From: an uncultured Flavobacteriaceae bacterium
Lineage (GTDB): Bacteria; Bacteroidota; Bacteroidia; Flavobacteriales; Flavobacteriaceae
Length of the DNA stretch: 64,000 nt
Assembly (NCBI GenBank): GCA_938029725.1
Contig: CALHGE010000045.1
Location: 1-64,000, forward strand
Direction: 5' to 3'
Part shown: in pieces, positions 1-64,000 of the stretch
Layout of the letters: every line of letters starts with the position of its first letter
Numbering within the stretch: the first letter of the stretch is position 1
Notes under the pieces: generated by a model
Told to the model about the DNA's origin: nothing
The model's input: the letters and a program-made list of their open reading frames with translations, nothing else
The model's database searches: none
Made by a program: the position numbers and the translations under genes

Positions 1-1
1 G

Positions 2-178
2 GCTCAAGACTACATTCAAAGTAAGCTTATCGAGGTGGCAAAAGAAAAAGTTTTTGACCTTAATAAATCGGTTAGTGAGATAGCCTACGACCTTGGATTT
101 AAATATCCACAGCATTTTAGTCGTTTGTTTAAGAAAAAAGTTGGGCATTCGCCGCAGGAATTTAGGTCGTTGAATTGA
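2..178 (+). CDS. AraC-family transcriptional regulator, C-terminal fragment
   Basis: The reading frame is open from the window edge to a TGA stop and gives 58 residues. They form the second helix-turn-helix of an AraC/XylS DNA-binding domain: the stretch SVSEIAYDLGF followed by FSRLFKKKVGHSPQEFR is the classic signature of this family. The N-terminal effector-binding part lies outside the window, so the signal it responds to cannot be judged. It lies on the element side of the probable att site at 2201-2245, so it may be cargo of an integrated element. Family call is firm, target unknown. Confidence 0.85.
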   Translation, partial: AQDYIQSKLIEVAKEKVFDLNKSVSEIAYDLGFKYPQHFSRLFKKKVGHSPQEFRSLN

Positions 179-672
179 TTCTTCCATTACCATTTAGGAT
201 TCTGTCTATAATAAACTAGGTGTAACAAACGGGTGTTTAAAGGGACAAGTTCAAAAGACAAAAAAATATTCCTTTAAAAGTCACATTCGTGGTCTCTTTT
301 AGTAGTTTCTTTAATTGGGCTAACTAGACCATTTTCAGTAGGGGAAGCAGTAAGGAAAGGTTCTAAAAGAATTCAATCAAGATTGTATATGTCATCAATC
401 TTAGCTTGGTTTTGAAAAAGTTCGGTAGAAGCAAGAGGATAACACGCTAAAGCGATGTTATTTATTGTAAAATAATGACAATCAATGTGTTAATATTTTT
501 TCATCACTATTTTTACTTGATTTTTTCGTAAAAAACCTTCGCAGCTCCTGTTTTACAGTTAATTTTTTAGTAAAAAAGGCAATTCAAGATGTGTCATTGT
601 CATGACAATCTTGCTTTGCTCCCGATGGTTGCAAAGGAAAATTAGAACTTAAAACAAGATAAGTAGATGCGC
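179..672. other. gene-poor stretch between AraC tail and integrase
   Basis: No credible coding frame, RNA gene or terminator was recognised in this AT-rich DNA. The right part, described separately, holds an inverted repeat and a sequence resembling the small RNA core found at 14977-15707. Confidence 0.5.
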
Positions 673-728
673 CCTATTTCGATTTCACTTAACGCTTATC
701 TATCGGAACACTATGAAATCGAAACAGG
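673..728. repeat. 15-bp near-perfect inverted repeat
   Basis: The left arm at 673-687 (CCTATTTCGATTTCA) pairs with the right arm at 714-728 (TGAAATCGAAACAGG) with one mismatch, separated by 26 nt. It lies just past the 3' end of the minus-strand integrase gene, but no T-run follows either arm, so it is not a typical intrinsic terminator. A protein-binding site or a recombination-related site are alternatives. Confidence 0.55.
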
Positions 729-730
729 AA

Positions 731-763
731 CCATGCGCAGTTAAGTTAGGGTAAGATTTGGGA
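731..763 (+). other. degenerate relative of the tandem small RNA core
   Basis: This plus-strand stretch starts with CCAT and carries GTTAAGTT (740-747) and GTAAGATTTGGG (751-762), separated by AGG. The minus-strand small RNAs at 14977-15707 have the same two blocks separated by CATG. No TAnnTTTG box sits 5 nt upstream and no terminator hairpin follows, so it is probably a relic or a shared binding sequence, not an active gene. Confidence 0.45.
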
Positions 764-771
764 TGATTCTA

Positions 772-2037
772 CTAAGCAACAATGCGTTCGTTGGCTTCAT
801 CTAAAGTAGAGTTATCAAAACGTTTCAAGTAAATTTCAGTAGTTTTTAAGGAACTATGCCCCAAACCTTCACTTATTATTGCCGTCGATATTCCCATAAA
901 CTTAGCAATTGTCGCCCAAGAATGACGAATAGAATAGGTTGTAAAGTGCTGTTTAATTCCTGCGTCTAGCGCGATAATTTTTAGTCTTTCGTTTACCCTT
1001 CTTCTTATAGTTTTATACTTCTCATATTTAGCTGTACTGCCATCGTAATTTGCAGGGAATAGAAAATCTTCTTCTGATTTATCTATTAAATAATGAGTTA
1101 AAATTTCTTTTAGCTCGGAAGTGAGTTTTACTGATAATGGGTCACCAGTTTTACTTCTTCCATAAAATATTCTATCCTGACGCACATTAGATTTTTTAAG
1201 CTTTACCAAGTCTATCAAATTCATTCCTCTACAATTAAACATTATTAGCGCATAGTTTTTAGTATGCCACAGCGCAGAACTCTTATCATATTTTAATTTG
1301 CGAATGTTCAGGAAGTCCTCTTTAGAAATCGCTCTTTTTTTGGTTTGATTTGAAGAAGGAATCTTGTAGCGGTGGAAGGGATTCTTAGCTACTTCAATTC
1401 TATCTTCATTTATAGCTGCGTTATATATTGCTCTGATAGCTCTTAGAACTGAACTTATGCTATTTGGTTTTAGACCTTTTGATTCTTTTTCTATTTGAAA
1501 ATCTTTGAGCATACTTACATTTAATTGGTCCAATCTTAAATCTTGATTGTTATTGAATTTTATAAAAGCTTTTATCCCATTGAGATACCATTCGGCTGAG
1601 CTTGGTTTGTTTGTTTTTAGTTTTCTGTCAACAATGACTTGACCCCAAACTTTTAGAGTTAATCCGTTTGACAGTTTACCTTTGAGCGATGGGCTTATCT
1701 GTTCCTCCCATTTATCTTTGATTTCTGTTACTAGAGTATCGATGTCAATATATTGTATAGAATCTCCAAGTTCATTTATCAAGCTTCGCGCAACATGAAG
1801 TTTGTCGTATAGAATTTGGTTGACTTTAGAACAGTCAATACTTTTATTTACAAGAACAGAACGTTTCAGACAGAATGAATTTACGTCCCATCCATTTTTT
1901 GAAGTTTCATAAGGCAATCGAATAATTCTTGGCTTAATATGGAAGACGCGTAAAGCAATCGGATACAATTCGGAAATTGCATTTTTCGATGATTTTCGAG
2001 TATCTAATATGAGTCTAACTTTAGCCATTTTTACCAC
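772..2037 (-). CDS. tyrosine recombinase/phage integrase, Bacteroidetes type
   Basis: A 421-residue site-specific recombinase. Residues 1-105 resemble the arm-binding domain of Bacteroidetes integrases, residues 120-215 the SAM-like core-binding domain, and the C-terminal 190 residues the catalytic domain. The catalytic residues are visible: Arg in NCRGMNLIDL, the Arg-His of TYSIRHSWAT, His in LGHSS and the nucleophile Tyr in TEIYLKRF. The protein would integrate and excise a mobile element. Its start is about 165 bp from a 3' tRNA fragment at 2201-2245, the usual arrangement of an integrase beside its att site. The length is normal and the gene looks intact. Confidence 0.93.
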   Translation of the reverse strand: MVKMAKVRLILDTRKSSKNAISELYPIALRVFHIKPRIIRLPYETSKNGWDVNSFCLKRSVLVNKSIDCSKVNQILYDKLHVARSLINELGDSIQYIDIDTLVTEIKDKWEEQISPSLKGKLSNGLTLKVWGQVIVDRKLKTNKPSSAEWYLNGIKAFIKFNNNQDLRLDQLNVSMLKDFQIEKESKGLKPNSISSVLRAIRAIYNAAINEDRIEVAKNPFHRYKIPSSNQTKKRAISKEDFLNIRKLKYDKSSALWHTKNYALIMFNCRGMNLIDLVKLKKSNVRQDRIFYGRSKTGDPLSVKLTSELKEILTHYLIDKSEEDFLFPANYDGSTAKYEKYKTIRRRVNERLKIIALDAGIKQHFTTYSIRHSWATIAKFMGISTAIISEGLGHSSLKTTEIYLKRFDNSTLDEANERIVA

Positions 2038-2200
2038 TTAAACTACTTCAAGTTAGGAATAAAAATGCACAGTCTGTGCACAGTTTTGTTTGTATTCATA
2101 TGATGTCAAATGAATATAAATCTTATGAAAAATGAGTTAATAATCTGAAAATCAATTAGTAGCGAGCAATTTTGATTTTTGTTGTATTTAGAAATTTCGG

Positions 2201-2245
2201 ACTGGCAGGCAAGAAGTCACCGGTTCGACTCCGGTATTCTCCACT
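2201..2245 (+). other. 3' end of a tRNA, probable attachment site
   Basis: The T-arm is perfect: ACCGG at 2219-2223, loop TTCGACT, and CCGGT at 2231-2235. It is followed by a 7-nt acceptor strand ATTCTCC and the discriminator A at 2243. No matching 5' half (GGAGAAT or GGGGAAT type) lies upstream, so this is a fragment. The acceptor sequence is like flavobacterial tRNA-Ala, but the identity is a guess. With an integrase next to it, the best reading is an att site, with the intact tRNA copy expected beyond the left window edge. Confidence 0.7.
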
Positions 2246-2257
2246 AGTATTTAAAGG

Positions 2258-2290
2258 GCTTCAAGAGTTTTTGACTTTTGAAGCTTTTTT
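2258..2290 (+). terminator. intrinsic terminator after the tRNA 3' end
   Basis: Stem GCTTCAA (2258-2264) with TTGAAGC (2278-2284), then six T. It sits 13 nt past the tRNA fragment in the same orientation, as expected if this side is the original chromosome downstream of the tRNA gene. Confidence 0.7.
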
Positions 2291-2909
2291 GTCTTCAAAA
2301 AACTTAAGTTCCATAAAAACACTCGGTTTCAGGAACTAGGCTGAACAGGTTTTTAAGTAAATGAGTAGAGCTACATTGTCGTTCTTTTTAGTAATACACC
2401 TTTTAAAGAGCTAAAAAAGGTTTATTTAATTCAACACTTTGAAAATTACGCGCTGAATAAGCTCTCAATATATATCTTGCTATGGTAATTAATTAAGGCG
2501 TATTTTAAGCTTAATTCAAATTTTCGGGTACGTTTTCGAGACAGGTTTAGGCAAGCATCAAAGAATATAATACTGATTTACAAGGGGATGCATTTTTGAA
2601 GGATTAGTTAAAGGTGCAAGGTTTTGCCATACCTTTCTTATATTTAGTTTGTGAAAGCATCAAAAAGGGCAGCATACGTGGCCTAGTTGTTGAAGACTTA
2701 TGTATTAGTTTAGACAGGTTCAATCTATCGCAATAAATGGTACACTGCGATTTGGCATTCGTTTAGCGAATTTAATAATCATAGTAACCAAAGGGGATGA
2801 AAATAGCACACACTTGTAGTGTTCATTTTTGGTTGAAGAAAAAATCAGTCAGCGATTTACGCTCCGTATCCAATTTTTATTTAGAAAATAACAATTAAGC
2901 ACATAAACT
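2291..2909. other. gene-poor stretch upstream of the CotH-like gene
   Basis: No reading frame above about 25 codons with a start and ribosome binding site was found, and no RNA gene was recognised. The 3' part presumably holds the promoter of the CotH-like gene, but no clear TAnnTTTG box was picked out. Confidence 0.4.
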
Positions 2910-4436
2910 ATGCTCAAATTATCAAAGCGGCCAAGATTCATTTATTTCTATATGCTAATTGGTTTTATAACCCTAGTTGGCTGCTCTAAAGAGGTACAAA
3001 CTATTGTGCCAGAAGTAGAAGATAGAAACTTGGTTTTTGAAACTTTTGTTTTTGAAAAGAAAAATAACCCGCATTTAAGTGAAGATATTGTTTTTGATAT
3101 TACAAACAATGTCATAAGCGGAGAGCTTAAGACCTATTTTTTTAATTCTATTCCTACGTTTTCTACAAATGCAAATACGGTAGAAATAGGTGAAATCGAG
3201 CAAATTAGTTCAAGTAGTATTGTAGATTTTAGAAAGCCAATTACGTATAATTTGAAATCTGCATCTGGTAGTATGAATAGTTACACCGTCAACGTTTCAT
3301 GGGATGATGCATTAGCTCATATTTATATTGATACGGAAGCAGGTGCACCAATTATTTCTAAAGAAGAATATTTATATACGAAGTTGACCATTGATGGCCA
3401 ATCAAAATATGAAGACCGGGTTTTTGAACTTAGTGAACAAGCCAGAGTGAAGGGTAGAGGAAATTCTACTTGGAGTTGGCCAAAAAAGCCTTATAAAATT
3501 AAATTGGATACTAAAGAGACGTTGTTATCTGATAAAGACCCGCTTGCCCGATTATTACCGGAAAAGGATTGGGTATTATTAGCGGATTATCAAGACGGGG
3601 TACATTTATTAAATAATGTTGCTTTTACCATAGGGCGAATGTTAGAAATGCCTTTTACCAATACGATTATACCAGTAGAATTAACCTTAAACGGCGAATA
3701 CCTTGGAGTATATGGTTTAACAGAGCAAGTAGAGGTAAAAACCAATAGAGTGAATGTAGGTGAAGCCGGTCTGTTATTAGAATTAGAAGAATATTTTGAT
3801 GAAGAATGGCAGTTCAGATCAGCCGCGTACAATTTACCCGTAATGATAAAAGACCCAGGGTTGGATACTCAAGCTGAGTTGGACCTAATTCAAAGTGAGT
3901 GGAATTCCTTTGAAGCGTTGGTAGCTAGTGAAGATTTTCCTAATAATAATTATCTTGATTTCATAGATATTGAATCTATCGCCAAATATTTTATCGTGTA
4001 TATGCTAACTTTAAATGAAGAAATTAATCATCCAAAAAGCACGTATATTCATAAAGTAGCTGGAGGAAAATATGCTATGGGGCCAATATGGGATTTTGAT
4101 TGGTCGTATGGATACGAAGAGACAGGGCAGCATTTTAGCAACCCTGCTGACGATTTATTCTGGACAGGCACAAAAAGTGGCACTACTTTTTTTAAAAGAC
4201 TGATGTTGTCTGACCCTAGAATTAAAGCTTTAGTTCAAGAGTATTGGTTAGATTTTACAACAAATCACCTTGGAGATTTAATGAATCATATTGATGAACA
4301 CGCTTTTATCATAGCGGGAGCAAAATCGAGAAACCTTACAATATGGAATAGAGGTTTAGTAACCGATGAGTTGGTTATGAAACAATGGATTGAAAATAGG
4401 GTCTCCTATATGAACAGCTTTATTAGTAGCTTTTAA
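2910..4436 (+). CDS. CotH kinase family lipoprotein
   Basis: A 508-residue protein with a lipoprotein signal peptide ending in the lipobox LVGC (Cys25), so it is predicted to be exported and lipid-anchored. After an N-terminal beta-rich region of about 120 residues, residues 130-505 match the CotH protein kinase-like fold: RVKGRGNSTWSWPKKPYKIK, LLADYQDG, a VELTLNGEYLGVYGLTE-type strand, and the active-site-like GPIWDFDWSYG. In Bacillus, CotH phosphorylates spore-coat proteins; in Bacteroidota these secreted homologues occur without spores and their substrates are not known. The gene stands alone between two long non-coding stretches. Confidence 0.85.
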   Translation: MLKLSKRPRFIYFYMLIGFITLVGCSKEVQTIVPEVEDRNLVFETFVFEKKNNPHLSEDIVFDITNNVISGELKTYFFNSIPTFSTNANTVEIGEIEQISSSSIVDFRKPITYNLKSASGSMNSYTVNVSWDDALAHIYIDTEAGAPIISKEEYLYTKLTIDGQSKYEDRVFELSEQARVKGRGNSTWSWPKKPYKIKLDTKETLLSDKDPLARLLPEKDWVLLADYQDGVHLLNNVAFTIGRMLEMPFTNTIIPVELTLNGEYLGVYGLTEQVEVKTNRVNVGEAGLLLELEEYFDEEWQFRSAAYNLPVMIKDPGLDTQAELDLIQSEWNSFEALVASEDFPNNNYLDFIDIESIAKYFIVYMLTLNEEINHPKSTYIHKVAGGKYAMGPIWDFDWSYGYEETGQHFSNPADDLFWTGTKSGTTFFKRLMLSDPRIKALVQEYWLDFTTNHLGDLMNHIDEHAFIIAGAKSRNLTIWNRGLVTDELVMKQWIENRVSYMNSFISSF

Positions 4437-4871
4437 AGCTATTTCATATGTATGAGACACTCCTGTTCATTTAAACAAGCCTTTTCTTGTACTAAGACTT
4501 ACGGGTAATTACTTTTTGTAGTAGCTACCATCCCGTTTACAAATAGTTCTACTTGGTTTTGTGAAACAGGAAAATGAACTACAAGTTTCCGATTTACTTT
4601 GTTATTTTTAACCTTGAGAACTGCACAACCTCGTAATCTTCCATGGTGAATAAAAGCTACAGACGATTACTCATAAAAGCAGAAACGCCTTTTTTATGCC
4701 ATATCACCTAGCGCTTAGAGGTTTATTATAGAAAATGAATTACTATTTTTTCATCACCTTATTGTGTTCTTACTATCTAATTAACCTGTTTTAGCTCCTG
4801 TAAAAGGAATTAGTCTGTCAGGTATTTTTAATTCTAAAAATAGAATCATACTTTCATGCAAAAGAAAAGTC
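4437..4871. other. gene-poor stretch, possible coding relic on the minus strand
   Basis: No intact gene is seen. On the minus strand a 55-codon open frame (4666 down to 4499) without a convincing start reads like protein, with the piece FPVSQNQVELFVNG near its C-terminal end. It may be the decayed 3' end of a gene, but no family was recognised. Confidence 0.3.
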
Positions 4872-5585
4872 ATGCAAGATTTAAAAGGAAAAGTGGCTTA
4901 CATTACTGGAGGTTCTAAGGGCATTGGTTATGGCGTTGCAGAAAAACTAGTTGCAGCAGGAATGAGAGTTGCTATTAGCGGTAGAACTTTGAAAACGGTA
5001 GAAACCGCTGCACAATATTTAGGAGGTTCTGATACTGTTCTAGCCTTACAATCTGACGTTTCCAAACTGACTGATGAGAAAGCCGCTATTCAACAGATTT
5101 TAGAGGCTTGGGGGCAAGTAGATGTTGTTATAGCAAATGCAGGAGTAGGGCATTTTGCGCCTGTTGATGAAATGTCAGACGAGCAATGGCATCAGATGAT
5201 AGATACAAATTTAAGCGGCGTCTTTCACACATTAAAGGCTTCTGTACAGGGCTTAAAAAAATCTAAGGGTTACTATATAACCTTGGCGAGTTTGGCAGGC
5301 ACGAATTTCTTCGCTTCTGGCGCAGGCTATAATGCCACTAAATTTGGAGTGGTTGGTTTTACCCAAGCTGCTATGCTAGATCTGCGAAAGTACGATGTTA
5401 AAGTTTCTACGATAATGCCAGGATCGGTGGCTACCCATTTCAATAATAATGAACCTTCTGAAAAAGATGCCTGGAAAATTCAGCCTGAGGATATTGGAGC
5501 GTTAGTTTTAGATTTACTCAAAATGCATCCGAGAACTTTACCAAGTAAAATTGAGGTGCGGCCAACACGGCCAGATAAAAAATAG
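4872..5585 (+). CDS. SDR-family NAD(P)-dependent oxidoreductase
   Basis: A 237-residue classical short-chain dehydrogenase/reductase. The cofactor motif TGGSKGIG is at residues 12-19, NAG is in IANAGVG, the catalytic Ser is in TLASLAG, and the YxxxK pair is in YNATK. Length and motif spacing are typical of 3-oxoacyl-ACP reductase-like SDRs (FabG-related), but the substrate cannot be read from the sequence. The gene converges with the AddB-like gene, with only one base between the two stop codons, so both strands must end transcription in each other's coding DNA. Confidence 0.88.
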   Translation: MQDLKGKVAYITGGSKGIGYGVAEKLVAAGMRVAISGRTLKTVETAAQYLGGSDTVLALQSDVSKLTDEKAAIQQILEAWGQVDVVIANAGVGHFAPVDEMSDEQWHQMIDTNLSGVFHTLKASVQGLKKSKGYYITLASLAGTNFFASGAGYNATKFGVVGFTQAAMLDLRKYDVKVSTIMPGSVATHFNNNEPSEKDAWKIQPEDIGALVLDLLKMHPRTLPSKIEVRPTRPDKK

Positions 5586-5586
5586 G

Positions 5587-8337
5587 CTAGACTTCTTTTT
5601 CTGTAAAAGGAATTTCAGGATTACAAATTTCTACGATCAAGGTTTTAAGCTCTTCTTGAAAGTAGGAAAGCGTTTCTTGACTAATGATATGATCTTTCTT
5701 AGCCCAGCTACCTTTTTTATCTTTTGTCGCAAATCGTAGAAGTCCAGAATTTAGATTTTTGAAAGAGATGATTCCTGATTGAATGCTTTCAATAGGGTTT
5801 TCGTCATTGTACATTAAAGCATAACACAATAACTGAAAGGCCTTACTGAAATCATATTCGGCCGTAATTTCATTCCAGTTTACGATTTCTACGTTTTTAG
5901 ATTCCACTTTTCCGGTCTTGTAATCGATAATTCTCAACATTCCGTCTTTCTCATCGATGCGGTCAAGTTTTCCTTTTAAAACAACAGGAAAATCTAGTTC
6001 TGAGATGTCAAGAGAAATATTCAAATTTTCTTCGATACCTAGAATTTTAATTTGATGATTTTTAGCTTCTTTGATTTCGGAATCAAGATAGTTTTCTAGG
6101 TAGCGGAGAATTACGTTATAGGCAATTAAATTTCTACCGCGACTAATATCTCCATCCAGATAACTCTTAGCAAAATGTTTCTTGACTAAAACTTGGATTT
6201 TAGTTTTTGCATTCGTTAAGCCCTCAGGTGATAAATAGTCCCCTAAGAAAGGCGTGTATAAGTCTTCTAAGGTGTCATGAACAATTGTTCCAAATGTATT
6301 GGCCGCAATCGTCTCTTCAACTTCTAGCGTATCATTGATACGTAGCAGGTTTCGTTTGTAAAAGTCTATTGGGTTTCTAATGTAATTGCTTAAAGAGGTG
6401 GGTGAGAAACCTTTTTGAGCGTGGTTTTGAATTAATTTCATCAATCCACTATCCTTTTTGAAGGAATGTAAAGTTTGAATAACAGGTTCAATGGCAGGGG
6501 TTGCAACTTTGGCTACAATATCTTTTTCTTTAGTAGGATCTGTTAATAATTGGGAAATCAACCTGCTTTTTTCTCCTCCTTCAAGCACATCAGGCTCGGT
6601 ATTATAAATGATATGGATATTCTTTGCACGCTGCAGTAAACGGTAAAAGTGGTAGGTATATACTGCGTCTTTTTCTTTAAATGTGGGCAAACCTAGCATT
6701 GTTTTTAAATCAAAAGGGATAAATGAATTGTTTGATTTACCGGAAGGCAAAATACCTTCATTCACTGAGCTAATGATTACAGTTTCAAAATCTAGATTTC
6801 TGCTTTCGAGCATTCCCATTATTTGAAGGCCTTCAAGTGGGTCGCCTTGAAAGTCAACGGTTTCTGATGACAATAGTTCGGCGTACAGACTTTGCAATGA
6901 TTTCAAATCATTGATAAAGGAGTGCTTTTGTACCAGTTCTAATATCTGATTGAAAAGCGTATGAAAGCGATATAAGTACTCGAGTGCTAAGGGGTTTTCA
7001 CCATCTTGCAGCTTAGTTTTTAATTCTAAAATAATTTGAAGACACCTAGTAACAAACTTTTCAGGGCTAAGTTCAGCGTCAAAAAAGAGTAGTTTTAACA
7101 TGGGCTGTTTACTAGTATAGCGCTCTATTTTAGAAGGGGTTATGTGGGTCCAATTTTTGCTTTTAATAACGGTTTGGAGGTCGGAATGCTCCGCAGATTC
7201 TTTAGCGCCTAGCAGTTGATTTATATTGGGATGTGATAAAAATGAAAGCACGTTTTGATAGAACCAGCCTTGCTTATCTCGGTTGATGTACAAATCTATA
7301 AACTGATGAAATAAACTTGCTAGAGGAGTTTTATTCAAAGGATAACCCATGGTAATGTTTACAGCTTCTATTTCTTTTGGAACTGCATTTAGTATTGGGT
7401 TCAAAAGTGTTTCATCACCCAAAACAACCGCAGTACTTTTTAAAGATTCAGGATGTTCTGAATTAATCCTCTTAAGAAGAGATCCTATATATTTCGCTTG
7501 AGAAACATTTTTGGGCACCCCGGTAATTTGAATGTTCTTTTTAGAGTCGTAGTTCTTACCTATGCCTTCAAGTTGACGTTCTTTAAAGTACGGCCAAGTT
7601 TTCTGATGGTTTCTAATGAAGTGACCCGCAGAATGCATGGGGTCATCTAAAAAATACGAATCTGTATCCCAATAGATAACTGCTTTTGAATCTTGAAGAA
7701 TTTTTTGAATGATCTCACTTTCGGCGGTATTGAGAGCATTGAAGCCAACGAATACATGTGTTTTATCCGTAATATCACTTAGATACTCAGGTAGCTTCTC
7801 ACAGGCTTTTCGATACACTAAGCCTTGATGACCCACCCCTTGATCAAGTAATGAAGTATTAAACCCAGTGTATAGTTGGTTTAAGTTATTCCAAAAATCT
7901 AGGTAATCTTGCATCATTTTGGTCTTCTCAGCTTGAACTGACCAATGCTCTATTTCTTGAATCGCTGCTAGATTTGAAAAAAGCTTTTCAGCATCAATAA
8001 GATAGCGATCTATTTCGTTAAAATCTTGTAACAAGGTTTGTCCCCATTTTGAAAATGCGAAGAAGCTATCTTCTTCTTTTGGGCTGCTCTTTAAATAGGT
8101 GGCGTAGAGCTCAAAAATTTGTTGTGTATTGGAGGCGTAACCAAGTCCAGATATTTTTTCTATAAAGCTTTCAATACTATAGATTTCTGGGGCGAAAGAC
8201 GTTTTAAGATTAGTCTTCGCTAAGGTATTTTTCAGAAAAGTGCCTGCTCTTTTACTCGGTAGTATGAAGATTAAATCTTCAGGGGTATTATGTTCTTTGG
8301 TGATTTTATCTATTACTTCTTCTAAAAAACTCTGCAT
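5587..8337 (-). CDS. AddB-like PD-(D/E)XK nuclease subunit
   Basis: A 916-residue protein. The N-terminal half is an inactivated helicase-like fold: the Walker A position reads PSKRAGTFLK instead of GxxxxGKT. The C-terminal 250 residues form a RecB-type nuclease, with FGTIVHDTLEDLY, then GKLDRIDEKDG and the catalytic IIDYKTGK. This is the layout of AddB, the partner of AddA in double-strand break resection. The position that normally holds the first iron-sulfur Cys in AddB (CPF) reads NPIDFY here, so the Fe-S cluster appears to be absent. The AddA-like partner is at 11061-14150 on the same strand, separated by two unrelated genes. Confidence 0.82.
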   Translation of the reverse strand: MQSFLEEVIDKITKEHNTPEDLIFILPSKRAGTFLKNTLAKTNLKTSFAPEIYSIESFIEKISGLGYASNTQQIFELYATYLKSSPKEEDSFFAFSKWGQTLLQDFNEIDRYLIDAEKLFSNLAAIQEIEHWSVQAEKTKMMQDYLDFWNNLNQLYTGFNTSLLDQGVGHQGLVYRKACEKLPEYLSDITDKTHVFVGFNALNTAESEIIQKILQDSKAVIYWDTDSYFLDDPMHSAGHFIRNHQKTWPYFKERQLEGIGKNYDSKKNIQITGVPKNVSQAKYIGSLLKRINSEHPESLKSTAVVLGDETLLNPILNAVPKEIEAVNITMGYPLNKTPLASLFHQFIDLYINRDKQGWFYQNVLSFLSHPNINQLLGAKESAEHSDLQTVIKSKNWTHITPSKIERYTSKQPMLKLLFFDAELSPEKFVTRCLQIILELKTKLQDGENPLALEYLYRFHTLFNQILELVQKHSFINDLKSLQSLYAELLSSETVDFQGDPLEGLQIMGMLESRNLDFETVIISSVNEGILPSGKSNNSFIPFDLKTMLGLPTFKEKDAVYTYHFYRLLQRAKNIHIIYNTEPDVLEGGEKSRLISQLLTDPTKEKDIVAKVATPAIEPVIQTLHSFKKDSGLMKLIQNHAQKGFSPTSLSNYIRNPIDFYKRNLLRINDTLEVEETIAANTFGTIVHDTLEDLYTPFLGDYLSPEGLTNAKTKIQVLVKKHFAKSYLDGDISRGRNLIAYNVILRYLENYLDSEIKEAKNHQIKILGIEENLNISLDISELDFPVVLKGKLDRIDEKDGMLRIIDYKTGKVESKNVEIVNWNEITAEYDFSKAFQLLCYALMYNDENPIESIQSGIISFKNLNSGLLRFATKDKKGSWAKKDHIISQETLSYFQEELKTLIVEICNPEIPFTEKEV

Positions 8338-8350
8338 GCCTAAAAATAAA

Positions 8351-8376
8351 AAAAGCCTCGCAATTGCGAGGCTTTT
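8351..8376 (-). terminator. intrinsic terminator of the OmpA gene
   Basis: A perfect 26-bp palindrome, AAAAGCCTCGCAA and its complement, with T-runs on both sides. It lies between the stop of the OmpA gene and the start of the AddB-like gene on the minus strand, and probably uncouples the highly expressed OmpA gene from the nuclease gene. Confidence 0.85.
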
Positions 8377-8405
8377 CTTTTATGAATTTAAAGTTTAAAT
8401 CTTCC

Positions 8406-9746
8406 TTATTTCATTAAGTTGATCTGAACTCTTCTGTTTTCTTTTCTACCTGCTCTAGTTTTGTTACTAGCGATAGGCTGATCTTCACCGAAACCAGCAG
8501 CACTCAATCTGTCTGCTCCAATTCCTTCACCGATCAAGAAATCTCTAACTGCGTTAGCTCTTGATTCAGAAAGTGCTTGGTTAGTAGCAGCTCCACCTTG
8601 ACTGTCAGTATGACCTTCAACTGAGAATTTAGCATTAGGATACTCAGCTAAGATTCTGATAATGTCAACCATAACTCCAGTTGATTCAGCTTTGATAGAA
8701 GATTTACCTGTGTCAAACAAGATAGTTTTAGCATAATCATTCAATTGCTTCTGAACTTCAACAGTTACTTCTGGGCAACCCATGTTAGCTACAGTACCAG
8801 CAACATCTGGACATTGATCATCTTTGTCTAATACGCTATCACCATCTTTATCAGCCCAAGGACATCCTTTGTTTTCAGCAGGACCTGCTTCATTTGGACA
8901 TTCATCTTCTTTGTCAGCAACACCGTCACCGTCAGCATCAGGACAACCACCTAAAGCAGCAATTCCTGCTTCATTAGGACAAGCATCATCTTTATCAGCA
9001 ACTCCATCACCATCAGCATCAGGACAACCGTTCATTTCTTTAGAACCAGCTTCATTCGGACAGCTATCTTTGCTATCTTCGATTCCATCGCCATCAGCAT
9101 CAGGACAACCGTTGAAAGCTTCTAATCCAGCAACTTCTGGACAAGCATCGTCTTTGTCATAAATGCCATCGCCATCAGTATCAGTACCGCCAAATTTAAC
9201 AGCAATACCTGCTAAATGTTGCCAGTGCTTAACACCGTAATCTTCGAAAGCATGTTTGTAACCAGTCTGTACTGTAAAACCAACGTTTTCAGTAAACCAT
9301 AAGTTAAAACCAACACCAGCATTTACTGTACCAGCACCAATTTCTCTAACCCAAGTATAACCACCACCTACTTCTAGGAAAGGATCAAAAGTTTTGTTCT
9401 TTAAAAAGTTATATTTAATGGTACCATCTAAAGCGTAGTGAGAAAAATCATCAACAGCGGTATCACCTAGTTTGCTGATTTTGTTCAAAGAACCTCTAGC
9501 ACCAACTGCAAATCCGCCACCAACAGACTTAGATACTGCAAGAGTAGAAATAGAAGGAAGAATGTTCCAGTGATCATTAGCGTTGAAGAGCTCGTTACCA
9601 AAAGAACTTACATCCCCTGTTGGATATACGTCAATGGCATTAACCCCAAAACTTACTTGCCAAGGGTTATTCTCGTCTTGCGCTTGAATACTGCTAATAC
9701 CTACGAATAATAGGGCAACAGCCATTAATTTGCTCAGATGTTTCAT
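8406..9746 (-). CDS. OmpA-family outer membrane protein with thrombospondin type 3 repeats
   Basis: A 446-residue protein with a signal peptide cleaved after about residue 22 (SSIQAQ). Residues 25-190 resemble an 8-strand OmpA-like beta-barrel. Residues 192-315 hold five calcium-binding thrombospondin type 3 repeats of the [19 protein letters not shown] kind. Residues 330-446 form the peptidoglycan-binding OmpA domain, with [12 protein letters not shown] and NRRVQI. It should anchor the outer membrane to the cell wall. It has a near-consensus promoter at 9781-9812 and a strong terminator, fitting an abundant protein of Flavobacteriia. Confidence 0.93.
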
Positions 9747-9780
9747 GTTTAAAAATTTAAGTTTAAGTGTTTATTAATTG

Positions 9781-9812
9781 CAAATGTAACTTGTTAATAA
9801 TTATTAACAAAA
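9781..9812 (-). promoter_or_regulatory. Bacteroidota-type promoter of the OmpA gene
   Basis: On the minus strand TTTTG (9812-9808) is followed after exactly 19 nt by TACATTTG (9788-9781), a full match to the TTTG/TAnnTTTG consensus. The leader to the ATG is about 30 nt and A/T rich. Confidence 0.75.
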
Positions 9813-9859
9813 TCAATTTCTTATTTTTTTTAACACCGTTGATAGGGTGAATATAGCAT

Positions 9860-11053
9860 TTAAACGATTTCAAGGAGCTTACCAACTTCAATAAAGGCCA
9901 TAATTGCCTTATCTAAATGTGCTGTTTCGTGCGCCGCGGATAATTGAACACGTATACGGGCTTTTTCTTTAGGAACTACGGGGTAAAAGAATCCAATAAC
10001 GTATATTCCTCTCTCTAAAAGCATGTTAGCCATCTTTTGAGCAAGTTTTGCATCATAAAGCATTACCGGAACAATTGCAGATTCACCATCAATTATATCA
10101 AATCCTGCTGTTTTCATACCCCTTTTAAAGTACTCTGTATTTCTTTGTAACTTATCTCTAAGGCTAGTATCTGTTTTTAACATTTCAAAGACCTTTATAG
10201 AGGCACCTACAATTGCTGGGGCGAGCGAGTTGGAAAATAAATAAGGTCGAGAGCGCTGTCTGAGTATTTCTATAATTTCTTTTTTACCTGTAGTGTAACC
10301 ACCCATTGCTCCACCAAGTGCTTTTCCCAGGGTTCCTGTGATGATATCAATACGATTCATTACATTCTTTTCTTCTAGGGTACCACGTCCGGTTTTGCCA
10401 ATGAATCCGGTAGCGTGACATTCGTCTATCATTACCAAGGCATCATAGGCATCTGCTAGGTCACATATTTTATCTAGAGGGGCTACTAAGCCATCCATCG
10501 AGAAAACACCATCTGTGACTATTATTTTGAAACGGGCATTGTCCGCATTGGCTTGTTGCAGTTGTTTTTCTAAATCTTGCATATCGCTATTTGCATACCG
10601 ATAGCGTTTTGCTTTGCACAAGCGAACACCATCTATTATGGAGGCATGATTGAGCGAATCAGAAATGATGGCGTCTTCAGCGGTTAACAAGGGTTCGAAA
10701 ACTCCGCCATTTGCATCGAAGGCCGCTGCATATAAAATGGTGTCCTCCGTGCCATAGAAATCTGCGACATTTTGCTCCAGTTCTTTATGAATGTCTTGAG
10801 TTCCACAGATGAAACGTACCGATGACATTCCGAAGCCATGTGTATCCATAACATCTTTTGCAGCCTGAATGACTTCAGGATGCGAGGATAGCCCCAAATA
10901 GTTATTGGAACAAAAGTTAATCACTTCTTCTCCAGTAGAAATTTTGATAACGGCGTCTTGTGGAGTTGTAATGATACGTTCCGATTTGTAAAGGCCGTCT
11001 TCCTTAATCTGGTCAATCTCTGCTTGCAGGTGTTCTTTTATTTTTCCGTACAT
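9860..11053 (-). CDS. kbl: glycine C-acetyltransferase (2-amino-3-ketobutyrate CoA ligase)
   Basis: A 397-residue PLP-dependent alpha-oxoamine synthase, the usual length for Kbl. It cleaves 2-amino-3-ketobutyrate with CoA to glycine and acetyl-CoA in threonine breakdown. Recognisable stretches are [34 protein letters not shown], the PLP-holding [16 protein letters not shown], and the Schiff-base Lys in [13 protein letters not shown]. It starts 7 nt after the stop of the AddA-like gene on the same strand, so the two are probably co-transcribed although functionally unrelated. Related 8-amino-7-oxononanoate synthases (BioF) are less likely given the N-terminal sequence. No threonine dehydrogenase is in the window. 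Confidence 0.92.
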
Positions 11054-11060
11054 AATAATC

Positions 11061-14000
11061 TTATATGAATTCTGGTATAATTTCTTCGTTAATATAAATG
11101 ATAATTTTATTTTCTATTCGGTAGCCCATTTCCTGTAATGCATTGCCATAAGAATCGATTTGGTCTTTATGTCTAATAGCTCTATGACCGGTTTTATAGT
11201 CGATAATGGTTGCGTTGTTTTCCTTTATGACAACCCTGTCTGGTCTTAAAATGCTTCCGTTTTTGGTAATGATGTCTCGTTCATTCTTTATTAGAGGCCC
11301 ATCTTTATAATAGGGCTGTAGTTTTGGATGGTTTATAATTTCAAATACCAAGCTTTGTATTGGAGCAACATCAGCCTCTGTAACATCGCCATTTCTTTGC
11401 ACTATCGCTAAGGCATTTTCGACATCTTTCTCCGTTTCAATCAAACCCATAATAAAATGGATAAGATTTCCTCGAGATAAGGCTGCTTCACTGTTGGTAT
11501 CCCATAAAACCCCCGATTTGGTAAGAATTTTAAAACTATCCCTGTCCTTATAGGAGTATTGATAGGTAATATCTTCTTGCTTTTCGGATGTTTTCTTTTC
11601 TTTAGCAGGTTCTAAAACACCAAATTGATATAAACTCTTGCTTTCTTCCCAAAGTCTTTTCCCTTTTAAAAAATGAATGAACAGTTCGCCGTAATTTTTA
11701 GGAGCAGCTAACTTTTTAGAAGAAGGTTCTACTTTGGTAATTACAAAAAGTGCTTTTACTGCTCTAGTAAGTGCAACATATAAGACGTTAAAAGCATCTA
11801 GTTCTAGCTTCGTATTTTCTTCTTCATATAAATAGGCTGCAGTAGTATTATAATGAGCAATTTCTTGTTTTTTGCTAATTAAAACCTCATCAAAACCATC
11901 ATAGAATTCAGCTTCCACAGGAAGCCATAGTTTTGGGTCTATTTCTCGATATATATTTGAATTGGCATACGGGTAAATAACGATTTCAAATTCTAAGCCC
12001 TTCGATTTATGAATGGTCATAATCTGAACGGCATTAATACTTGAAGGAGCTGTAATGCTTAATTTCTCTTTTTTCTTTTCCCAGTGAGATAAAAATACAG
12101 GAATACTAGTACCTTCTTTTTGTTCTACATCAAGAACCGTATCCATAAAGAAATTTATATATGCATCTGAACTAGGTGCTAAATCAAATTGCTTAATGCC
12201 ATACTCAAGCGCATCATAAACAGATGCCTGTTGCATTTTTGCCAAATCAAAATCATAGTTATTCCTAAATAACGAGTCAATACGCTTTAAATGAGTATTG
12301 ATAAATTGATGCTGCTCTTCCTCTTCGTTATGTAAAAAACACAACAATTCAAAAGCGGTGCCTAAATCATCAGGTTGACTTTGATAGCGGAGTAGATTAA
12401 TTAAAAACTGAACAGTTGGACTGCTTTTTAGCAAAAGGCTTTCTGATGAAATAATAGGGATGCCTTCTTGTGTTAAAAAATTAGCTAGTAGCACTCCTTC
12501 TTTATTTCCTCGAACCAGAATACAAATGTCGGTGTAGGCGAATTTCTTTTCAGTAAGCTCGTGTATCGTTTTTATAACTGCACGACAGTATTGCTCATCT
12601 ATGCTTTCGGAATCAGTATCGGCTATGAAGTCTAGTTGAACAAAACCATTTTTGAGGTCGTTGAATGTTTGTTGGTTACCATCTACATAAAGAGATTCAT
12701 AAACGGGACTATTTAAAAACGAACTTGTAGCAGTGAAAAAGTCATTATTGAACCTTATTATTTCTTCATGACTTCTATAGTTGGCGGGCAGATTTTGTAT
12801 TTGTGGGTCAGTTACAAAAGGATTTTTTACGGAACCGACCAAATTCAAAAATTGTTCGGCCTTACCCCCTCGCCATCGATAAATCGCCTGCTTTGCATCA
12901 CCTACTAAAAAAAGCGACCCTAGCTCACTCGACAAGGCATTGTCAATTAGAGGAATCAAGTTGTTCCATTGCATTTCTGAAGTGTCTTGAAATTCATCAA
13001 TAAAATAATGACGGTATTTCTCTCCTAACCGCTCATAGATGAATGGGGCAGGCTGATTTTTGATTTCATTTGATATGATGCTATTAAATTCAGAAATGGA
13101 AAGTTGATCGCGTTCATTTTGGAGTACTTTAACTTCTTGTTGAATGGCATTGAGAACAGTTAGAGGAACAATGTTTTTGTAGATATTCTTCGAGAGTGCT
13201 CTTGTATAAATTTGGGTCTTTAGTTCTAAAAATAAGTGTAGAATTTTTTTCGGCAACTCAGAATCTGTCAAGTTGATTCCTGCTTTTAAGATTTTACCTT
13301 CAATTAATTTTGCTTCTAAAGTATTGCTATAAAGTTTTGAGGGCTCGAAGAAGCCATCGATTATTTTTTTAAAATGATTAGGTAGTGTTTCCCTAGGAAA
13401 ATCAGTTGTTTGTAAACCCGATTCATTGATTAAGATTAAAACTTGTCCAGCTATTGTTTGAGCGTTTTCTTCTAAAACCTTTATTTTAGTAAGAATAATT
13501 TTCTGTAAGTCCAAAAAATCAGGAATGCTTTTATTTTCAAACTTCTTGAGATGCTGTGCATCTGTTTCATTGAAAATTAAGTTTCCTACTTTATTCAAAT
13601 CAAGAGCGATGTCCCAACTTTTGTCATCGTTAATTTTTTCCAAGGCGAAATCAATGAGAACTTTAGTAAGCTTTGAATTACTGCCGGCTTTATTGATCAG
13701 TCTAGAAACGGCTTCATCTAACAGTAAAGCCCTATCTAAAACCACTTCAAAATTCTGAGGAATTTTTAAATCTTTTGCAAAGGTTCGAATGAGGCGATGC
13801 GTGAATTTGTCAATAGTAGAGATATCAAAAAAAGCATAGTTATGAAGTATCTTTTTTAGTGCTGTCTTTGATTTTTGTTGCAGTTCGCCGCTATCATAGG
13901 GTAATTCTCTTAAGAGATCGGTAAATAGAGAGGGGGCCGATTCTTTGGTTGTGGTTTTGCTAAAAATAAAAAGGCTTTCAAGAATACGTTCCTTCATTTC

Positions 14001-14150
14001 ATTTACCGCTTTATTGGTAAAGGTGATAGCTAGAATTTGGCGATAACCATCATTTGAAGAAAGAATAATTTTAAGATACTCTTTGGTAAGGGTGTAGGTC
14101 TTGCCTGAACCTGCGGAAGCATTATATATTTTGAAAGAATTCGTAAACAC
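11061..14150 (-). CDS. AddA-like UvrD-family helicase-nuclease
   Basis: A 1029-residue superfamily 1 helicase. Residues 10-25 contain the Walker A motif [15 protein letters not shown], then [18 protein letters not shown] (motif Ia), [13 protein letters not shown] (Walker B), [15 protein letters not shown] (motif III), and [18 protein letters not shown] plus LYVALTRA (motifs V and VI). The last 130 residues carry a RecB-type nuclease: LIHFIMGL, then ILRPDRVVI and ATIIDYKTG. So this subunit has both motor and nuclease, as in AddA. The likely partner is the AddB-like gene at 5587-8337. The C-terminal nuclease is compact compared with Firmicutes AddA. Confidence 0.88.
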
Positions 14151-14239
14151 CTACTTTTTACTTGCAAATTACATAGAACTGCGCTATTTACAACACTCTT
14201 CTTAACAAAGATTTATGGAAATATGTTTGTTAAAATATG

Positions 14240-14247
14240 TAAATTTG
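14240..14247 (+). promoter_or_regulatory. -7 box upstream of superoxide dismutase
   Basis: TAAATTTG matches TAnnTTTG exactly and lies 35 nt before the sod ATG. A clear -33 TTTG at the standard distance was not found, so the box is probable, not certain. Confidence 0.5.
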
Positions 14248-14282
14248 AGGAAATCGAATTTTAAAAATAAAACATAAAAATT

Positions 14283-14891
14283 ATGGCTTTTGAACTACCA
14301 AAATTATCTTATGCCTACGATGCATTAGAACCACATATTGATGCAAGAACTATGGAAATACACCATACCAAGCATCACAACGGATACACTTCTAAATTAA
14401 ATGCAGCGATAGAAGGAACTGATTTAGCAGGAAAATCGATAGAAGATATTTTATCGAATTTAGATATGTCAAACGGAGCAGTTAGAAATAACGGAGGGGG
14501 CTTTTTCAATCACTCTTTATTCTGGAGTGTTATGTCACCCGATGGAGGAGGTTCTCCTTCAGGAGAATTAGCTGAGGCTATAAATGGCGCTTTTGGTTCG
14601 TTTGAAGAATTTAAAAGTAAGTTCAGTGCTGCTGCTGGAACTAGGTTTGGTTCAGGTTGGGCTTGGCTGTGTGTTCACCCAGGAGGTAAGGTAGAAGTTT
14701 GTTCTTCGCCAAATCAAGATAATTCTTTGATGCCCGGTGTTGGATGTGGTGGCCGCCCTATTTTAGGCTTAGATGTTTGGGAGCATGCATACTATCTTAA
14801 TTATCAAAATAGACGGCCTGATTATGTAGCTGCGTTTTTCAATGTTATCAATTGGGACAAGGTTTCTGAATTGTACGCTGCACACAAATAA
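14283..14891 (+). CDS. sodA: superoxide dismutase, Mn-type signature
   Basis: A 202-residue Fe/Mn superoxide dismutase that converts superoxide to peroxide and oxygen. Metal ligands are His27 ([11 protein letters not shown]), the His of [11 protein letters not shown], and the Asp and His of LDVWEHAYY. The residues that separate the two metal classes point to manganese: Gly-Gly before the second ligand where Fe enzymes have Ala-Ala-Gln, and Gln in SPNQDNSL where Fe enzymes have Ala. Cambialistic use cannot be excluded. It has no signal peptide, so it is cytoplasmic. It has its own -7 box and a strong terminator at 14921-14957, so it is monocistronic. Confidence 0.93.
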
Positions 14892-14920
14892 GACGTTTTA
14901 ATTACCGGTTAAATAAGAAA

Positions 14921-14957
14921 AATCCCTTCTCTGAAATTTCAGAGAAGGGATTTTTTT
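14921..14957 (+). terminator. intrinsic terminator of sodA
   Basis: A 16-bp perfect stem, AATCCCTTCTCTGAAA and its complement, followed by seven T, 29 nt after the sodA stop. Confidence 0.88.
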
Positions 14958-14976
14958 AGGTCTTAATTAAAAATAG

Positions 14977-15046
14977 AAAAGGGCGGAGAAGTCTCCACCC
15001 TTTTCGTCCCAAATCTTACCATAAACTTAACCTACTTATGCTATGG
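14977..15046 (-). ncRNA. tandem small RNA copy 1
   Basis: Minus-strand small RNA candidate of about 70 nt. From 5' to 3' it has CCATAGCATAAGTAGG, then the conserved GTTAAGTT and GTAAGATTTGGG blocks, then a GGGTGGAG/CTCCGCCC hairpin (15000-14981) and a U-run. One base pair of this stem is U-G on the minus strand but would be C-A on the plus strand, which fixes the coding strand. A -7 box lies 5 nt before the predicted first base. Function unknown. This copy is the most diverged: TTATGG replaces TCATGG and GGGACG replaces GGGG. Confidence 0.72.
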
Positions 15047-15051
15047 CGAGA

Positions 15052-15059
15052 CTAAATTA
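15052..15059 (-). promoter_or_regulatory. -7 box of small RNA copy 1
   Basis: TAATTTAG on the minus strand, one mismatch to TAnnTTTG, 5 nt from the first conserved base. A T-rich tract lies about 17 nt further upstream. Confidence 0.5.
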
Positions 15060-15180
15060 ACGGTATTGGATTAAATAAAAAAGAATTTTCTCTGTTTTTT
15101 AAGAGCTTTGTTTTTGGTTAAAGTGTAAGAATTTACCTCAATGCGATGTGAGCCTTTATAAACACAGGGGGTTTCAAATA

Positions 15181-15249
15181 AAAAAGGCGGAGCATCGCTC
15201 CGCCTTTTTCCCCAAATCTTACCATGAACTTAACCTACTTATGCTATGG
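15181..15249 (-). ncRNA. tandem small RNA copy 2
   Basis: Minus-strand copy of the same about 70-nt unit. The 40-nt core from CCATAGC to TTTGGGG is identical to that of copy 3. The hairpin is GGCGGAGC-GAT-GCTCCGCC (15204-15186) followed by six U. It differs from copy 3 only in the loop, and from copy 4 by paired changes in the stem. Confidence 0.75.
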
Positions 15250-15254
15250 TCCTT

Positions 15255-15262
15255 CAAAAATA
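15255..15262 (-). promoter_or_regulatory. -7 box of small RNA copy 2
   Basis: TATTTTTG on the minus strand, a full match to TAnnTTTG, 5 nt from the first conserved base. TTTTC lies 20 nt upstream (15287-15283) as a possible -33 element. Confidence 0.62.
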
Positions 15263-15390
15263 TAGCGATTCTATTACTCTTTGAAAATTTTTAGATGAAA
15301 TTACAAGAACTTGCGTTGAAATGCATTTCGTCGATTAGCGGCCTGTAAATCGATGAAAAGGAGGTGTGGGTTTCATGAATTTTCGCAAAT

Positions 15391-15458
15391 AAAAAGGCGG
15401 AGCATTGCTCCGCCTTTTCCCCAAATCTTACCATGAACTTAACCTACTTATGCTATGG
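15391..15458 (-). ncRNA. tandem small RNA copy 3
   Basis: Minus-strand copy with the same 40-nt core as copy 2, then hairpin GGCGGAGC-AAT-GCTCCGCC (15414-15396) and five U. The core contains a short possible pairing of its first four bases CCAT with ATGG further on, kept in all four copies, which leaves AAGTAGGTTAAGTT as an exposed loop, a plausible target-pairing region. Confidence 0.76.
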
Positions 15459-15463
15459 TTCTT

Positions 15464-15495
15464 CAAAAGTAAAGTAGACCCGTCAGTAGCGAAAA
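15464..15495 (-). promoter_or_regulatory. promoter of small RNA copy 3
   Basis: TACTTTTG (15471-15464), a full TAnnTTTG match 5 nt from the conserved first base, with TTTTC (15495-15491) exactly 19 nt upstream. The upstream DNA is clearly related to that of copy 4. Confidence 0.65.
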
Positions 15496-15634
15496 CTTCT
15501 TTGTTGAAGTTCATATATTTCGGATGAAGTGTGATTTTATAACTTGTATAGCAGGTTTGATAAATCAAGATTTTGAAGACAACTAAGGTGACAGAAGCTG
15601 CAGTGAGTAGGTGGTTTATAAAATCTTTTAAAAT

Positions 15635-15707
15635 AAAAAAGGTGGAGAAAAATCTCCACCTTTTTTGCCCCAAATCTTACCATGAACTTAACCTACTTAT
15701 GTTATGG
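15635..15707 (-). ncRNA. tandem small RNA copy 4
   Basis: Minus-strand copy nearest purF. The core differs from copies 2 and 3 by one base (CCATAAC for CCATAGC). The stem is GGTGGAGA/TCTCCACC (15660-15641) with a TTTT loop and six U. Compared with GGCGGAGC/GCTCCGCC in copies 2 and 3, two stem positions changed on both sides, so base pairing was kept while sequence drifted. Confidence 0.75.
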
Positions 15708-15712
15708 CAAAT

Positions 15713-15748
15713 CTAAAATAGACGAGTCAGTACCATAGCGACCAAAAA
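15713..15748 (-). promoter_or_regulatory. promoter of small RNA copy 4
   Basis: TATTTTAG (15720-15713), one mismatch to TAnnTTTG, 5 nt from the conserved first base, with TTTTTG (15748-15743) 22 nt upstream. Confidence 0.5.
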
Positions 15749-15762
15749 GACGCTGAATAACG

Positions 15763-15810
15763 AAAATTATCGACGAAATGCATAAATTTATGTATTTCGT
15801 CGATAATTTT
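15763..15810 (-). terminator. 48-bp palindromic terminator of purF
   Basis: Two 24-nt arms (15763-15786 and 15787-15810) form a palindrome with one mismatch, directly abutting the purF stop codon. The arms end in TTTT. Pieces resembling one arm recur at 15321-15335 and near 15511-15523 inside the small RNA array. Confidence 0.7.
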
Positions 15811-17709
15811 TTAATAGGCACGTTCGTTTTTGCCCTCATAAAAGTTAATGAATGCACGATTTACCACGCGATTACCGCCAGCCGTTGGGTAGTCTCCAGT
15901 AAAATACCAATCCCCTAAGTTCTTAGGGCAAGCTTGGTGCAGGTTCTCAATACTTTGATAAATTATTTCAACTTCCGCTTTGATGTCTTTGGAGCTTAAT
16001 AATTCTCCGGTCTTCTCTGATATTTCATCTGGAGTAAAAGGAGCATAGAACTCCTTCACATAATTAATAACATCAGCATCTTTGCTATTGACCTGAGTAA
16101 GACATTTTTTGTATATGGCTTCAACAAGATGCATCGTGTCTTTGTCTTTATGTAATGCCAATGCTGCTCTAAAAGCAATAAAATCTTCTAGTTTTGCCAT
16201 ATCAATACCATAACAATCAGGGTATCGAATTTGCGGGGCAGAAGAGACTACGATTATTTTCTTGGGAGATAAACGATCTAGAATGCGCAGAATACTTTTC
16301 TTAAGCGTAGTACCTCTAACGATACTATCATCAATAATCACCAAGTTGTCACCCTTGTCAACAGAACCGTAAGAGATGTCGTAAACATGTGCTACCAGAT
16401 CGTCACGACTGCTATCTTGCGTTATAAAAGTTCTCAGTTTTGCATCCTTAATAGCCACTTTTTCTATTCTTGGTCTGACGTCCAAGATCTCATGAAGTTC
16501 TTCGCTTGTAATTTTAGACCCAATAGAAAGAATTTGTTCTTCCTTTTTCTTATTCAAATAGTTCTGCGCCTCCTTCACCATTCCAAAGAAAGAAGTCTCT
16601 GCAGTATTAGGAATATATGAGAATACAGTCTTCTTGATATTATAATCAATTGCCGTCAAAATCTTAGGAAATATTAGTCTCCCTAATTCTTTACGCTCTT
16701 GATAAATTTCTTTATCGCTTCCGCGAGAAAAATAAATACGTTCAAATGAACATGCTTTTCTTTCGGTAGGTTCAAGAACTTGTTTTAAAGCAGTACTGCC
16801 GTCTTTTTTGATAATGAACGCATGACCAGGATCTAGTTCATGGACATCGTCATAGGAAACATTAAAAACCGTCTGAATTGCGGGTCTTTCAGATGCAACC
16901 ACCGCCACTTCATCATCTTGGTAGTAATATGCTGGGCGAATACCTGCTGGGTCTCTTAATACGAAGGCATCTCCATGGCCTAATAAACCTGCCATTGCAT
17001 ATCCGCCATCAAAATTTTTGGCAGCCCTTCGTAGTATTTTTGCGACCTTAAGGCGTTCTGCAATCAAGGGAGACGCTTCCTGTTTGCTATAGCCCTCTTT
17101 TTTAATCTGTTTGTATAATTTGGCAACAGCATCATCTAAAAAATGACCAATTTTTTCCATGACAGTAACCGTATCGGCCATTTCTTTTGGGTGTTGACCC
17201 AATTGCACCAAATTGTCGAAAAGTTCATTTACGTTAGTCATGTTAAAGTTGCCTGCCATGACTAGGTTTCTGTGCATCCAATTGTTTTGCCGGATGAACG
17301 GATGTACACTTTCAATACTGTTCTTTCCAAAAGTGCCATAGCGAACATGCCCTAATAATAATTCCCCAATGTATGGAATATGTTTTTTCTGAAGTGCAAC
17401 ATCATCTGCATACTCAGGGTTTTGTTCCATTGAAGTATTAATGCGATCATTGATTTGAGCGAAAATATCTTGAATGGGTTGCTTTTCACTTGAGCGTACT
17501 CTGCTCATATATCTTTCACCAGCCTCCATGTCTAATTTGATGCTAGCAAAACCAGCGCCATCTTGACCACGATTGTGCTGCTTTTCCATCATTAAATACA
17601 TTTTGTTAACCCCGTAAAAGGCGGTACCATATTTTTCTTTGTAGTACTCAAGAGGTTTTAACAATCGTATTACCGATATGCCACATTCATGTTTAATTGC
17701 GTCGCTCAT
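15811..17709 (-). CDS. purF: amidophosphoribosyltransferase
   Basis: A 632-residue PurF, first enzyme of purine synthesis, which makes phosphoribosylamine from PRPP and glutamine. The N-terminal class II glutaminase would start at Cys9 after removal of a short propeptide (HECGISV), and QHNRGQDGAGFAS and LLGHVRYGTFG follow. The phosphoribosyltransferase site is NLVIIDDSIVRGTT at about residue 450. The protein is about 130 residues longer than enterobacterial PurF, as is usual for this longer Bacteroidota form. It has no gene overlap; a terminator separates it from the upstream PfkB kinase and a long palindrome follows its stop. Confidence 0.92.
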   Translation of the reverse strand: MSDAIKHECGISVIRLLKPLEYYKEKYGTAFYGVNKMYLMMEKQHNRGQDGAGFASIKLDMEAGERYMSRVRSSEKQPIQDIFAQINDRINTSMEQNPEYADDVALQKKHIPYIGELLLGHVRYGTFGKNSIESVHPFIRQNNWMHRNLVMAGNFNMTNVNELFDNLVQLGQHPKEMADTVTVMEKIGHFLDDAVAKLYKQIKKEGYSKQEASPLIAERLKVAKILRRAAKNFDGGYAMAGLLGHGDAFVLRDPAGIRPAYYYQDDEVAVVASERPAIQTVFNVSYDDVHELDPGHAFIIKKDGSTALKQVLEPTERKACSFERIYFSRGSDKEIYQERKELGRLIFPKILTAIDYNIKKTVFSYIPNTAETSFFGMVKEAQNYLNKKKEEQILSIGSKITSEELHEILDVRPRIEKVAIKDAKLRTFITQDSSRDDLVAHVYDISYGSVDKGDNLVIIDDSIVRGTTLKKSILRILDRLSPKKIIVVSSAPQIRYPDCYGIDMAKLEDFIAFRAALALHKDKDTMHLVEAIYKKCLTQVNSKDADVINYVKEFYAPFTPDEISEKTGELLSSKDIKAEVEIIYQSIENLHQACPKNLGDWYFTGDYPTAGGNRVVNRAFINFYEGKNERAY

Positions 17710-17723
17710 TAGATATGTAAATT

Positions 17724-17747
17724 AAAAAAGCCCCGAATTAACAGGGC
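17724..17747 (-). terminator. intrinsic terminator after the PfkB kinase gene
   Basis: On the minus strand GCCCTG pairs with CGGGGC (one G-U pair) around a 6-nt loop, followed by six T. It lies between the PfkB stop and purF start and suggests purF has its own promoter. Confidence 0.6.
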
Positions 17748-17753
17748 GCGTTT

Positions 17754-18686
17754 TTATTTTAGTTCGATGTCGAATTGTGTTAATGCTTTGAATTGATGCA
17801 AGCGTTTGTTGACTTCATTTTTTTCAAGATTTTCCATGCGTTCTGTGCCAAAACGTTCTACCGAGAACGATGCCAGGTTTGAACCATGAATCACCGCATT
17901 TTTCATGTTCTCAAAAGAGATATTATCAGTTGCTGCTAAATACCCTACAAACCCGCCTGCAAAAGTATCGCCAGCCCCAGTAGGATCAAAAACTTCTTCT
18001 AAAGGCAGTGCAGGTGCAAAGAATATGTTTTCGTCATGAAACAACAAAGCGCCGTGCTCCCCTTTTTTGATGACCACATACTTAGGCCCCATTGTGTGAA
18101 TTTTTTGTGCCGCTTTCACCAAAGAATATTCGCCAGTTAATTGTCTGGCCTCTTCATCATTGATGGTAATAACGTCAATATGTTTGATGACTTCAAGTAA
18201 GTCTTCTAAAGCATTGTCCATCCAAAAGTTCATCGTGTCTAATACGATTAATTTCGGTCGTTTTGCCATTTGGTTGATTACACTTAATTGTACCATAGGG
18301 TGCAAATTACCCAACATAACAAAGTCAGCATCTTTGTAATCTTCAGGAACTACAGGGTTAAAATCTGCTAGTGTATTCAATTCTGTAACCAAAGTATCTC
18401 TTGAATTTAGGTCGTTGTGATATTTTCCTTTCCAGTAAAAGGTTTTGCCACCTTTAACGATTTCAATTCCTGAAATATCAATCCCCTTAGAAGTCAATAG
18501 ATCTAAATAGGCTTGTGGCAGATCATCGCCAACGATAGATACTATGGTAGCGTCAACATTGAATTGAGATGCAGCGAGCCCAATAAAAGTTGCGGCACCA
18601 CCCAATATTTTATCTGTTTTGCCGAAAGGACTTTCAATTTCATCGAAAGCTACTGTACCTACAATTACTAACTTACCCATATTCAA
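17754..18686 (-). CDS. PfkB-family sugar/nucleoside kinase
   Basis: A 310-residue ribokinase-fold kinase. The N-terminal glycine-rich GGAATFIGLAASQF and the C-terminal signature DPTGAGDTFAGGF, with the catalytic Asp of GAGD, are clear. The lack of other substrate-specific signatures leaves adenosine-, ribo- and other sugar kinases open; the genomic setting next to purF would fit a nucleoside or ribose substrate, but this is inference. Start chosen at the ATG giving MNMGKLVIVGTVAFDEI; the second Met two codons later is equally possible. Confidence 0.85.
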   Translation of the reverse strand: MNMGKLVIVGTVAFDEIESPFGKTDKILGGAATFIGLAASQFNVDATIVSIVGDDLPQAYLDLLTSKGIDISGIEIVKGGKTFYWKGKYHNDLNSRDTLVTELNTLADFNPVVPEDYKDADFVMLGNLHPMVQLSVINQMAKRPKLIVLDTMNFWMDNALEDLLEVIKHIDVITINDEEARQLTGEYSLVKAAQKIHTMGPKYVVIKKGEHGALLFHDENIFFAPALPLEEVFDPTGAGDTFAGGFVGYLAATDNISFENMKNAVIHGSNLASFSVERFGTERMENLEKNEVNKRLHQFKALTQFDIELK

Positions 18687-18788
18687 TTTGTGGCGTAAAA
18701 ATTAAGCCGCAAATATACGGTTTTGTAGAGGGAGTTTATAGGGGTATCTAGAGGAAATTATAAAAAACACTTATAAAGATGCTTTTCG

Positions 18789-19424
18789 TTACTTGCGCCC
18801 AAAATCAGCAGGAATCTCCCCCCAAGCCTTCGTTTCCCATTTAACAATTGGAGTAGGGTAAGAATTGCTTTTTAACCAATCAACAGCGCGACGGATTAAA
18901 TCAAATACGGCCTTATTTTTAGTTGTTTCAGCAAGTTTGGTATTGCAGGTTTTTTTTCGAACCCAACTCATTGCAGTGCGTGAATCGGTATAAATAATGC
19001 GGTCACTCTTGCGTTCTTTGAGATAGGCCAGGCCGTGAACAAGCGCCAAAAATTCTCCAATATTATTAGTGCCTTGGGCAAATGGGCCTTGTTTGAAGAG
19101 TTTCTTTTTGGTTTTTGTGTCGACACCTTGATATTCCATAATTCCAGGGTTTCCACTAGAAGCAGCATCGACAGAAATGGAGTGATAGTTAGGTCGTCCT
19201 ATTCTAAGAAGTTGCTCTTGTGATAGTGAAGCCTCCCCTTTTTTCTTGCCTTTGTACTCCTCATAGCTTCCGTTATAGGCTTTTTTTGCTAGTTGAAAAG
19301 TGTCGAATGATTTGTACTGTGCTCCTTTATAACCATCTATGGCAGCTTTACAATCTTTCCAGGCATCATAAATACCGGGTTTTTTACCTTGCCATACGGT
19401 GTAAAATTTTGCTTTTTTTGCCAT
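18789..19424 (-). CDS. rnhA: ribonuclease HI with N-terminal viroplasmin domain
   Basis: A 211-residue protein. Residues 1-55 are a viroplasmin/RNase H N-terminal hybrid-binding domain (FYTVWQGKKPGIYDAWKDC and KSFDTFQLAKKAY). Residues 78-211 form RNase H, with catalytic Asp in SVDAASSGNPG, Glu in NNIGEFLALV, Asp in IYTDSRTAMSWV and a final Asp in IPADFGRK. It degrades RNA in RNA-DNA hybrids. This two-domain form is common in Bacteroidota. It is on the same strand as purN with about 85 nt between them. Confidence 0.92.
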   Translation of the reverse strand: MAKKAKFYTVWQGKKPGIYDAWKDCKAAIDGYKGAQYKSFDTFQLAKKAYNGSYEEYKGKKKGEASLSQEQLLRIGRPNYHSISVDAASSGNPGIMEYQGVDTKTKKKLFKQGPFAQGTNNIGEFLALVHGLAYLKERKSDRIIYTDSRTAMSWVRKKTCNTKLAETTKNKAVFDLIRRAVDWLKSNSYPTPIVKWETKAWGEIPADFGRK

Positions 19425-19508
19425 TATTTTCTTTTGTTAGGCTCATCGTAATCGAAGAATTTCCTGACAGGCAGGCATTTCTGCTTCGTTCAATGTTGCC
19501 CTTTACTG

Positions 19509-20075
19509 TTATCTAGATAATAATTTCTCGATCACTTTAGGAAAGTGTTCATATTCTAGCGCTTGTACATTTTGAGCAATTTCAGTGACACTGTGTTCTG
19601 GCGACACTTCGATTTTTGACTGGTGAATTATCGCTCCTTCGTCATAATTTTTGTTCACATAATGGATAGTGATTCCCGTTTCTGCTTCTTTATTGTCTTT
19701 TACAGCTTGATGTACGTGATTTCCGTACATGCCTTTTCCTCCGTATTTAGGAAGCAAAGCAGGGTGGATATTTACAATTTTATTGGGGTAATTTTCAATC
19801 AGATTAGCGGGCATTTTCCATAGAAAACCAGCGAGTACTATTAAATCGGGCTGTAGGCTTTTAAGTATATTTAGAACGCAATCTGTCTCAAAGAAAGCTG
19901 CTCTATTGAAGTATAAACCACTGACTTTCAATTTATTACATCTGTCTAAAACTTTGGCATCCCTTTTGTTAGTTAGCACACTGGCTATAGTAACGTTAGG
20001 CTTGTCATGAAAATGATGTATGATGTTTTCAACATTTGAACCAGAACCGGAGGCAAATAATACGATATTTTTCAT
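19509..20075 (-). CDS. purN: phosphoribosylglycinamide formyltransferase
   Basis: A 188-residue GAR transformylase, which transfers the formyl group from 10-formyl-THF in purine synthesis. Characteristic segments are FASGSGSNVENII at the N terminus, the catalytic Asn-His-Asp set in IVNIHPALLPKYGGKG and TGITIHYVNKNYDEGAII. Length is normal. It is divergent from acpP with a 160-bp region between. It belongs functionally with purF 2 kb away. Confidence 0.92.
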   Translation of the reverse strand: MKNIVLFASGSGSNVENIIHHFHDKPNVTIASVLTNKRDAKVLDRCNKLKVSGLYFNRAAFFETDCVLNILKSLQPDLIVLAGFLWKMPANLIENYPNKIVNIHPALLPKYGGKGMYGNHVHQAVKDNKEAETGITIHYVNKNYDEGAIIHQSKIEVSPEHSVTEIAQNVQALEYEHFPKVIEKLLSR

Positions 20076-20194
20076 GAAAAGAATTAGCGTTACTGAAGAC
20101 GAATAATTTCAAGCTAAATTAGTACACTTGCGTTTAAATTTCTTAAATTACGTGACATTTTAACGACAAAACGTGTTATTAATCTAAAGTTTTT

Positions 20195-20202
20195 TATTTT
20201 TG
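20195..20202 (+). promoter_or_regulatory. -7 box of the acpP operon
   Basis: TATTTTTG, a full TAnnTTTG match, 33 nt before the acpP ATG; the short A/T-rich leader is typical of highly expressed flavobacterial genes. Confidence 0.6.
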
Positions 20203-20235
20203 CCAACAATTTAAATTTTAAAACCAAATATTATT

Positions 20236-20469
20236 ATGTCAGACATTGCATCAAGAGTTAAAGCTATCATCGTTGATAAATTAGGAGTTGATGAAAACGA
20301 AGTAGTTACTGAAGCTAGCTTTACGAACGATTTAGGAGCAGACTCTCTAGATACTGTTGAGTTGATTATGGAATTCGAAAAAGAATTCGATATTCAAATT
20401 CCAGACGATCAAGCTGAAAATATTGCAACAGTTGGCCAAGCCATAAGTTATATAGAAGAAGCGAAGTAA
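20236..20469 (+). CDS. acpP: acyl carrier protein
   Basis: A 77-residue acidic protein that carries growing fatty acids on a phosphopantetheine arm. The attachment Ser is in [12 protein letters not shown]. It is the first gene of acpP-fabF-rnc, the arrangement known from many bacteria, and is preceded by a full -7 box. Confidence 0.96.
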
Positions 20470-20571
20470 TCTTTAAGATTTCTTGAACAAGATTTGAAAT
20501 TATCCATGCGGTAACCATATCGCATGGATATTTTTTTTAATTTGCCTAGTAAGCGTGTAAAATTTGGTTCA

Positions 20572-21822
20572 ATGCAGATAAAGCGAGTTGTGGTTACCGG
20601 ATTAGGGGCACTTACCCCAATAGGAAACAACATTGAAGAATATTGGGACGGATTAGTAAACGGAAAAAGCGGTGCAGCTCCGGTTACTTATTACGATACC
20701 GAAAAATTTAAGGTCAAGTTCGCCTGCGAATTAAAGAACTACAATGCCGAGGATTTCTTCGATAGAAAGCAAGCCCGTAAACTAGATAAATTTGCCCAAT
20801 ATGCTATGGTAGCTTCAGATGAAGCTATTGAAGATTCTGGCTTAGATTTAGAGACTATCGATAAATTTCGAGTTGGTGTAATCTGGGGAGCTGGTATTGG
20901 CGGACTGGAAACCTTTCAGAACGAAGTCTTGAATTTTGCTGCAGGGGATGGAACACCGCGATTTAATCCTTTTTTTATTCCGAAAATGATAGCAGATATT
21001 GCCCCTGGTAATATCTCAATAAAACACGGATTTATGGGGCCGAACTATACAACGGTCTCCGCTTGTGCATCTTCCTCAAATGCTTTGATTGATGCTTTAA
21101 ATTATATCCGATTAGGATACTGTGATGTTATTGTTTCTGGAGGAAGTGAAGCCGCAGTAACCATTGCAGGTATGGGAGGCTTTGGTGCGATGCACGCTCT
21201 TTCAACAAGAAACGAAAGTCCTGAAACAGCTTCAAGACCCTTTGATGCAACCCGAGACGGATTCGTTTTAGGCGAAGGTGCAGGAGCTTTGATTTTAGAA
21301 GAATACGAGCACGCGAAAGCACGTGGCGCAAACATATATGCCGAGGTCGTCGGTGGCGGATTGTCAAGTGATGCTTATCACATGACCGCACCGCACCCTG
21401 ATGGAATAGGTGTTGTTCAAGTAATGAAAAATTGCTTGAAAGATGCAGGTTTAAAACCTGAAGATGTTGATGCCATCAATACACACGGTACATCTACCCC
21501 ATTAGGAGATGTGGCCGAACTAAAAGCAATTTCTGAGGTCTTTGGTGATCATGCGCCGAATATCAATATAAACTCAACCAAGTCAATGACTGGACACTTA
21601 TTAGGAGCTGCGGGAGCAATTGAAGCAATTGCCTCAATTTTAGCCATGAAGCATGGTATAGTGCCTCCGACGATAAATCATACAACGGTTGATGAAAATA
21701 TAGACCCTAAATTAAACTTAACATTGAATAAGGCCCAAAAACGAGAAGTGAATGTTGCCTTAAGTAATACCTTCGGTTTTGGAGGTCACAATGCGTGTGT
21801 TATTTTTAAGAAACTCAGTTAA
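20572..21822 (+). CDS. fabF: 3-oxoacyl-ACP synthase II
   Basis: A 416-residue condensing enzyme of fatty acid elongation. The start at 20572 (MQIKRVVVTGLG) is preferred over an in-frame ATG 48 nt upstream because family members begin at this position. The active site Cys is in TVSACASSSNAL, the two His in NTHGTSTPLGD and KSMTGHLLGAAG, and the glycine-rich end is FGFGGHNA. It follows acpP by about 100 nt and precedes rnc by 7 nt. Confidence 0.95.
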   Translation: MQIKRVVVTGLGALTPIGNNIEEYWDGLVNGKSGAAPVTYYDTEKFKVKFACELKNYNAEDFFDRKQARKLDKFAQYAMVASDEAIEDSGLDLETIDKFRVGVIWGAGIGGLETFQNEVLNFAAGDGTPRFNPFFIPKMIADIAPGNISIKHGFMGPNYTTVSACASSSNALIDALNYIRLGYCDVIVSGGSEAAVTIAGMGGFGAMHALSTRNESPETASRPFDATRDGFVLGEGAGALILEEYEHAKARGANIYAEVVGGGLSSDAYHMTAPHPDGIGVVQVMKNCLKDAGLKPEDVDAINTHGTSTPLGDVAELKAISEVFGDHAPNININSTKSMTGHLLGAAGAIEAIASILAMKHGIVPPTINHTTVDENIDPKLNLTLNKAQKREVNVALSNTFGFGGHNACVIFKKLS

Positions 21823-21829
21823 TTAACAA

Positions 21830-22567
21830 ATGAACTTCCCATCAAATTTATTCAATTCCCATTCTAAAGAAGATGGGAATTTTTTTTTGGGAATTACCAA
21901 AATCTTAGGTTTTAAGCCTAAGAAACTCAAAGTTTATCAGAAGGCGTTTTTACATCGATCAGCAAATAAGCGAGATAAAGACGGAAACCCAATGAATTAT
22001 GAACGCTTAGAGTTTCTAGGCGACTCTATGCTTGGCACCATAATTTCAAAATACTTGTATGCTGAAGTTCCTTTAGGTGATGAAGGTTATTTGACTAAAA
22101 TGAGGTCGAAAATAGTAAGTCGAGAACATTTGAATGAATTGGGAAAAGACCTAAATTTAATTGCTTATGTGGAGAGTCGAATTCCTAAATCACATTTTGG
22201 AGATAATATTCATGGCAATGTTTTTGAAGCTTTGGTAGGTGCCATATACGTTGATAGAGGCTATAAATATTGTGAAAAATTCATAAGGGAACGAGTTATT
22301 GCGCCTTATGTAGATATTGAACAACTAGAAGGTAAGGTAATTAGTTATAAAAGTTTGGTAATCGAGTGGTGCCAAAAACAGAAAAAAACTTTTAATTACA
22401 ATGTGTATGAAGATACAGGTAATGACAGTTTGAAACACTTCGCAGTAAAACTATCCATAGGAAATCATGTCGTCGCAAAGGCGAGAGCCACTTCTAAAAA
22501 GAAGGCAGAAGAGCGTGCTTCAAAAAGGGCCTATTTTGCGCTTCAAGACAAGATGAATAAATCCTGA
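21830..22567 (+). CDS. rnc: ribonuclease III
   Basis: A 245-residue double-strand RNA endonuclease that processes rRNA and structured RNAs. The nuclease signature is ERLEFLGDSMLG (residues 61-72) with the second acidic set at VFEALVGAIYVDRGY. The C-terminal 70 residues form a double-stranded RNA-binding domain ending in ATSKKKAEERASKRAYFAL. It starts 7 nt after fabF, so it is translated from the same mRNA. It could in principle act on the palindromic transcripts seen elsewhere in the window. Confidence 0.95.
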   Translation: MNFPSNLFNSHSKEDGNFFLGITKILGFKPKKLKVYQKAFLHRSANKRDKDGNPMNYERLEFLGDSMLGTIISKYLYAEVPLGDEGYLTKMRSKIVSREHLNELGKDLNLIAYVESRIPKSHFGDNIHGNVFEALVGAIYVDRGYKYCEKFIRERVIAPYVDIEQLEGKVISYKSLVIEWCQKQKKTFNYNVYEDTGNDSLKHFAVKLSIGNHVVAKARATSKKKAEERASKRAYFALQDKMNKS

Positions 22568-22654
22568 ATATAAATTTAATGTAACTAAACTGTTATAGTT
22601 TGTCATTTAATGGCATTCTAACAGAGTACTCTAGGCTGTTTTCGTTTTTAGTTT

Positions 22655-22662
22655 TATATTTG
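22655..22662 (+). promoter_or_regulatory. -7 box upstream of the IPExxxVDY gene and pyk
   Basis: TATATTTG, a full TAnnTTTG match only 15 nt before the first ATG, predicting a very short leader of under 10 nt. Confidence 0.5.
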
Positions 22663-22676
22663 AAGTTCGCACTTTC

Positions 22677-23141
22677 ATGATGGCTATACATAAAATCACA
22701 GATGATTTTTATGAAGACTCTTTTACGCTGGTTGCTTTGCACAGCAGTTTGGAAGACTTCGCCATCGTATATGCGTTGAATTTGTGTTTAAAATCAAATT
22801 TTAAAAGAGCTATTCAAGATTTAGAGTTATCGAAAGATATTTCTTTTCCGATTTTTGAATGGCGAGATGAGCATAACGATAATTATTGGACACTGATAGC
22901 CAATAATAGCACACAGGAAGAAAGTTTAGTGAGAAACGACTTGTTTGCAAATGAGCCTTCTTTTACCAAGTATAATTTGGTACCAGAATATAGAGATGCT
23001 GATTATTTTTTAAAGATTGAACATGATGACAATAGTTTAGAAGAACAAGTGGTAAAGCAATTGCAAGCGACACCTAAAATAATAACAGCTTACATTTTAG
23101 AAGTGGAACAGCTAAAATCTAAGAACAACCTAATTTTTTAA
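22677..23141 (+). CDS. IPExxxVDY family protein
   Basis: A 154-residue Bacteroidota-specific protein of unknown function. The family hallmark appears as LVPEYRDADYFLKI at about residue 100. It has no signal peptide or membrane segment. It is followed by pyk after 2 nt, an association that is conserved in Flavobacteriia and suggests joint expression with pyruvate kinase. Two adjacent Met codons (22677 and 22680) leave the exact start open; with the -7 box so close, the second is attractive. Confidence 0.82.
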   Translation: MMAIHKITDDFYEDSFTLVALHSSLEDFAIVYALNLCLKSNFKRAIQDLELSKDISFPIFEWRDEHNDNYWTLIANNSTQEESLVRNDLFANEPSFTKYNLVPEYRDADYFLKIEHDDNSLEEQVVKQLQATPKIITAYILEVEQLKSKNNLIF

Positions 23142-23143
23142 AA

Positions 23144-24586
23144 ATGCCGAACAATAAGAAAACGAAGATAGTAGCAACTCTAGGACCAGCTACAAGTAAG
23201 AAAGAGGTGCTAAAAAAAATGATTGAGGCGGGGGTAGATGTCTTTCGAATTAATTTTTCGCATGCTGATTATGAAGATGTAAAAGAACGAATTCAAATGA
23301 TTCGTGAACTGAATGAAGAAATGCAGATTTATACTTCTATTCTTGCCGATTTACAAGGGCCGAAACTTCGAGTAGGTGTTATGGCTGGTGAAGTAGTAGT
23401 AGCCCCTGGTGATGAGATTACTTTTGTTACAGGAGAGCCTTTTGAAGGAACTGCCGAGAAGGTTTACATGAATTATCAGAACTTTCCGAAAGACGTAAAT
23501 ACAGGAGAACGTATTTTATTAGATGATGGCAAATTGATGTTTGAAGTGGTCTCCACAAATGGAAAAGATCAGGTCAAAGCCAAGGTAATTCAAGGAGGAC
23601 CTTTGAAATCTAAAAAAGGGGTAAACTTACCCAACACAAACATTTCATTGCCTGCCTTAACCGAGAAGGATATTAAGGACGCTATTTTTGCTGTTTCTTT
23701 AGACGTTGATTGGATAGCCCTTTCGTTTGTTAGATTTAGTCAAGACCTTATTGATCTTCAGAATATTATTAAGGAACATTCAGAGCATAAAATTCCGATT
23801 ATCGCGAAAATCGAAAAGCCAGAAGCTGTAGAGAACATCGATAAAATTATTGCTTATTGCGACGGCCTTATGGTAGCCCGTGGTGATTTAGGGGTTGAGG
23901 TGCCAGCGCAAGAAGTGCCGTTGATTCAAAAACAATTGGTATTACGAGCTAAGAAGGCCCGAATTCCGGTAATCATTGCTACCCAGATGATGGAAACTAT
24001 GATTACAAGCCTTACGCCAACAAGAGCTGAGGTAAATGACGTAGCGAATTCAGTTATGGATGGCGCTGATGCTGTAATGCTTTCTGGGGAGACCTCAGTT
24101 GGTAATTACCCAGTGGAGGTTATTGAGAAAATGTCGAGTATTTTACAAAGTGTAGAGAGTTCGGATTTAATTAACGTGCCGCACGATCCGCCACATATTC
24201 GAACAAATAGGTATATTACAAAATCAGTTTGTTATCATGCAGCGATTATGGCCAATGAGATAAAAGCGAAAGCGATTTCAACATTAACCAACAGTGGCTA
24301 TACTGCTTTTCAAATATCAGCATGGAGACCAAGCGCTCATATTTTAGTTTTCACCTCAAATAGAAGAATACTAACCCAGCTTAATTTGCTATGGGGTGTT
24401 AAAGCATTCTATTATGACAAGTATGTTTCTACTGATGAAACTATTGATGATGTGAATCAGATTGCTTGTAAAAAAGGATTTTTAGAGGTAGGTGATATGC
24501 TAATTAGCCTTGCAGCAATGCCAATGAAGGAAAAAGGTATGGTGAACACATTGCGAGTAACTGAAATTGAAACATGCAGTTTTTAA
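23144..24586 (+). CDS. pyk: pyruvate kinase
   Basis: A 480-residue glycolytic enzyme making pyruvate and ATP from phosphoenolpyruvate and ADP. The N terminus KTKIVATLGPATS, the FRINFSHADYED segment, the signature IPIIAKIEKPEAVENID with the catalytic Lys, and VARGDLGVEVP are all present, followed by TQMMETMI and the C-terminal allosteric domain. Length is as expected. It begins 2 nt after the IPExxxVDY gene and ends at a strong bidirectional terminator. Confidence 0.96.
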   Translation: MPNNKKTKIVATLGPATSKKEVLKKMIEAGVDVFRINFSHADYEDVKERIQMIRELNEEMQIYTSILADLQGPKLRVGVMAGEVVVAPGDEITFVTGEPFEGTAEKVYMNYQNFPKDVNTGERILLDDGKLMFEVVSTNGKDQVKAKVIQGGPLKSKKGVNLPNTNISLPALTEKDIKDAIFAVSLDVDWIALSFVRFSQDLIDLQNIIKEHSEHKIPIIAKIEKPEAVENIDKIIAYCDGLMVARGDLGVEVPAQEVPLIQKQLVLRAKKARIPVIIATQMMETMITSLTPTRAEVNDVANSVMDGADAVMLSGETSVGNYPVEVIEKMSSILQSVESSDLINVPHDPPHIRTNRYITKSVCYHAAIMANEIKAKAISTLTNSGYTAFQISAWRPSAHILVFTSNRRILTQLNLLWGVKAFYYDKYVSTDETIDDVNQIACKKGFLEVGDMLISLAAMPMKEKGMVNTLRVTEIETCSF

Positions 24587-24604
24587 CTAAAAACTGCGAA
24601 ACAT

Positions 24605-24642
24605 AAAAAAGAGCCAATTGATTTAATCAATTGGCTCTTTTT
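24605..24642. terminator. bidirectional terminator between pyk and PAS gene
   Basis: Stem GAGCCAATTGAT with its perfect complement, flanked by A6 and T6, so it can end transcripts from both converging genes. Confidence 0.88.
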
Positions 24643-24660
24643 TATTTAAATAGCTAAGCT

Positions 24661-25182
24661 TTAGGCGACTTCTCTTTCATAAGCGATGAAGTTTACCAGT
24701 TCTCCAGATGTGTTTAAAATGGGCTCTCCTTTAATCCAACATTTATAGGTGCTACCATCTTTTCTGTAGTTTAGAACAACGGCTTCAAACGTTTTTTTGT
24801 TTTTAACGGCTTCCCCGATATTTTTTAATGTCTCTTTAGAGGTGTGTATACCTTGAAACATTTTTGGCTTCTTACCAAGAACTTCTTCAGGGGTATAACC
24901 ATTCATGTGCAGCATATTCTGAGTGGCATGAACAATGGTTAGTTTAGCGTCTGTAATTAAGATCACATGTTCCTTTTGAAATAACTCCTCTTCAAAATTT
25001 TCATTATAAGACCACTTGTTGCTTTTCGCGAGATTTTGAAGCATGAAAACATCATTACTAGCATGACAAACTTTATCAAAAAATGTGGCGTAAAAGTCCC
25101 ATGAATTTAAGGGCAAGCTTTTTATATCTAAACTGCTGTAGAATCTATTTGCAGCAATGTCGTAGTCTTTAATTTCCTTCAT
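24661..25182 (-). CDS. PAS domain protein
   Basis: A 173-residue cytoplasmic protein. Residues 70-173 form one PAS domain: ILITDAKLTIVHATQNMLHM, the GYTPEEVLGKKPKMFQG motif, and LNYRKDGSTYKCWIKGEPI near the end. Motifs resemble the LOV type (the loop before PKMFQG), but the LOV photoactive NCR-F motif is replaced by GKKPKMFQG, so no flavin-adduct Cys is seen. There is no output domain. It could sense a small ligand and act through a partner, or be a short signalling adaptor; this is inference. Confidence 0.78.
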   Translation of the reverse strand: MKEIKDYDIAANRFYSSLDIKSLPLNSWDFYATFFDKVCHASNDVFMLQNLAKSNKWSYNENFEEELFQKEHVILITDAKLTIVHATQNMLHMNGYTPEEVLGKKPKMFQGIHTSKETLKNIGEAVKNKKTFEAVVLNYRKDGSTYKCWIKGEPILNTSGELVNFIAYEREVA

Positions 25183-25790
25183 TCTTTAGGTCAAGATTTT
25201 TAAACAAATTTGGGAGAAATTTGTTTTTACAATTGATTGAAGAAATAAATTTCCTTCAATCATAGCAATTTTTTTAGTGAATTTAGAAAAAGCATGTAAT
25301 ATGTTAAAATTTTAAGCGATGATTAACAATGTTGTTTAATAAATAGCTGTTATTCAGCGCTTTTGTGTCTGTAATGATGAACAAAAAAAACAGATTTATT
25401 CTTTGTAATAGTACTTAAATTAAAGAAAGGAAACATTAAATATGAATTTGATGACCATACAGTGGCATCATTATTTACATTCGCTGATGACATTAAAACC
25501 AATGAAAAGCGTTTTTCTTCGATGACGAAAAATGTGATTGTTTTGCTCGTTTCAGGCTGCTCGAGGCTTGTATTGTTCTAGCGATTCAATGCCACCTTTT
25601 ATGCGCTATAAGAGACAGTGAATAGTGAGAGTGCTACTAAGGCTATCAATTTTGATTTGTTTTATCAAACGTTCATGATACGGGGTATTAAAAGTGCTCT
25701 ATTTAAAAATAAGAATGAGTTCTTTTGTACTAAACATAATAGATGAAAAACCACCGTATAGCTAAAGTTAGAATTTATAGGGCTTTTAAG
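25183..25790. other. 608-bp gene-poor stretch
   Basis: No gene recognised. One open frame of about 60 codons with no start (ending at a TAG near 25580) and a 27-codon ATG frame at 25442 were examined; neither matches a known family or has a good ribosome binding site. Promoter for the PAS gene should lie at the left edge. Confidence 0.4.
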
Positions 25791-26882
25791 CTAAAAGTCA
25801 AATTTTAGCTGAACTAGCACTTCTTTTTCGGCTTCTTTTATTTCAGTATTCAAGTTTGCTAAAGAAATACCTAACAAACGAACCGAATCTTCAAGACGGT
25901 CTTGGTATAATAAGTCTTTAGCGGTTTCTAAAATTAAATCTTTATCAGCTACAAAATAAGGAAGTGTTTTACTTCTTGTCTGAAGGGTGAAATCACTGTA
26001 TTTAATTTTCAAAGTAATTGTTTTTCCTGCAATTTTAGACGTATTAAGGCGTCGCCCTAATTCTTCTGCTATGTGCTCTAAACGTTCTAACATAAATATT
26101 TCACTACTCAAGTTCTCGCTAAATGTACGTTCAGCTCCTACAGATTTTGGAATTCTATGTGGTTTTACTTCGCTATTGTGAATGCCTCGAACTACATGGT
26201 AATAATAACTTCCACTCTTTCCGAATTTTTCAGCTAAGAATTCTCGCGATTTTGTTTTTAAATCTTTACCCGTAAAAACACCAAGGCGATACATTTTCTC
26301 TGCCGTAACTTTTCCAACACCGTAGAATTTTCTAATTTCTAAGTCTTCTAAAAACTGCAGCACCTCTTCAGGGTTTACCGTTTTCTGACCGTTTGGTTTA
26401 TGGTAATCACTCGCGACCTTGGCAATGAACTTATTTATAGAAATTCCTGCTGAAGCGGTCAAATGTAGCTCGTCAAAAATACGCTTGCGAATTTCTTGAG
26501 CGATAAGTGTGGCCGAAGGATTTCCTTTTTTGTTGATAGTAACATCTAAGTAGGCCTCATCTAAAGAAAGGGGCTCAACTAAATCGGTGTAGTCATAAAA
26601 TATTTTTCTGATACCTTGTGAGACCTCTTTGTAGCGATCAAAGCGTGCCTTTACAAAAATTAACTCCGGACAGTTGCGTTTTGCAATTACGCTACTCATA
26701 GCACTACGAACACCAAATTTACGAGCTTCATAACTCGCAGCAGAAACCACTCCTCTTTGAGAACTTCCACCCACAGCAACAGGTTTACCTCGAAGGTCTG
26801 GATTATCAAGTTGCTCAACGGAAGCATAGAAAGCATCCATATCAACATGAATGATTTTTCGTAATGTGGAAATGGATTCCAT
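25791..26882 (-). CDS. dinB: DNA polymerase IV
   Basis: A 363-residue Y-family translesion polymerase. Motifs are IIHVDMDAFYASVEQ with the first catalytic Asp, YEARKFGVRSAM, the acidic pair in PLSLDEAYLDVT, and the HhH-type FYGVGKVTAEKM. A short C-terminal clamp-binding-like tail (VQLKFDF) fits interaction with the beta clamp. It is divergent from the CYTH gene with only 54 bp between start codons. Confidence 0.95.
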   Translation of the reverse strand: MESISTLRKIIHVDMDAFYASVEQLDNPDLRGKPVAVGGSSQRGVVSAASYEARKFGVRSAMSSVIAKRNCPELIFVKARFDRYKEVSQGIRKIFYDYTDLVEPLSLDEAYLDVTINKKGNPSATLIAQEIRKRIFDELHLTASAGISINKFIAKVASDYHKPNGQKTVNPEEVLQFLEDLEIRKFYGVGKVTAEKMYRLGVFTGKDLKTKSREFLAEKFGKSGSYYYHVVRGIHNSEVKPHRIPKSVGAERTFSENLSSEIFMLERLEHIAEELGRRLNTSKIAGKTITLKIKYSDFTLQTRSKTLPYFVADKDLILETAKDLLYQDRLEDSVRLLGISLANLNTEIKEAEKEVLVQLKFDF

Positions 26883-26936
26883 ATTGTAAATTTACTACAA
26901 CTTGTTAGAGGGATTGAAATTCTGCAGGACTAAACT

Positions 26937-27413
26937 TTGTCAAACTTGATTGAAATAGAGCGTAAATTCTTGGTGTTATCTGATGCTTTTAAAAAGCAAG
27001 CTTCGTCTGCAGTACGAATTGTTCAAGGATTTCTCAATACTCATCCGGAGCGAACAGTGCGTGTTCGCATTAAGGGAGATTTAGGGTTTTTAACTATTAA
27101 GGGGAAGTCTAACGATTCAGGAACTTCTAGATTTGAGTGGGAAAAAGAAATCGATATTTCTGAAGCTGAGGCTCTTTTGCAATTATGTGAGGAAGGTATC
27201 TTGGAGAAAACTAGATATGAAATCCTCGCGGGCGAACATGTTTTCGAGGTAGATGAATTTTATGGAGAAAATCAAGGATTAATTGTTGCCGAAGTTGAAT
27301 TGAATTTTGAAGATGAAACATTTGAAAAACCCGATTGGCTAGGTGAAGAAGTTACAGGTGACATCAAATATTATAATTCTCAGCTCAGTAAACAATCGTA
27401 TAGAACTTGGTGA
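26937..27413 (+). CDS. CYTH domain protein, probable triphosphate hydrolase
   Basis: A 158-residue CYTH/triphosphate tunnel protein. The hallmark EIERKFLV (ExExK) is at residues 6-13, followed by RVRIKGDLGFLTIKGK and the acidic strands FEVDEFYGENQGLIVAEVEL. Such proteins hydrolyse inorganic triphosphate or related nucleotides. An in-frame stop at 26931 excludes an upstream ATG, so translation must begin at TTG (26937, or 26946 which would give the typical IEIERKF start). It shares a 54-bp divergent promoter region with dinB. Confidence 0.88.
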   Translation: MSNLIEIERKFLVLSDAFKKQASSAVRIVQGFLNTHPERTVRVRIKGDLGFLTIKGKSNDSGTSRFEWEKEIDISEAEALLQLCEEGILEKTRYEILAGEHVFEVDEFYGENQGLIVAEVELNFEDETFEKPDWLGEEVTGDIKYYNSQLSKQSYRTW

Positions 27414-27435
27414 ATAACAAAGATATTAATGCTGA

Positions 27436-27831
27436 CTATTTAGCGAATATTCCTTTTTTCTCAAGTAATGGAATTTCTGAAAGACTATGCTCATTAACGC
27501 TGTTCTTTTCAAATAGAAAACGCTTTTCATAAATCTTACTGTCTGCGTAATACGTAACAAAAAATTCATTATCCAAACTAAGGACCTCCTCTTGAATCAT
27601 TTCTATCTTTTGGAATGATTTAGCAGCAACAACACCAATAGCGTGTCTCATTACTGAAGTTTTTCGCTCGCCATCATATCCTTTGGAAACAATTAAAACC
27701 ATATCAATTGGAGCGGTTCTATTGTTTATGACATAGGCGTTCCACTCCTTCGATAAGAACTCCTCGTTCCATTCGTGAATGGCTGCAACATGTACATCTT
27801 TAGCAATAGAAATCTCTATATCTTTTTTCAT
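27436..27831 (-). CDS. conserved flavobacterial protein next to pheS
   Basis: A 131-residue protein without signal peptide, membrane segments or a motif I can assign. It is mostly alternating charged and hydrophobic strands, as in an alpha/beta fold (HEWNEEFLSKEWNAYVIN, then a conserved IDMVLIVSKGYDGERKTS). It lies 65 bp downstream of pheS on the same strand and may be co-transcribed. Homologues in this family are often labelled after pheS, but there is no synthetase domain here. Function unknown. Confidence 0.7.
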   Translation of the reverse strand: MKKDIEISIAKDVHVAAIHEWNEEFLSKEWNAYVINNRTAPIDMVLIVSKGYDGERKTSVMRHAIGVVAAKSFQKIEMIQEEVLSLDNEFFVTYYADSKIYEKRFLFEKNSVNEHSLSEIPLLEKKGIFAK

Positions 27832-27896
27832 GGCCCGAAGCCCTTAGAGGGAAATAAAAGTTTTAGTTATCAAAAGCTATGGTGGTCATTGAACTA

Positions 27897-28925
27897 TTAT
27901 AAAGCGCTTCTAAATTGCTCTAAGAAACGAACATCATTCTCACTTAATAACCGAATATCTGAAATTTGGTGAAGCAAAAGGGCAATGCGATCTATGCCCA
28001 TTCCAAAGGCAAAACCAGAGTATTCTTCAGGGTCAATACCACAATTTTTTAGCACATTAGGATCAACCATACCACAACCCATTATTTCGAGCCAACCTGT
28101 TCCTTTGGTCATTTTATAGTCAGCTTCAGTTTCAAGGCCCCAATAGACATCAACTTCTGCGCTAGGTTCTGTAAATGGAAAGTACGAAGGTCTTAGGCGT
28201 ATTTTAGATTTTCCAAAAAGCTCTGTTGTAAAGAATTGTAAGGTTTGTTTTAAATCAGCAAATGAAACATTCTTGTCAATATACAAGCCTTCTACTTGGT
28301 GAAAGAAGCAATGTGAACGGGCTGAAATAGCTTCATTTCTATATACTCTTCCTGGAGAAATGGTTCGTATCGGAGGCTGATTGTTTTCCATATAACGAAC
28401 CTGTACTGATGAAGTATGTGTTCGTAACAAGATATCAGGATTGGTTTGAATGAAAAATGTATCCTGCATGTCACGTGCCGGATGATATTCTGGAAGGTTT
28501 AGTGCTGTAAAATTATGCCAGTCATCTTCAATTTCAGGACCTTCCGAGACATTGAAACCAATTCTAGAAAAAATCTCAATGATTTGGTTTTTTACTATTG
28601 AAATGGGATGTCTTGCACCTAGTTCAAGTGGCTCTCCTGGTCGTGTAAGGTCTCCATAAATACCAGCAGCCTCTGAAGTATTTTCTAAACGATCTTTAAG
28701 TGTATTTACTTTTTCAGTAACTACTTGCTTTAGAGAATTAATAGCTTGACCAAAGTCTTTTTTCTGGTCATTGGCTACATTTTTGAATTCTGAGAAGAAG
28801 TCATTTAGCAATCCTTTTTTTCCTAAATATTTAACGCGAAAAGATTCTACAGCTTCTTTTGAATCTGCTGAAAACTGCTCTACTTCTGCAATATGCTCTT
28901 TTATCTTATCGATCATAGGTGTCAA
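27897..28925 (-). CDS. pheS: phenylalanine-tRNA ligase alpha subunit
   Basis: A 342-residue subunit that charges tRNA-Phe together with PheT, which is not in the window. The N-terminal 85 residues form the coiled-coil tRNA-binding arm. The class II core has motif 1 around ARHPISIVKNQIIEIF, motif 2 in FHQVEGLYIDKNVSF, and motif 3 in FAFGMGIDRIALLLH. ATG at 28925 is used; the Met three codons on (MIDKIKEH) is an alternative. Confidence 0.95.
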   Translation of the reverse strand: MTPMIDKIKEHIAEVEQFSADSKEAVESFRVKYLGKKGLLNDFFSEFKNVANDQKKDFGQAINSLKQVVTEKVNTLKDRLENTSEAAGIYGDLTRPGEPLELGARHPISIVKNQIIEIFSRIGFNVSEGPEIEDDWHNFTALNLPEYHPARDMQDTFFIQTNPDILLRTHTSSVQVRYMENNQPPIRTISPGRVYRNEAISARSHCFFHQVEGLYIDKNVSFADLKQTLQFFTTELFGKSKIRLRPSYFPFTEPSAEVDVYWGLETEADYKMTKGTGWLEIMGCGMVDPNVLKNCGIDPEEYSGFAFGMGIDRIALLLHQISDIRLLSENDVRFLEQFRSAL

Positions 28926-29015
28926 CTAAGCCAGCAAATTTAAAACTTTTAAGGGAGTACTGAATAAAATTGGCAAATCAAATCAGAAAACTATCTGTAC
29001 AAAGCTTAGTTATGG

Positions 29016-30881
29016 CTAAACCTCGTCTTTGATATTAGCTTTTATCCAATCTAGACAGGCTTCAAAAGTAGGAAATATATGCTCTATAGGAATAAGATCA
29101 GGAATGATATCGACCCTTTCCATCATATATCTAGGCTGGCGTTGCACATCAACGAACAAAACATTGATATCAGATTTTCGTAAGTCAATAAGTACATCTT
29201 CTAGCGCATAGAGGCCAGATTGATCCATGTATGGCATGCGATCCATTCTGATAATTACGGTTGATGCTGTTTTAGGAATTTGATTGGCTAATTGTTGAAA
29301 ATCGCTAGTTGTACCAAAAAACAAAGGCCCTTTCAAGTGCTTTATAAAAACTTCTTCTCGAAGGTTTTTTGGAAAATCTTTTTCATCAGCCCAAGCTTTT
29401 TCTTTTTCTAATGATTTAACATCGGAACCTTCTGCTGTAAGATCACCCATTTTTTTCATAAACATTAAGGAAGCAATAACCAAACCAACGCCCACGGCAT
29501 AGACCAGATTCCACACGGAAGACAGCACCAGAACAACGAGCATTATCAGAACTTCTGAACTTAGTTTTAGCGGCCCTAATTTGATGTCTTTTGGCAAACT
29601 AGGAATAGCCTTTAGACCTTTATAATCCATTACACCAATACCAACGGTAACTAAAATTCCGGCAAGTACTGCGGCAGGAATTTGTGATGCAACGGGCGCT
29701 AGTGATAGCATGATCAGCAAAAGCATGATTCCTGCAACCATACCCGATAATTTTGTTTTTCCACCAGCATTGATATTTACTACAGTACGGATAGTTGCAC
29801 CAGCTCCTGGAATACCTCCGAAGATAGCAGCGATACTATTTCCGATACCTTGACCTACCAACTCCTTATTTGGTTTGTGTTTGGTTTTGGTCATGTTATC
29901 TGCAACAACCGAGGTTAATAAAGAATCTATTGCGCCTAATAAAGCTAGGGTTAGGGCGGTAAAAATATAAGGTGAAATCGAACTCAATTTAAATTGAGTA
30001 AATATCCCGAAATTGGGAACAGGAAACCCACTTGGTATTTGTTCAATAGGTCTGTAGTCTAAACCAAAACCATAGGCTACACCAGAGACAACTACAAGGG
30101 CTACAAGTGCGCTGGGTATCAATGTTGTGATTCGTTTAAAGCCGTATATGATTAGTATGGTCGATAAAGCTAAAATTAGCTCAAGCCAATTGATGTTTTT
30201 TAGTGCTCTCGGTAAAACCTTAAATGCGCCTATAACGCCAGAAGCCTCTGTTTTTGCCAAAGTCTGCGCTTCCTTTAGCATTTCACCTTCGGTAATATTT
30301 TTGGCACGCTTTATGGTTTCCTCAAAATTTTCCAATACCAAAATACCTTCTCCAGCTTCTTCTTTTAAGATATTATCAAGAATAATCTCTTCAGCCATAG
30401 GCTTGAATTTATTCACAAAATCAGCGTCTTCCTTAGGATAATAACCAACTGCGGGTAATATTTGAGTTACTAAAATTATAACGCCAATTGCAGTCATAAA
30501 ACCTGAAACCACAGGATAGGGAATATATCGAATATACCTTCCAATGCCTATGAGACCCAATCCTATTTGCATTAATCCAGCTAAGAAGAAAATAATTAAG
30601 ATGGCCGGCAGGGCTTTCTCAATACTTCCATCATTTAGCGCAACTATTCCTGCAATGACCACCATACTAACTGCTGTCATCGGGGCAGTTGGGCCAGAAA
30701 TTTGTGTTGCGGTTCCACCGAAAAGAGCTGCAAAAAAACTAATAAAAATCGCTCCGTACAATCCGGCACTTGGCCCCAAACCAGAGCTCACACCAAATGC
30801 TAGCGCAAGAGGAAGAGCTACTATGCCAGCAGTAATTCCACCAAAAAGATCGCCTTTAAGATTTGAGAATAAGTTTTTCAT
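29016..30881 (-). CDS. SulP-family inorganic anion transporter
   Basis: A 621-residue membrane transporter. It opens with LKGDLFGGITAGIVALPLA, the typical SulP entry helix, followed by GLYGAIFISFFAALFGG and GPTAPMTAVSMVVIAG, and GNSIAAIFGGIPGAGATIRT further on. The C-terminal 130 residues form a STAS domain with MDQSGLYALEDVLIDL. An extra charged loop at about residues 155-225 is longer than in many homologues. It could carry bicarbonate, sulfate or another anion. Its position downstream of a carbonic anhydrase gene on the same strand makes bicarbonate the best inference. Confidence 0.88.
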   Translation of the reverse strand: MKNLFSNLKGDLFGGITAGIVALPLALAFGVSSGLGPSAGLYGAIFISFFAALFGGTATQISGPTAPMTAVSMVVIAGIVALNDGSIEKALPAILIIFFLAGLMQIGLGLIGIGRYIRYIPYPVVSGFMTAIGVIILVTQILPAVGYYPKEDADFVNKFKPMAEEIILDNILKEEAGEGILVLENFEETIKRAKNITEGEMLKEAQTLAKTEASGVIGAFKVLPRALKNINWLELILALSTILIIYGFKRITTLIPSALVALVVVSGVAYGFGLDYRPIEQIPSGFPVPNFGIFTQFKLSSISPYIFTALTLALLGAIDSLLTSVVADNMTKTKHKPNKELVGQGIGNSIAAIFGGIPGAGATIRTVVNINAGGKTKLSGMVAGIMLLLIMLSLAPVASQIPAAVLAGILVTVGIGVMDYKGLKAIPSLPKDIKLGPLKLSSEVLIMLVVLVLSSVWNLVYAVGVGLVIASLMFMKKMGDLTAEGSDVKSLEKEKAWADEKDFPKNLREEVFIKHLKGPLFFGTTSDFQQLANQIPKTASTVIIRMDRMPYMDQSGLYALEDVLIDLRKSDINVLFVDVQRQPRYMMERVDIIPDLIPIEHIFPTFEACLDWIKANIKDEV

Positions 30882-30919
30882 AGGACAGGGTAACTACTAC
30901 GTTTAAGGTCAATATACTG

Positions 30920-30979
30920 TTTTTTAGGCCATAAATAAAGCCAATGCTTACACATTGGCTTTATTTATGGCCTAAAAAA
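30920..30979 (-). terminator. 27-bp perfect stem between carbonic anhydrase and SulP gene
   Basis: Arms 30920-30946 and 30953-30979 are exact complements around a 6-nt loop and end in T6 on either strand. Placed 9 nt past the carbonic anhydrase stop, it would end that transcript or limit expression of the downstream transporter. Confidence 0.78.
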
Positions 30980-30987
30980 ATCTAGTA

Positions 30988-31614
30988 CTAGATAAAGGTA
31001 ACCTTTCCGGTATTAATATCATACATGGCACCAACTATTTTGATTTCGCCATTGTCTTCCATTTCTTTTAAAACCGGACTCATGCGGCGTGTATTGGAAA
31101 TAGTCATATGAACATTTTTGATTGCAACTTCATTTACAAAGGCGCTATTTTTAGAATTTCGAAGATTTGTGTCAGAGGGTTCGGAAACAGCATTAACAGC
31201 TGGCTTTATTTTATCTAACAAAATCGTGAGGTTGCCCAACTTGGCATCGTCACATGCACCTTTTACAGCTCCGCACGCAGTATGCCCTAGTATCACGAAT
31301 ACTTTAGTACCAGCTAATTTACAGGCGAATTCAATACTTCCTAAGAGATCTTCGTTTACAATATTTCCGGCTACACGAGCGCTAAAAATATCACCAATTC
31401 CTTGATCAAAAATTAACTCTGCTGATACTCTTGAATCGATACAACTTAAAACTGTAGCAAAAGGATACTGACCAGAAGCGGTATCATTTACTTGATTCAA
31501 TAAGTCACGATTCGCCATTTGACTCGCTACGAATCTTTGATTTCCTTCTTTTAAAAGCGCAACGGCCATGTTTGGCGAAATTGCTGCTTGGGTATCTTTT
31601 GTATGTGCTTTCAT
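30988..31614 (-). CDS. beta-class carbonic anhydrase
   Basis: A 208-residue zinc enzyme that interconverts CO2 and bicarbonate. The zinc ligands are Cys and Asp-Arg in LSCIDSRVSAELIF and His-Cys in GHTACGAVKGA. There is no signal peptide, so it is cytoplasmic. It lies between a universal stress protein gene and a SulP transporter, all on the minus strand, and probably supplies or consumes transported bicarbonate. Confidence 0.93.
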   Translation of the reverse strand: MKAHTKDTQAAISPNMAVALLKEGNQRFVASQMANRDLLNQVNDTASGQYPFATVLSCIDSRVSAELIFDQGIGDIFSARVAGNIVNEDLLGSIEFACKLAGTKVFVILGHTACGAVKGACDDAKLGNLTILLDKIKPAVNAVSEPSDTNLRNSKNSAFVNEVAIKNVHMTISNTRRMSPVLKEMEDNGEIKIVGAMYDINTGKVTFI

Positions 31615-31652
31615 TTTAAAATGTTTTAATTTTTTGGTATAAATTATATTTT

Positions 31653-32456
31653 TTACTCTGCAGTCACTAAGAGTGTGACATTTAGCGTATTAATCAAACT
31701 CTTTATATCAGACTTCATCAAGTTCATCTTGTTATCTGTAAGCTTCTTCGTTCTATTTAAATACAATAGATTGACATTATTCTTAGCCAGATAGGCAGAG
31801 AGATTCTTTATTGAACTCTCATTATGTTCGAATACGTATGCTATCATTTCTTTACTTGCAGGTTTTGCCACCTCTTCTGTTGCTCTAGAATTTTTTACGA
31901 TTTTATATGATATCAATGGTTTCGTAGCATTTGCCATTAAGTCTTTTGCAAATTTTAAGTCTACTAATGGCCCCAAATTATTAAGTGTTCCTAAAGATAT
32001 TTTTTTGTTCGGCTCTAAGGCATTTTCGTCACTTACAATCATGATTTCTCCTTTAAAGGTATTAAAAACATACTGGGTAATACCATCGCCAATAAATTTT
32101 AAAGGAGTTAATTTTCGCTTACCAAGAACTAGAATGTCTGGCTGGCGTTTTTCGATAAAATTAGATATCTCGCTTTTTGTATTACCAAATACAAACGAAT
32201 AAGTTATTGATATCCCATGTTCAGCAGCTATTGGATTGATAAGATTTTGCATTTTCTTATCAGTCTTTGTGTACTGAGTATTAATTGTACGCATAGCTGA
32301 TAATTGATTTTCCGCAGTGATGATGTCATTGGGTTTTTTCACACTGAATACCTCGACATCGCCATCTATCATCTTTGCGAAACTAACCGCACTTTTAATC
32401 GCGGTCAGCGCAGAGTCATTTAAATCTGAAAGCACTACTATTTTGTATTTTTTCAT
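31653..32456 (-). CDS. universal stress protein family protein
   Basis: A 267-residue protein with a Usp fold in the first 145 residues (YKIVVLSDLNDSALTAIKSA, and PDILVLGKRKLTP) and a second, weakly conserved half. The ATP-binding GxxGxxxxxxxS motif is only partly matched in GDGITQYVFNTFKGEIMIVS. The start at 32456 (MKKYKIVV) is chosen over an upstream ATG that would overlap the SulP gene; it lies 10 nt after that stop. Role in the anion-transport cluster is probably regulatory, by inference. Confidence 0.78.
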   Translation of the reverse strand: MKKYKIVVLSDLNDSALTAIKSAVSFAKMIDGDVEVFSVKKPNDIITAENQLSAMRTINTQYTKTDKKMQNLINPIAAEHGISITYSFVFGNTKSEISNFIEKRQPDILVLGKRKLTPLKFIGDGITQYVFNTFKGEIMIVSDENALEPNKKISLGTLNNLGPLVDLKFAKDLMANATKPLISYKIVKNSRATEEVAKPASKEMIAYVFEHNESSIKNLSAYLAKNNVNLLYLNRTKKLTDNKMNLMKSDIKSLINTLNVTLLVTAE

Positions 32457-32466
32457 GATGCTCTTT

Positions 32467-34047
32467 TTATGCAGATTTCGGTCTAAGTTTAAAGAACTCG
32501 ATAAAACTATCAGGGTTTTCAACAACCCCGCGTTCTGAAGTTAATTTGATGTCAATGTTTCGCTCCTTAGCCTTGAATGCGAAATCGTCTAGAATTTCTA
32601 TAATATCATTATCTAAGTACCTTGTTTTTCGAACATCTAGCTCTAAATATGTGTCTCGAGGTAAACTATCGAGCTCTTTTAAAATGGCCCCTTTATTAAA
32701 AAATGTCACCTCTTCAGCGAAGGTCATTTTAATGCGATGCATACCGTTACTTTGATCTTCGATGTGCAAGAAATGTGAGTTTTGGTAACTCTTAATTAGA
32801 ATAACAACAATTCCCACGGCAAGGCCAAGACCTATACCGATAAGTAAATCGGTAAACACAATTCCGATAACAGTTACCGTAAAAGGAACAAATTGTTTCC
32901 AACCCATGTCATACATCTGTTTGAATAGCGCTGGTTTTGCCAATTTGAAACCAACAATAAATAGAATGGCTGCTAGAACTGACAACGGAATCATATTCAA
33001 CAAAGTCGGAATTAGCATTACAGAAATCAATAAGAAAAAGCCATGAATTATTGCTGCGAGTTTAGTTTTTCCTCCAGACTGAATATTAGCTGAACTTCTT
33101 ACAATTACTTGTGTGATAGGAAGACCGCCAATCAGACCTGAAATAATATTTCCGGTTCCTTGAGCTAACAATTCACGGTTTGTAGGGGTAACTCTTTTAT
33201 CTGGATCTAGTTTGTCTGTTGCTTCAACACAAAGAAGCGTTTCTAAACTTGCCACAAGAGCAATTGTGAAAGCAGTAATCCATATTTGAGGATTGCCAAT
33301 TGCTCCAAAATTAGGAAAACTAAATTGTGCCAAAAATGACGACGCATCTTTCGGTATTGGAACACTTACCATATGGTCAGAAGATATCCCCCACAAACTA
33401 CTTTCTTTGGTTATATTAAAGAAAATAATACCAACAACAACAGCAACCAAAGGGCCTTGTATGAGCTTAAAGACTTTTCCTTTTTTTGATAGCACTTTAT
33501 CCCATAGTATTAAAATAGCCAGTCCGATAACCGCAACTAAGGTTGCTCCGGGGCTTATATTATTAAAAGTTTCAATAATTTCAGAAAAAGTGTTTTTACC
33601 ATCTACTTGAAAGAAGGCGAAATCACCTTCAGGATCGGGGTCGTAACCAAAGAAGTGCGGAATTTGTTTTAAAATAATAATAATTCCGATTCCTGTAAGC
33701 ATACCTTTGATTACTGACGATGGAAAGTAATATGCAATAATTCCGGCCTTAAGGATACCGAAAACCAGTTGAATAACTCCCCCTAAAACTACAGCAAGAA
33801 GAAAATTTTCAAATCCCCCTAAGGTACCAATAGCAGTTAACACAATTGCAGCTAAACCAGCAGCGGGGCCACTAACTCCGATTTGAGACCCACTAGCGAC
33901 ACCTACTACAATGCCTCCGATAATTCCTGCTATTAGGCCAGAAAAAAGAGGAGCGCCACTTGCTAAGGCAATACCCAAACATAGGGGTAAAGCAACAAAA
34001 AACACAACGATACTTGCGGGTAAATCGTTTTTTAAATATTTAAACAT
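32467..34047 (-). CDS. SulP-family inorganic anion transporter with short STAS domain
   Basis: A 526-residue membrane protein (start at MFKYLKNDLPAS; another ATG is 24 nt upstream). SulP features are LPASIVVFFVALPLCLGIAL, GVSGPAAGLAAIV and GLIGGLPITQVIVRSSANIQ. The C-terminal STAS domain is compact, with DVRKTRYLDNDIIEILDDF. It is shorter than the second SulP protein at 29016-30881 and differs in the transport core, so the two may handle different anions or ranges of concentration. First gene of the SulP-Usp-carbonic anhydrase-SulP run. Confidence 0.88.
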   Translation of the reverse strand: MFKYLKNDLPASIVVFFVALPLCLGIALASGAPLFSGLIAGIIGGIVVGVASGSQIGVSGPAAGLAAIVLTAIGTLGGFENFLLAVVLGGVIQLVFGILKAGIIAYYFPSSVIKGMLTGIGIIIILKQIPHFFGYDPDPEGDFAFFQVDGKNTFSEIIETFNNISPGATLVAVIGLAILILWDKVLSKKGKVFKLIQGPLVAVVVGIIFFNITKESSLWGISSDHMVSVPIPKDASSFLAQFSFPNFGAIGNPQIWITAFTIALVASLETLLCVEATDKLDPDKRVTPTNRELLAQGTGNIISGLIGGLPITQVIVRSSANIQSGGKTKLAAIIHGFFLLISVMLIPTLLNMIPLSVLAAILFIVGFKLAKPALFKQMYDMGWKQFVPFTVTVIGIVFTDLLIGIGLGLAVGIVVILIKSYQNSHFLHIEDQSNGMHRIKMTFAEEVTFFNKGAILKELDSLPRDTYLELDVRKTRYLDNDIIEILDDFAFKAKERNIDIKLTSERGVVENPDSFIEFFKLRPKSA

Positions 34048-34117
34048 ATAAAATAGTTGATTTGTCTTCAAATTTAATTGAAGACTGGTTAGTTAATATA
34101 TAAGGAATGAAACTTTA

Positions 34118-34411
34118 CTAATTAATATGTTCGGGAGGTAGAAGAAAAATAGCTATTGAAGCATGGTAAGCAGTTTCAATATAGAAGCGAGAAATAGATG
34201 TTTTTTCACCTTGTAGTTCTGCTAATACACCATGGTTAGATCCAAGAAAAAAGTCTTTTTCTTTGGCTTCTTTTTTTTCTTCTTTCTTTTCTTCCTCATT
34301 GAAATCGACAGTAATACCCATTTCATCAATACTAGTCAATGTAATAACCGACGGAGCCAGAATGGCCGTAGCTAATAACAGTGCTAACGCGATAAGAACA
34401 GATGATTTCAT
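34118..34411 (-). CDS. small exported or membrane-anchored protein
   Basis: A 97-residue protein with a hydrophobic N-terminal segment (VLIALALLLATAILAPSVITL), then a Glu/Lys-rich stretch (EEEKKEEKKEAKEKD) and a C-terminal part ending in YHASIAIFLLPPEHIN. Not recognised as any family. It lies between the Bat operon and the SulP cluster on the same strand, 62 bp after the BatE stop. Confidence 0.6.
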   Translation of the reverse strand: MKSSVLIALALLLATAILAPSVITLTSIDEMGITVDFNEEEKKEEKKEAKEKDFFLGSNHGVLAELQGEKTSISRFYIETAYHASIAIFLLPPEHIN

Positions 34412-34473
34412 AAAATATTAAGGTTAATATACGAATATAAGAGTATTGCTATTCATACGCTGTTAAAGAAATT

Positions 34474-35232
34474 TTAAAAATCCTTTAACAGTTTGATACT
34501 TGCTGAAGTTAACCATCCTGTTTGACCGTCTGCTAGCCTAATTTTTTTGTACTCGTTTAGTGTTTCGAGCACATTGAGTTTTGTGCCTTCGTGTAGTGTA
34601 AAAACTGCTTGACTTCTTTCGTTCGGCTCAGACCTTACTTTAACTTCGTTTTCAAAAACAATAGCCGGTTGATCGGTTTTAAAGTCGACATATTGAAGAA
34701 AAGCAAAAACAACTGAAACCACGGCTATGAGCAACGAGGCAATACTTGTGATAAAGGCAATTCGTTTTTGCGTGGCATATTTCAAATAATAGAAAGCAAT
34801 ATAAAAAAGCACAAAGAGCATCATAAATACCACAGCTGTATAAGCCCATTGATCAAAAGATAAGAAGCTCGTTAGGTCTTTGTAGATTTTCGAGAGCCCT
34901 GTTTCTGGCATTTGTTCTATGGCATCTAAGGTCATGTTTTGAGCATACGCCAAATTATTTTTTATTTCTGAGTCTTTTGGCTTTAGTAAAAGTGCTTTTT
35001 CATAATAGTAAATGCTCGGAGCAATCTGGTTTAACTTATAGTAGGAGTTACCTAGATTAAAATAAAGCTCAGGGGAGTGTTGCCCAGCTTCAATAATCTC
35101 CAAGTAACTTTCTATTGCTGTGTTGTAATCTCCTGTATTATAGGCGTCTGTGGCTTTGCCGAATAAGGCATCGCTCTGTGCTTGAGCAGAAAAAGAAAGG
35201 AGAATTAAAAGAAAAGTAAGTATGCTTTTCAT
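34474..35232 (-). CDS. batE: BatE: TPR and SH3-domain protein of the Bat operon
   Basis: A 252-residue protein with a signal peptide (ILLSFSAQAQ). Residues 20-100 hold TPR repeats (AIESYLEIIEAGQHSPELYFNLG), residues 130-185 two membrane segments, and residues 190-252 a bacterial SH3 domain (KVRSEPNERSQAVFTLHEGTKLN and GWLTSASI). It is the last Bat gene; start is 2 nt after the BatD stop. Bat proteins form an envelope complex linked to aerotolerance in Bacteroides; the biochemical role of BatE is not settled. Confidence 0.85.
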   Translation of the reverse strand: MKSILTFLLILLSFSAQAQSDALFGKATDAYNTGDYNTAIESYLEIIEAGQHSPELYFNLGNSYYKLNQIAPSIYYYEKALLLKPKDSEIKNNLAYAQNMTLDAIEQMPETGLSKIYKDLTSFLSFDQWAYTAVVFMMLFVLFYIAFYYLKYATQKRIAFITSIASLLIAVVSVVFAFLQYVDFKTDQPAIVFENEVKVRSEPNERSQAVFTLHEGTKLNVLETLNEYKKIRLADGQTGWLTSASIKLLKDF

Positions 35233-35234
35233 AA

Positions 35235-37025
35235 TTACAGTTGTTTGTCTAAATATGAAATAACTTCGCTAGCCTTGTCATAATCTTGTTGCATTTGAAC
35301 ATCTGAAAACGGGCTGTATCGTGCCATCTCACAATTTTTAAGAAGTTCTATAAACCCATCTTTGGTTGTCTCGTCTACTTGTTTTTCAGCTAATAGTACC
35401 GCAATTTTATCCTTGCTGAACTCCGAGGTTTCTATTTTTAGCTTTGCCTTTAAATAGTTGTGTAAGCCTTTTTCTAAGGCGATATAAAATGCTTCTTTAT
35501 TGCCCAATCCTTTTTTTGCTGCGGATAGGTATTTACGTGCCAACTTATTTGCTCTTCTAATTTTGTTTCCGGCAATATCGCTTGTTATTGCATCGCGTTT
35601 TTTACCAAATATGATGGTTGCAGGAATTAATAGTAGGGGTAATAATAACCAAAGATAAAAAGAGGTGGACCCTAAGAAATAGTTAGAACCTATAGGGGTC
35701 AAATTTGGTTTTAACTTGATAAAATTGAACTGTTCTCCTATTGCAACTACGCTTTGCCTGTTTCCAGCAGTCGAGGCTGTAGTGCCGCTATTTGCACTCG
35801 TTGGGCCTTCTATAACCTGTATGAGAATTTCATCGGAAGAAAGGGTTTTGTACTTTTCTGCCTTTGGGTCGAAATAGCTAAAGGAAATGGGCTGAATAGG
35901 ATATTTTCCGCGAAATGAAGGTACTATGGTATAACTATTAGCCACTTTTCCTTGCATACCTGATGCGGTAGTTCTTACTTTTTCATCAAATTCAGGCTCA
36001 TATACTTCTAATGAACTAGGAAGGTTGGGTTCTGGTAGTTGAAATAATTTTAAATTTCCTTTTCCGCTAACTTCTACCTTTGCCTGTAACGATTCTGAAG
36101 CATTCAATCTTGTTTTGCTAGTGGTGACCGAAAAATCGAAATCACCAACAGCACCACCAAAATCAGTTGGCTTTCCTTCTAGGGGTAAGGCTTTTACAGT
36201 AATAGTTCGTTTACCGGCAGAGACGGTTTTATTGGTTTGGGAATAAATCTGCCCACCGAAAAAATCACGCTTGTTAGTTGGCACATCAACCGTAACATCT
36301 AACGAAAGCGGTTCAATGTCTAATTTCCCTGATTTTTGTGGATAAAGAACGACTCGTTTTAAAATAACATAGCGATATTGTTTGCCTTTATAGGTTCCGT
36401 TTTGAGCATTTCTAACAGAAACTGGAATATCTTGACTCCAGAAATTATTATACTTTGGATTGTCTAACGGACGATAATTAGATACACTTATAGACGGACT
36501 CACATAAAGCTTATACACTACACTTATTGCCTCATTCATAAAGGGGCTCGTTTTTGAAACTTCTGCTACGAGATGTAAGCTCTCATCTGCAAGGTCATCA
36601 ACTGTCTTTTGACCGTTCGGTCGATCGACGGCAGCAGTAACTTCAATTTGTTTCGCTAGTGATTTATATGTTTTTCCGCCAATTACTATGGAAGATTGCT
36701 TAATGGTAACTTTACCTCGCGCGGTAGGAGCTAGGGTATATGAATACGTTTTTGAATAGCTACGTACGCCATTGACCCATGAAGAGCTAATAGATTGAGA
36801 AGGCCCCATAAGCACCCTAAAACCAGAAAAATCTGGAGGATTAAAATCGTCACCGTCTTTGTTCATGCTAAAATCAACACGAAGGCGCTCATTTATGCCT
36901 AACTTTTGTTTGCTCACCAACATTTCAAAAGTTACCTGTGCAGCATCTTGCCCCTTTGAAAAAAGTGACAGAAATAGTAAGGGCAATAAAAGTATGTGTC
37001 TTTTAAGCTTCATAGGGGCTACCAA
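35235..37025 (-). CDS. batD: BatD: oxygen-tolerance family membrane protein
   Basis: A 596-residue protein with a signal peptide (LLPLLFLSLFSKGQ), a long periplasmic beta-rich region typical of BatD (EAISVVYKLYVSPSISVSNY; VSGKGNLKLFQLP), one membrane segment near residue 440 and a cytoplasmic tail. A start at 37013 (MKLKRH) is an alternative that removes the 7-nt overlap with batC. It works with BatA and BatB in the cell envelope. Confidence 0.85.
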   Translation of the reverse strand: MVAPMKLKRHILLLPLLFLSLFSKGQDAAQVTFEMLVSKQKLGINERLRVDFSMNKDGDDFNPPDFSGFRVLMGPSQSISSSWVNGVRSYSKTYSYTLAPTARGKVTIKQSSIVIGGKTYKSLAKQIEVTAAVDRPNGQKTVDDLADESLHLVAEVSKTSPFMNEAISVVYKLYVSPSISVSNYRPLDNPKYNNFWSQDIPVSVRNAQNGTYKGKQYRYVILKRVVLYPQKSGKLDIEPLSLDVTVDVPTNKRDFFGGQIYSQTNKTVSAGKRTITVKALPLEGKPTDFGGAVGDFDFSVTTSKTRLNASESLQAKVEVSGKGNLKLFQLPEPNLPSSLEVYEPEFDEKVRTTASGMQGKVANSYTIVPSFRGKYPIQPISFSYFDPKAEKYKTLSSDEILIQVIEGPTSANSGTTASTAGNRQSVVAIGEQFNFIKLKPNLTPIGSNYFLGSTSFYLWLLLPLLLIPATIIFGKKRDAITSDIAGNKIRRANKLARKYLSAAKKGLGNKEAFYIALEKGLHNYLKAKLKIETSEFSKDKIAVLLAEKQVDETTKDGFIELLKNCEMARYSPFSDVQMQQDYDKASEVISYLDKQL

Positions 37026-37837
37026 TCTTTTTCATTTTTTACTTTGACGCCTTTTACCTTCTTTGCATCAATTTTCTGCTGTACCTTTTTCTCTTCGTTT
37101 TGCATGGCTTCTAGCAAATTTTGAACCTGCTGTTTTGACAATTGATTAGGTCTAGGCTTTTGTTGCTCTCCTTTTTTATCATCTTCAGGCTTCTTTTCTT
37201 TCTTGTCTTTTTGATCACCTTCGCCTTCTTTGTTATCTTCTTTTTCTTCGTCGCCTTTATCCTTTTCGTCTTTTTTATCTCCGTCGTCGCCCTCTTTTTT
37301 ATCTTCGTCTTCTTTCTTGTCCTCGTCCTTATTTTCTTTGTCGTCTTTATTCTCGTCATTCTTCTGCTCGTCTTGTTGTTTTTTGAGCAGTTCTTTTGCC
37401 AGCGCTAGGTTGTAACGCGTTTCTTCATCAGTTGAGTCATTTCGTAGGGCTTCTTTATATGCGTCAACTGCTTTCTGATATTCTTTGCGCTTCATAAATA
37501 CATTACCCATATTGTGATACGCTTTGTGTTTACTCTTTTTGTCTGTAGCGGTTTCACCAGCTTCTTTAAAACGACCAAAAGCTTCACTATACGTTTCTTT
37601 GTTGTAGTAGGCATTTCCTAAATTAAAAGGAGCGGCGACATTTTCATCACTTTTGGCAATTGCTTTTCTATAATCAACTTCGGCAGCTATGAACTTAGAT
37701 TCGGATAAAGATTTGTTTGCATTCCAAGTAAGATTTGTGGAAGCCTCTAAAGCTTTCGCTTTTTCCTTCGCCACATCTTGAGCTTGAGTGAAGCTTGTTA
37801 TGAATAGCAACAATAATGAGGTTAGTACCTTCTTCAT
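37019..37837 (-). CDS. batC: BatC: TPR protein with long charged linker
   Basis: A 272-residue secreted TPR protein. Signal peptide (LLLLFITSFTQAQ), then three TPR units (APFNLGNAYYNKETYSEAFG; AYHNMGNVFMKRKEYQKAVDAYKEAL; ETRYNLALAKELL). Residues 145-225 are almost wholly Lys, Glu, Asp and Gly, a low-complexity spacer, followed by a conserved helical end LSKQQVQNLLEAMQNEEKKV. In Leptospira and Bacteroides such TPR proteins bridge Bat components. The low-complexity stretch is likely to vary in length between strains. Confidence 0.85.
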   Translation of the reverse strand: MKKVLTSLLLLFITSFTQAQDVAKEKAKALEASTNLTWNANKSLSESKFIAAEVDYRKAIAKSDENVAAPFNLGNAYYNKETYSEAFGRFKEAGETATDKKSKHKAYHNMGNVFMKRKEYQKAVDAYKEALRNDSTDEETRYNLALAKELLKKQQDEQKNDENKDDKENKDEDKKEDEDKKEGDDGDKKDEKDKGDEEKEDNKEGEGDQKDKKEKKPEDDKKGEQQKPRPNQLSKQQVQNLLEAMQNEEKKVQQKIDAKKVKGVKVKNEKDW

Positions 37838-37968
37838 ATGAAAATAATTTTCAACTAAAAAACATGAATACGGAGCGGAGAAAATAGACTTTTACTTAAG
37901 TCTGATGCCACAAGGCTTAAACTTTTTTAATTTTTTCTCTTCTCTTTTTTCGCTGCTTTATTATTTTT

Positions 37969-39012
37969 TCAACTTCTTTTTTCGTTAAACAGATTCAGTT
38001 TTCGCAACCATTTGGTCTTTTTATCCAGAACAAAGACATCTAATAGTAGAAATAATAAGCCTGCGCCTAAAAACCATTGAAACTGATCTTTGTATTCAGC
38101 GAATTGTTTGGCTTCAAATTCCTTTTTATCCATTTGATTTAGTTGTTCTTTAATATAGGCTACCGCAGTATCCGTATTAGTGCCATCAATATATTCACCA
38201 TTTCCTTCATCGGCAATATCTCGAAGAACTTCTTCATTCAATTTTGTAATTACTACCTCGCCTTGCGAATCTTTTTTTAAACTTTCAACAACGCCTTTTC
38301 TTTTAATAGGTATGGGAGCACCCTTTTCTTTTCCGACCCCAATAGTAAAGATTCGAATTCCTGCTTCTTTAGCATCTTCAACGCTTTTTAATGTGCTTCC
38401 TTCAGAATGATCTTCACCATCGGAAATAATAAATAAAACCCGATTAGTTTGATCCTCATCGTCGTAATAAGTAGTTGCTAATTCAATGGCTTGATCAATC
38501 GCTGTACCTTGAGAAGTTAGCATATCAGTATTCATGCTTTGTAAGAACATTTTTGCTGCACCATAGTCAGTGGTAATAGGAAGTTGCGGAAATGCTTGGC
38601 CTGCATAGGCGATGATGCCGATTCTATCGCTAGCTAATTGGTTAATGATTTCCGAAACCAAGCGTTTTGATTTTTCCAATCGGTTAGGCGCAATGTCCTC
38701 TGCCAACATACTTTTAGAAACATCAACAGCGAATACGATGTCAACACCTTCGCGTTTTACGGTCTCTAATTTTGTGCCAATTTTAGGGTTTACCATGCCT
38801 AGTATTAAAAAAGCTAAGCCTAATAATACTAGAATCAATTTAAAACTTGATTTAAAGTCTGATTTATCTGGAGTTAACTGTTTTAATAGCGAAAGGTTCG
38901 CAAACTTTTTCTGTGTTCTTTTTTTCCAAATTTGAAGCAGCACGAAAAGGACAATCATTATAGGAATGATGCCTAACAAATAGAAATATATTTTTTCGTC
39001 GAACTGAATCAT
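37969..39012 (-). CDS. batB: BatB: VWA domain membrane protein
   Basis: A 347-residue protein with two N-terminal membrane helices and one at the C terminus. Its von Willebrand A domain has an intact metal site, FAVDVSKSMLAED (DxSxS), with Thr in ITTDYGAAK and Asp in ISDGEDHSEGS. It starts 3 nt after the batA stop. Paralogous to BatA; the two probably form a heteromeric complex. Confidence 0.9.
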   Translation of the reverse strand: MIQFDEKIYFYLLGIIPIMIVLFVLLQIWKKRTQKKFANLSLLKQLTPDKSDFKSSFKLILVLLGLAFLILGMVNPKIGTKLETVKREGVDIVFAVDVSKSMLAEDIAPNRLEKSKRLVSEIINQLASDRIGIIAYAGQAFPQLPITTDYGAAKMFLQSMNTDMLTSQGTAIDQAIELATTYYDDEDQTNRVLFIISDGEDHSEGSTLKSVEDAKEAGIRIFTIGVGKEKGAPIPIKRKGVVESLKKDSQGEVVITKLNEEVLRDIADEGNGEYIDGTNTDTAVAYIKEQLNQMDKKEFEAKQFAEYKDQFQWFLGAGLLFLLLDVFVLDKKTKWLRKLNLFNEKRS

Positions 39013-39015
39013 AAT

Positions 39016-40014
39016 TTATATAAAACTTCTAAATATCGTATTTCGTAATATCCATTCGAGCAATAAAAGCATTCCTGCCAAAAGCACCCATGGCCTAAAC
39101 TTTTCTTCGTACCTAGTGTATTTGAATTCCTCAATTTCTGTTTTCTCCAGCTTGTTTATTTCGTCATAAATCGCTCCCAGCTTTTCGTTGTTGGTCGCTC
39201 TAAAATATTTTCCACCAGTCGCGTTAGCAATGTCTTTTAACAACTCTTCATCGATTTCTACCTGACGCATTCCATACCTAAACGATCCGTCTGCGTTGTA
39301 AGCAACTGGAGACAATGCATTACCATTGGTTCCTAAACCAATCGTATAGGTCTTAATATCAAATTCAATGGCGAGGTCAGCAGCTGTTTGGGGTTCAATA
39401 AAGCCAGAATTGTTGACACCGTCCGTTAATAAAATGATAATCTTACTAATTGCTTTGCTTTCTTTGAGTCTATTCACAGAAGTCGCAAGCCCCATTCCGA
39501 TCGCTGTACCATCATTCAATTGCCCGTATGTAATTTCACGTAAGGCAGTTAGAACAATAGATTTATCGCTTGTAATGGGCGTTTTTGTATACGCTTCTCC
39601 CGCATAAGCGACCAAACCTATTCGATCGTTAGGGCGTTTTTTGATGAAATCTGCAGCCACTTTTTTTAAGGCTGATAATCTATTTGGTTTCAAGTCACGG
39701 GCCAGCATACTTGACGACACATCAATCGCCATAACGATATCAATTCCTTTTGTTGTTTTGGTTCGCGTAGAAACTTCTTTGGTTTGTGGTCGAGCTATGG
39801 CAACAATAATTGCCGCTATAGCCAACAATCTTAAAAGAAATAAGATGGGTTTTAATTTTGGAAGAAACCCTTGAGAGGAAAATCCTTTTATAGTTGATAT
39901 TTTAAGCGATGCGGTTTGTTCTTTGCGTTTAAAAAAGTACCATAGCGCAGCTAAAGGAAGCAGTAAGAGCAACCAAAAGAAATCAGGATTCGCGAATTGT
40001 ACATTTGTAAACAT
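39016..40014 (-). CDS. batA: BatA: VWA domain membrane protein
   Basis: A 332-residue VWA protein with membrane helices at both ends. The metal-binding site is MAIDVSSSMLARD, with TPITSDKS and LTDGVNNSGF. Its ATG overlaps the stop of the preceding gene as TAATG, indicating coupled translation. First of the two VWA genes in the operon, as usual in Bacteroidota. Confidence 0.92.
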   Translation of the reverse strand: MFTNVQFANPDFFWLLLLLPLAALWYFFKRKEQTASLKISTIKGFSSQGFLPKLKPILFLLRLLAIAAIIVAIARPQTKEVSTRTKTTKGIDIVMAIDVSSSMLARDLKPNRLSALKKVAADFIKKRPNDRIGLVAYAGEAYTKTPITSDKSIVLTALREITYGQLNDGTAIGMGLATSVNRLKESKAISKIIILLTDGVNNSGFIEPQTAADLAIEFDIKTYTIGLGTNGNALSPVAYNADGSFRYGMRQVEIDEELLKDIANATGGKYFRATNNEKLGAIYDEINKLEKTEIEEFKYTRYEEKFRPWVLLAGMLLLLEWILRNTIFRSFI

Positions 40015-41675
40015 TATAATTCCAATTTAACTTCTATGGTTTCTAAAATTCGTTTTGAGATTTCTTGAGCATAGGTATCATCAGCTAACCATGTCAAGAA
40101 AATTTGTTGCTGAAATCCTTTACCACCAAAGAGCAGTAGGCTGTATTGACCTCTCACCAATTCCTCTGAACCTTGATTTTTAAATTTTCCGCTTCCGAAA
40201 ACTTTAACCCCTTTCACTCCGGTCAATGTTGTAAATTCTTCTTCTTTAGTAATTATATTTTTTGCGCCTTGTGCTTCTAAGGTTTTGATGAACTGTTCAA
40301 CCGTTTGATCAAATACGGCCTCCTGCTCTGGGTTGGCAAGGGTAATAGAAGTGGTGCTAATCAATAAGGACCCTATTTTACTTTGATATTGAAAATTTTG
40401 AAGCTCTTTAATGTTGGCCATTGCTTCTGGTTCAAGCTTCGTTTCTTGTCGTATCAAGACTTTAGGGGTTTCTATAATAACAGGAGGAAACCCATATGAG
40501 CTTCGTACCCATTCTCCCTCAAGTAGCTCTTTTGTTGGGTGACCAAAAATAGTATCTTTCGTAAGTTTAAAGCCAAAATAAGCAGATACAGAAATTGCCG
40601 ATATCAAGACTAATGCAACAAGACTAACGGATGCAATAATGATTCTTTTTTTCAGTTTTTTGCGCTCCCGTTCCTCTATATATTCTGCTTGCTCCATCAA
40701 CTCTTCCTCAGTAGGCTCAGGAAGTGCATCGTGTGTTTTGACAACGATTTGTTCTATTGATTTTCTATCTTGTTCAGCAACTGAAGTATCTGGTTTTGAC
40801 TTGGCAAATTTTACTAAATCAGCAGTTTGTAATATTCTTTTGAATTGTGAAATAGTGTCTTTGTCAAGTTCCAATTCACCAGCATCTGTCATCAACTCTA
40901 ATTTGTCAATCAGCTGGTCTGTAGTGCTCTCCAAGGCAGATACATTAACGTCTTCTTCTAAATAAGAACGTACAATTTCTGTAAGTTCGGAGTAGTATTT
41001 TTTGTATTCGTCTTGAATAAGGTATCTTGAATTTTCTAATTTTTTTAGTTCCAAGAGAGCACGGTCATAAGGCGGTAATAATGCCACTTTCTCTTCTTCT
41101 GTTAAGGTTTTTTTGCGGAATACAAACCAATAGAGTAATCCTCCTATTACAATCAAGCTTAATAAAAGCCATACTGTAATTTTCCACCAACTTGACTGAC
41201 TTTTGGCTACAACCATCAAATCTTTGATGTCGTACATTTTTTGGTTGAGCGTGTCTACAGGTACCGTTGCTACATTAATGCGCAATGAGTCAGTAAAAAA
41301 CCCTTGTCCGTTAATAGCGATACGTTGGGTAGGTAGCTTGTATGAACCTGAGTCAAATTGCGTGAGCGCATATGATTTTTCAAGTGTAAAACGGTCCTTT
41401 TTTCTTGTGGTATCCGTTTTAAAGGCTTCGACAGTTTCTAAGGGAGAAAAGGTCTGTCCTTCAGGAAAAATGACCTGGGCAGTAGAATCGGTATCTACAG
41501 AAACCGTCCAAATAATCTGCTGACCAATTTTAATAAAAGTAGTGTCTACCTGAGAACTAATTTTTGGAGTTGTTTGGCTGTATCCGAAAAACGAAAAGTA
41601 TAGAAAAAAGCATAGAAAAGAACTCCACTTTAGTAGCGAATTATAATTTTCAATTTTCAATTTTTCGTTCATCAT
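40014..41675 (-). CDS. Bat-operon membrane protein with extra C-terminal domain
   Basis: A 553-residue protein between the DUF58 and BatA genes. After a signal peptide (FLYFSFFGYSQ) comes a BatD-like beta domain (IGQQIIWTVSVDTDSTAQV), a membrane helix near residue 165, a helical cytoplasmic segment, and a second membrane helix near 350. The last 180 residues are an unrelated soluble domain. This position in Bacteroidota Bat operons is often occupied by a shorter DUF4381-like protein, so the C-terminal domain looks like an extension; that comparison is from memory. No catalytic residues are seen. Confidence 0.72.
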   Translation of the reverse strand: MMNEKLKIENYNSLLKWSSFLCFFLYFSFFGYSQTTPKISSQVDTTFIKIGQQIIWTVSVDTDSTAQVIFPEGQTFSPLETVEAFKTDTTRKKDRFTLEKSYALTQFDSGSYKLPTQRIAINGQGFFTDSLRINVATVPVDTLNQKMYDIKDLMVVAKSQSSWWKITVWLLLSLIVIGGLLYWFVFRKKTLTEEEKVALLPPYDRALLELKKLENSRYLIQDEYKKYYSELTEIVRSYLEEDVNVSALESTTDQLIDKLELMTDAGELELDKDTISQFKRILQTADLVKFAKSKPDTSVAEQDRKSIEQIVVKTHDALPEPTEEELMEQAEYIEERERKKLKKRIIIASVSLVALVLISAISVSAYFGFKLTKDTIFGHPTKELLEGEWVRSSYGFPPVIIETPKVLIRQETKLEPEAMANIKELQNFQYQSKIGSLLISTTSITLANPEQEAVFDQTVEQFIKTLEAQGAKNIITKEEEFTTLTGVKGVKVFGSGKFKNQGSEELVRGQYSLLLFGGKGFQQQIFLTWLADDTYAQEISKRILETIEVKLEL

Positions 41676-42542
41676 CTATCCTCTTCGCTTAAAATATCCC
41701 AACAATTTTTTCACATAACTTTCGTCAACACGACAATCAAGAACACCAGAACCTGATTTGGTAAACGTTTCCTTGAAGTAATTCACTCTTTCTCGATGAT
41801 ATGCTCCATATGCATTTCGTACACTTTTTGATTGGGTGTTAACGAGCTGGATAGTTCCCGTTTCAAAATCTTGCATTTGTACCATTCCTAAGTTAGGAAT
41901 TGATTCTTCACGTTCATCATAAACTCGAATACCCGTCACATCGTGTTTATTACCAATGATTTTCATAGTGCGTTCATAGTCCTCAGCCATAAAATCAGAA
42001 AGCACAAAAACAATTGCTTTCTTTTTCATCACATTGGTTAAATATTTTAATGCCCCTGCGATATCTGTTTTGTTGCTTTGCGGTTTGAACTCCAACAGTT
42101 CACGAATGATGCGAAGAACGTGACTTTTTCCTTTTTTGGGCGGAATAAAAAGTTCGACTTGATCTGAGAAAAGGATGAGACCTGCTTTGTCATTATTCTG
42201 AAGTGCAGAGAAAGCCAAGGTGGCCGATATTTCGGTGATAATTTCTTTTTTGACCTGATTGGTGGTTCCGAAGAGCCCTGAACCACTCACATCAACCATC
42301 AACATCATCGTCAATTCACGTTCTTCTTCAAAAACTTTTACGTAGGGTTCATTATAACGCGCAGTAACATTCCAATCAATACTGCGTATATCGTCACCAA
42401 ACTGATACTGACGAACTTCACTAAAGGTCATACCTCGACCCTTAAAAGTAGAGTGGTATTCCCCACCAAAAATATGGTCGGAAAGACGACGTGTCTTTAT
42501 CTCGATTTTACGAACTTTCTTAAGTAATTCTTTGGTATCCAT
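41676..42542 (-). CDS. DUF58 domain protein (Bat operon)
   Basis: A 288-residue cytoplasmic protein of the DUF58 family, a VWA-like fold that partners MoxR ATPases. The family core is EYHSTFKGRGMTFSEVRQYQ with DIRSIDWNVTARYNEPYVK, and the VWA-like metal site is MLMVDVSGSGLFG. Directly upstream of the two-TM protein by no more than one base; 79 bp after the MoxR gene. Confidence 0.9.
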   Translation of the reverse strand: MDTKELLKKVRKIEIKTRRLSDHIFGGEYHSTFKGRGMTFSEVRQYQFGDDIRSIDWNVTARYNEPYVKVFEEERELTMMLMVDVSGSGLFGTTNQVKKEIITEISATLAFSALQNNDKAGLILFSDQVELFIPPKKGKSHVLRIIRELLEFKPQSNKTDIAGALKYLTNVMKKKAIVFVLSDFMAEDYERTMKIIGNKHDVTGIRVYDEREESIPNLGMVQMQDFETGTIQLVNTQSKSVRNAYGAYHRERVNYFKETFTKSGSGVLDCRVDESYVKKLLGYFKRRG

Positions 42543-42621
42543 CCTATTTATTGGCAGTGTTCAGTGGCGGTTGGCAGTACTACGCAATACAATACTCCTA
42601 CAACTTGCTGAGAGCTTAGCT

Positions 42622-43623
42622 CTATGGTACTTCAATCTCGTTTACGATCTTATTAATGATTTCTTCTGAGGTGATATTTTCCGCTTCAGCTTCGTAGGTA
42701 ATACCTATTCTATGCCGTAATACGTCATGTACAATAGCACGAACATCTTCTGGTACTACATACCCCCTTCGTTTGATAAAGGCATAACATTTGGCAGCAG
42801 TGCCAAGATTAATGCTTCCACGAGGAGAAGCTCCAAAACTGATAAGGGGCTTTAGGTGTTCAAGATTGTATTTTTCAGGATAACGTGTAGCAAAGACAAT
42901 ATCTAAAATGTATTTTTCTATTTTTTCATCCATGTAGACTTCTCGAACTGCTTTTTGGGCACTCAAGATTTGTTTTAAAGTCACTACAGGTTTAACCTCT
43001 TCATAATCGCCCTTAAGATTTTGGCGCATAATCAACTGCTCTTCATTCATCTTTGGATAATCAATAACCGTTTTTAACATAAAACGATCCACCTGCGCTT
43101 CTGGCAATGGGTAAGTTCCTTCTTGTTCTACTGGGTTTTGTGTGGCCATTACTAAGAAAGGCTTATCCAAAATAAAAGTTTCATCACCAATAGTCACCTG
43201 TTTTTCTTGCATTGCTTCAAGTAAAGCAGATTGAACCTTGGCAGGTGCGCGGTTGATCTCATCGGCCAAAACAAAATTGGCAAAAATTGGTCCCTTTTTA
43301 ATAGAAAAATCATTGACTTTCATATTGTAGATCATCGTACCTGTAACATCAGCCGGAAGAAGATCGGGGGTAAACTGTATGCGACTGAAATCACCTTGAA
43401 CAGCTTTTGCCAAGGTGTTTATTGCTAAAGTTTTAGCTAAACCAGGCACACCTTCCAATAAAATATGTCCTTGACCCAAAAGGCCAATCAGCAACCGTTC
43501 GATCATATGTTTTTGACCAACAATTACTTTATTCATTTCTAGAATTAATAAATCGATAAAAGCGCTTTCTTTTGCAATTTTTTCGTTTACAGCGCTAATG
43601 TCAACAGTAGTATTTTCTTCCAT
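42622..43623 (-). CDS. MoxR-family AAA+ ATPase
   Basis: A 333-residue AAA+ ATPase that begins the Bat operon. Walker A is GVPGLAKT, Walker B is VLADEINRAPAKVQSALLEAM, sensor 1 is ATQNPVEQEGTYPLPEAQ with the Arg finger in VDRFMLK. MoxR ATPases act as chaperones that mature VWA proteins, here presumably BatA and BatB together with DUF58. Length is typical. Confidence 0.93.
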   Translation of the reverse strand: MEENTTVDISAVNEKIAKESAFIDLLILEMNKVIVGQKHMIERLLIGLLGQGHILLEGVPGLAKTLAINTLAKAVQGDFSRIQFTPDLLPADVTGTMIYNMKVNDFSIKKGPIFANFVLADEINRAPAKVQSALLEAMQEKQVTIGDETFILDKPFLVMATQNPVEQEGTYPLPEAQVDRFMLKTVIDYPKMNEEQLIMRQNLKGDYEEVKPVVTLKQILSAQKAVREVYMDEKIEKYILDIVFATRYPEKYNLEHLKPLISFGASPRGSINLGTAAKCYAFIKRRGYVVPEDVRAIVHDVLRHRIGITYEAEAENITSEEIINKIVNEIEVP

Positions 43624-44036
43624 ATATCCTTTTAAAATTTCGCTATTAATCGGTTTCTTTATAATTGGTTGTGCAAATTGAAAATTTATTTATTGAGTAG
43701 CTGTTAACGATTGGTTAAAAAATTCTTTAATCCCTTATTTTTATGAAGTTTTTAAGGTATTTGTAGCCTTAAGACGACATTTAATACCTTTCTCAAGAGG
43801 GAAGTGAATATTTGAATCAACATTTGTTTTTTAACAATTCAAAGAATAGGTTTTTCTAAAAAGGTGATGGCGAAAGATAGGAAAAATTCAGGAAGCTTAA
43901 AATCTTCATTGGTTGTCTTTTATTCTAAAGTATAGAATCAAAATTTGTACGATTCATCCTTTATATATTGGATAAAATTGTGAAAATCAATTTAAAAGGT
44001 ATACCGGACATATTTATTTTTTAATTTCACCAACCT
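43624..44036. other. gene-poor divergent intergenic region
   Basis: Holds the promoters of the MoxR gene (minus) and of the aldo/keto reductase gene (plus). No RNA gene, repeat or clear TAnnTTTG box was found in it. Confidence 0.4.
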
Positions 44037-44912
44037 TTGCAAAACAAAAATTCATATTCAAAAATTATTGCAGGCACCATGACTTGGGGTAGTTGGGGTA
44101 AAAATCTCAACCAACAAGAAATGGCTGCGCTAATGCAGCATTGTTTCGAAGAAGGGGTCACAACCTTTGACCACGCCGATATTTATGGCGGATATTCTAA
44201 CGAAGAATTTTTCGGTAAAGCTTTTACCGAAAGCAAAATAGCCAGAGAGAAGGTTCAGTTCATCACCAAATGCGGAATTCAACTGACAAACGATAAGAGA
44301 GCAAGTGTTGTAAAGCACTATAACTACACTAAGGAATACATCATCTGGTCTGCAGAACAATCCCTCAAAAGTTTGGAAACGGACTATATCGATTTTTTTC
44401 TATTACACCGGCCTAGCCCATTGATGCATCCTGAACCTATTGCAGAAGCTATTACAATGTTATTGAAGGAAGGAAAAATTAAATCGTTCGGCGTATCAAA
44501 TTTTAATCCATCGCAAATAGCCTTGCTGGAAACAGTTATTCCGGTAGAAGGAAATCAAATGGAGTTTTCGTTGACGGCAAATGATGTGATGTATGATGGC
44601 GCCTTGGATGATTGTTTGGCGCGAAATCGAATGGCGATGTCTTGGAGCCCTTTAGGCTCATATTTCCGGGAGGATAACGCACAAACTAAACGTATTAAAA
44701 AAGCGATACAACCGATGCTTTCGAAATACAAAGCAACGGAAGATCAGTTACTTTTGGCATGGATTTTAAAGCACCCTTCAGGAGTGCACCCGGTTGTAGG
44801 TACAAGCTCAAAAGAACGGTTGAATGCCTCCATGAAGGCGGTAAAAATCGATTTAAAATTACAAGATTGGTTTATACTCTTAGAAGCAAGTAAGGGGCAT
44901 GAAGTTCCATAA
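44037..44912 (+). CDS. aldo/keto reductase
   Basis: A 291-residue NADPH-dependent reductase with a TIM barrel. The catalytic tetrad is visible: Asp and Tyr in TTFDHADIYGGYSNEEFFG, Lys in QFITKCGIQ and His in FFLLHRPSP. The family resembles YdhF-type reductases. An in-frame stop at 44022 excludes an upstream ATG, and translation must start at TTG (44037) unless it begins at a much later Met. The gene precedes an SDR gene by 13 nt and an AlbA_2 gene, forming a probable operon. Confidence 0.88.
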   Translation: MQNKNSYSKIIAGTMTWGSWGKNLNQQEMAALMQHCFEEGVTTFDHADIYGGYSNEEFFGKAFTESKIAREKVQFITKCGIQLTNDKRASVVKHYNYTKEYIIWSAEQSLKSLETDYIDFFLLHRPSPLMHPEPIAEAITMLLKEGKIKSFGVSNFNPSQIALLETVIPVEGNQMEFSLTANDVMYDGALDDCLARNRMAMSWSPLGSYFREDNAQTKRIKKAIQPMLSKYKATEDQLLLAWILKHPSGVHPVVGTSSKERLNASMKAVKIDLKLQDWFILLEASKGHEVP

Positions 44913-44925
44913 ATAAAAATATAAA

Positions 44926-45678
44926 ATGAATAAAATAGCATTAATTACAGGCGCTACAAGTGGAATAGGTAAAGCTACTGCCGAACTATTTGCGGATAAC
45001 GGAATTCAAGTTATTTTATGCGGAAGAAGGCAAGAACGATTAGATGAGCTTCAAGCAAGGCTGGGCTCGAAAACAAAAATTCATAGCTTGAATTTTGATA
45101 TTCGAGATAAAGAAGCGGTTTCGAGTGCTATCAATTCTTTGCCTGAGGATTTTGCAAAAATTGATATTTTGATTAATAACGCCGGAAACGCACATGGTAT
45201 GGATACCATAGACGAAGGAAGCCTAGAAGATTGGGATGCCATGCTTGATATTAACGTAAAAGGCTTGCTTTATGTGTCAAAAGCAGTTATTCCGCAAATG
45301 GTGGCTAGAAAAGCTGGGCATATTATCAATATAGGCTCTACTGCAGGTAAAGAAGTGTATCCTCGAGGAAATGTTTACTGCGCAAGTAAACATGCCGTAG
45401 ACGCTATTAATAAAGGTATGCGAATGGACTTAAATGCCCACGGTATTAGAGTAGGAGCTGTCAACCCCGGACTTGTAGAAACAGAATTTAGCGCTATTCG
45501 TTTTAAAGGAGATGAAGATCGAGCAGAAAACGTTTATAAAGGTTTTCAGGCATTGAAAGCAGAAGATATTGCAGATGTTATTCATTTTGTTGTTACACGG
45601 CCATACCATGTAAACATAGCTGACTTAACCGTTATGCCAACCGCCCAAGCTTCTTCTACCATGATTAATAAAAACTAA
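44926..45678 (+). CDS. SDR-family oxidoreductase, YdfG-like
   Basis: A 250-residue classical SDR. Motifs: TGATSGIGKAT at residues 8-18, ILINNAGNAHG, catalytic Ser in INIGSTAGKE and Tyr-Lys in YCASK. The sequence LVETEFSAIRFKGDEDRA resembles the YdfG group that oxidises 3-hydroxy acids and L-allo-threonine. Substrate is an inference. Its stop overlaps the ATG of the next gene (TAATG), indicating translational coupling. Confidence 0.88.
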   Translation: MNKIALITGATSGIGKATAELFADNGIQVILCGRRQERLDELQARLGSKTKIHSLNFDIRDKEAVSSAINSLPEDFAKIDILINNAGNAHGMDTIDEGSLEDWDAMLDINVKGLLYVSKAVIPQMVARKAGHIINIGSTAGKEVYPRGNVYCASKHAVDAINKGMRMDLNAHGIRVGAVNPGLVETEFSAIRFKGDEDRAENVYKGFQALKAEDIADVIHFVVTRPYHVNIADLTVMPTAQASSTMINKN

Positions 45679-46814
45679 TGATTAATAAACGCCTTTTGGT
45701 CAAAAACCTTCTCGCTCATAACGACGAGAACAGTTTTTATGATAAAAAGCGTTTTATAGCTATTGGGCAAAAAGAAGGAAAAGCAAAATTCTTGAAACAT
45801 GTTTGCGCCTTGGCGAATAGCAATCCGAAGAACAATTCATTTATAGTTATTGGTGTTGAAGATGAGGATAACCAAATTGTTGGAGTTGACTTTTTTGATG
45901 ATAGCAAGATTCAGAACCTTGTAAATGCTTATCTAGATAATCCGCCATTAATCTCGTATGAAAACATTCCTTTTCCGCATCTGGAAGAGGGTAAAGTAGT
46001 TGGTTTGGTTACCATAAAATCAAAAGGAAAAGTATGCGCTCTTCGCAAGAATATTTGGAAATATTATGGCGGTATGGTTTTCTTTCGAGAGGGTAGTATT
46101 AGTATGCCCAAAGCCTATGATATTGATCTAAAAGACAGCAATAGAGCAGCTGTTGCTACCATTGAATTACACGCTCGAAATAATATTGAATTGACTCTAG
46201 ATGGCGTAATCGACTTTATTAATAACCGGCACAAGGACTTAGAGAGCAACTACAAAGTTTTTAAAGAACAGTTTGTGGTCTGCTGGGCAGGAAATCAAAA
46301 AAAGGTAAAGGATCAGATCTATTTTTCTAGAGTTGATATTGAGCTAATTAATGAGCAAGTCAAACTGTTTTATTCTACTTTAGATGAAATTACCATATCC
46401 TATGATGAACATTCTTTTAGCACCATAGAATATGTTCAATTGGGTTTGGGAGGGAAGCAAAAATACTATCCATTAGAAAAAGTGGTCATTACCTTTTCAG
46501 AGAATGGCACCTATCAAATTCAAAGTGATTTGATTTTTGAACCGCCTCAATATCATAAAAAAACAATTTATCATATTTTGAATGCAAACAATGCCCTACT
46601 GCGAAAATTGGATAAGAAAATTGTTTTAAATCAATCAGAACTTACTGACTTGAAACACCTTCCAGACACCTATTTGATTTCTTATTTAAACGGATTTGAA
46701 GAGGCAAAAGAGCAAATGGAAAAAGCACGGGCCTTGCTTAAAAAGTATGACAAAAAAATATATCAAAGCCTTAAAGAGTCTCTTCGAATTTTAAGGAAAG
46801 TAAAATATAATTAA
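45678..46814 (+). CDS. AlbA_2 (divergent AAA-4-like) domain protein
   Basis: A 378-residue cytoplasmic protein. Residues 20-145 match the AlbA_2 domain (FLKHVCALANS, then NNSFIVIGVEDEDNQIVGVDFFD), found in Schlafen-like and transcription-related proteins. The rest (about 230 residues) is not recognised and ends in a Lys-rich helix. The gene overlaps the SDR start by one base and converges with the fructokinase gene with a 4-nt overlap. Function unknown; nucleic acid binding is likely from the AlbA-like fold. Confidence 0.8.
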   Translation: MINKRLLVKNLLAHNDENSFYDKKRFIAIGQKEGKAKFLKHVCALANSNPKNNSFIVIGVEDEDNQIVGVDFFDDSKIQNLVNAYLDNPPLISYENIPFPHLEEGKVVGLVTIKSKGKVCALRKNIWKYYGGMVFFREGSISMPKAYDIDLKDSNRAAVATIELHARNNIELTLDGVIDFINNRHKDLESNYKVFKEQFVVCWAGNQKKVKDQIYFSRVDIELINEQVKLFYSTLDEITISYDEHSFSTIEYVQLGLGGKQKYYPLEKVVITFSENGTYQIQSDLIFEPPQYHKKTIYHILNANNALLRKLDKKIVLNQSELTDLKHLPDTYLISYLNGFEEAKEQMEKARALLKKYDKKIYQSLKESLRILRKVKYN

Positions 46815-47773
46815 AGATGAGGTTCGTGAGAACCAAAAACCGCCTCACGGGTAGGTAGCGAAGGTATTGCTCCGTAATTTGTCGTTGTTATTGCCCCAGC
46901 TTTATTCGCATTCTCAACCATTGTTAGCAACAAGGCTGTATTTTCTAATATTTCATTGGGGTTTTGAAGGCTACCAATTTGCTGCAATAAACAGCCAATA
47001 AAAGCATCTCCGGCACCAGTAGTATCTACGGGCTTTACAGAGATACTAGGAATAGTTTCCTTAATTTCTGAAGTACTAACGAAAGTACCGTCACCCCCAA
47101 GTGTGATCGTAATAATTTTTGCTCCAATCTCATGAAGAAAGTCGCTGGCTTCGTGAAGGTCTTTCTTTCCTGAAAGCAATTGCGCTTCTTCTAAACTAAA
47201 TTTACATAAATGCGCTTTTTGAACAAAGGGCATACATTTTTTAATAAATGACTCTTCTTCATCACGCCAAAGGTCACCTCTAAAATTAGGGTCAAAACTA
47301 ATAAAGGCATTCTGGGTAAGGGCGTCAAAAAAGTAGCGCCCATATGCTTTTTCTAAACCACCACCTAATAACGCTGTGGCTGCTCCTAGGTGAACTATAC
47401 TATCTTTAAAGCTATTTTTTATTGAAGAATCATACTCCAATTTTTTATCTGCACCTCTACTGAAAACAAAATCGCGTTCACCCCCTTCTGCTAAAGAAAC
47501 AAATGCAAGAGTTGTAAAGGTTTTAGAGCGTTGCGCTAAGGAGATATCCACGTTATTCTTTTCGAGAACACCTAGTAAAAAATCGCCAAATGGATCAATA
47601 CCCACGCAGCCAATGAACTTGCTTTTACCGCCTAATTTGGCAATTGCACAAGCTACATTTGCAGGCGCTCCACCGGCTTTTTTAGTAAATTCATGTGCTT
47701 TAGAAAGATCACTGCCCTGCTTTTCGGCTACAAAATCAATGAGTAGCTCACCTATACAATATACATTTCGCAT
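46811..47773 (-). CDS. PfkB-family kinase, fructokinase-like
   Basis: A 320-residue sugar kinase. Motifs: CIGELLIDFVAE, the GGAPANVACAIAKLGG signature, and VDTTGAGDAFIGCLLQQ with the catalytic Asp. The DFVA/GGAPANVA pattern resembles fructokinases. It converges with and overlaps the AlbA_2 gene by 4 nt. Confidence 0.87.
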   Translation of the reverse strand: MRNVYCIGELLIDFVAEKQGSDLSKAHEFTKKAGGAPANVACAIAKLGGKSKFIGCVGIDPFGDFLLGVLEKNNVDISLAQRSKTFTTLAFVSLAEGGERDFVFSRGADKKLEYDSSIKNSFKDSIVHLGAATALLGGGLEKAYGRYFFDALTQNAFISFDPNFRGDLWRDEEESFIKKCMPFVQKAHLCKFSLEEAQLLSGKKDLHEASDFLHEIGAKIITITLGGDGTFVSTSEIKETIPSISVKPVDTTGAGDAFIGCLLQQIGSLQNPNEILENTALLLTMVENANKAGAITTTNYGAIPSLPTREAVFGSHEPHL

Positions 47774-47934
47774 TTTACTTCAATTGCTTAAGAGTGGGCA
47801 AGATACTGACAAAAAGCATGTTTCTGTAAATTATGCAATTAAATAATGCAGCTATTTCCTAAGGTTACTACACTGCTTTTTGGACTCCTTCAAAGAAATT
47901 CATACCTTTTCCGAACTAACTAAAACGAAAAGTA

Positions 47935-49068
47935 ATGGGCTTATTTGATGAAATAAAAAAGAAACTCAGTCATGAATTTATTGACATCGTTGAGTGGCTT
48001 GACAATACTAATGATACTATTGTTCACCGGTTTGAGCGTTATCAAAATGAGATTAAGAATAATGCGAAACTTATTGTTCGTGAAGGACAAGTTGCAGTTT
48101 TTATAAACGAAGGAACACTTGCCGATGTGTTTTCTCCTGGCACCTATGATTTAAACACACAAAACCTTCCGGTACTAACGACTTTAAAAGGATGGAAATA
48201 TGGGTTTAATAGTCCATTTAAAGCTGAGGTGTATTTTGTAAATACGACTTTGTTTACCGATGAAAAATGGGGAACAAAAAATCCGTTTATATTAAGTGAT
48301 GAGCGCTTTGGATTGGTAGAGCTTCGCGCCTTTGGAACCTATAGCTTTAGAATTAGTGATCCCGGTAAATTTGTTGTCGATGTCGTTGGAACAGATGGCA
48401 ATTTTACGAACTATGAAGTCAATGAGCACTTAAAAAGTTTAATTGTAACTCGTTTTACAGATACCGTTGGAGAAGCGAATCTCCCTATTGAATTATATGC
48501 TGCCAATACGACAGAGCTTTCGGAAACTTGTCAGGAGGTAATGCAGCCTGAATTTGGCAGAGTTGGTATTGAATTGGAAAAATTCTATATCGAGAATGTT
48601 TCAATGCCAGAAGAACTTAAAAAAGAAATATTTGAATACAGCCGATTGGATAAGCTAGACATGACGAAATTGGCACAATTCAAAGCCGCCAAGGCTATGG
48701 AAGCAGCAGCCAAGAATGAAGGCGGCACAGCAGGTGCTGGTATGGGTATGGGTATGGGCTTTGTGCTAGCGCAACAAATGGGTGGCATGATGAATCCGCA
48801 AGCACCGCAACAAGCCTTTGGTGCTCCGCAGCACACAGCTACTCCACCACCAATGCCAACACAAGTGATGTACCATTATGCAAGTAATGGGCAGCAGATG
48901 GGTCCGGTTTCAATTGATAAGTTAAGAGAGCTGTTTGCTAGCAGAACCATCAATAAAGAGGCATTGGTTTGGAAACAGGGCATGCAAAACTGGATGGCTT
49001 TAAAAGATGTTGAAGAATTAAAATCATTTTTAGGGGGAAATACGCCACCGCCATTGCCTACAGTATAA
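47935..49068 (+). CDS. YdjI-like SPFH protein with C-terminal GYF_2 domain
   Basis: A 377-residue protein. Residues 1-255 form a YdjI/virion-core SPFH domain (FIDIVEWLDNTNDTIVHRFERYQNEIKNNAKLIVREGQ-type start, and LVELRAFGTYSFRISDPGKF). Residues 260-300 are rich in Gly, Met, Pro and Gln. Residues 318-375 make a GYF_2 adaptor domain (NGQQMGPVSIDKLRELF; WKQGMQNWMALKDVEEL). In Bacillus, YdjI is a membrane-associated SPFH protein working with YdjG/YdjH. The next gene, with only 4 nt between, encodes a zinc-ribbon membrane protein. Confidence 0.85.
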   Translation: MGLFDEIKKKLSHEFIDIVEWLDNTNDTIVHRFERYQNEIKNNAKLIVREGQVAVFINEGTLADVFSPGTYDLNTQNLPVLTTLKGWKYGFNSPFKAEVYFVNTTLFTDEKWGTKNPFILSDERFGLVELRAFGTYSFRISDPGKFVVDVVGTDGNFTNYEVNEHLKSLIVTRFTDTVGEANLPIELYAANTTELSETCQEVMQPEFGRVGIELEKFYIENVSMPEELKKEIFEYSRLDKLDMTKLAQFKAAKAMEAAAKNEGGTAGAGMGMGMGFVLAQQMGGMMNPQAPQQAFGAPQHTATPPPMPTQVMYHYASNGQQMGPVSIDKLRELFASRTINKEALVWKQGMQNWMALKDVEELKSFLGGNTPPPLPTV

Positions 49069-49072
49069 ATCA

Positions 49073-50161
49073 ATGGAGGATCAAGAAACACTAAATTCAG
49101 AACATAAAAAGGACTGTGCTAGCTGTGGCGCAGAACTAAAGTTTAAACCCGGCTCACATCAATTAAAATGTGAGTATTGCGGCTATGAGGAATTTATTGA
49201 GCAAACCAAAAGTAGTTTTGAAGAGCTTGAATTACAGCATTACTTAAAGGTTGTTGGAGAGAATGCGTATACCAATACAATTGATTTATTGAACTGCAAA
49301 CACTGTGGTGCCAATCAGCATGTAGAGGAGAATTATAAGTCTTTGAGCTGTGTGTATTGCGGGGAACCTTTGATTCGAGAAGATATTGAAAAGGAAGGAT
49401 GGATTTTACCAGGAGCACTGGTGCCGTTTCAATTAGATGCTAAAAAGGCAAGAAGTATTTTCAAAAACTGGGTCAGCGGAATTTGGTTCGCACCCAATAA
49501 TTTGAAAAGAGCAGCTCTAGATCCTGAAGGTTTGCACGGACTCTATGTTCCCTATTGGACCTTTGATGCCAACCTATATGCGGCCTATCAAGGTCAACGA
49601 GGAGATTATTATTACGAAAACAGACGCATACGAACAAAAAACGGGTACCGAAATCAGCGGGTACAAAAAACCCGTTGGTCACAAACATCTGGTTCCGTAA
49701 AGGGTTTTGTAGATGATATTTTGATTAATGCATCCCAGAAGAAAAGAAGGGATATTCCCCCTAAAATTGCATTTTGGGATACCAAGAAGTTAGTTGTTTT
49801 TAATTCCAAGTATCTATCCGGATTTGTAACGGAGAAATACACGGTTTCATTAAAAGAAGGCCATCATCAATCGTTTAAAGAAGCAAAACAGATAGCCCAT
49901 AATTGGGTACGGCGTGATATTGGCGGTGATACTCAGCGTATATCACATTCTGATATCAAGTTGTCTGATGAGACCTTTAAACATATTTTACTACCCGTTT
50001 ATATTAGCTCTTATCGGTTTAATGGAAAGGAGTATCATTTTTACATTAATGGCCAAACCGGCACCTTAAGTGGAACCCGACCATATTCTTTCTGGAAGAT
50101 TTTATTTTTGGTCCTTTTTATCATTGTAATTATTACTCTAATTGCGATTTTTGCAGAATGA
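49073..50161 (+). CDS. double zinc-ribbon membrane protein, YdjG-like
   Basis: A 362-residue protein. Two zinc ribbons at the N terminus: CASCG with CEYCG (residues 15-37) and CKHCG with CVYCG (about 75-95). A central domain of about 200 residues has conserved aromatic stretches (YVPYWTFDANLYAAYQGQRG). The C-terminal 25 residues are a membrane helix (ILFLVLFIIVIITLIAIF), so the zinc ribbons face the cytoplasm. It lies directly after the YdjI-like gene, and its stop overlaps the phosphatase ATG. Assignment to the YdjG role is by position and architecture. Confidence 0.78.
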   Translation: MEDQETLNSEHKKDCASCGAELKFKPGSHQLKCEYCGYEEFIEQTKSSFEELELQHYLKVVGENAYTNTIDLLNCKHCGANQHVEENYKSLSCVYCGEPLIREDIEKEGWILPGALVPFQLDAKKARSIFKNWVSGIWFAPNNLKRAALDPEGLHGLYVPYWTFDANLYAAYQGQRGDYYYENRRIRTKNGYRNQRVQKTRWSQTSGSVKGFVDDILINASQKKRRDIPPKIAFWDTKKLVVFNSKYLSGFVTEKYTVSLKEGHHQSFKEAKQIAHNWVRRDIGGDTQRISHSDIKLSDETFKHILLPVYISSYRFNGKEYHFYINGQTGTLSGTRPYSFWKILFLVLFIIVIITLIAIFAE

Positions 50162-50895
50162 GCAAGAAAAGAACATTGGTAATTGGTGATATCCATTCCG
50201 GACTAAGAGCTTTGGAACAGGTCTTAGAAAAAGCTGAGGTCACATCAGAAGATCAGATTATCTTTTTAGGAGATTATGTAGATGGTTGGAGTACCGCTTT
50301 AGAAACTATAGATTTTTTACGAGCACTACATAAAACTCATAATTGTATATTCATTCGCGGAAACCATGATGAATTATGCTATGATTGGTTGAAAAAAGGA
50401 AAAGATAACCCATTGTGGTTTCAGCACGGTGGTGAAGCGACAACGATATCTTATGAGAAGGCAAATGCTAAGACTATAGCCGAACATTTGGATTTTTATG
50501 AAAGTCTTGAAAATTATTATTTAGATTCAGAGAACCGGCTTTTTTTACATGCGGGATTTACAAATCTGAAAGGTGTGAGGTATGAATATTTTACTAAAAC
50601 TTTTTATTGGGATAGAACCCTTTGGGAGTTGGCACAATCTCTAAATCCTAACTTGTCGGAAGACGACGAGTTATACCCGAGTAGATTGAAGCATTATAAC
50701 GAGATTTACATTGGGCATACGCCAATATCAAAAAAGCGTTCTGATGTTGTTCCTAAAATGGCGGCGAATGTTTGGAATTTAGATACTGGCGCAGCGTTTA
50801 AAGGGCCACTCTCTATGCTTGATATCGATACCAAAGAAATATGGCAGAGTGAGCCAGTGTGTACTTTATACCCCTCAGAAAGAGGAAGAAATTAA
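50158..50895 (+). CDS. serine/threonine protein phosphatase-type metallophosphoesterase
   Basis: A 245-residue PPP-family phosphatase. The three signatures are present: GDIHSG (Asp-x-His), GDYVDGW and RGNHDELCYDW (GNHDE), with further His in HAGF and GHTP. It has no signal peptide. Its ATG overlaps the stop of the zinc-ribbon gene (ATGA), so the three genes from 47935 form an operon. It could dephosphorylate a protein of that module, or act on a nucleotide; unknown. Confidence 0.9.
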   Translation: MSKKRTLVIGDIHSGLRALEQVLEKAEVTSEDQIIFLGDYVDGWSTALETIDFLRALHKTHNCIFIRGNHDELCYDWLKKGKDNPLWFQHGGEATTISYEKANAKTIAEHLDFYESLENYYLDSENRLFLHAGFTNLKGVRYEYFTKTFYWDRTLWELAQSLNPNLSEDDELYPSRLKHYNEIYIGHTPISKKRSDVVPKMAANVWNLDTGAAFKGPLSMLDIDTKEIWQSEPVCTLYPSERGRN

Positions 50896-50955
50896 AATAG
50901 ATAGATGGTTGGCGAAATAATACTGTATTATTTCCGAACTTTGAAAAAAATAAAG

Positions 50956-51951
50956 ATGGTAGAAAAAAACATAAGGTTAGAGGTGATGCAGGCGATAGAG
51001 CACAAGGTCGGGGGCTTTATCGATTCTTTTCTTATTCCCATTGAAGACATATGGCAGCCGACAGATTTCTTGCCAGATTCTCAGAGTGATGGATTTCTAG
51101 ATGCGGTTGAAACGCTCCGTGGAGAATCTAAAGAATTAGGATATGATTTTTGGGTAACCATGGTTGCGGATACAATTACCGAAGAAGCATTACCGACCTA
51201 TGAATCTTGGCTAATGGATGTTGAAGGTGTCAATCAGCATGATGGTAAGGCAAACGGATGGTCAAAATGGGTAAGACAATGGACGGGTGAAGAAAACCGT
51301 CACGGAGATGTTCTAAATAAGTATTTATACCTTTCTGGAAGAGTGAATATGCGCGAAGTGGAAATAACAACGCAGCACTTAATTTCTGATGGATTTGATA
51401 TTGGTACAGACAGAGATCCATATAAGAATTTTGTCTACACTTCTTTCCAAGAGCTAGCTACCAATATATCGCATAAGCGAGTAGGGCAAATGGCGAAGAA
51501 AAAAGGAAATGCATTACTTGGTAAAATGTGTACGATCATTGCAGGAGATGAAATGCGTCACCATTTAGCATATCGTGAATTTGTAAAAACTATTTTAGGA
51601 GAAGACCCATCAGGTATGATGTTGGCTTTTGCAGATATGATGAAAAAGAAAATAGTAATGCCAGCACACTTTCTTCGTGAATCTGGTGGTACTATTGGTT
51701 CTGCATTTGAAAACTTCTCTAATTGTGCACAACGTTTAGGAGTATATACTGCTCATGACTATATAGACATTTTGAGCAAATTGAATTCCTATTGGGAAAT
51801 TGACGCCGTTAGAGGTTTAACTGATGAGGCCGAAAAAGCAAGAGATTACCTTATGAAATTACCATCAAGGTTATTGCGTATTTCTGAGCGCATGAAATAC
51901 CCCGAAGATCAATATCGGTTCAAATGGGTAGAAGCTAACGGAATGATTTAA
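50956..51951 (+). CDS. acyl-ACP desaturase
   Basis: A 331-residue soluble stearoyl-ACP-type desaturase that puts a double bond into acyl chains on ACP. The diiron ligands are Glu in TITEEALPTYE, the EExxH in GEENRHGDVLNKY, Glu in QELATNISH and the ExxH of GDEMRHHLAYREF. The start at 50956 (MVEKNIRLEVMQ) is chosen over an ATG 51 nt upstream because it matches the family's N terminus. A terminator follows at 51995. Confidence 0.92.
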   Translation: MVEKNIRLEVMQAIEHKVGGFIDSFLIPIEDIWQPTDFLPDSQSDGFLDAVETLRGESKELGYDFWVTMVADTITEEALPTYESWLMDVEGVNQHDGKANGWSKWVRQWTGEENRHGDVLNKYLYLSGRVNMREVEITTQHLISDGFDIGTDRDPYKNFVYTSFQELATNISHKRVGQMAKKKGNALLGKMCTIIAGDEMRHHLAYREFVKTILGEDPSGMMLAFADMMKKKIVMPAHFLRESGGTIGSAFENFSNCAQRLGVYTAHDYIDILSKLNSYWEIDAVRGLTDEAEKARDYLMKLPSRLLRISERMKYPEDQYRFKWVEANGMI

Positions 51952-51994
51952 TAATCAAAATAGCTTCAGCAAGTAAACCTGAAAATATGACTAT

Positions 51995-52025
51995 AAAAAA
52001 GGTCCGCAATTGCGGACCTTTTTTT
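51995..52025. terminator. bidirectional terminator, desaturase/HhH genes
   Basis: Palindrome GGTCCGCAATTGCGGACC flanked by A6 and T7 between converging genes. Confidence 0.88.
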
Positions 52026-52042
52026 ACTTAAAAATTATGCTA

Positions 52043-52618
52043 TTATAATTTTCCGTGATCATGCTCATCTTGCCATTTTGACAACTCTGCCCATTTTCCT
52101 TCGGAAGCCATTTTAGACTGCATTGGCCAAGAAGCCGGATTGTGAACTTTATAACGGTCGCCACCGCCATTTAGAACCTCTTGACAACGGGCAACCGTAG
52201 TTTCAGAAAGAGCTTTCCATGTGGTAATTCCTGAATTATTAAACATTTCAGAAATTTTTGGTCCGATACCTTCCACTACTTTAAGATCATTTTCTTTAAC
52301 GGTTTTTCCGAAAGCAGCTTTTGCTGCTGCCGCATCAAAAGGGTTTTTAGCCTCTGGGGTTACAGTCTTAGCTGTCAATGAAGCAGCAGTTGTTACCGCC
52401 CCAGCCACTGCTGCAGTAGCAGCAACTTTAAGCTTTCCGTTACAAGCATCAAGATCAGCTTGAAGTTTTGAGTTTTTATCTTTCCAAGTGTTAAGTTCAC
52501 CTGTATTATCTATAGTAGTGCTTGAACTTTTACCGATTAGGTAGCCAAGAATTCCTGAAATGACACCTACTAAAGAAGGAATCAACCAGCACCAAATGTT
52601 TAAGTTTTCAAAATTCAT
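52043..52618 (-). CDS. membrane-anchored helix-hairpin-helix protein
   Basis: A 191-residue protein. An N-terminal membrane helix (LIPSLVGVISGILGYLIG) is followed by an Ala-rich region and a helix-hairpin-helix-type domain at residues 110-150 (LKVVEGIGPKISEMFNNSGITTWKALS). The C-terminal stretch YKVHNPASWPMQSKMASEGKWAEL is shared by related Bacteroidota proteins. It starts 22 nt after the OmpA-family gene and is probably co-transcribed. HhH folds often bind DNA, but here membrane location and partner make an envelope role more likely. Confidence 0.75.
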   Translation of the reverse strand: MNFENLNIWCWLIPSLVGVISGILGYLIGKSSSTTIDNTGELNTWKDKNSKLQADLDACNGKLKVAATAAVAGAVTTAASLTAKTVTPEAKNPFDAAAAKAAFGKTVKENDLKVVEGIGPKISEMFNNSGITTWKALSETTVARCQEVLNGGGDRYKVHNPASWPMQSKMASEGKWAELSKWQDEHDHGKL

Positions 52619-52640
52619 TTTATATTATTTTATACGTTAA

Positions 52641-53552
52641 TTATTTGTTTAATGTGACTACTGTTCTTCTATTCTTAGACCTACCCGCTTCCGTTGCGTT
52701 GCTTTCTGCTGGAAGATCAGGACCTTTGGAAGAGGCATTTATTTTAGAGGCAACAATACCATTTTTGGCTAAATATGCCTTAGCAAAATCCGCTCTGTCT
52801 TGAGCTAGTTTAATATTATCTGCGCGAGGACCAACATTGTCGGAATGACCAACAACGCTACCAGAAGCCCCTGTTACTTTATCAAGATACTTTGAAATAT
52901 CAGCAACTTTTTGACGTTGTTCTGCGCTTAGGTTAATTGCAGCTTGATTTGTTTCAAAATAAAGAACCAAAGGGTCTGCAGTTATTTTAGCATACAAAGC
53001 ACTCATTTCTTCTTCGGAAGTAGCTGACTTATCTCCAATGCCAAAAGAAATTGGGCCAAAGAACATTCCCTCTTTAGAAACCATGCCATCCATCAATTCG
53101 CCCATAGTGTTAATTTGCGTTGATGAGATACCGTTTTCTACCAAGTGGTTTTTCACGGTATTGGCTCGTGCTAAACCTAGATTAGGAAAGGCAGATCCAT
53201 TTGTTTCATCACCTTTAAAATAACCGTTTAGGGTAATGACCTTATTTTCATTTTCTACTAAGAAAGTCTTTAAGCTAGCGATTCCCTCAGTTACTTTTTG
53301 AGAAACCGGTGTTGAAAAAGATGAAGAGGAGACATTGAAATTATAATTCTCGTTTTCATTGTAGGCATATGCTCCATCGCTAAAAGCGAAGGGATACAAC
53401 GTTGCTTCTGGAGTTACTGGAGCTGTTACCTGTTCGGTTAGGGGTGCTGCGCTAGCAGAAACGCGGCATGAATTGCAACACATAATAAAGAAATACGTGC
53501 CTCCTAGAATGGTAATGAGCATCAGCAACAAATTTGTTGTTGTTTTTGTCAT
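52641..53552 (-). CDS. OmpA-family protein
   Basis: A 303-residue membrane-associated protein with an N-terminal hydrophobic segment (LLLMLITILGGTYFFIMCC). Two regions resemble the OmpA C-terminal fold: residues 75-150 (VITLNGYFKGDETNGSAFPN, LGLARANTVKNHLVENGIS) is a degenerate copy, residues 195-303 a normal one (VVGHSDNVGPRADNIKLAQDRA; SKNRRTVV). The tandem arrangement suggests domain duplication. It is the first gene of a two-gene unit with the HhH protein. Confidence 0.82.
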   Translation of the reverse strand: MTKTTTNLLLMLITILGGTYFFIMCCNSCRVSASAAPLTEQVTAPVTPEATLYPFAFSDGAYAYNENENYNFNVSSSSFSTPVSQKVTEGIASLKTFLVENENKVITLNGYFKGDETNGSAFPNLGLARANTVKNHLVENGISSTQINTMGELMDGMVSKEGMFFGPISFGIGDKSATSEEEMSALYAKITADPLVLYFETNQAAINLSAEQRQKVADISKYLDKVTGASGSVVGHSDNVGPRADNIKLAQDRADFAKAYLAKNGIVASKINASSKGPDLPAESNATEAGRSKNRRTVVTLNK

Positions 53553-54187
53553 TGTTAAAAATGATTTAATGTTTAACCTACAATGTATTAAAAAAATCTA
53601 TAAGATGTTAAAGTTGTGCTTATTAAATACTGAAACACAGTAAGTAAGCACTCTAATTTTGTTAAGGTGGCGTATTTCATATCTGCCATTGTTTTAAACA
53701 GACTGTTTTTAACTAGCCATATATTTGAATTATTTAATCTTAATTGGACCTTTGTGCTTGGTGTTTGAAACTTAGCCCTTTTATCAAAAAGCAAGTATGG
53801 CTACAAGACTTTGCATTTTCTTTTCTGTGTTTCGATACATGCCAGTAAATAGAGAGATATCTGCTTTTGAATCACAGGCTTATCCTTTTGTTTTTATACT
53901 GACAACAAACAATTATTAAGATATATGATTATAGAACAATTTTAAAAGCTGGCAGGGCCCCATATGTAGTTTGCTTCTACTTCTTAAAAGGAGGAGTAGG
54001 TAGGTATGTAAAAGCCATTACAGCGTCTAGCATAGTAGTAGGTCTAAACGGAAGCACTGGTTCTAAAGACTCTTTGAGACAAGTAACAGTAATTATTTAC
54101 CATTCACACAAGAAAGGTACCCAACAATACAATCTTTAGTGTGGGTTGCGAGCCTTGACGTTATATTTGAAAAGGAGTAGAACACAA
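53553..54187. other. gene-poor stretch
   Basis: No gene recognised. A plus-strand open frame of about 80 codons ending at TAG near 54140 lacks a start and shows no known motif, so it is not called. The last 20 bp hold a likely ribosome binding site (AAAAGGAG) for the small gene at 54188. Confidence 0.4.
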
Positions 54188-54322
54188 ATGAAAACAGAGA
54201 TTATAAAAATAATGACTTTTGCTTGTATGGTTCTAGTTCTTGGAGCACAGGCGCTTCTTCACGGAAGCTGGCGAGTTCAAGAAACGGAGACGCTAAAGTC
54301 AAAAAATGGAAGCAATTTGTAA
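54188..54322 (+). CDS. 44-residue small membrane or secreted peptide
   Basis: Starts with ATG 9 nt after AAAAGGAG. The peptide begins MKTEIIKIMTF, has a hydrophobic core ACMVLVLGAQALL, and ends with a polar tail of about 20 residues, as a signal-anchored peptide would. A hairpin terminator follows at 54365-54429. No family recognised, and no homology search was possible; the start, ribosome site and terminator together support a real gene. Confidence 0.55.
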   Translation: MKTEIIKIMTFACMVLVLGAQALLHGSWRVQETETLKSKNGSNL

Positions 54323-54364
54323 GACTTTTATATAAAGCTCAGTATTTGAGTTAGTTTGGTTAAT

Positions 54365-54429
54365 CCCGCTGTTATTTCAAGACTATCATTCGGGGGAACA
54401 GGTAGATTTTGAGTAACAGCGGGTTTTTT
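54365..54429 (+). terminator. long-loop terminator after the small peptide gene
   Basis: Stem CCCGCTGTTA (54365-54374) with TAACAGCGGG (54414-54423), loop 39 nt, then T6. A loop this long is unusual for a simple terminator and could also be a structured RNA. Confidence 0.6.
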
Positions 54430-54567
54430 ATGTTTTATAGAATTAACCATTTGATCTATCCTATATTGGTACGCAACAAAGAATTTTTACTAGAACGTAT
54501 ATAGAGCAACCGAAATACCTTCTTAAAATCTGTATAAAAAAGGCTTTGGAATTCTATTGAAAATAAA
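54430..54567. other. spacer before the ALDH terminator
   Basis: No coding or RNA signal found; it separates the small peptide gene from the convergent aldehyde dehydrogenase gene. Confidence 0.4.
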
Positions 54568-54630
54568 AACCCTGATCCTTTGCACAATCCATCAGTTAAC
54601 GAAGGAGGGCGCGAAGGATTAGGGTTTTTT
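54568..54630. terminator. hairpin at the end of the ALDH gene
   Basis: AACCCTGATCCTT (54568-54580) pairs with AAGGATTAGGGTT (54614-54626), with one G-U pair on the plus strand and a mismatch on the minus strand. T-runs occur on both sides. It lies 20 nt past the ALDH stop. Confidence 0.6.
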
Positions 54631-54650
54631 AATTTAAGCTACGCTCGATT

Positions 54651-56204
54651 TTATAAATCGAATTTGATTCCTTGTGCTAAAGGAAGCTCAGTGGTGTAGT
54701 TTATGGTGTTTGTTTGACGACGCATATATATTTTCCAAGCATCAGAACCGCTTTCGCGTCCACCGCCAGTCTCTTTTTCGCCTCCAAAAGCTCCACCAAT
54801 TTCAGCGCCGGAAGTTCCAATATTCACATTGGCAATACCACAATCACTACCGTTTTGACTTAAAAAATGTTCTGCTTCACGCAAATTGTTTGTCATGATT
54901 GCTGATGAAAGTCCTTGAACTACACCATTTTGAATAGCAAGCGCATTTTCAACATCTCCCGAATATTTTAAAAGATACAATACAGGAGCAAAGGTTTCAT
55001 GCTGAACGATTTCAAAATCATTTTTTGCTTCAGCGATAGCAGGTTTTACATAACATCCGCTTTCATAGCCTTCGCCTTCTAAAACGCCACCTTCAACAAT
55101 AATTTTTCCGCCCTCAGCAACTACCTTTTCCAAGGCATGTTTATAATGACCGACAGCATCTGTATCTATTAATGGGCCTACATGGTTGTTTTCATCTAAA
55201 GGATTACCTATTCGAAGTTGACCATAAGCACCGACAACGGCATCTTTTACTTTGTCGTACATAGATTCGTGAATAATCAATCTTCGGGTAGAAGTACAAC
55301 GTTGACCTGCGGTACCTACAGCCCCAAAGACCGCACCAATCACTGTCATTTTGATATCTGCGTCAGGAGTAACGATTATCGCATTGTTACCTCCTAATTC
55401 TAATAAAGACTTTCCTAATCTAGCGGCAACCGCTTGTGCAACGATTTTACCCATACGAATAGAACCCGTCGCAGAGACCAAAGGAACGCGACCGTCTTGA
55501 GTCATCATTTCTCCGACTTTATAATCTCCATTTATCAAACAAGAAATTCCTTCTTGTAAGCCGTTTTCTTTTAAAACTGCCGCCGCAATATTTTGACAGG
55601 CAATACCACATAAGGGTGTTTTTTCAGAGGGTTTCCAAACACATACATCGCCACATATCCAAGCTAAGGCCGTATTCCATGCCCAAACAGCTACAGGAAA
55701 GTTAAATGCGGAAATAATTCCAACAACACCTAATGGATGATACTGCTCATACATTCTATGGCCTGGACGTTCAGAATGCATCGTTAAACCATGCAATTGT
55801 CTTGAAAGGCCAACTGCAAAATCACAGATGTCAATCATTTCCTGTACCTCACCCAGACCTTCTTGGTAGCTTTTTCCCATTTCATAGGAAACTAATTTTC
55901 CTAAAGGTTCTTTCAATTCACGAAGTTTTTCACCAAACTGACGTACAACTTCTCCTCTAAGTGGGGCCGGTTTTTGACGCCAGGTTTGAAATGCTGAAGT
56001 AGCTGTAGAGAGTACCTTTTCGTAATCTGCTTTAGAAGTGCTTCTGACCTTTCCAATTAAAGCCCCATCAACAGGAGAATACGATTCTATAATTTCTCCA
56101 GAAGAAAAATTATCAGAACCCGTAGAAGTTCCTTCATTAATTTCTTTAATCCCTAGAGCTTTAAGCGCTTCAGTAATTCCAAATTCTGTTGCTATTTTTG
56201 ACAT
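54651..56204 (-). CDS. aldehyde dehydrogenase, ALDH7 (AmaB-like)
   Basis: A 517-residue NAD-dependent aldehyde dehydrogenase. The catalytic Glu is in LLELGGNNAIIV and the Cys in GTAGQRCTSTRRLII; the folding core KMTQDGRV and the C-terminal GRESGSDAWK are typical. The overall sequence, with NFPVAVWAWNTALAWICGD, resembles the antiquitin/AmaB group that oxidises alpha-aminoadipate semialdehyde in lysine breakdown. It lies 61 bp after a gene run with 3-hydroxyanthranilate dioxygenase, so a tryptophan pathway semialdehyde is the alternative substrate. Confidence 0.83.
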   Translation of the reverse strand: MSKIATEFGITEALKALGIKEINEGTSTGSDNFSSGEIIESYSPVDGALIGKVRSTSKADYEKVLSTATSAFQTWRQKPAPLRGEVVRQFGEKLRELKEPLGKLVSYEMGKSYQEGLGEVQEMIDICDFAVGLSRQLHGLTMHSERPGHRMYEQYHPLGVVGIISAFNFPVAVWAWNTALAWICGDVCVWKPSEKTPLCGIACQNIAAAVLKENGLQEGISCLINGDYKVGEMMTQDGRVPLVSATGSIRMGKIVAQAVAARLGKSLLELGGNNAIIVTPDADIKMTVIGAVFGAVGTAGQRCTSTRRLIIHESMYDKVKDAVVGAYGQLRIGNPLDENNHVGPLIDTDAVGHYKHALEKVVAEGGKIIVEGGVLEGEGYESGCYVKPAIAEAKNDFEIVQHETFAPVLYLLKYSGDVENALAIQNGVVQGLSSAIMTNNLREAEHFLSQNGSDCGIANVNIGTSGAEIGGAFGGEKETGGGRESGSDAWKIYMRRQTNTINYTTELPLAQGIKFDL

Positions 56205-56265
56205 TTTATAACTATTTGATCGTGAATTGTTAAATATCTTACAAAGCTACGAATAAAGTCCTGAT

Positions 56266-56670
56266 TTATTCTTGCTTTCGGAGTACGGTAATTTTGGTAA
56301 TTTTATGGTGATTCACTTCGTAAATCAAAACTAATTCGATGGGGGTATCACTTCCCTTTCTTCCTGTAATATATTCGTGGTCAATTACCTTATTATCGAA
56401 TACAGTTCGGGTTATTATCTTGGAGTTAAGCTTTGGGGAAGCTGTAAATAAATCGGTATAGACTTTTTTGCAAAGCTCATATCCTTCTATAGTAACTGCT
56501 GAAGTTGAAAATTCATGAACAGTAATGTTTTTATCAATGACCGACATAAAACCATCAATATCTCGATTGTTATAAGCTTCTAGTTGTTTTTGTACTACTT
56601 TTTCTGGGGTCATTTGTGCAGATAAGGAGGCTATTGTTAGAAGTAAAGAAAGCGTTAATATACTATTCAT
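56266..56670 (-). CDS. secreted NTF2-like protein
   Basis: A 134-residue protein with a signal peptide (LTLSLLLTIASLSAQ). The rest matches the SnoaL/NTF2 cone fold: VVQKQLEAYNNRDIDGFMSVID and ITVHEFSTSAVTIEG. Catalytic residues for ketosteroid isomerase type chemistry are not evident, so it may be a binding protein. It overlaps the DUF1304 gene by 4 nt. Confidence 0.78.
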   Translation of the reverse strand: MNSILTLSLLLTIASLSAQMTPEKVVQKQLEAYNNRDIDGFMSVIDKNITVHEFSTSAVTIEGYELCKKVYTDLFTASPKLNSKIITRTVFDNKVIDHEYITGRKGSDTPIELVLIYEVNHHKITKITVLRKQE

Positions 56671-57029
56671 TTAGAGAGTATAAGAAGAATAGTAATCAAT
56701 GCGGGCATTGCTTGAATAAAAAATATCTTCTTGGTTACGGTCAATGCACCGTAAATTCCTGCTATGGCAACACAAGCCAAAAAGAACAGGGCAATATGAT
56801 CACTCCAATTTACATCAGTAATAAAATAGGTCCAGATTAATCCTGCTGCTAAAAAGCCATTGTACAAGCCTTGATTGGCTGCCATAGATTTGGTTGGTTC
56901 AAACAAATCTGAGGGAAAGTTTCGGAATATTTTTTTCCCCAGAGTAGTCCAAGCAAACATTTCAAAGTATAGAAAGTAGAGATGAAGAAAGGCAACCAAT
57001 CCGATTAAAATGTTACTAGTGATATTCAT
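56667..57029 (-). CDS. DUF1304 membrane protein
   Basis: A 120-residue inner membrane protein with four predicted helices. Family features are FLHLYFLYFEMFAWTT near the N terminus and NQGLYNGFLAAGLIWTYF. Function of DUF1304 is unknown. It starts 5 nt after the dioxygenase stop and overlaps the NTF2-like start by 4 nt, so the three form an operon. Confidence 0.85.
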   Translation of the reverse strand: MNITSNILIGLVAFLHLYFLYFEMFAWTTLGKKIFRNFPSDLFEPTKSMAANQGLYNGFLAAGLIWTYFITDVNWSDHIALFFLACVAIAGIYGALTVTKKIFFIQAMPALITILLILSK

Positions 57030-57034
57030 AGTAT

Positions 57035-57613
57035 TTAGTTTTTTTCTGCTACGAAACGTTTATCGGCAGGCATAACCGTTTCACAATTAGTGCAAGTGCG
57101 TAAATCTTCAGAACCATAGAAATGTTTGAAATGACCTAGAAAATCTTTTTCGATATCGTTTAGTGTAAAATACGCTTCATACAACTTGTGATTACAATTG
57201 TCACAGAACCAGAGTAATCCGTCATCAATATTCATGTGCGAACGCTTTCGCTCTATCACTAAACCAATGCTGCCGGCATGGCGAACAGGAGAATGCGGTA
57301 CTTTTGCAGGGTGTAAATACATATCACCGGCACCTAACTTCATTGTTTTCTTTTGCCCATCTTCTTGAATATGTACCTCGATATTTCCTTCTAACTGAAA
57401 GAAGAGTTCTTCGGTTTCATTGTAATGGTAATCTTTTCGAGCATTTGGACCCGCAACTATCATTACGATATAATCGCCTGCATCTTTGTACAAATTTTTA
57501 TTGCCAACAGGTGGCTTTAGAGTATCACGATTTTCTTCAATCCATTTGTTGAGGTTAAACGGAGGTGCAATGGGCATCTTTGAAAGGTTTTTGCCTATCG
57601 TTTGGATTTGCAT
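57035..57613 (-). CDS. 3-hydroxyanthranilate 3,4-dioxygenase
   Basis: A 192-residue cupin (an ATG 15 nt upstream at 57628 is also possible). It opens the ring of 3-hydroxyanthranilate in tryptophan degradation. The iron ligands are His and Glu in DYHYNETEELFFQLEG and His in LHPAKVPHSP. The C-terminal rubredoxin-like site has CDNC and CTNC, as in the bacterial enzyme. First gene of the HAAO-DUF1304-NTF2 run. Other kynurenine genes are not in the window. Confidence 0.9.
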   Translation of the reverse strand: MQIQTIGKNLSKMPIAPPFNLNKWIEENRDTLKPPVGNKNLYKDAGDYIVMIVAGPNARKDYHYNETEELFFQLEGNIEVHIQEDGQKKTMKLGAGDMYLHPAKVPHSPVRHAGSIGLVIERKRSHMNIDDGLLWFCDNCNHKLYEAYFTLNDIEKDFLGHFKHFYGSEDLRTCTNCETVMPADKRFVAEKN

Positions 57614-57803
57614 ATCAAGTAATACCAAACAATAAACAGTTCATCCCAAATTTATAAAAAGAAAAGGAAATAGGAGATTGAAGCTTGAAATAACTCAGTG
57701 ACCAGACGCAAAAGAGAGGGTTTTAGCATGTTTTAAATTTCCTCAGGGCTTGAAAAATAAAAACAAGACGTATTAAATTCAAAATCGTTTAAAAAACAAT
57801 ATT

Positions 57804-58280
57804 CTATCTGAAGAATATCTGCGTAAAGTAGAACGTACCTGCGGCATTCATTTTGACGCTAACCGCAGTATGAGAAAAGTCTCCTTCCATTGTTTTTTTA
57901 TGGCTTGAGCTCTTTAACCAGCCTTGAAAGGCTTCAGCTGCGTTGCCGTAATCTTTAGCAACGTTTTCTGCTACAAATTCAGCACTTACACTTGAAGAGA
58001 TTTTAGAGGCTCTTGAGCTGAAATTATCGTGGTTTATGGCTCCTTTAGAGATCATGTAATTCGTATGCTGATTTGCATATGCATAAGCAACTTCGCTAAA
58101 CTCCAAAGCAGATTCACCTAATGAAATGCGATGTTCATTTACAACCGACAACAATTCTATTTCTACTTCTTTAGCGTTTTCAGCCTCAACAATACTTGTA
58201 TTTTCTAAAGACTCTTTGGTACAAGAGGACAAAGTACATACAAATAAAAAGAGGACAACGTAGTGCGTTCTCATTTTCAT
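57804..58280 (-). CDS. CAP-domain (SCP/PR1-like) lipoprotein
   Basis: A 158-residue protein with a lipobox LSSC (Cys20). Residues 35-158 form a CAP domain: LLSVVNEHRISLGESAL, NQHTNYMIS, and the putative His/Glu set in INHDNFSS with VAENVAK, ending in HKKTMEGDFSHTAVSVKM. These secreted proteins bind lipids or metals; the exact role is unknown. The gene stands alone. Confidence 0.85.
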   Translation of the reverse strand: MKMRTHYVVLFLFVCTLSSCTKESLENTSIVEAENAKEVEIELLSVVNEHRISLGESALEFSEVAYAYANQHTNYMISKGAINHDNFSSRASKISSSVSAEFVAENVAKDYGNAAEAFQGWLKSSSHKKTMEGDFSHTAVSVKMNAAGTFYFTQIFFR

Positions 58281-58531
58281 ACAACAGTTCTATTTGTAAG
58301 TAGGTGTTCTAAAAGTAAAGTAGGTAGGAGAGAAATGGGGTGTTCTCAAGTTCAAGAGCTAACAGGGGTTGTTAGCGTCTGTAATGATACGTAAAATAAG
58401 AACTTCATCTATGTATAAATCGATTTATTCGATGAATTACACTTTTTGTTAATAGTTCAAACCTTAGGACATTGACAGTGCTCGAATTCTAGTAACACAA
58501 AGTAATACAGTAACCTTCACTTTAATTTTAA

Positions 58532-59362
58532 CAGCATATTCGTGTACGGGCATACGACTACTATACCTATGGATCTTCAGATAGAAATAGAGCAATGGCT
58601 TTAGAAACCTATGTAATAATGAAAGATAAAGTCAAGGCACAAGAATTGGCCAAAACTATTGCTAAAAATCTTTCAGATAAAAGATACATGAGTACACAAA
58701 CTACTTCGTATAGCTTACTGGCCATGGCTAAGTTTGCCAAAATGATTGGTGGAAAAGGAATCAATACCAGCCTTACAGTCAGCGGAAAATCAGAAAACAT
58801 TGTTACGGAGAAAACCTTGGCAAGTCGCCCGCTTCAAATTAATAATGGAAGCAATAGTATCACGATTAAAAACAAAGAAAGTAACACGGTTTATGTGAGT
58901 ATAGTAACTAGTGGAATACTTGCAGCAGGTATGGAAAAAATGGTTCAGAAGAACCTTGCTACTACCTTGGTTTTTAAAGGAAGAGATGGTTCAATTCTAG
59001 ATCCTAGCAAAATAAGTCAAGGAACAGATTTTATAGCCGAAGTAAGCCTGACTAATACAAGTTCAAACCGTTTAAACGATATGGCACTGACAGAAATCTT
59101 TCCTAGCGGATGGCAGATTGTAAACACGCGTTTCACAGACTTTGGAAGTTTTGCTCAAAATAAAGTTACCTATACTGATGTACGTGATGATCGAGCCAAT
59201 TTCTATTTTGATATGAAGGCTAACGAAACCAAAACGTTTAGAACCTTATTAAATGCGTCGTATCTTGGAAGATACTATTTGCCAGGAGTTCAAGCTGAAG
59301 CGATGTATGATACTGATTATATGGTTAGAACGAAAGGTCAATGGGTTGAAGTCGTTCAGTAA
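58532..59362 (+). pseudogene. alpha-2-macroglobulin family protein, C-terminal remnant
   Basis: The frame opens after a TAA at 58529 and runs to 59362. A possible ATG at 58595 gives 255 residues, but matching sequence (YDYYTYGSSDRNRAMALETY) extends upstream of that ATG, as in intact bacterial alpha-2-macroglobulins (YfhM type). The piece covers the end of the thioester-domain helices (YGSSDRNRAMALE) and the C-terminal receptor-like domain (LTEIFPSGWQIVNTR; LPGVQAEAMYDTDYMVRT). Complete family members are about 1,500-1,900 residues, so most of the protein is missing. It is a truncated relic, not a complete gene; residual translation is possible. Confidence 0.8.
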
Positions 59363-59484
59363 AAGCAACACATTTAGGTTTTTAGAGCTGTACTGTTGTT
59401 TTCTCACTCCTCTTAAGCGGGCTAATCAAGTTGAGTTGTGTTCGTCTGGTAAAAAGAGTTCAATTATTCAGTACTATTTGGAGG

Positions 59485-59991
59485 TTAATTTCCATTTTTT
59501 TCTGTATCGACTTCTTGTAAAACTGCAGAAAAAACAAAAGCACCAATCTCCTTCACTGGCCCGTAAAGCTCAGAATTCTCTATAGTTTCGTTTTTGATAA
59601 GGCCAGTCGACGAATTCAGGCGTTCAAAGAATATAAGAAGTGCTCCAAGAATAACGGCTACTTTCAAAGCGCCGAAGAGGCCACCAGCAATTTTGTTTAG
59701 TAAGCCCAACATCGCAAAGTCAGCAATTTTTGTCAGAAACTTTCCAGCAATTTGAACGATGAAGACAATAGCAATAAAGGTGGCAACAAAAGCAGCAATT
59801 TTGATGTAACGTTCATTCCATTCCATATTTTCTGAGAGGTAATCTCCGGCGATATATGAAAAATGAATCGCACCAAAAATTCCAGCAATCAAAGCAATCA
59901 AAGAGGCTAACTCTACGAAAAGTCCGTTTTTCAGACCTTTATACAGCCCGTAGGCAAGCAATAATCCTAAAATAATATCTAAGAAGCTCAT
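59485..59991 (-). CDS. CvpA family membrane protein
   Basis: A 168-residue inner membrane protein with four predicted helices; the first segment ILGLLLAYGLYKGLKNGLF is typical of CvpA. CvpA was found through colicin V production and is linked to envelope function; here its role is inferred from family only. It is divergent from the next gene. Confidence 0.88.
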   Translation of the reverse strand: MSFLDIILGLLLAYGLYKGLKNGLFVELASLIALIAGIFGAIHFSYIAGDYLSENMEWNERYIKIAAFVATFIAIVFIVQIAGKFLTKIADFAMLGLLNKIAGGLFGALKVAVILGALLIFFERLNSSTGLIKNETIENSELYGPVKEIGAFVFSAVLQEVDTEKNGN

Positions 59992-60097
59992 ATATGAAGC
60001 GTTTCGACAAATATAGAACTTTGATTTGTACCTTTAGAGCCCCCTAACCGCCGAAGGAAAAATTCTTACTCAGACGGATAATAAATTTGTAAAGTAC

Positions 60098-60454
60098 ATG
60101 TCAAGAGATATACAATTAAAAGAACGTTGGAGTGATTTGGTAGTACAACTATCCAGTCAATTTGCTGATGGAGACCCGCTTGAGCTCGACGCTATAATTT
60201 ATTTGGTGGGTATTCAAGAATTAGGACAATATCATAGAAAATATAAGAAAGATGATAAGCTAGATCTAATGCATATTGCTATCTGTCGTTTATTAGAACC
60301 CTATGGGTATTATGAGTTTTCACATTTTGATGAGGATAGTTGGCCGCATTATACGATTAAAGAAGAACTGCCTCCGCTTAAAGCGGGCGAACAGTCAGTA
60401 CTAATGAAAGAGGCGATTGTGTCGTATTTTCTTGAAAAAGAGTATATTGTTTAA
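60098..60454 (+). CDS. conserved protein of unknown function
   Basis: A 118-residue cytoplasmic protein, acidic, with no assigned motif. Conserved-looking segments are LELDAIIYLVGIQELGQ and LMHIAICRLLEPYGYYE. It is followed by an ABM gene after 11 nt, so it may be co-transcribed with it and with pbpC. Confidence 0.7.
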   Translation: MSRDIQLKERWSDLVVQLSSQFADGDPLELDAIIYLVGIQELGQYHRKYKKDDKLDLMHIAICRLLEPYGYYEFSHFDEDSWPHYTIKEELPPLKAGEQSVLMKEAIVSYFLEKEYIV

Positions 60455-60465
60455 AACCTATTTAC

Positions 60466-60774
60466 ATGGAGACCCATATTCCGTACTACGCCGTAATCTT
60501 CACTTCAACTAGGGTTGAGGACGATAAGGGCTATGTAGAAATGGCACAACAAATGGAGGATTTGGCCAAACAGCAAGCTGGATATTTAGGTATTGAGAGT
60601 GCTAGTGGAGCAATTGGAATAACCGTTAGTTACTGGAAAAGTTTAGAAGCGATAGCCAATTGGAAAGCAAATACAGACCATCTATTTGCGCAACAACAGG
60701 GCGTTAAAGATTGGTACTCTTGGTATAAGGTTCGTATCTGTTTGGTAGAAAGGGAGTATGATTTTGAAAGATAG
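60466..60774 (+). CDS. antibiotic biosynthesis monooxygenase-like protein
   Basis: A 102-residue ABM-fold (dimeric alpha-beta barrel) protein: VIFTSTRVEDDKGYVEMAQQMEDLAKQQAG and ISVSYWKSLEAIANWK-type strands match. Catalysis cannot be judged. Its 3' end overlaps the start of the pbpC gene by 17 nt. Confidence 0.82.
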   Translation: METHIPYYAVIFTSTRVEDDKGYVEMAQQMEDLAKQQAGYLGIESASGAIGITVSYWKSLEAIANWKANTDHLFAQQQGVKDWYSWYKVRICLVEREYDFER

Positions 60775-63109
60775 ATTGCTTCACTTTCTAAAAAAACATC
60801 GCAAAAAGCTATTCATTTTTGGAATTCTTCTTATCGTTTACTATTTCTGCCTTCCGAAAGAACTTTTCAAAACACCAACAGCAACAGTAGTTGAGAGCCG
60901 CCAAGGCACCTTGTTAGGTGCAAAGATTGCAGACGACGGTCAATGGCGTTTTCCAGTTACTGATAGTGTGCCGATAAAGTTTGAAACCTGCTTGTTGCAG
61001 TTTGAAGATGGGTATTTTTACAAACACTTTGGGTTTAACCCTGTTTCAATGGCAAAGGCTATTGGATCTAATATCTCAGCGGGCGAAACAGTTCGCGGTG
61101 GTAGTACGTTGACACAACAAGTTATACGATTATCCCGAAATAAAAAGCGGTCATATTTCGAGAAATGTATTGAATTAATTTTAGCAACGCGGTTGGAGTT
61201 TCGACTTCCTAAAAAAGATATTTTAAAACTTTATGCAAGCCATGCTCCTTTTGGAGGTAATGTTGTCGGACTTGATGTGGCCGCTTGGCGCTATTTCGGA
61301 TTACAAGCCTATCAATTATCATGGGCAGAATCAGCTACCCTCGCAGTTTTACCCAACGCTCCTAGTTTGATTTATCCCGGAAAAAATCAACAAAAATTAC
61401 TAGACAAAAGAAATCGATTACTCAAAAAACTACTTGTAGAAAACATTATAGATAGCATAACTTATGACTTGGCGCTGCTTGAAGAACTTCCTCAGAAACC
61501 GTATCTATTGCCTAGAACTGCACCGCATCTTGTTCAGTATGCGGCAAAATTAGAAAAGGGAAAACGCACGAAAAGTACGATTGATGAAAATCTACAGGGC
61601 AATGTGAATTCTATTGTGCAAAAACACTATCAAAGTTTGAGGCAAAATCAAGTTCATAATGCCGCAGTTTTAGTTTTGGATGTAAACACAAGAGAAGTTT
61701 TAAGTTATGTCGGCAATACCCAAACCACTAAAGAGAACCAAAAAGATGTGGATATGGTGCATGCGAATAGAAGTACAGGCAGTACAATTAAGCCGCTCCT
61801 ATATGCCGCCATGTTAGATGCTGGCGAATTGCTTCCTGACATGTTGGTGGCCGATGTGCCCACCCAAATTTCGGGCTATACTCCTGAGAATTTTAATGCC
61901 AATTATAGTGGCGCTGTAGAAGCTAAAAGTGCTTTGGCACGTTCTTTAAATATTCCGGCAGTACGACTTTTACAATCCTACGGATTGGCTAAATTTCGAG
62001 ACCAATTAGACGTTTTTCAACTTGGAGGGTTAAATAAACCAGCAGACCATTACGGTCTTACTTTGATTTTAGGAGGTGCAGAAAGTAACCTTTGGGATCT
62101 TTGCAAGACCTATGCAAATTTAGCCTCTACCCTCAACCATTTTAATGAAACTTCTAGTGAATATTTCAGTTCAGAATTCGCAGATCCGATTCTTAAATTA
62201 GAACAAGCGGTCGGTTTTGGAAAAATATCTACTCAAAAAACCGTCTTTGATGCGGCCAGTATTTACCTCACTTTTGAAGCAATGAAAGAGGTGAATCGCC
62301 CTGAAGGTAATGAATCATGGGAGTTTTACGATAGCAGTAAAGAAATCGCTTGGAAAACGGGCACAAGTTTTGGAAATAAAGATGCCTGGGCAATTGGAGT
62401 TACAACAGACTATGTAGTCGGTATATGGGTTGGAAATGCTGATGGAGAAGGGCGACCAAATGTTACCGGAGTGACTAGTGCGGCACCCATTTTATTTGAT
62501 GTTTTTGATGTGCTTCCGACCAGTAATTGGTTTCAAAAACCTTTTGATGAATTTGTTGATATTGAGGTTTGTTCTAAGAGCGGATATTTAGCTTTAGATA
62601 TCTGCCCGAAGAAAAAGATAGCCATTCCGAACAAAGAAAACTATGTCAAAGCCTGTAACTATCATCAAATGATTCAGCTTGATTCTCAAAAACAATTTCG
62701 TGTAAATTCATCATGTGTAGACCTTTCCATGGCGGTTTCAGAATCTTGGTTTTCCTTGCCTCCCCTCATCGAATTCTATTATAAAAGAACGCATGCTATC
62801 TACAAAGTTTTACCTCCTTTTCGGAATGATTGCAGAAGTACTAACGCAGCTCCTATGGAATTTATTTATCCTAAAAATGAAAACAGAATTTCCTTAACAA
62901 AAAATTTTGAAGGCAAGCAAAATGAAGTGGTTTTGAAATTAGCACATACGAAACCTGAGACACAAGTCTATTGGTATTTAGATGATCTGTTTATTTCTCA
63001 AACTAAATACTTTCATGAAATTGGCCTTATTCCAGGTTTAGGAAAACATAAAATTACCGTTGTAGACGCCCTCGGAAATGAAGTTAATGTAAGGATAACG
63101 ATAGAGTAA
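60758..63109 (+). CDS. pbpC: penicillin-binding protein 1C
   Basis: A 783-residue bifunctional peptidoglycan synthase. One N-terminal membrane helix (LFIFGILLIVYYFCL) anchors it. Residues 55-215 are the glycosyltransferase (FEDGYFYKHFGFNPVSMAKAI, GGSTLTQQVIRLSR). Residues 290-560 are the transpeptidase: STGSTIKP holds the nucleophile Ser of SxxK, SLN follows in ARSLNIPAVR, and KTG in AWKTGTS. The rest is the PBP1C-specific C-terminal domain (residues 615-783). Starts inside the end of the ABM gene. All catalytic residues are intact. Confidence 0.92.
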   Translation: MILKDRLLHFLKKHRKKLFIFGILLIVYYFCLPKELFKTPTATVVESRQGTLLGAKIADDGQWRFPVTDSVPIKFETCLLQFEDGYFYKHFGFNPVSMAKAIGSNISAGETVRGGSTLTQQVIRLSRNKKRSYFEKCIELILATRLEFRLPKKDILKLYASHAPFGGNVVGLDVAAWRYFGLQAYQLSWAESATLAVLPNAPSLIYPGKNQQKLLDKRNRLLKKLLVENIIDSITYDLALLEELPQKPYLLPRTAPHLVQYAAKLEKGKRTKSTIDENLQGNVNSIVQKHYQSLRQNQVHNAAVLVLDVNTREVLSYVGNTQTTKENQKDVDMVHANRSTGSTIKPLLYAAMLDAGELLPDMLVADVPTQISGYTPENFNANYSGAVEAKSALARSLNIPAVRLLQSYGLAKFRDQLDVFQLGGLNKPADHYGLTLILGGAESNLWDLCKTYANLASTLNHFNETSSEYFSSEFADPILKLEQAVGFGKISTQKTVFDAASIYLTFEAMKEVNRPEGNESWEFYDSSKEIAWKTGTSFGNKDAWAIGVTTDYVVGIWVGNADGEGRPNVTGVTSAAPILFDVFDVLPTSNWFQKPFDEFVDIEVCSKSGYLALDICPKKKIAIPNKENYVKACNYHQMIQLDSQKQFRVNSSCVDLSMAVSESWFSLPPLIEFYYKRTHAIYKVLPPFRNDCRSTNAAPMEFIYPKNENRISLTKNFEGKQNEVVLKLAHTKPETQVYWYLDDLFISQTKYFHEIGLIPGLGKHKITVVDALGNEVNVRITIE

Positions 63110-63161
63110 TTTTAACTACTTTGTTCCTCATTTAGAAACCCCTATATTTATAATCAACACC

Positions 63162-63195
63162 TGTGCTACTATGTGCTACTAATGTAGTATTTTAG
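63162..63195 (+). promoter_or_regulatory. repeat-rich promoter region of glpK
   Basis: The 10-mer TGTGCTACTA occurs twice in tandem (63162-63181). TACTA (63177-63181) and TAGTA (63185-63189) form an inverted repeat, and a -7-like box TATTTTAG (63188-63195) overlaps it, 21 nt before the ATG. The arrangement looks like an operator for a regulator of glycerol use. Confidence 0.45.
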
Positions 63196-63204
63196 TAGTC
63201 TTAA

Positions 63205-64000
<796 letters not shown>

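Follow-up and report, generated by a model that had tools for sequence, protein, structure and literature searches.

We describe a family of tandemly repeated small RNAs (sRNAs) of about 75 nt that probably act in trans as antisense repressors of envelope-protein translation, and that were found only in Flavobacteriaceae in this analysis. Four copies lie in the stretch of DNA analysed here (64,000 nt, hereinafter the window), and the new result is a predicted regulon for them. A bipartite motif, CCCAAATCT-N-AACCTACTT, found before the start codons of genes for lipoproteins and secreted proteins, is complementary to two blocks of the conserved RNA core, which we call A (AAGUAGGUU) and B (AGAUUUGGG).

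The RNA gene array between purF and sod

The first-pass annotation had described four minus-strand copies at intervals of 203, 209 and 249 bp, each with a core, a hairpin and a U-run, and both coordinates and sequence bear this out. The units occupy positions 14967-15059, 15170-15262, 15379-15471 and 15628-15720 of the minus strand. Their upstream neighbor is purF (15811..17709, minus strand; an ORF with the best NCBIfam match to TIGR01134 purF at 130.5 bits, under the cut-off of 350), and their convergent downstream neighbor is a superoxide dismutase (SOD) gene of the Mn/Fe type (sod; 14283..14891, plus strand; an ORF with NCBIfam Mn and Fe SOD matches under the cut-offs). Near-perfect inverted repeats at 15763-15810 and 14918-14955 flank the array and are apparently the terminators of purF and the SOD gene. 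Each copy displays a TAnnTTTG-like box followed by a near-invariant core of 39-40 nt (CCATARCATAAGTAGGTTAAGTTYATGGTAAGATTTGGG on the minus strand), with a GC-rich hairpin and a U-run 3′ of it. With our RNA model, the core and terminator of copy 1 (14970..15046, of the sod-side subtype TTTATGG ... GGGACG) score 107.7 bits, this copy being itself part of the model, as compared to 83.8 bits for copy 2 (15176..15249), 77.8 bits for copy 3 (15386..15458) and 96.9 bits for copy 4 (15630..15707, of the purF-side subtype), all on the minus strand. A fifth copy, on contig 35 of the source genome, has an identical core and an unrelated stem sequence; this copy, the purF-sod synteny and the targets were absent from the earlier account.

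The −7 boxes of the four window copies, assigned by sequence and by family-wide box statistics, are TAATTTAG (15052..15059), TATTTTTG (15255..15262), TACTTTTG (15464..15471) and TATTTTAG (15713..15720), all on the minus strand. Each lies exactly 5 nt 5′ of the CC of the CCATA start, the first conserved base, so that the spacing originally claimed holds for all four. Among 346 scored copies from related loci, the distance is 5 nt in 273, 6-7 nt in 64 and 8 nt in two, with no box found in seven.

The window copies fold better than dinucleotide shuffles on the RNA strand (z of −3.8 to −4.9). As expected of a hairpin, the complementary strand also beats its shuffles (z of −4.1 to −6.7, with weaker energies), and hence folding alone cannot pick the strand. 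Over 344 copies the more stable hairpin falls on the RNA strand in 238, on its complement in 91, and the two are equal in 15. The stem has at least 11 pairs in 343 of the 344 scorable copies (349 in total), which comprise 214 distinct stem sequences. The compensatory stem changes noted at the outset are real: across 62 distinct copies with terminators of equal length, both partners have changed in nine of 13 stem pairs, and 99.4% of the cells pair. Four of five covariation measures exceed all of 500 shuffles, while for the fifth (further pair types) 23 of the 500 do as well, and slid controls fall well under the observed values. The U-G pair that was said to work on the minus strand only recurs as well, with U-G at one stem position in 21 of the 62 copies, where it pairs on the RNA strand alone. 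There is no conserved reading frame, again as claimed: beyond MVRFG, the peptide encoded from the core ATG is variable, and its frame is disrupted in a large lineage by a one-base deletion. A small protein starting at the core ATG is not supported on these grounds.

The copies fall into two types, a sod-side type with TTTATGG (82 copies) and one with TTCATGG (264 copies). An upstream element, AATACCAGTA, is conserved in 74 of the 82 TTTATGG copies, the subtype to which copy 1 belongs, and in none of the 264 TTCATGG copies. As it is restricted to the sod-side type, at least one copy seems to be under promoter control of its own, and the copies may respond to different signals. Thus, the proposal that the copies act redundantly or additively remains plausible but is incomplete. 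That each copy has its own promoter and terminator is supported, in the form of a promoter-like box and a terminator, by conservation, synteny and covariation. The same evidence supports a multicopy regulatory RNA family, with transcription being inferred in the absence of expression data.

Distribution, synteny and relation to known RNAs

A search with a 33-nt core pattern allowing at most three mismatches recovered 108 of 299 Flavobacteriaceae genomes, and the reversed pattern recovered none; among the matches listed, all but eight are without mismatch. The count of 108 is an underestimate because a large lineage with a one-base deletion (GGTAGATTT for GGTAAGATTT) escapes the pattern. In an order-wide sample of 296 genomes, the covariance model scored above 60 bits in 40 of 50 Flavobacteriaceae genomes (a hand count) and nowhere above 39.8 bits outside the family, both among the matches listed. 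Presence outside the family was rejected: nine of the weak places there (39.8 bits or less) were read and are all terminators without the core, and short core resemblances at two of them (L250 and L251) are taken as chance. An ordinary intergenic terminator in the window (51958-52032, plus strand) reaches 34.6 bits with the sRNA model and serves as a warning on its background. A diverged copy of 45 bits lies between purF and sod in one further Flavobacteriaceae genome (L256). Core-bearing genera among the matches listed are Pricia, Maribacter, Zobellia, Arenibacter, Flagellimonas, Allomuricauda, Robiginitalea, Cellulophaga, Eudoraea and Kordia, which identifies the host family as Flavobacteriaceae. 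By inference, the genus most heavily represented in the sample, labeled g127, is probably Flavobacterium.

The synteny anticipated as support for the array is widely conserved. In a sample of 199 loci with a copy, some overlapping and some cut short, 177 encode PurF upstream of the copy, on its strand, and 162 encode SOD downstream, on the opposite strand; both are present in 148, at least one in 191 and neither in eight, the last including the fifth copy of the source genome, fetched twice. In one genome (G057; locus L416, copies at 276 and 4692) two ORFs of 835 and 247 aa separate copy 1 from the other three, and thus the array can be split by insertion. The possibility that these units are a dispersed repeat or mobile element without RNA function can draw on a related fragment beside a phage-type integrase at the window edge. 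It is barely credible given PurF or SOD at 191 of the 199 loci, the near-universal retention of the promoter-like box and the terminator among the copies, the stem covariation and the zero count of the reversed-pattern control. A 20-base piece of the core had no exact match in viral contigs, which also counts against such an element, and phage carriage of the sRNA was rejected on this basis. We regard the RNA gene family and its conservation, both of which are computed, as near certain from sequence.

The fragment at the window edge, GTTAAGTTAGGGTAAGATTTGGG (740-762, plus strand), matches 21 core bases in two pieces and lies just past the stop codon of the integrase ORF (772-2037, minus strand; PF00589). 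It may represent an attachment site, in which case a mobile element would integrate at the sRNA gene, or else a pairing site in a 3′ UTR.

No Rfam family matched at its gathering score in the window or in locus L001, which supports the earlier suggestion that the RNA is possibly undescribed; matches under the gathering score were taken as chance. Literature searches by sequence or description yielded no entry naming the sRNA, with the sequence tables of the RNA papers on F. psychrophilum and F. columnare not covered; the occurrences of its sequence strings that were met concern animals, plants or fungi. Non-coding RNAs have been described in both species (PMC9723704 and PMC5395568, each available in part), and this sRNA may already have been seen as a transcript in those surveys. 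In particular, its F. psychrophilum version may be among the 85 new Rfp RNAs. The Rfp RNAs are non-coding RNAs from the same bacterial family, and, in the accessible part of PMC9723704, Rfp18 is genus-conserved and affects metalloprotease mRNAs. Some of the targets predicted below are likewise secreted enzymes. However, pairing is described there in the third stem-loop of Rfp18, whereas our sRNA has one stable hairpin.

The FopS and GibS RNAs of Bacteroides are comparable in architecture, being multicopy and short, with a Bacteroidota promoter, a conserved seed that is single-stranded at the 5′ end, and an intrinsic terminator after it. According to the portion of PMC11697453 available, FopS RNAs bind RbpB, a protein with an RRM domain, and act close to the start codon to repress SusC-type mRNAs. 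A further likeness is pairing in the start-codon region of mRNAs for envelope proteins, shown for FopS and predicted for the flavobacterial sRNA. As far as that text goes, the two differ in that B. thetaiotaomicron has 14 FopS RNAs targeting SusC-like genes, while the flavobacterial copies cluster at purF and have lipoproteins and secreted proteins as predicted targets; the cores are also different. Membership in FopS was rejected, with scores of 17.8, 16.9 and 18.1 bits with its Rfam model (RF04319, BTncRNA_FopS) against a gathering score of 56. None of 148 genomes of the phylum exceeded the cut-off with this model, and the control, Bacteroides ihuae, did. The order yielded a single match to it (L156, 43.9 bits), which, judged by eye, seems to be antisense to the start of an ordinary ORF, with a terminator next to it. 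The FopS R1 seed, compared as the model consensus and not as individual FopS genes, has UUCAUGGUA and AGAUUU in common with the window-type core, a score reached by 166 of 5000 shuffles, and is no closer to the g127-type core than shuffles are (2382 of 5000). The likeness of the cores is therefore not clearly beyond chance and a shared R1 seed is not supported. In shape, and probably in where it acts, the flavobacterial sRNA is FopS-like, but its membership in FopS is not established; it may rely on a different chaperone or do without one.

Hfq dependence, typical but not required of trans-acting sRNAs, finds no support here: the Pfam Hfq domain was found in none of 24 genomes searched (15 Flavobacteriaceae and nine of the order), including the source genome (assembly 92% complete). 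RRM_1 was found in three of the 24 (one of the 15 Flavobacteriaceae) and not in the source genome, to which the same completeness applies. Qrr of Vibrio depends on Hfq and in this differs from the flavobacterial sRNA, for which no Hfq was found in those 24 genomes. Qrr and LhrC of Listeria, both named in the part of PMC11697453 available, are alike in having several near-identical copies, a shared pairing region and dose effects; they act in other phyla.

Predicted pairing sites before lipoprotein and secreted-protein genes

In the source genome, 668 gene starts in about 0.98 Mb were scanned for complements of the core. Two genes carry both anti-core halves before the ATG, one encoding a 545-aa lipoprotein (CCCAAATCTaattgtatAACCTACTTaatcaATG) and the other a 147-aa protein (CCCAAATCaaaattAACCTACTTgaATG). 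The word CCTACTT occurs within 24 nt before three starts (permuted words: mean 0.42, with three of 137 reaching this count) and CCAAATC within 50 nt before nine (mean 2.0, reached by none of 139). General complementarity displays only a mild excess: 21 genes at or above the threshold are matched by one of 40 shuffled cores, a stricter threshold by ten of 40 and the top score by five of 40. The number of genes in this sample with any 7-9-mer of the anti-core was not raised. Three other kinds of target gained no support. For a long continuous antisense target, a 27-nt extended pattern was not enriched beyond the sRNA itself; for SusC genes as FopS-type targets, 12 large-ORF starts from SusC-model loci, a small sample, did no better (−13.5) than shuffled cores (−12.9, sd 0.85); and the neighboring genes (purF, sod, three more, and two next to the fifth copy) gave no signal.

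Two side observations concern individual genes. Around the start codon of a signal peptidase gene (L278, minus-strand ORF at 943 of that strand; PF10502), 14 continuous base pairs with the core are possible, and no other ungapped match in the source-genome sample is better. Further, ORFs that we take to be gldK, gldL and gldM, of type IX secretion (L268 and L269; source contig C5), each have a partial anti-core match before the start codon.

Across genomes, the pattern CCAAATC-N{2,11}-AACCTACTT, which excludes the sRNA itself, gave 71 matches in 249 genomes versus 13 when reversed (hand count). In nine of 30 loci fetched with it, the site is separated by 0-4 nt from the ATG of a downstream ORF which, judged by eye, encodes an exported protein or lipoprotein. 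The rest comprise six instances of a small-ORF locus, one variant sRNA, two unclear cases and 12 sites inside ORFs (ten antisense and two sense), these last being taken as recurrent coding sequence that forms part of the excess. A second pattern, AAATC-N{2,16}-ACCTACTT-N{0,6}-ATGAA, gave 66 matches in 299 genomes versus 14 reversed (hand count). In 24 of 30 such loci it starts an ORF of at least 40 codons (in one, L357, inside a longer open frame), and 19 of these 24 begin with a signal or lipoprotein peptide by eye, a type of start that the ATGAA requirement favors. The recurrent families are a CAP-domain lipoprotein, a small lipoprotein of the NC..PENNDP type and the 545-aa lipoprotein, along with a subtilase (PF00082) in one genome. 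The CAP-domain lipoprotein has the full bipartite motif before its ATG at seven loci of other genomes, all of which match PF00188 over the cut-off. Its counterpart in the window (57804..58280, minus strand; PF00188 at 49.8 bits), a predicted target, has the block-A site twice and no clear block B: by sequence match, ACCTACTT, complementary to block A, lies at 58298..58305, 25 to 18 nt before the start codon, and again at 58318..58325, both on the minus strand.

The orientation and placement of the sites bear on whether the motif is instead a double-stranded DNA operator for a transcription factor, lying in the sRNA genes and near lipoprotein promoters, with no RNA pairing involved. A DNA site does read the same as its complement, the target sites, being in short 5′ UTRs, are fairly near the probable promoter, and the sod-side copies have a separate conserved upstream element. 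Nevertheless, upstream of the 668 source-genome genes the words lean one way relative to their reverse complements (CCAAATC 9 versus 1, CCCAAAT 6 versus 3, CCTACTT 3 versus 0 and ACCTACT 3 versus 1), and the CCAAATC bias in particular argues against an operator, though some block-B words lack any bias (CAAATCT 5 versus 4). Moreover, the distance to the start codon stays within 0-4 nt in the nine sites noted above, although the two blocks are variably spaced, and the conserved core of the sRNA begins a fixed short distance 3′ of the −7 box. We hence consider an operator unlikely and the motif to be better read as a set of RNA pairing sites.

The 545-aa lipoprotein allowed an assessment free of selection by motif, as its orthologues were fetched by protein similarity search only and 80 nt upstream of 21 of them taken. 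The commonest 7-mers there are CCTACTT (13), ACCTACT (11), AACCTAC (10), ACCCAAA (9) and CCCAAAT (8), and all twelve commonest are pieces of, or overlap, the complements of blocks A and B. CCTACTT lies within 12 nt of the ATG in 13 of the 21 and CCCAAA within 80 nt upstream in 11. In cofolding with the window core, at most one of 200 shuffles does as well as the site in four of six cases (the 545-aa lipoprotein, lepB, L313 and L358). The other two, the window CAP gene and the gene for the 147-aa protein, are weak (eight and nine of 200 shuffles do as well), and the purF control gave no signal.

A natural change in the seed provides a further line of evidence. In genus g127, block A reads UAGUAGGUU in all 34 copies of 16 loci. 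A pattern permitting either A or T at the corresponding site position gave 57 matches in 299 genomes of this genus, versus 30 reversed (hand count), a weaker excess in which many of the T matches look like coding sequence. Full-complement sites read AACCTACTA in 16 cases and AACCTACTT in two. Put by base, the sites with AAATCT and AACCTACT (n = 18) have A in 16 and T in two, as against A in 16 and T in 23 of the other 39 matches (Fisher P 0.0012, with the caveat that related genomes are not independent events). Outside g127, the orthologues of the 545-aa lipoprotein have T in 13 and A in none, the A form having been searched nowhere else outside the genus. One form recurs in g127, namely AAATCTTAACCTACTA followed by ATGAA; in the three loci read, the gene that starts there encodes a large protein that looks secreted. 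Thus, the full-complement sites appear to follow the changed seed base.

This co-variation is pertinent to the idea that the sRNA mainly binds and sequesters a protein, in the manner of CsrB or 6S RNA, with the UTR matches being secondary. The conservation of the whole core, exceeding that of the two blocks, and the multiple tandem copies would both suit titration. Yet the UTRs carry the complement of the RNA rather than the same motif, which pairing explains and titration does not, and that complement changes along with the sRNA in one genus, making sequestration improbable as the main role. The matching UTR blocks and their conservation are computed. Judged from such comparisons alone, the sRNA has conserved complementarity to unlinked mRNAs, and its pairing with lipoprotein UTRs may be considered well supported, with pairing in the cell being inferred.

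Proposed mechanism and implications

In the mechanism we favor, each copy would be transcribed from its own Bacteroidota-type promoter and end at its intrinsic terminator, and the sRNA would keep a mostly single-stranded 5′ core of about 40 nt. Block A (AAGUAGGUU) is predicted to pair with AACCUACUU just before the start codon and block B (AGAUUUGGG) with CCCAAAUCU a few nucleotides upstream, in mRNAs that have short 5′ UTRs and encode secreted proteins, exported lipoproteins among them. Translation would most likely be blocked by covering of the initiation region. Having several copies with different promoters would raise the dose and allow different signals to reach a single regulon. That the sRNA represses its targets and that it serves envelope control are both inferences. 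The same pairing with the opposite sign, namely activation or stabilization of the lipoprotein mRNAs, seems rather unlikely, though not to be dismissed, as direction is not readable from sequence and loss of Rfp18 lowered two metalloprotease mRNAs in Flavobacterium psychrophilum (PMC9723704, in the part available). Against it, the sites overlap the start codon region or adjoin it, a position in which pairing ordinarily prevents initiation; FopS RNAs, which have a similar shape, are also repressors of translation (PMC11697453, within the accessible text).

Eight Flavobacteriaceae loci (L302, L317, L325, L330, L331, L318, L361 and L379) display imperfect anti-core repeats ahead of and inside a conserved ORF of about 41 aa (PNLPxPTxxEN...KKxFML), with three repeats counted in each of two of them; seven of the eight are downstream of a gene that is presumably scoB-like. 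The transcript with these repeats is a candidate RNA sponge or multi-site target. More tentatively, and short of what we would call likely, the repressor might be an apparently Hfq-free master envelope sRNA, with its bipartite seed kept constant in much of the family by a large co-evolving regulon of lipoproteins and secreted enzymes, and opposed in some genera by the scoB-linked sponge. On this view, an sRNA-target-sponge circuit would operate without Hfq and mostly without an RRM protein (found in none and one, respectively, of the 15 Flavobacteriaceae genomes searched).

Flavobacteriaceae are major degraders of polysaccharides and include fish pathogens. In the literature searched, a single sRNA of this family with tested targets was met, namely Rfp18 (PMC9723704, available in part). 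The present sRNA would add a family-wide one with a concrete, testable predicted regulon in bacteria where the searched genomes gave no Hfq. It also offers a natural test of sRNA-mRNA co-evolution, in that a seed base has changed in one genus and the full-complement sites appear to follow. If the proposed mechanism is right, it shows how an RNA core of some 40 nt can remain almost unchanged throughout a family even as the sequence of the terminator diverges.
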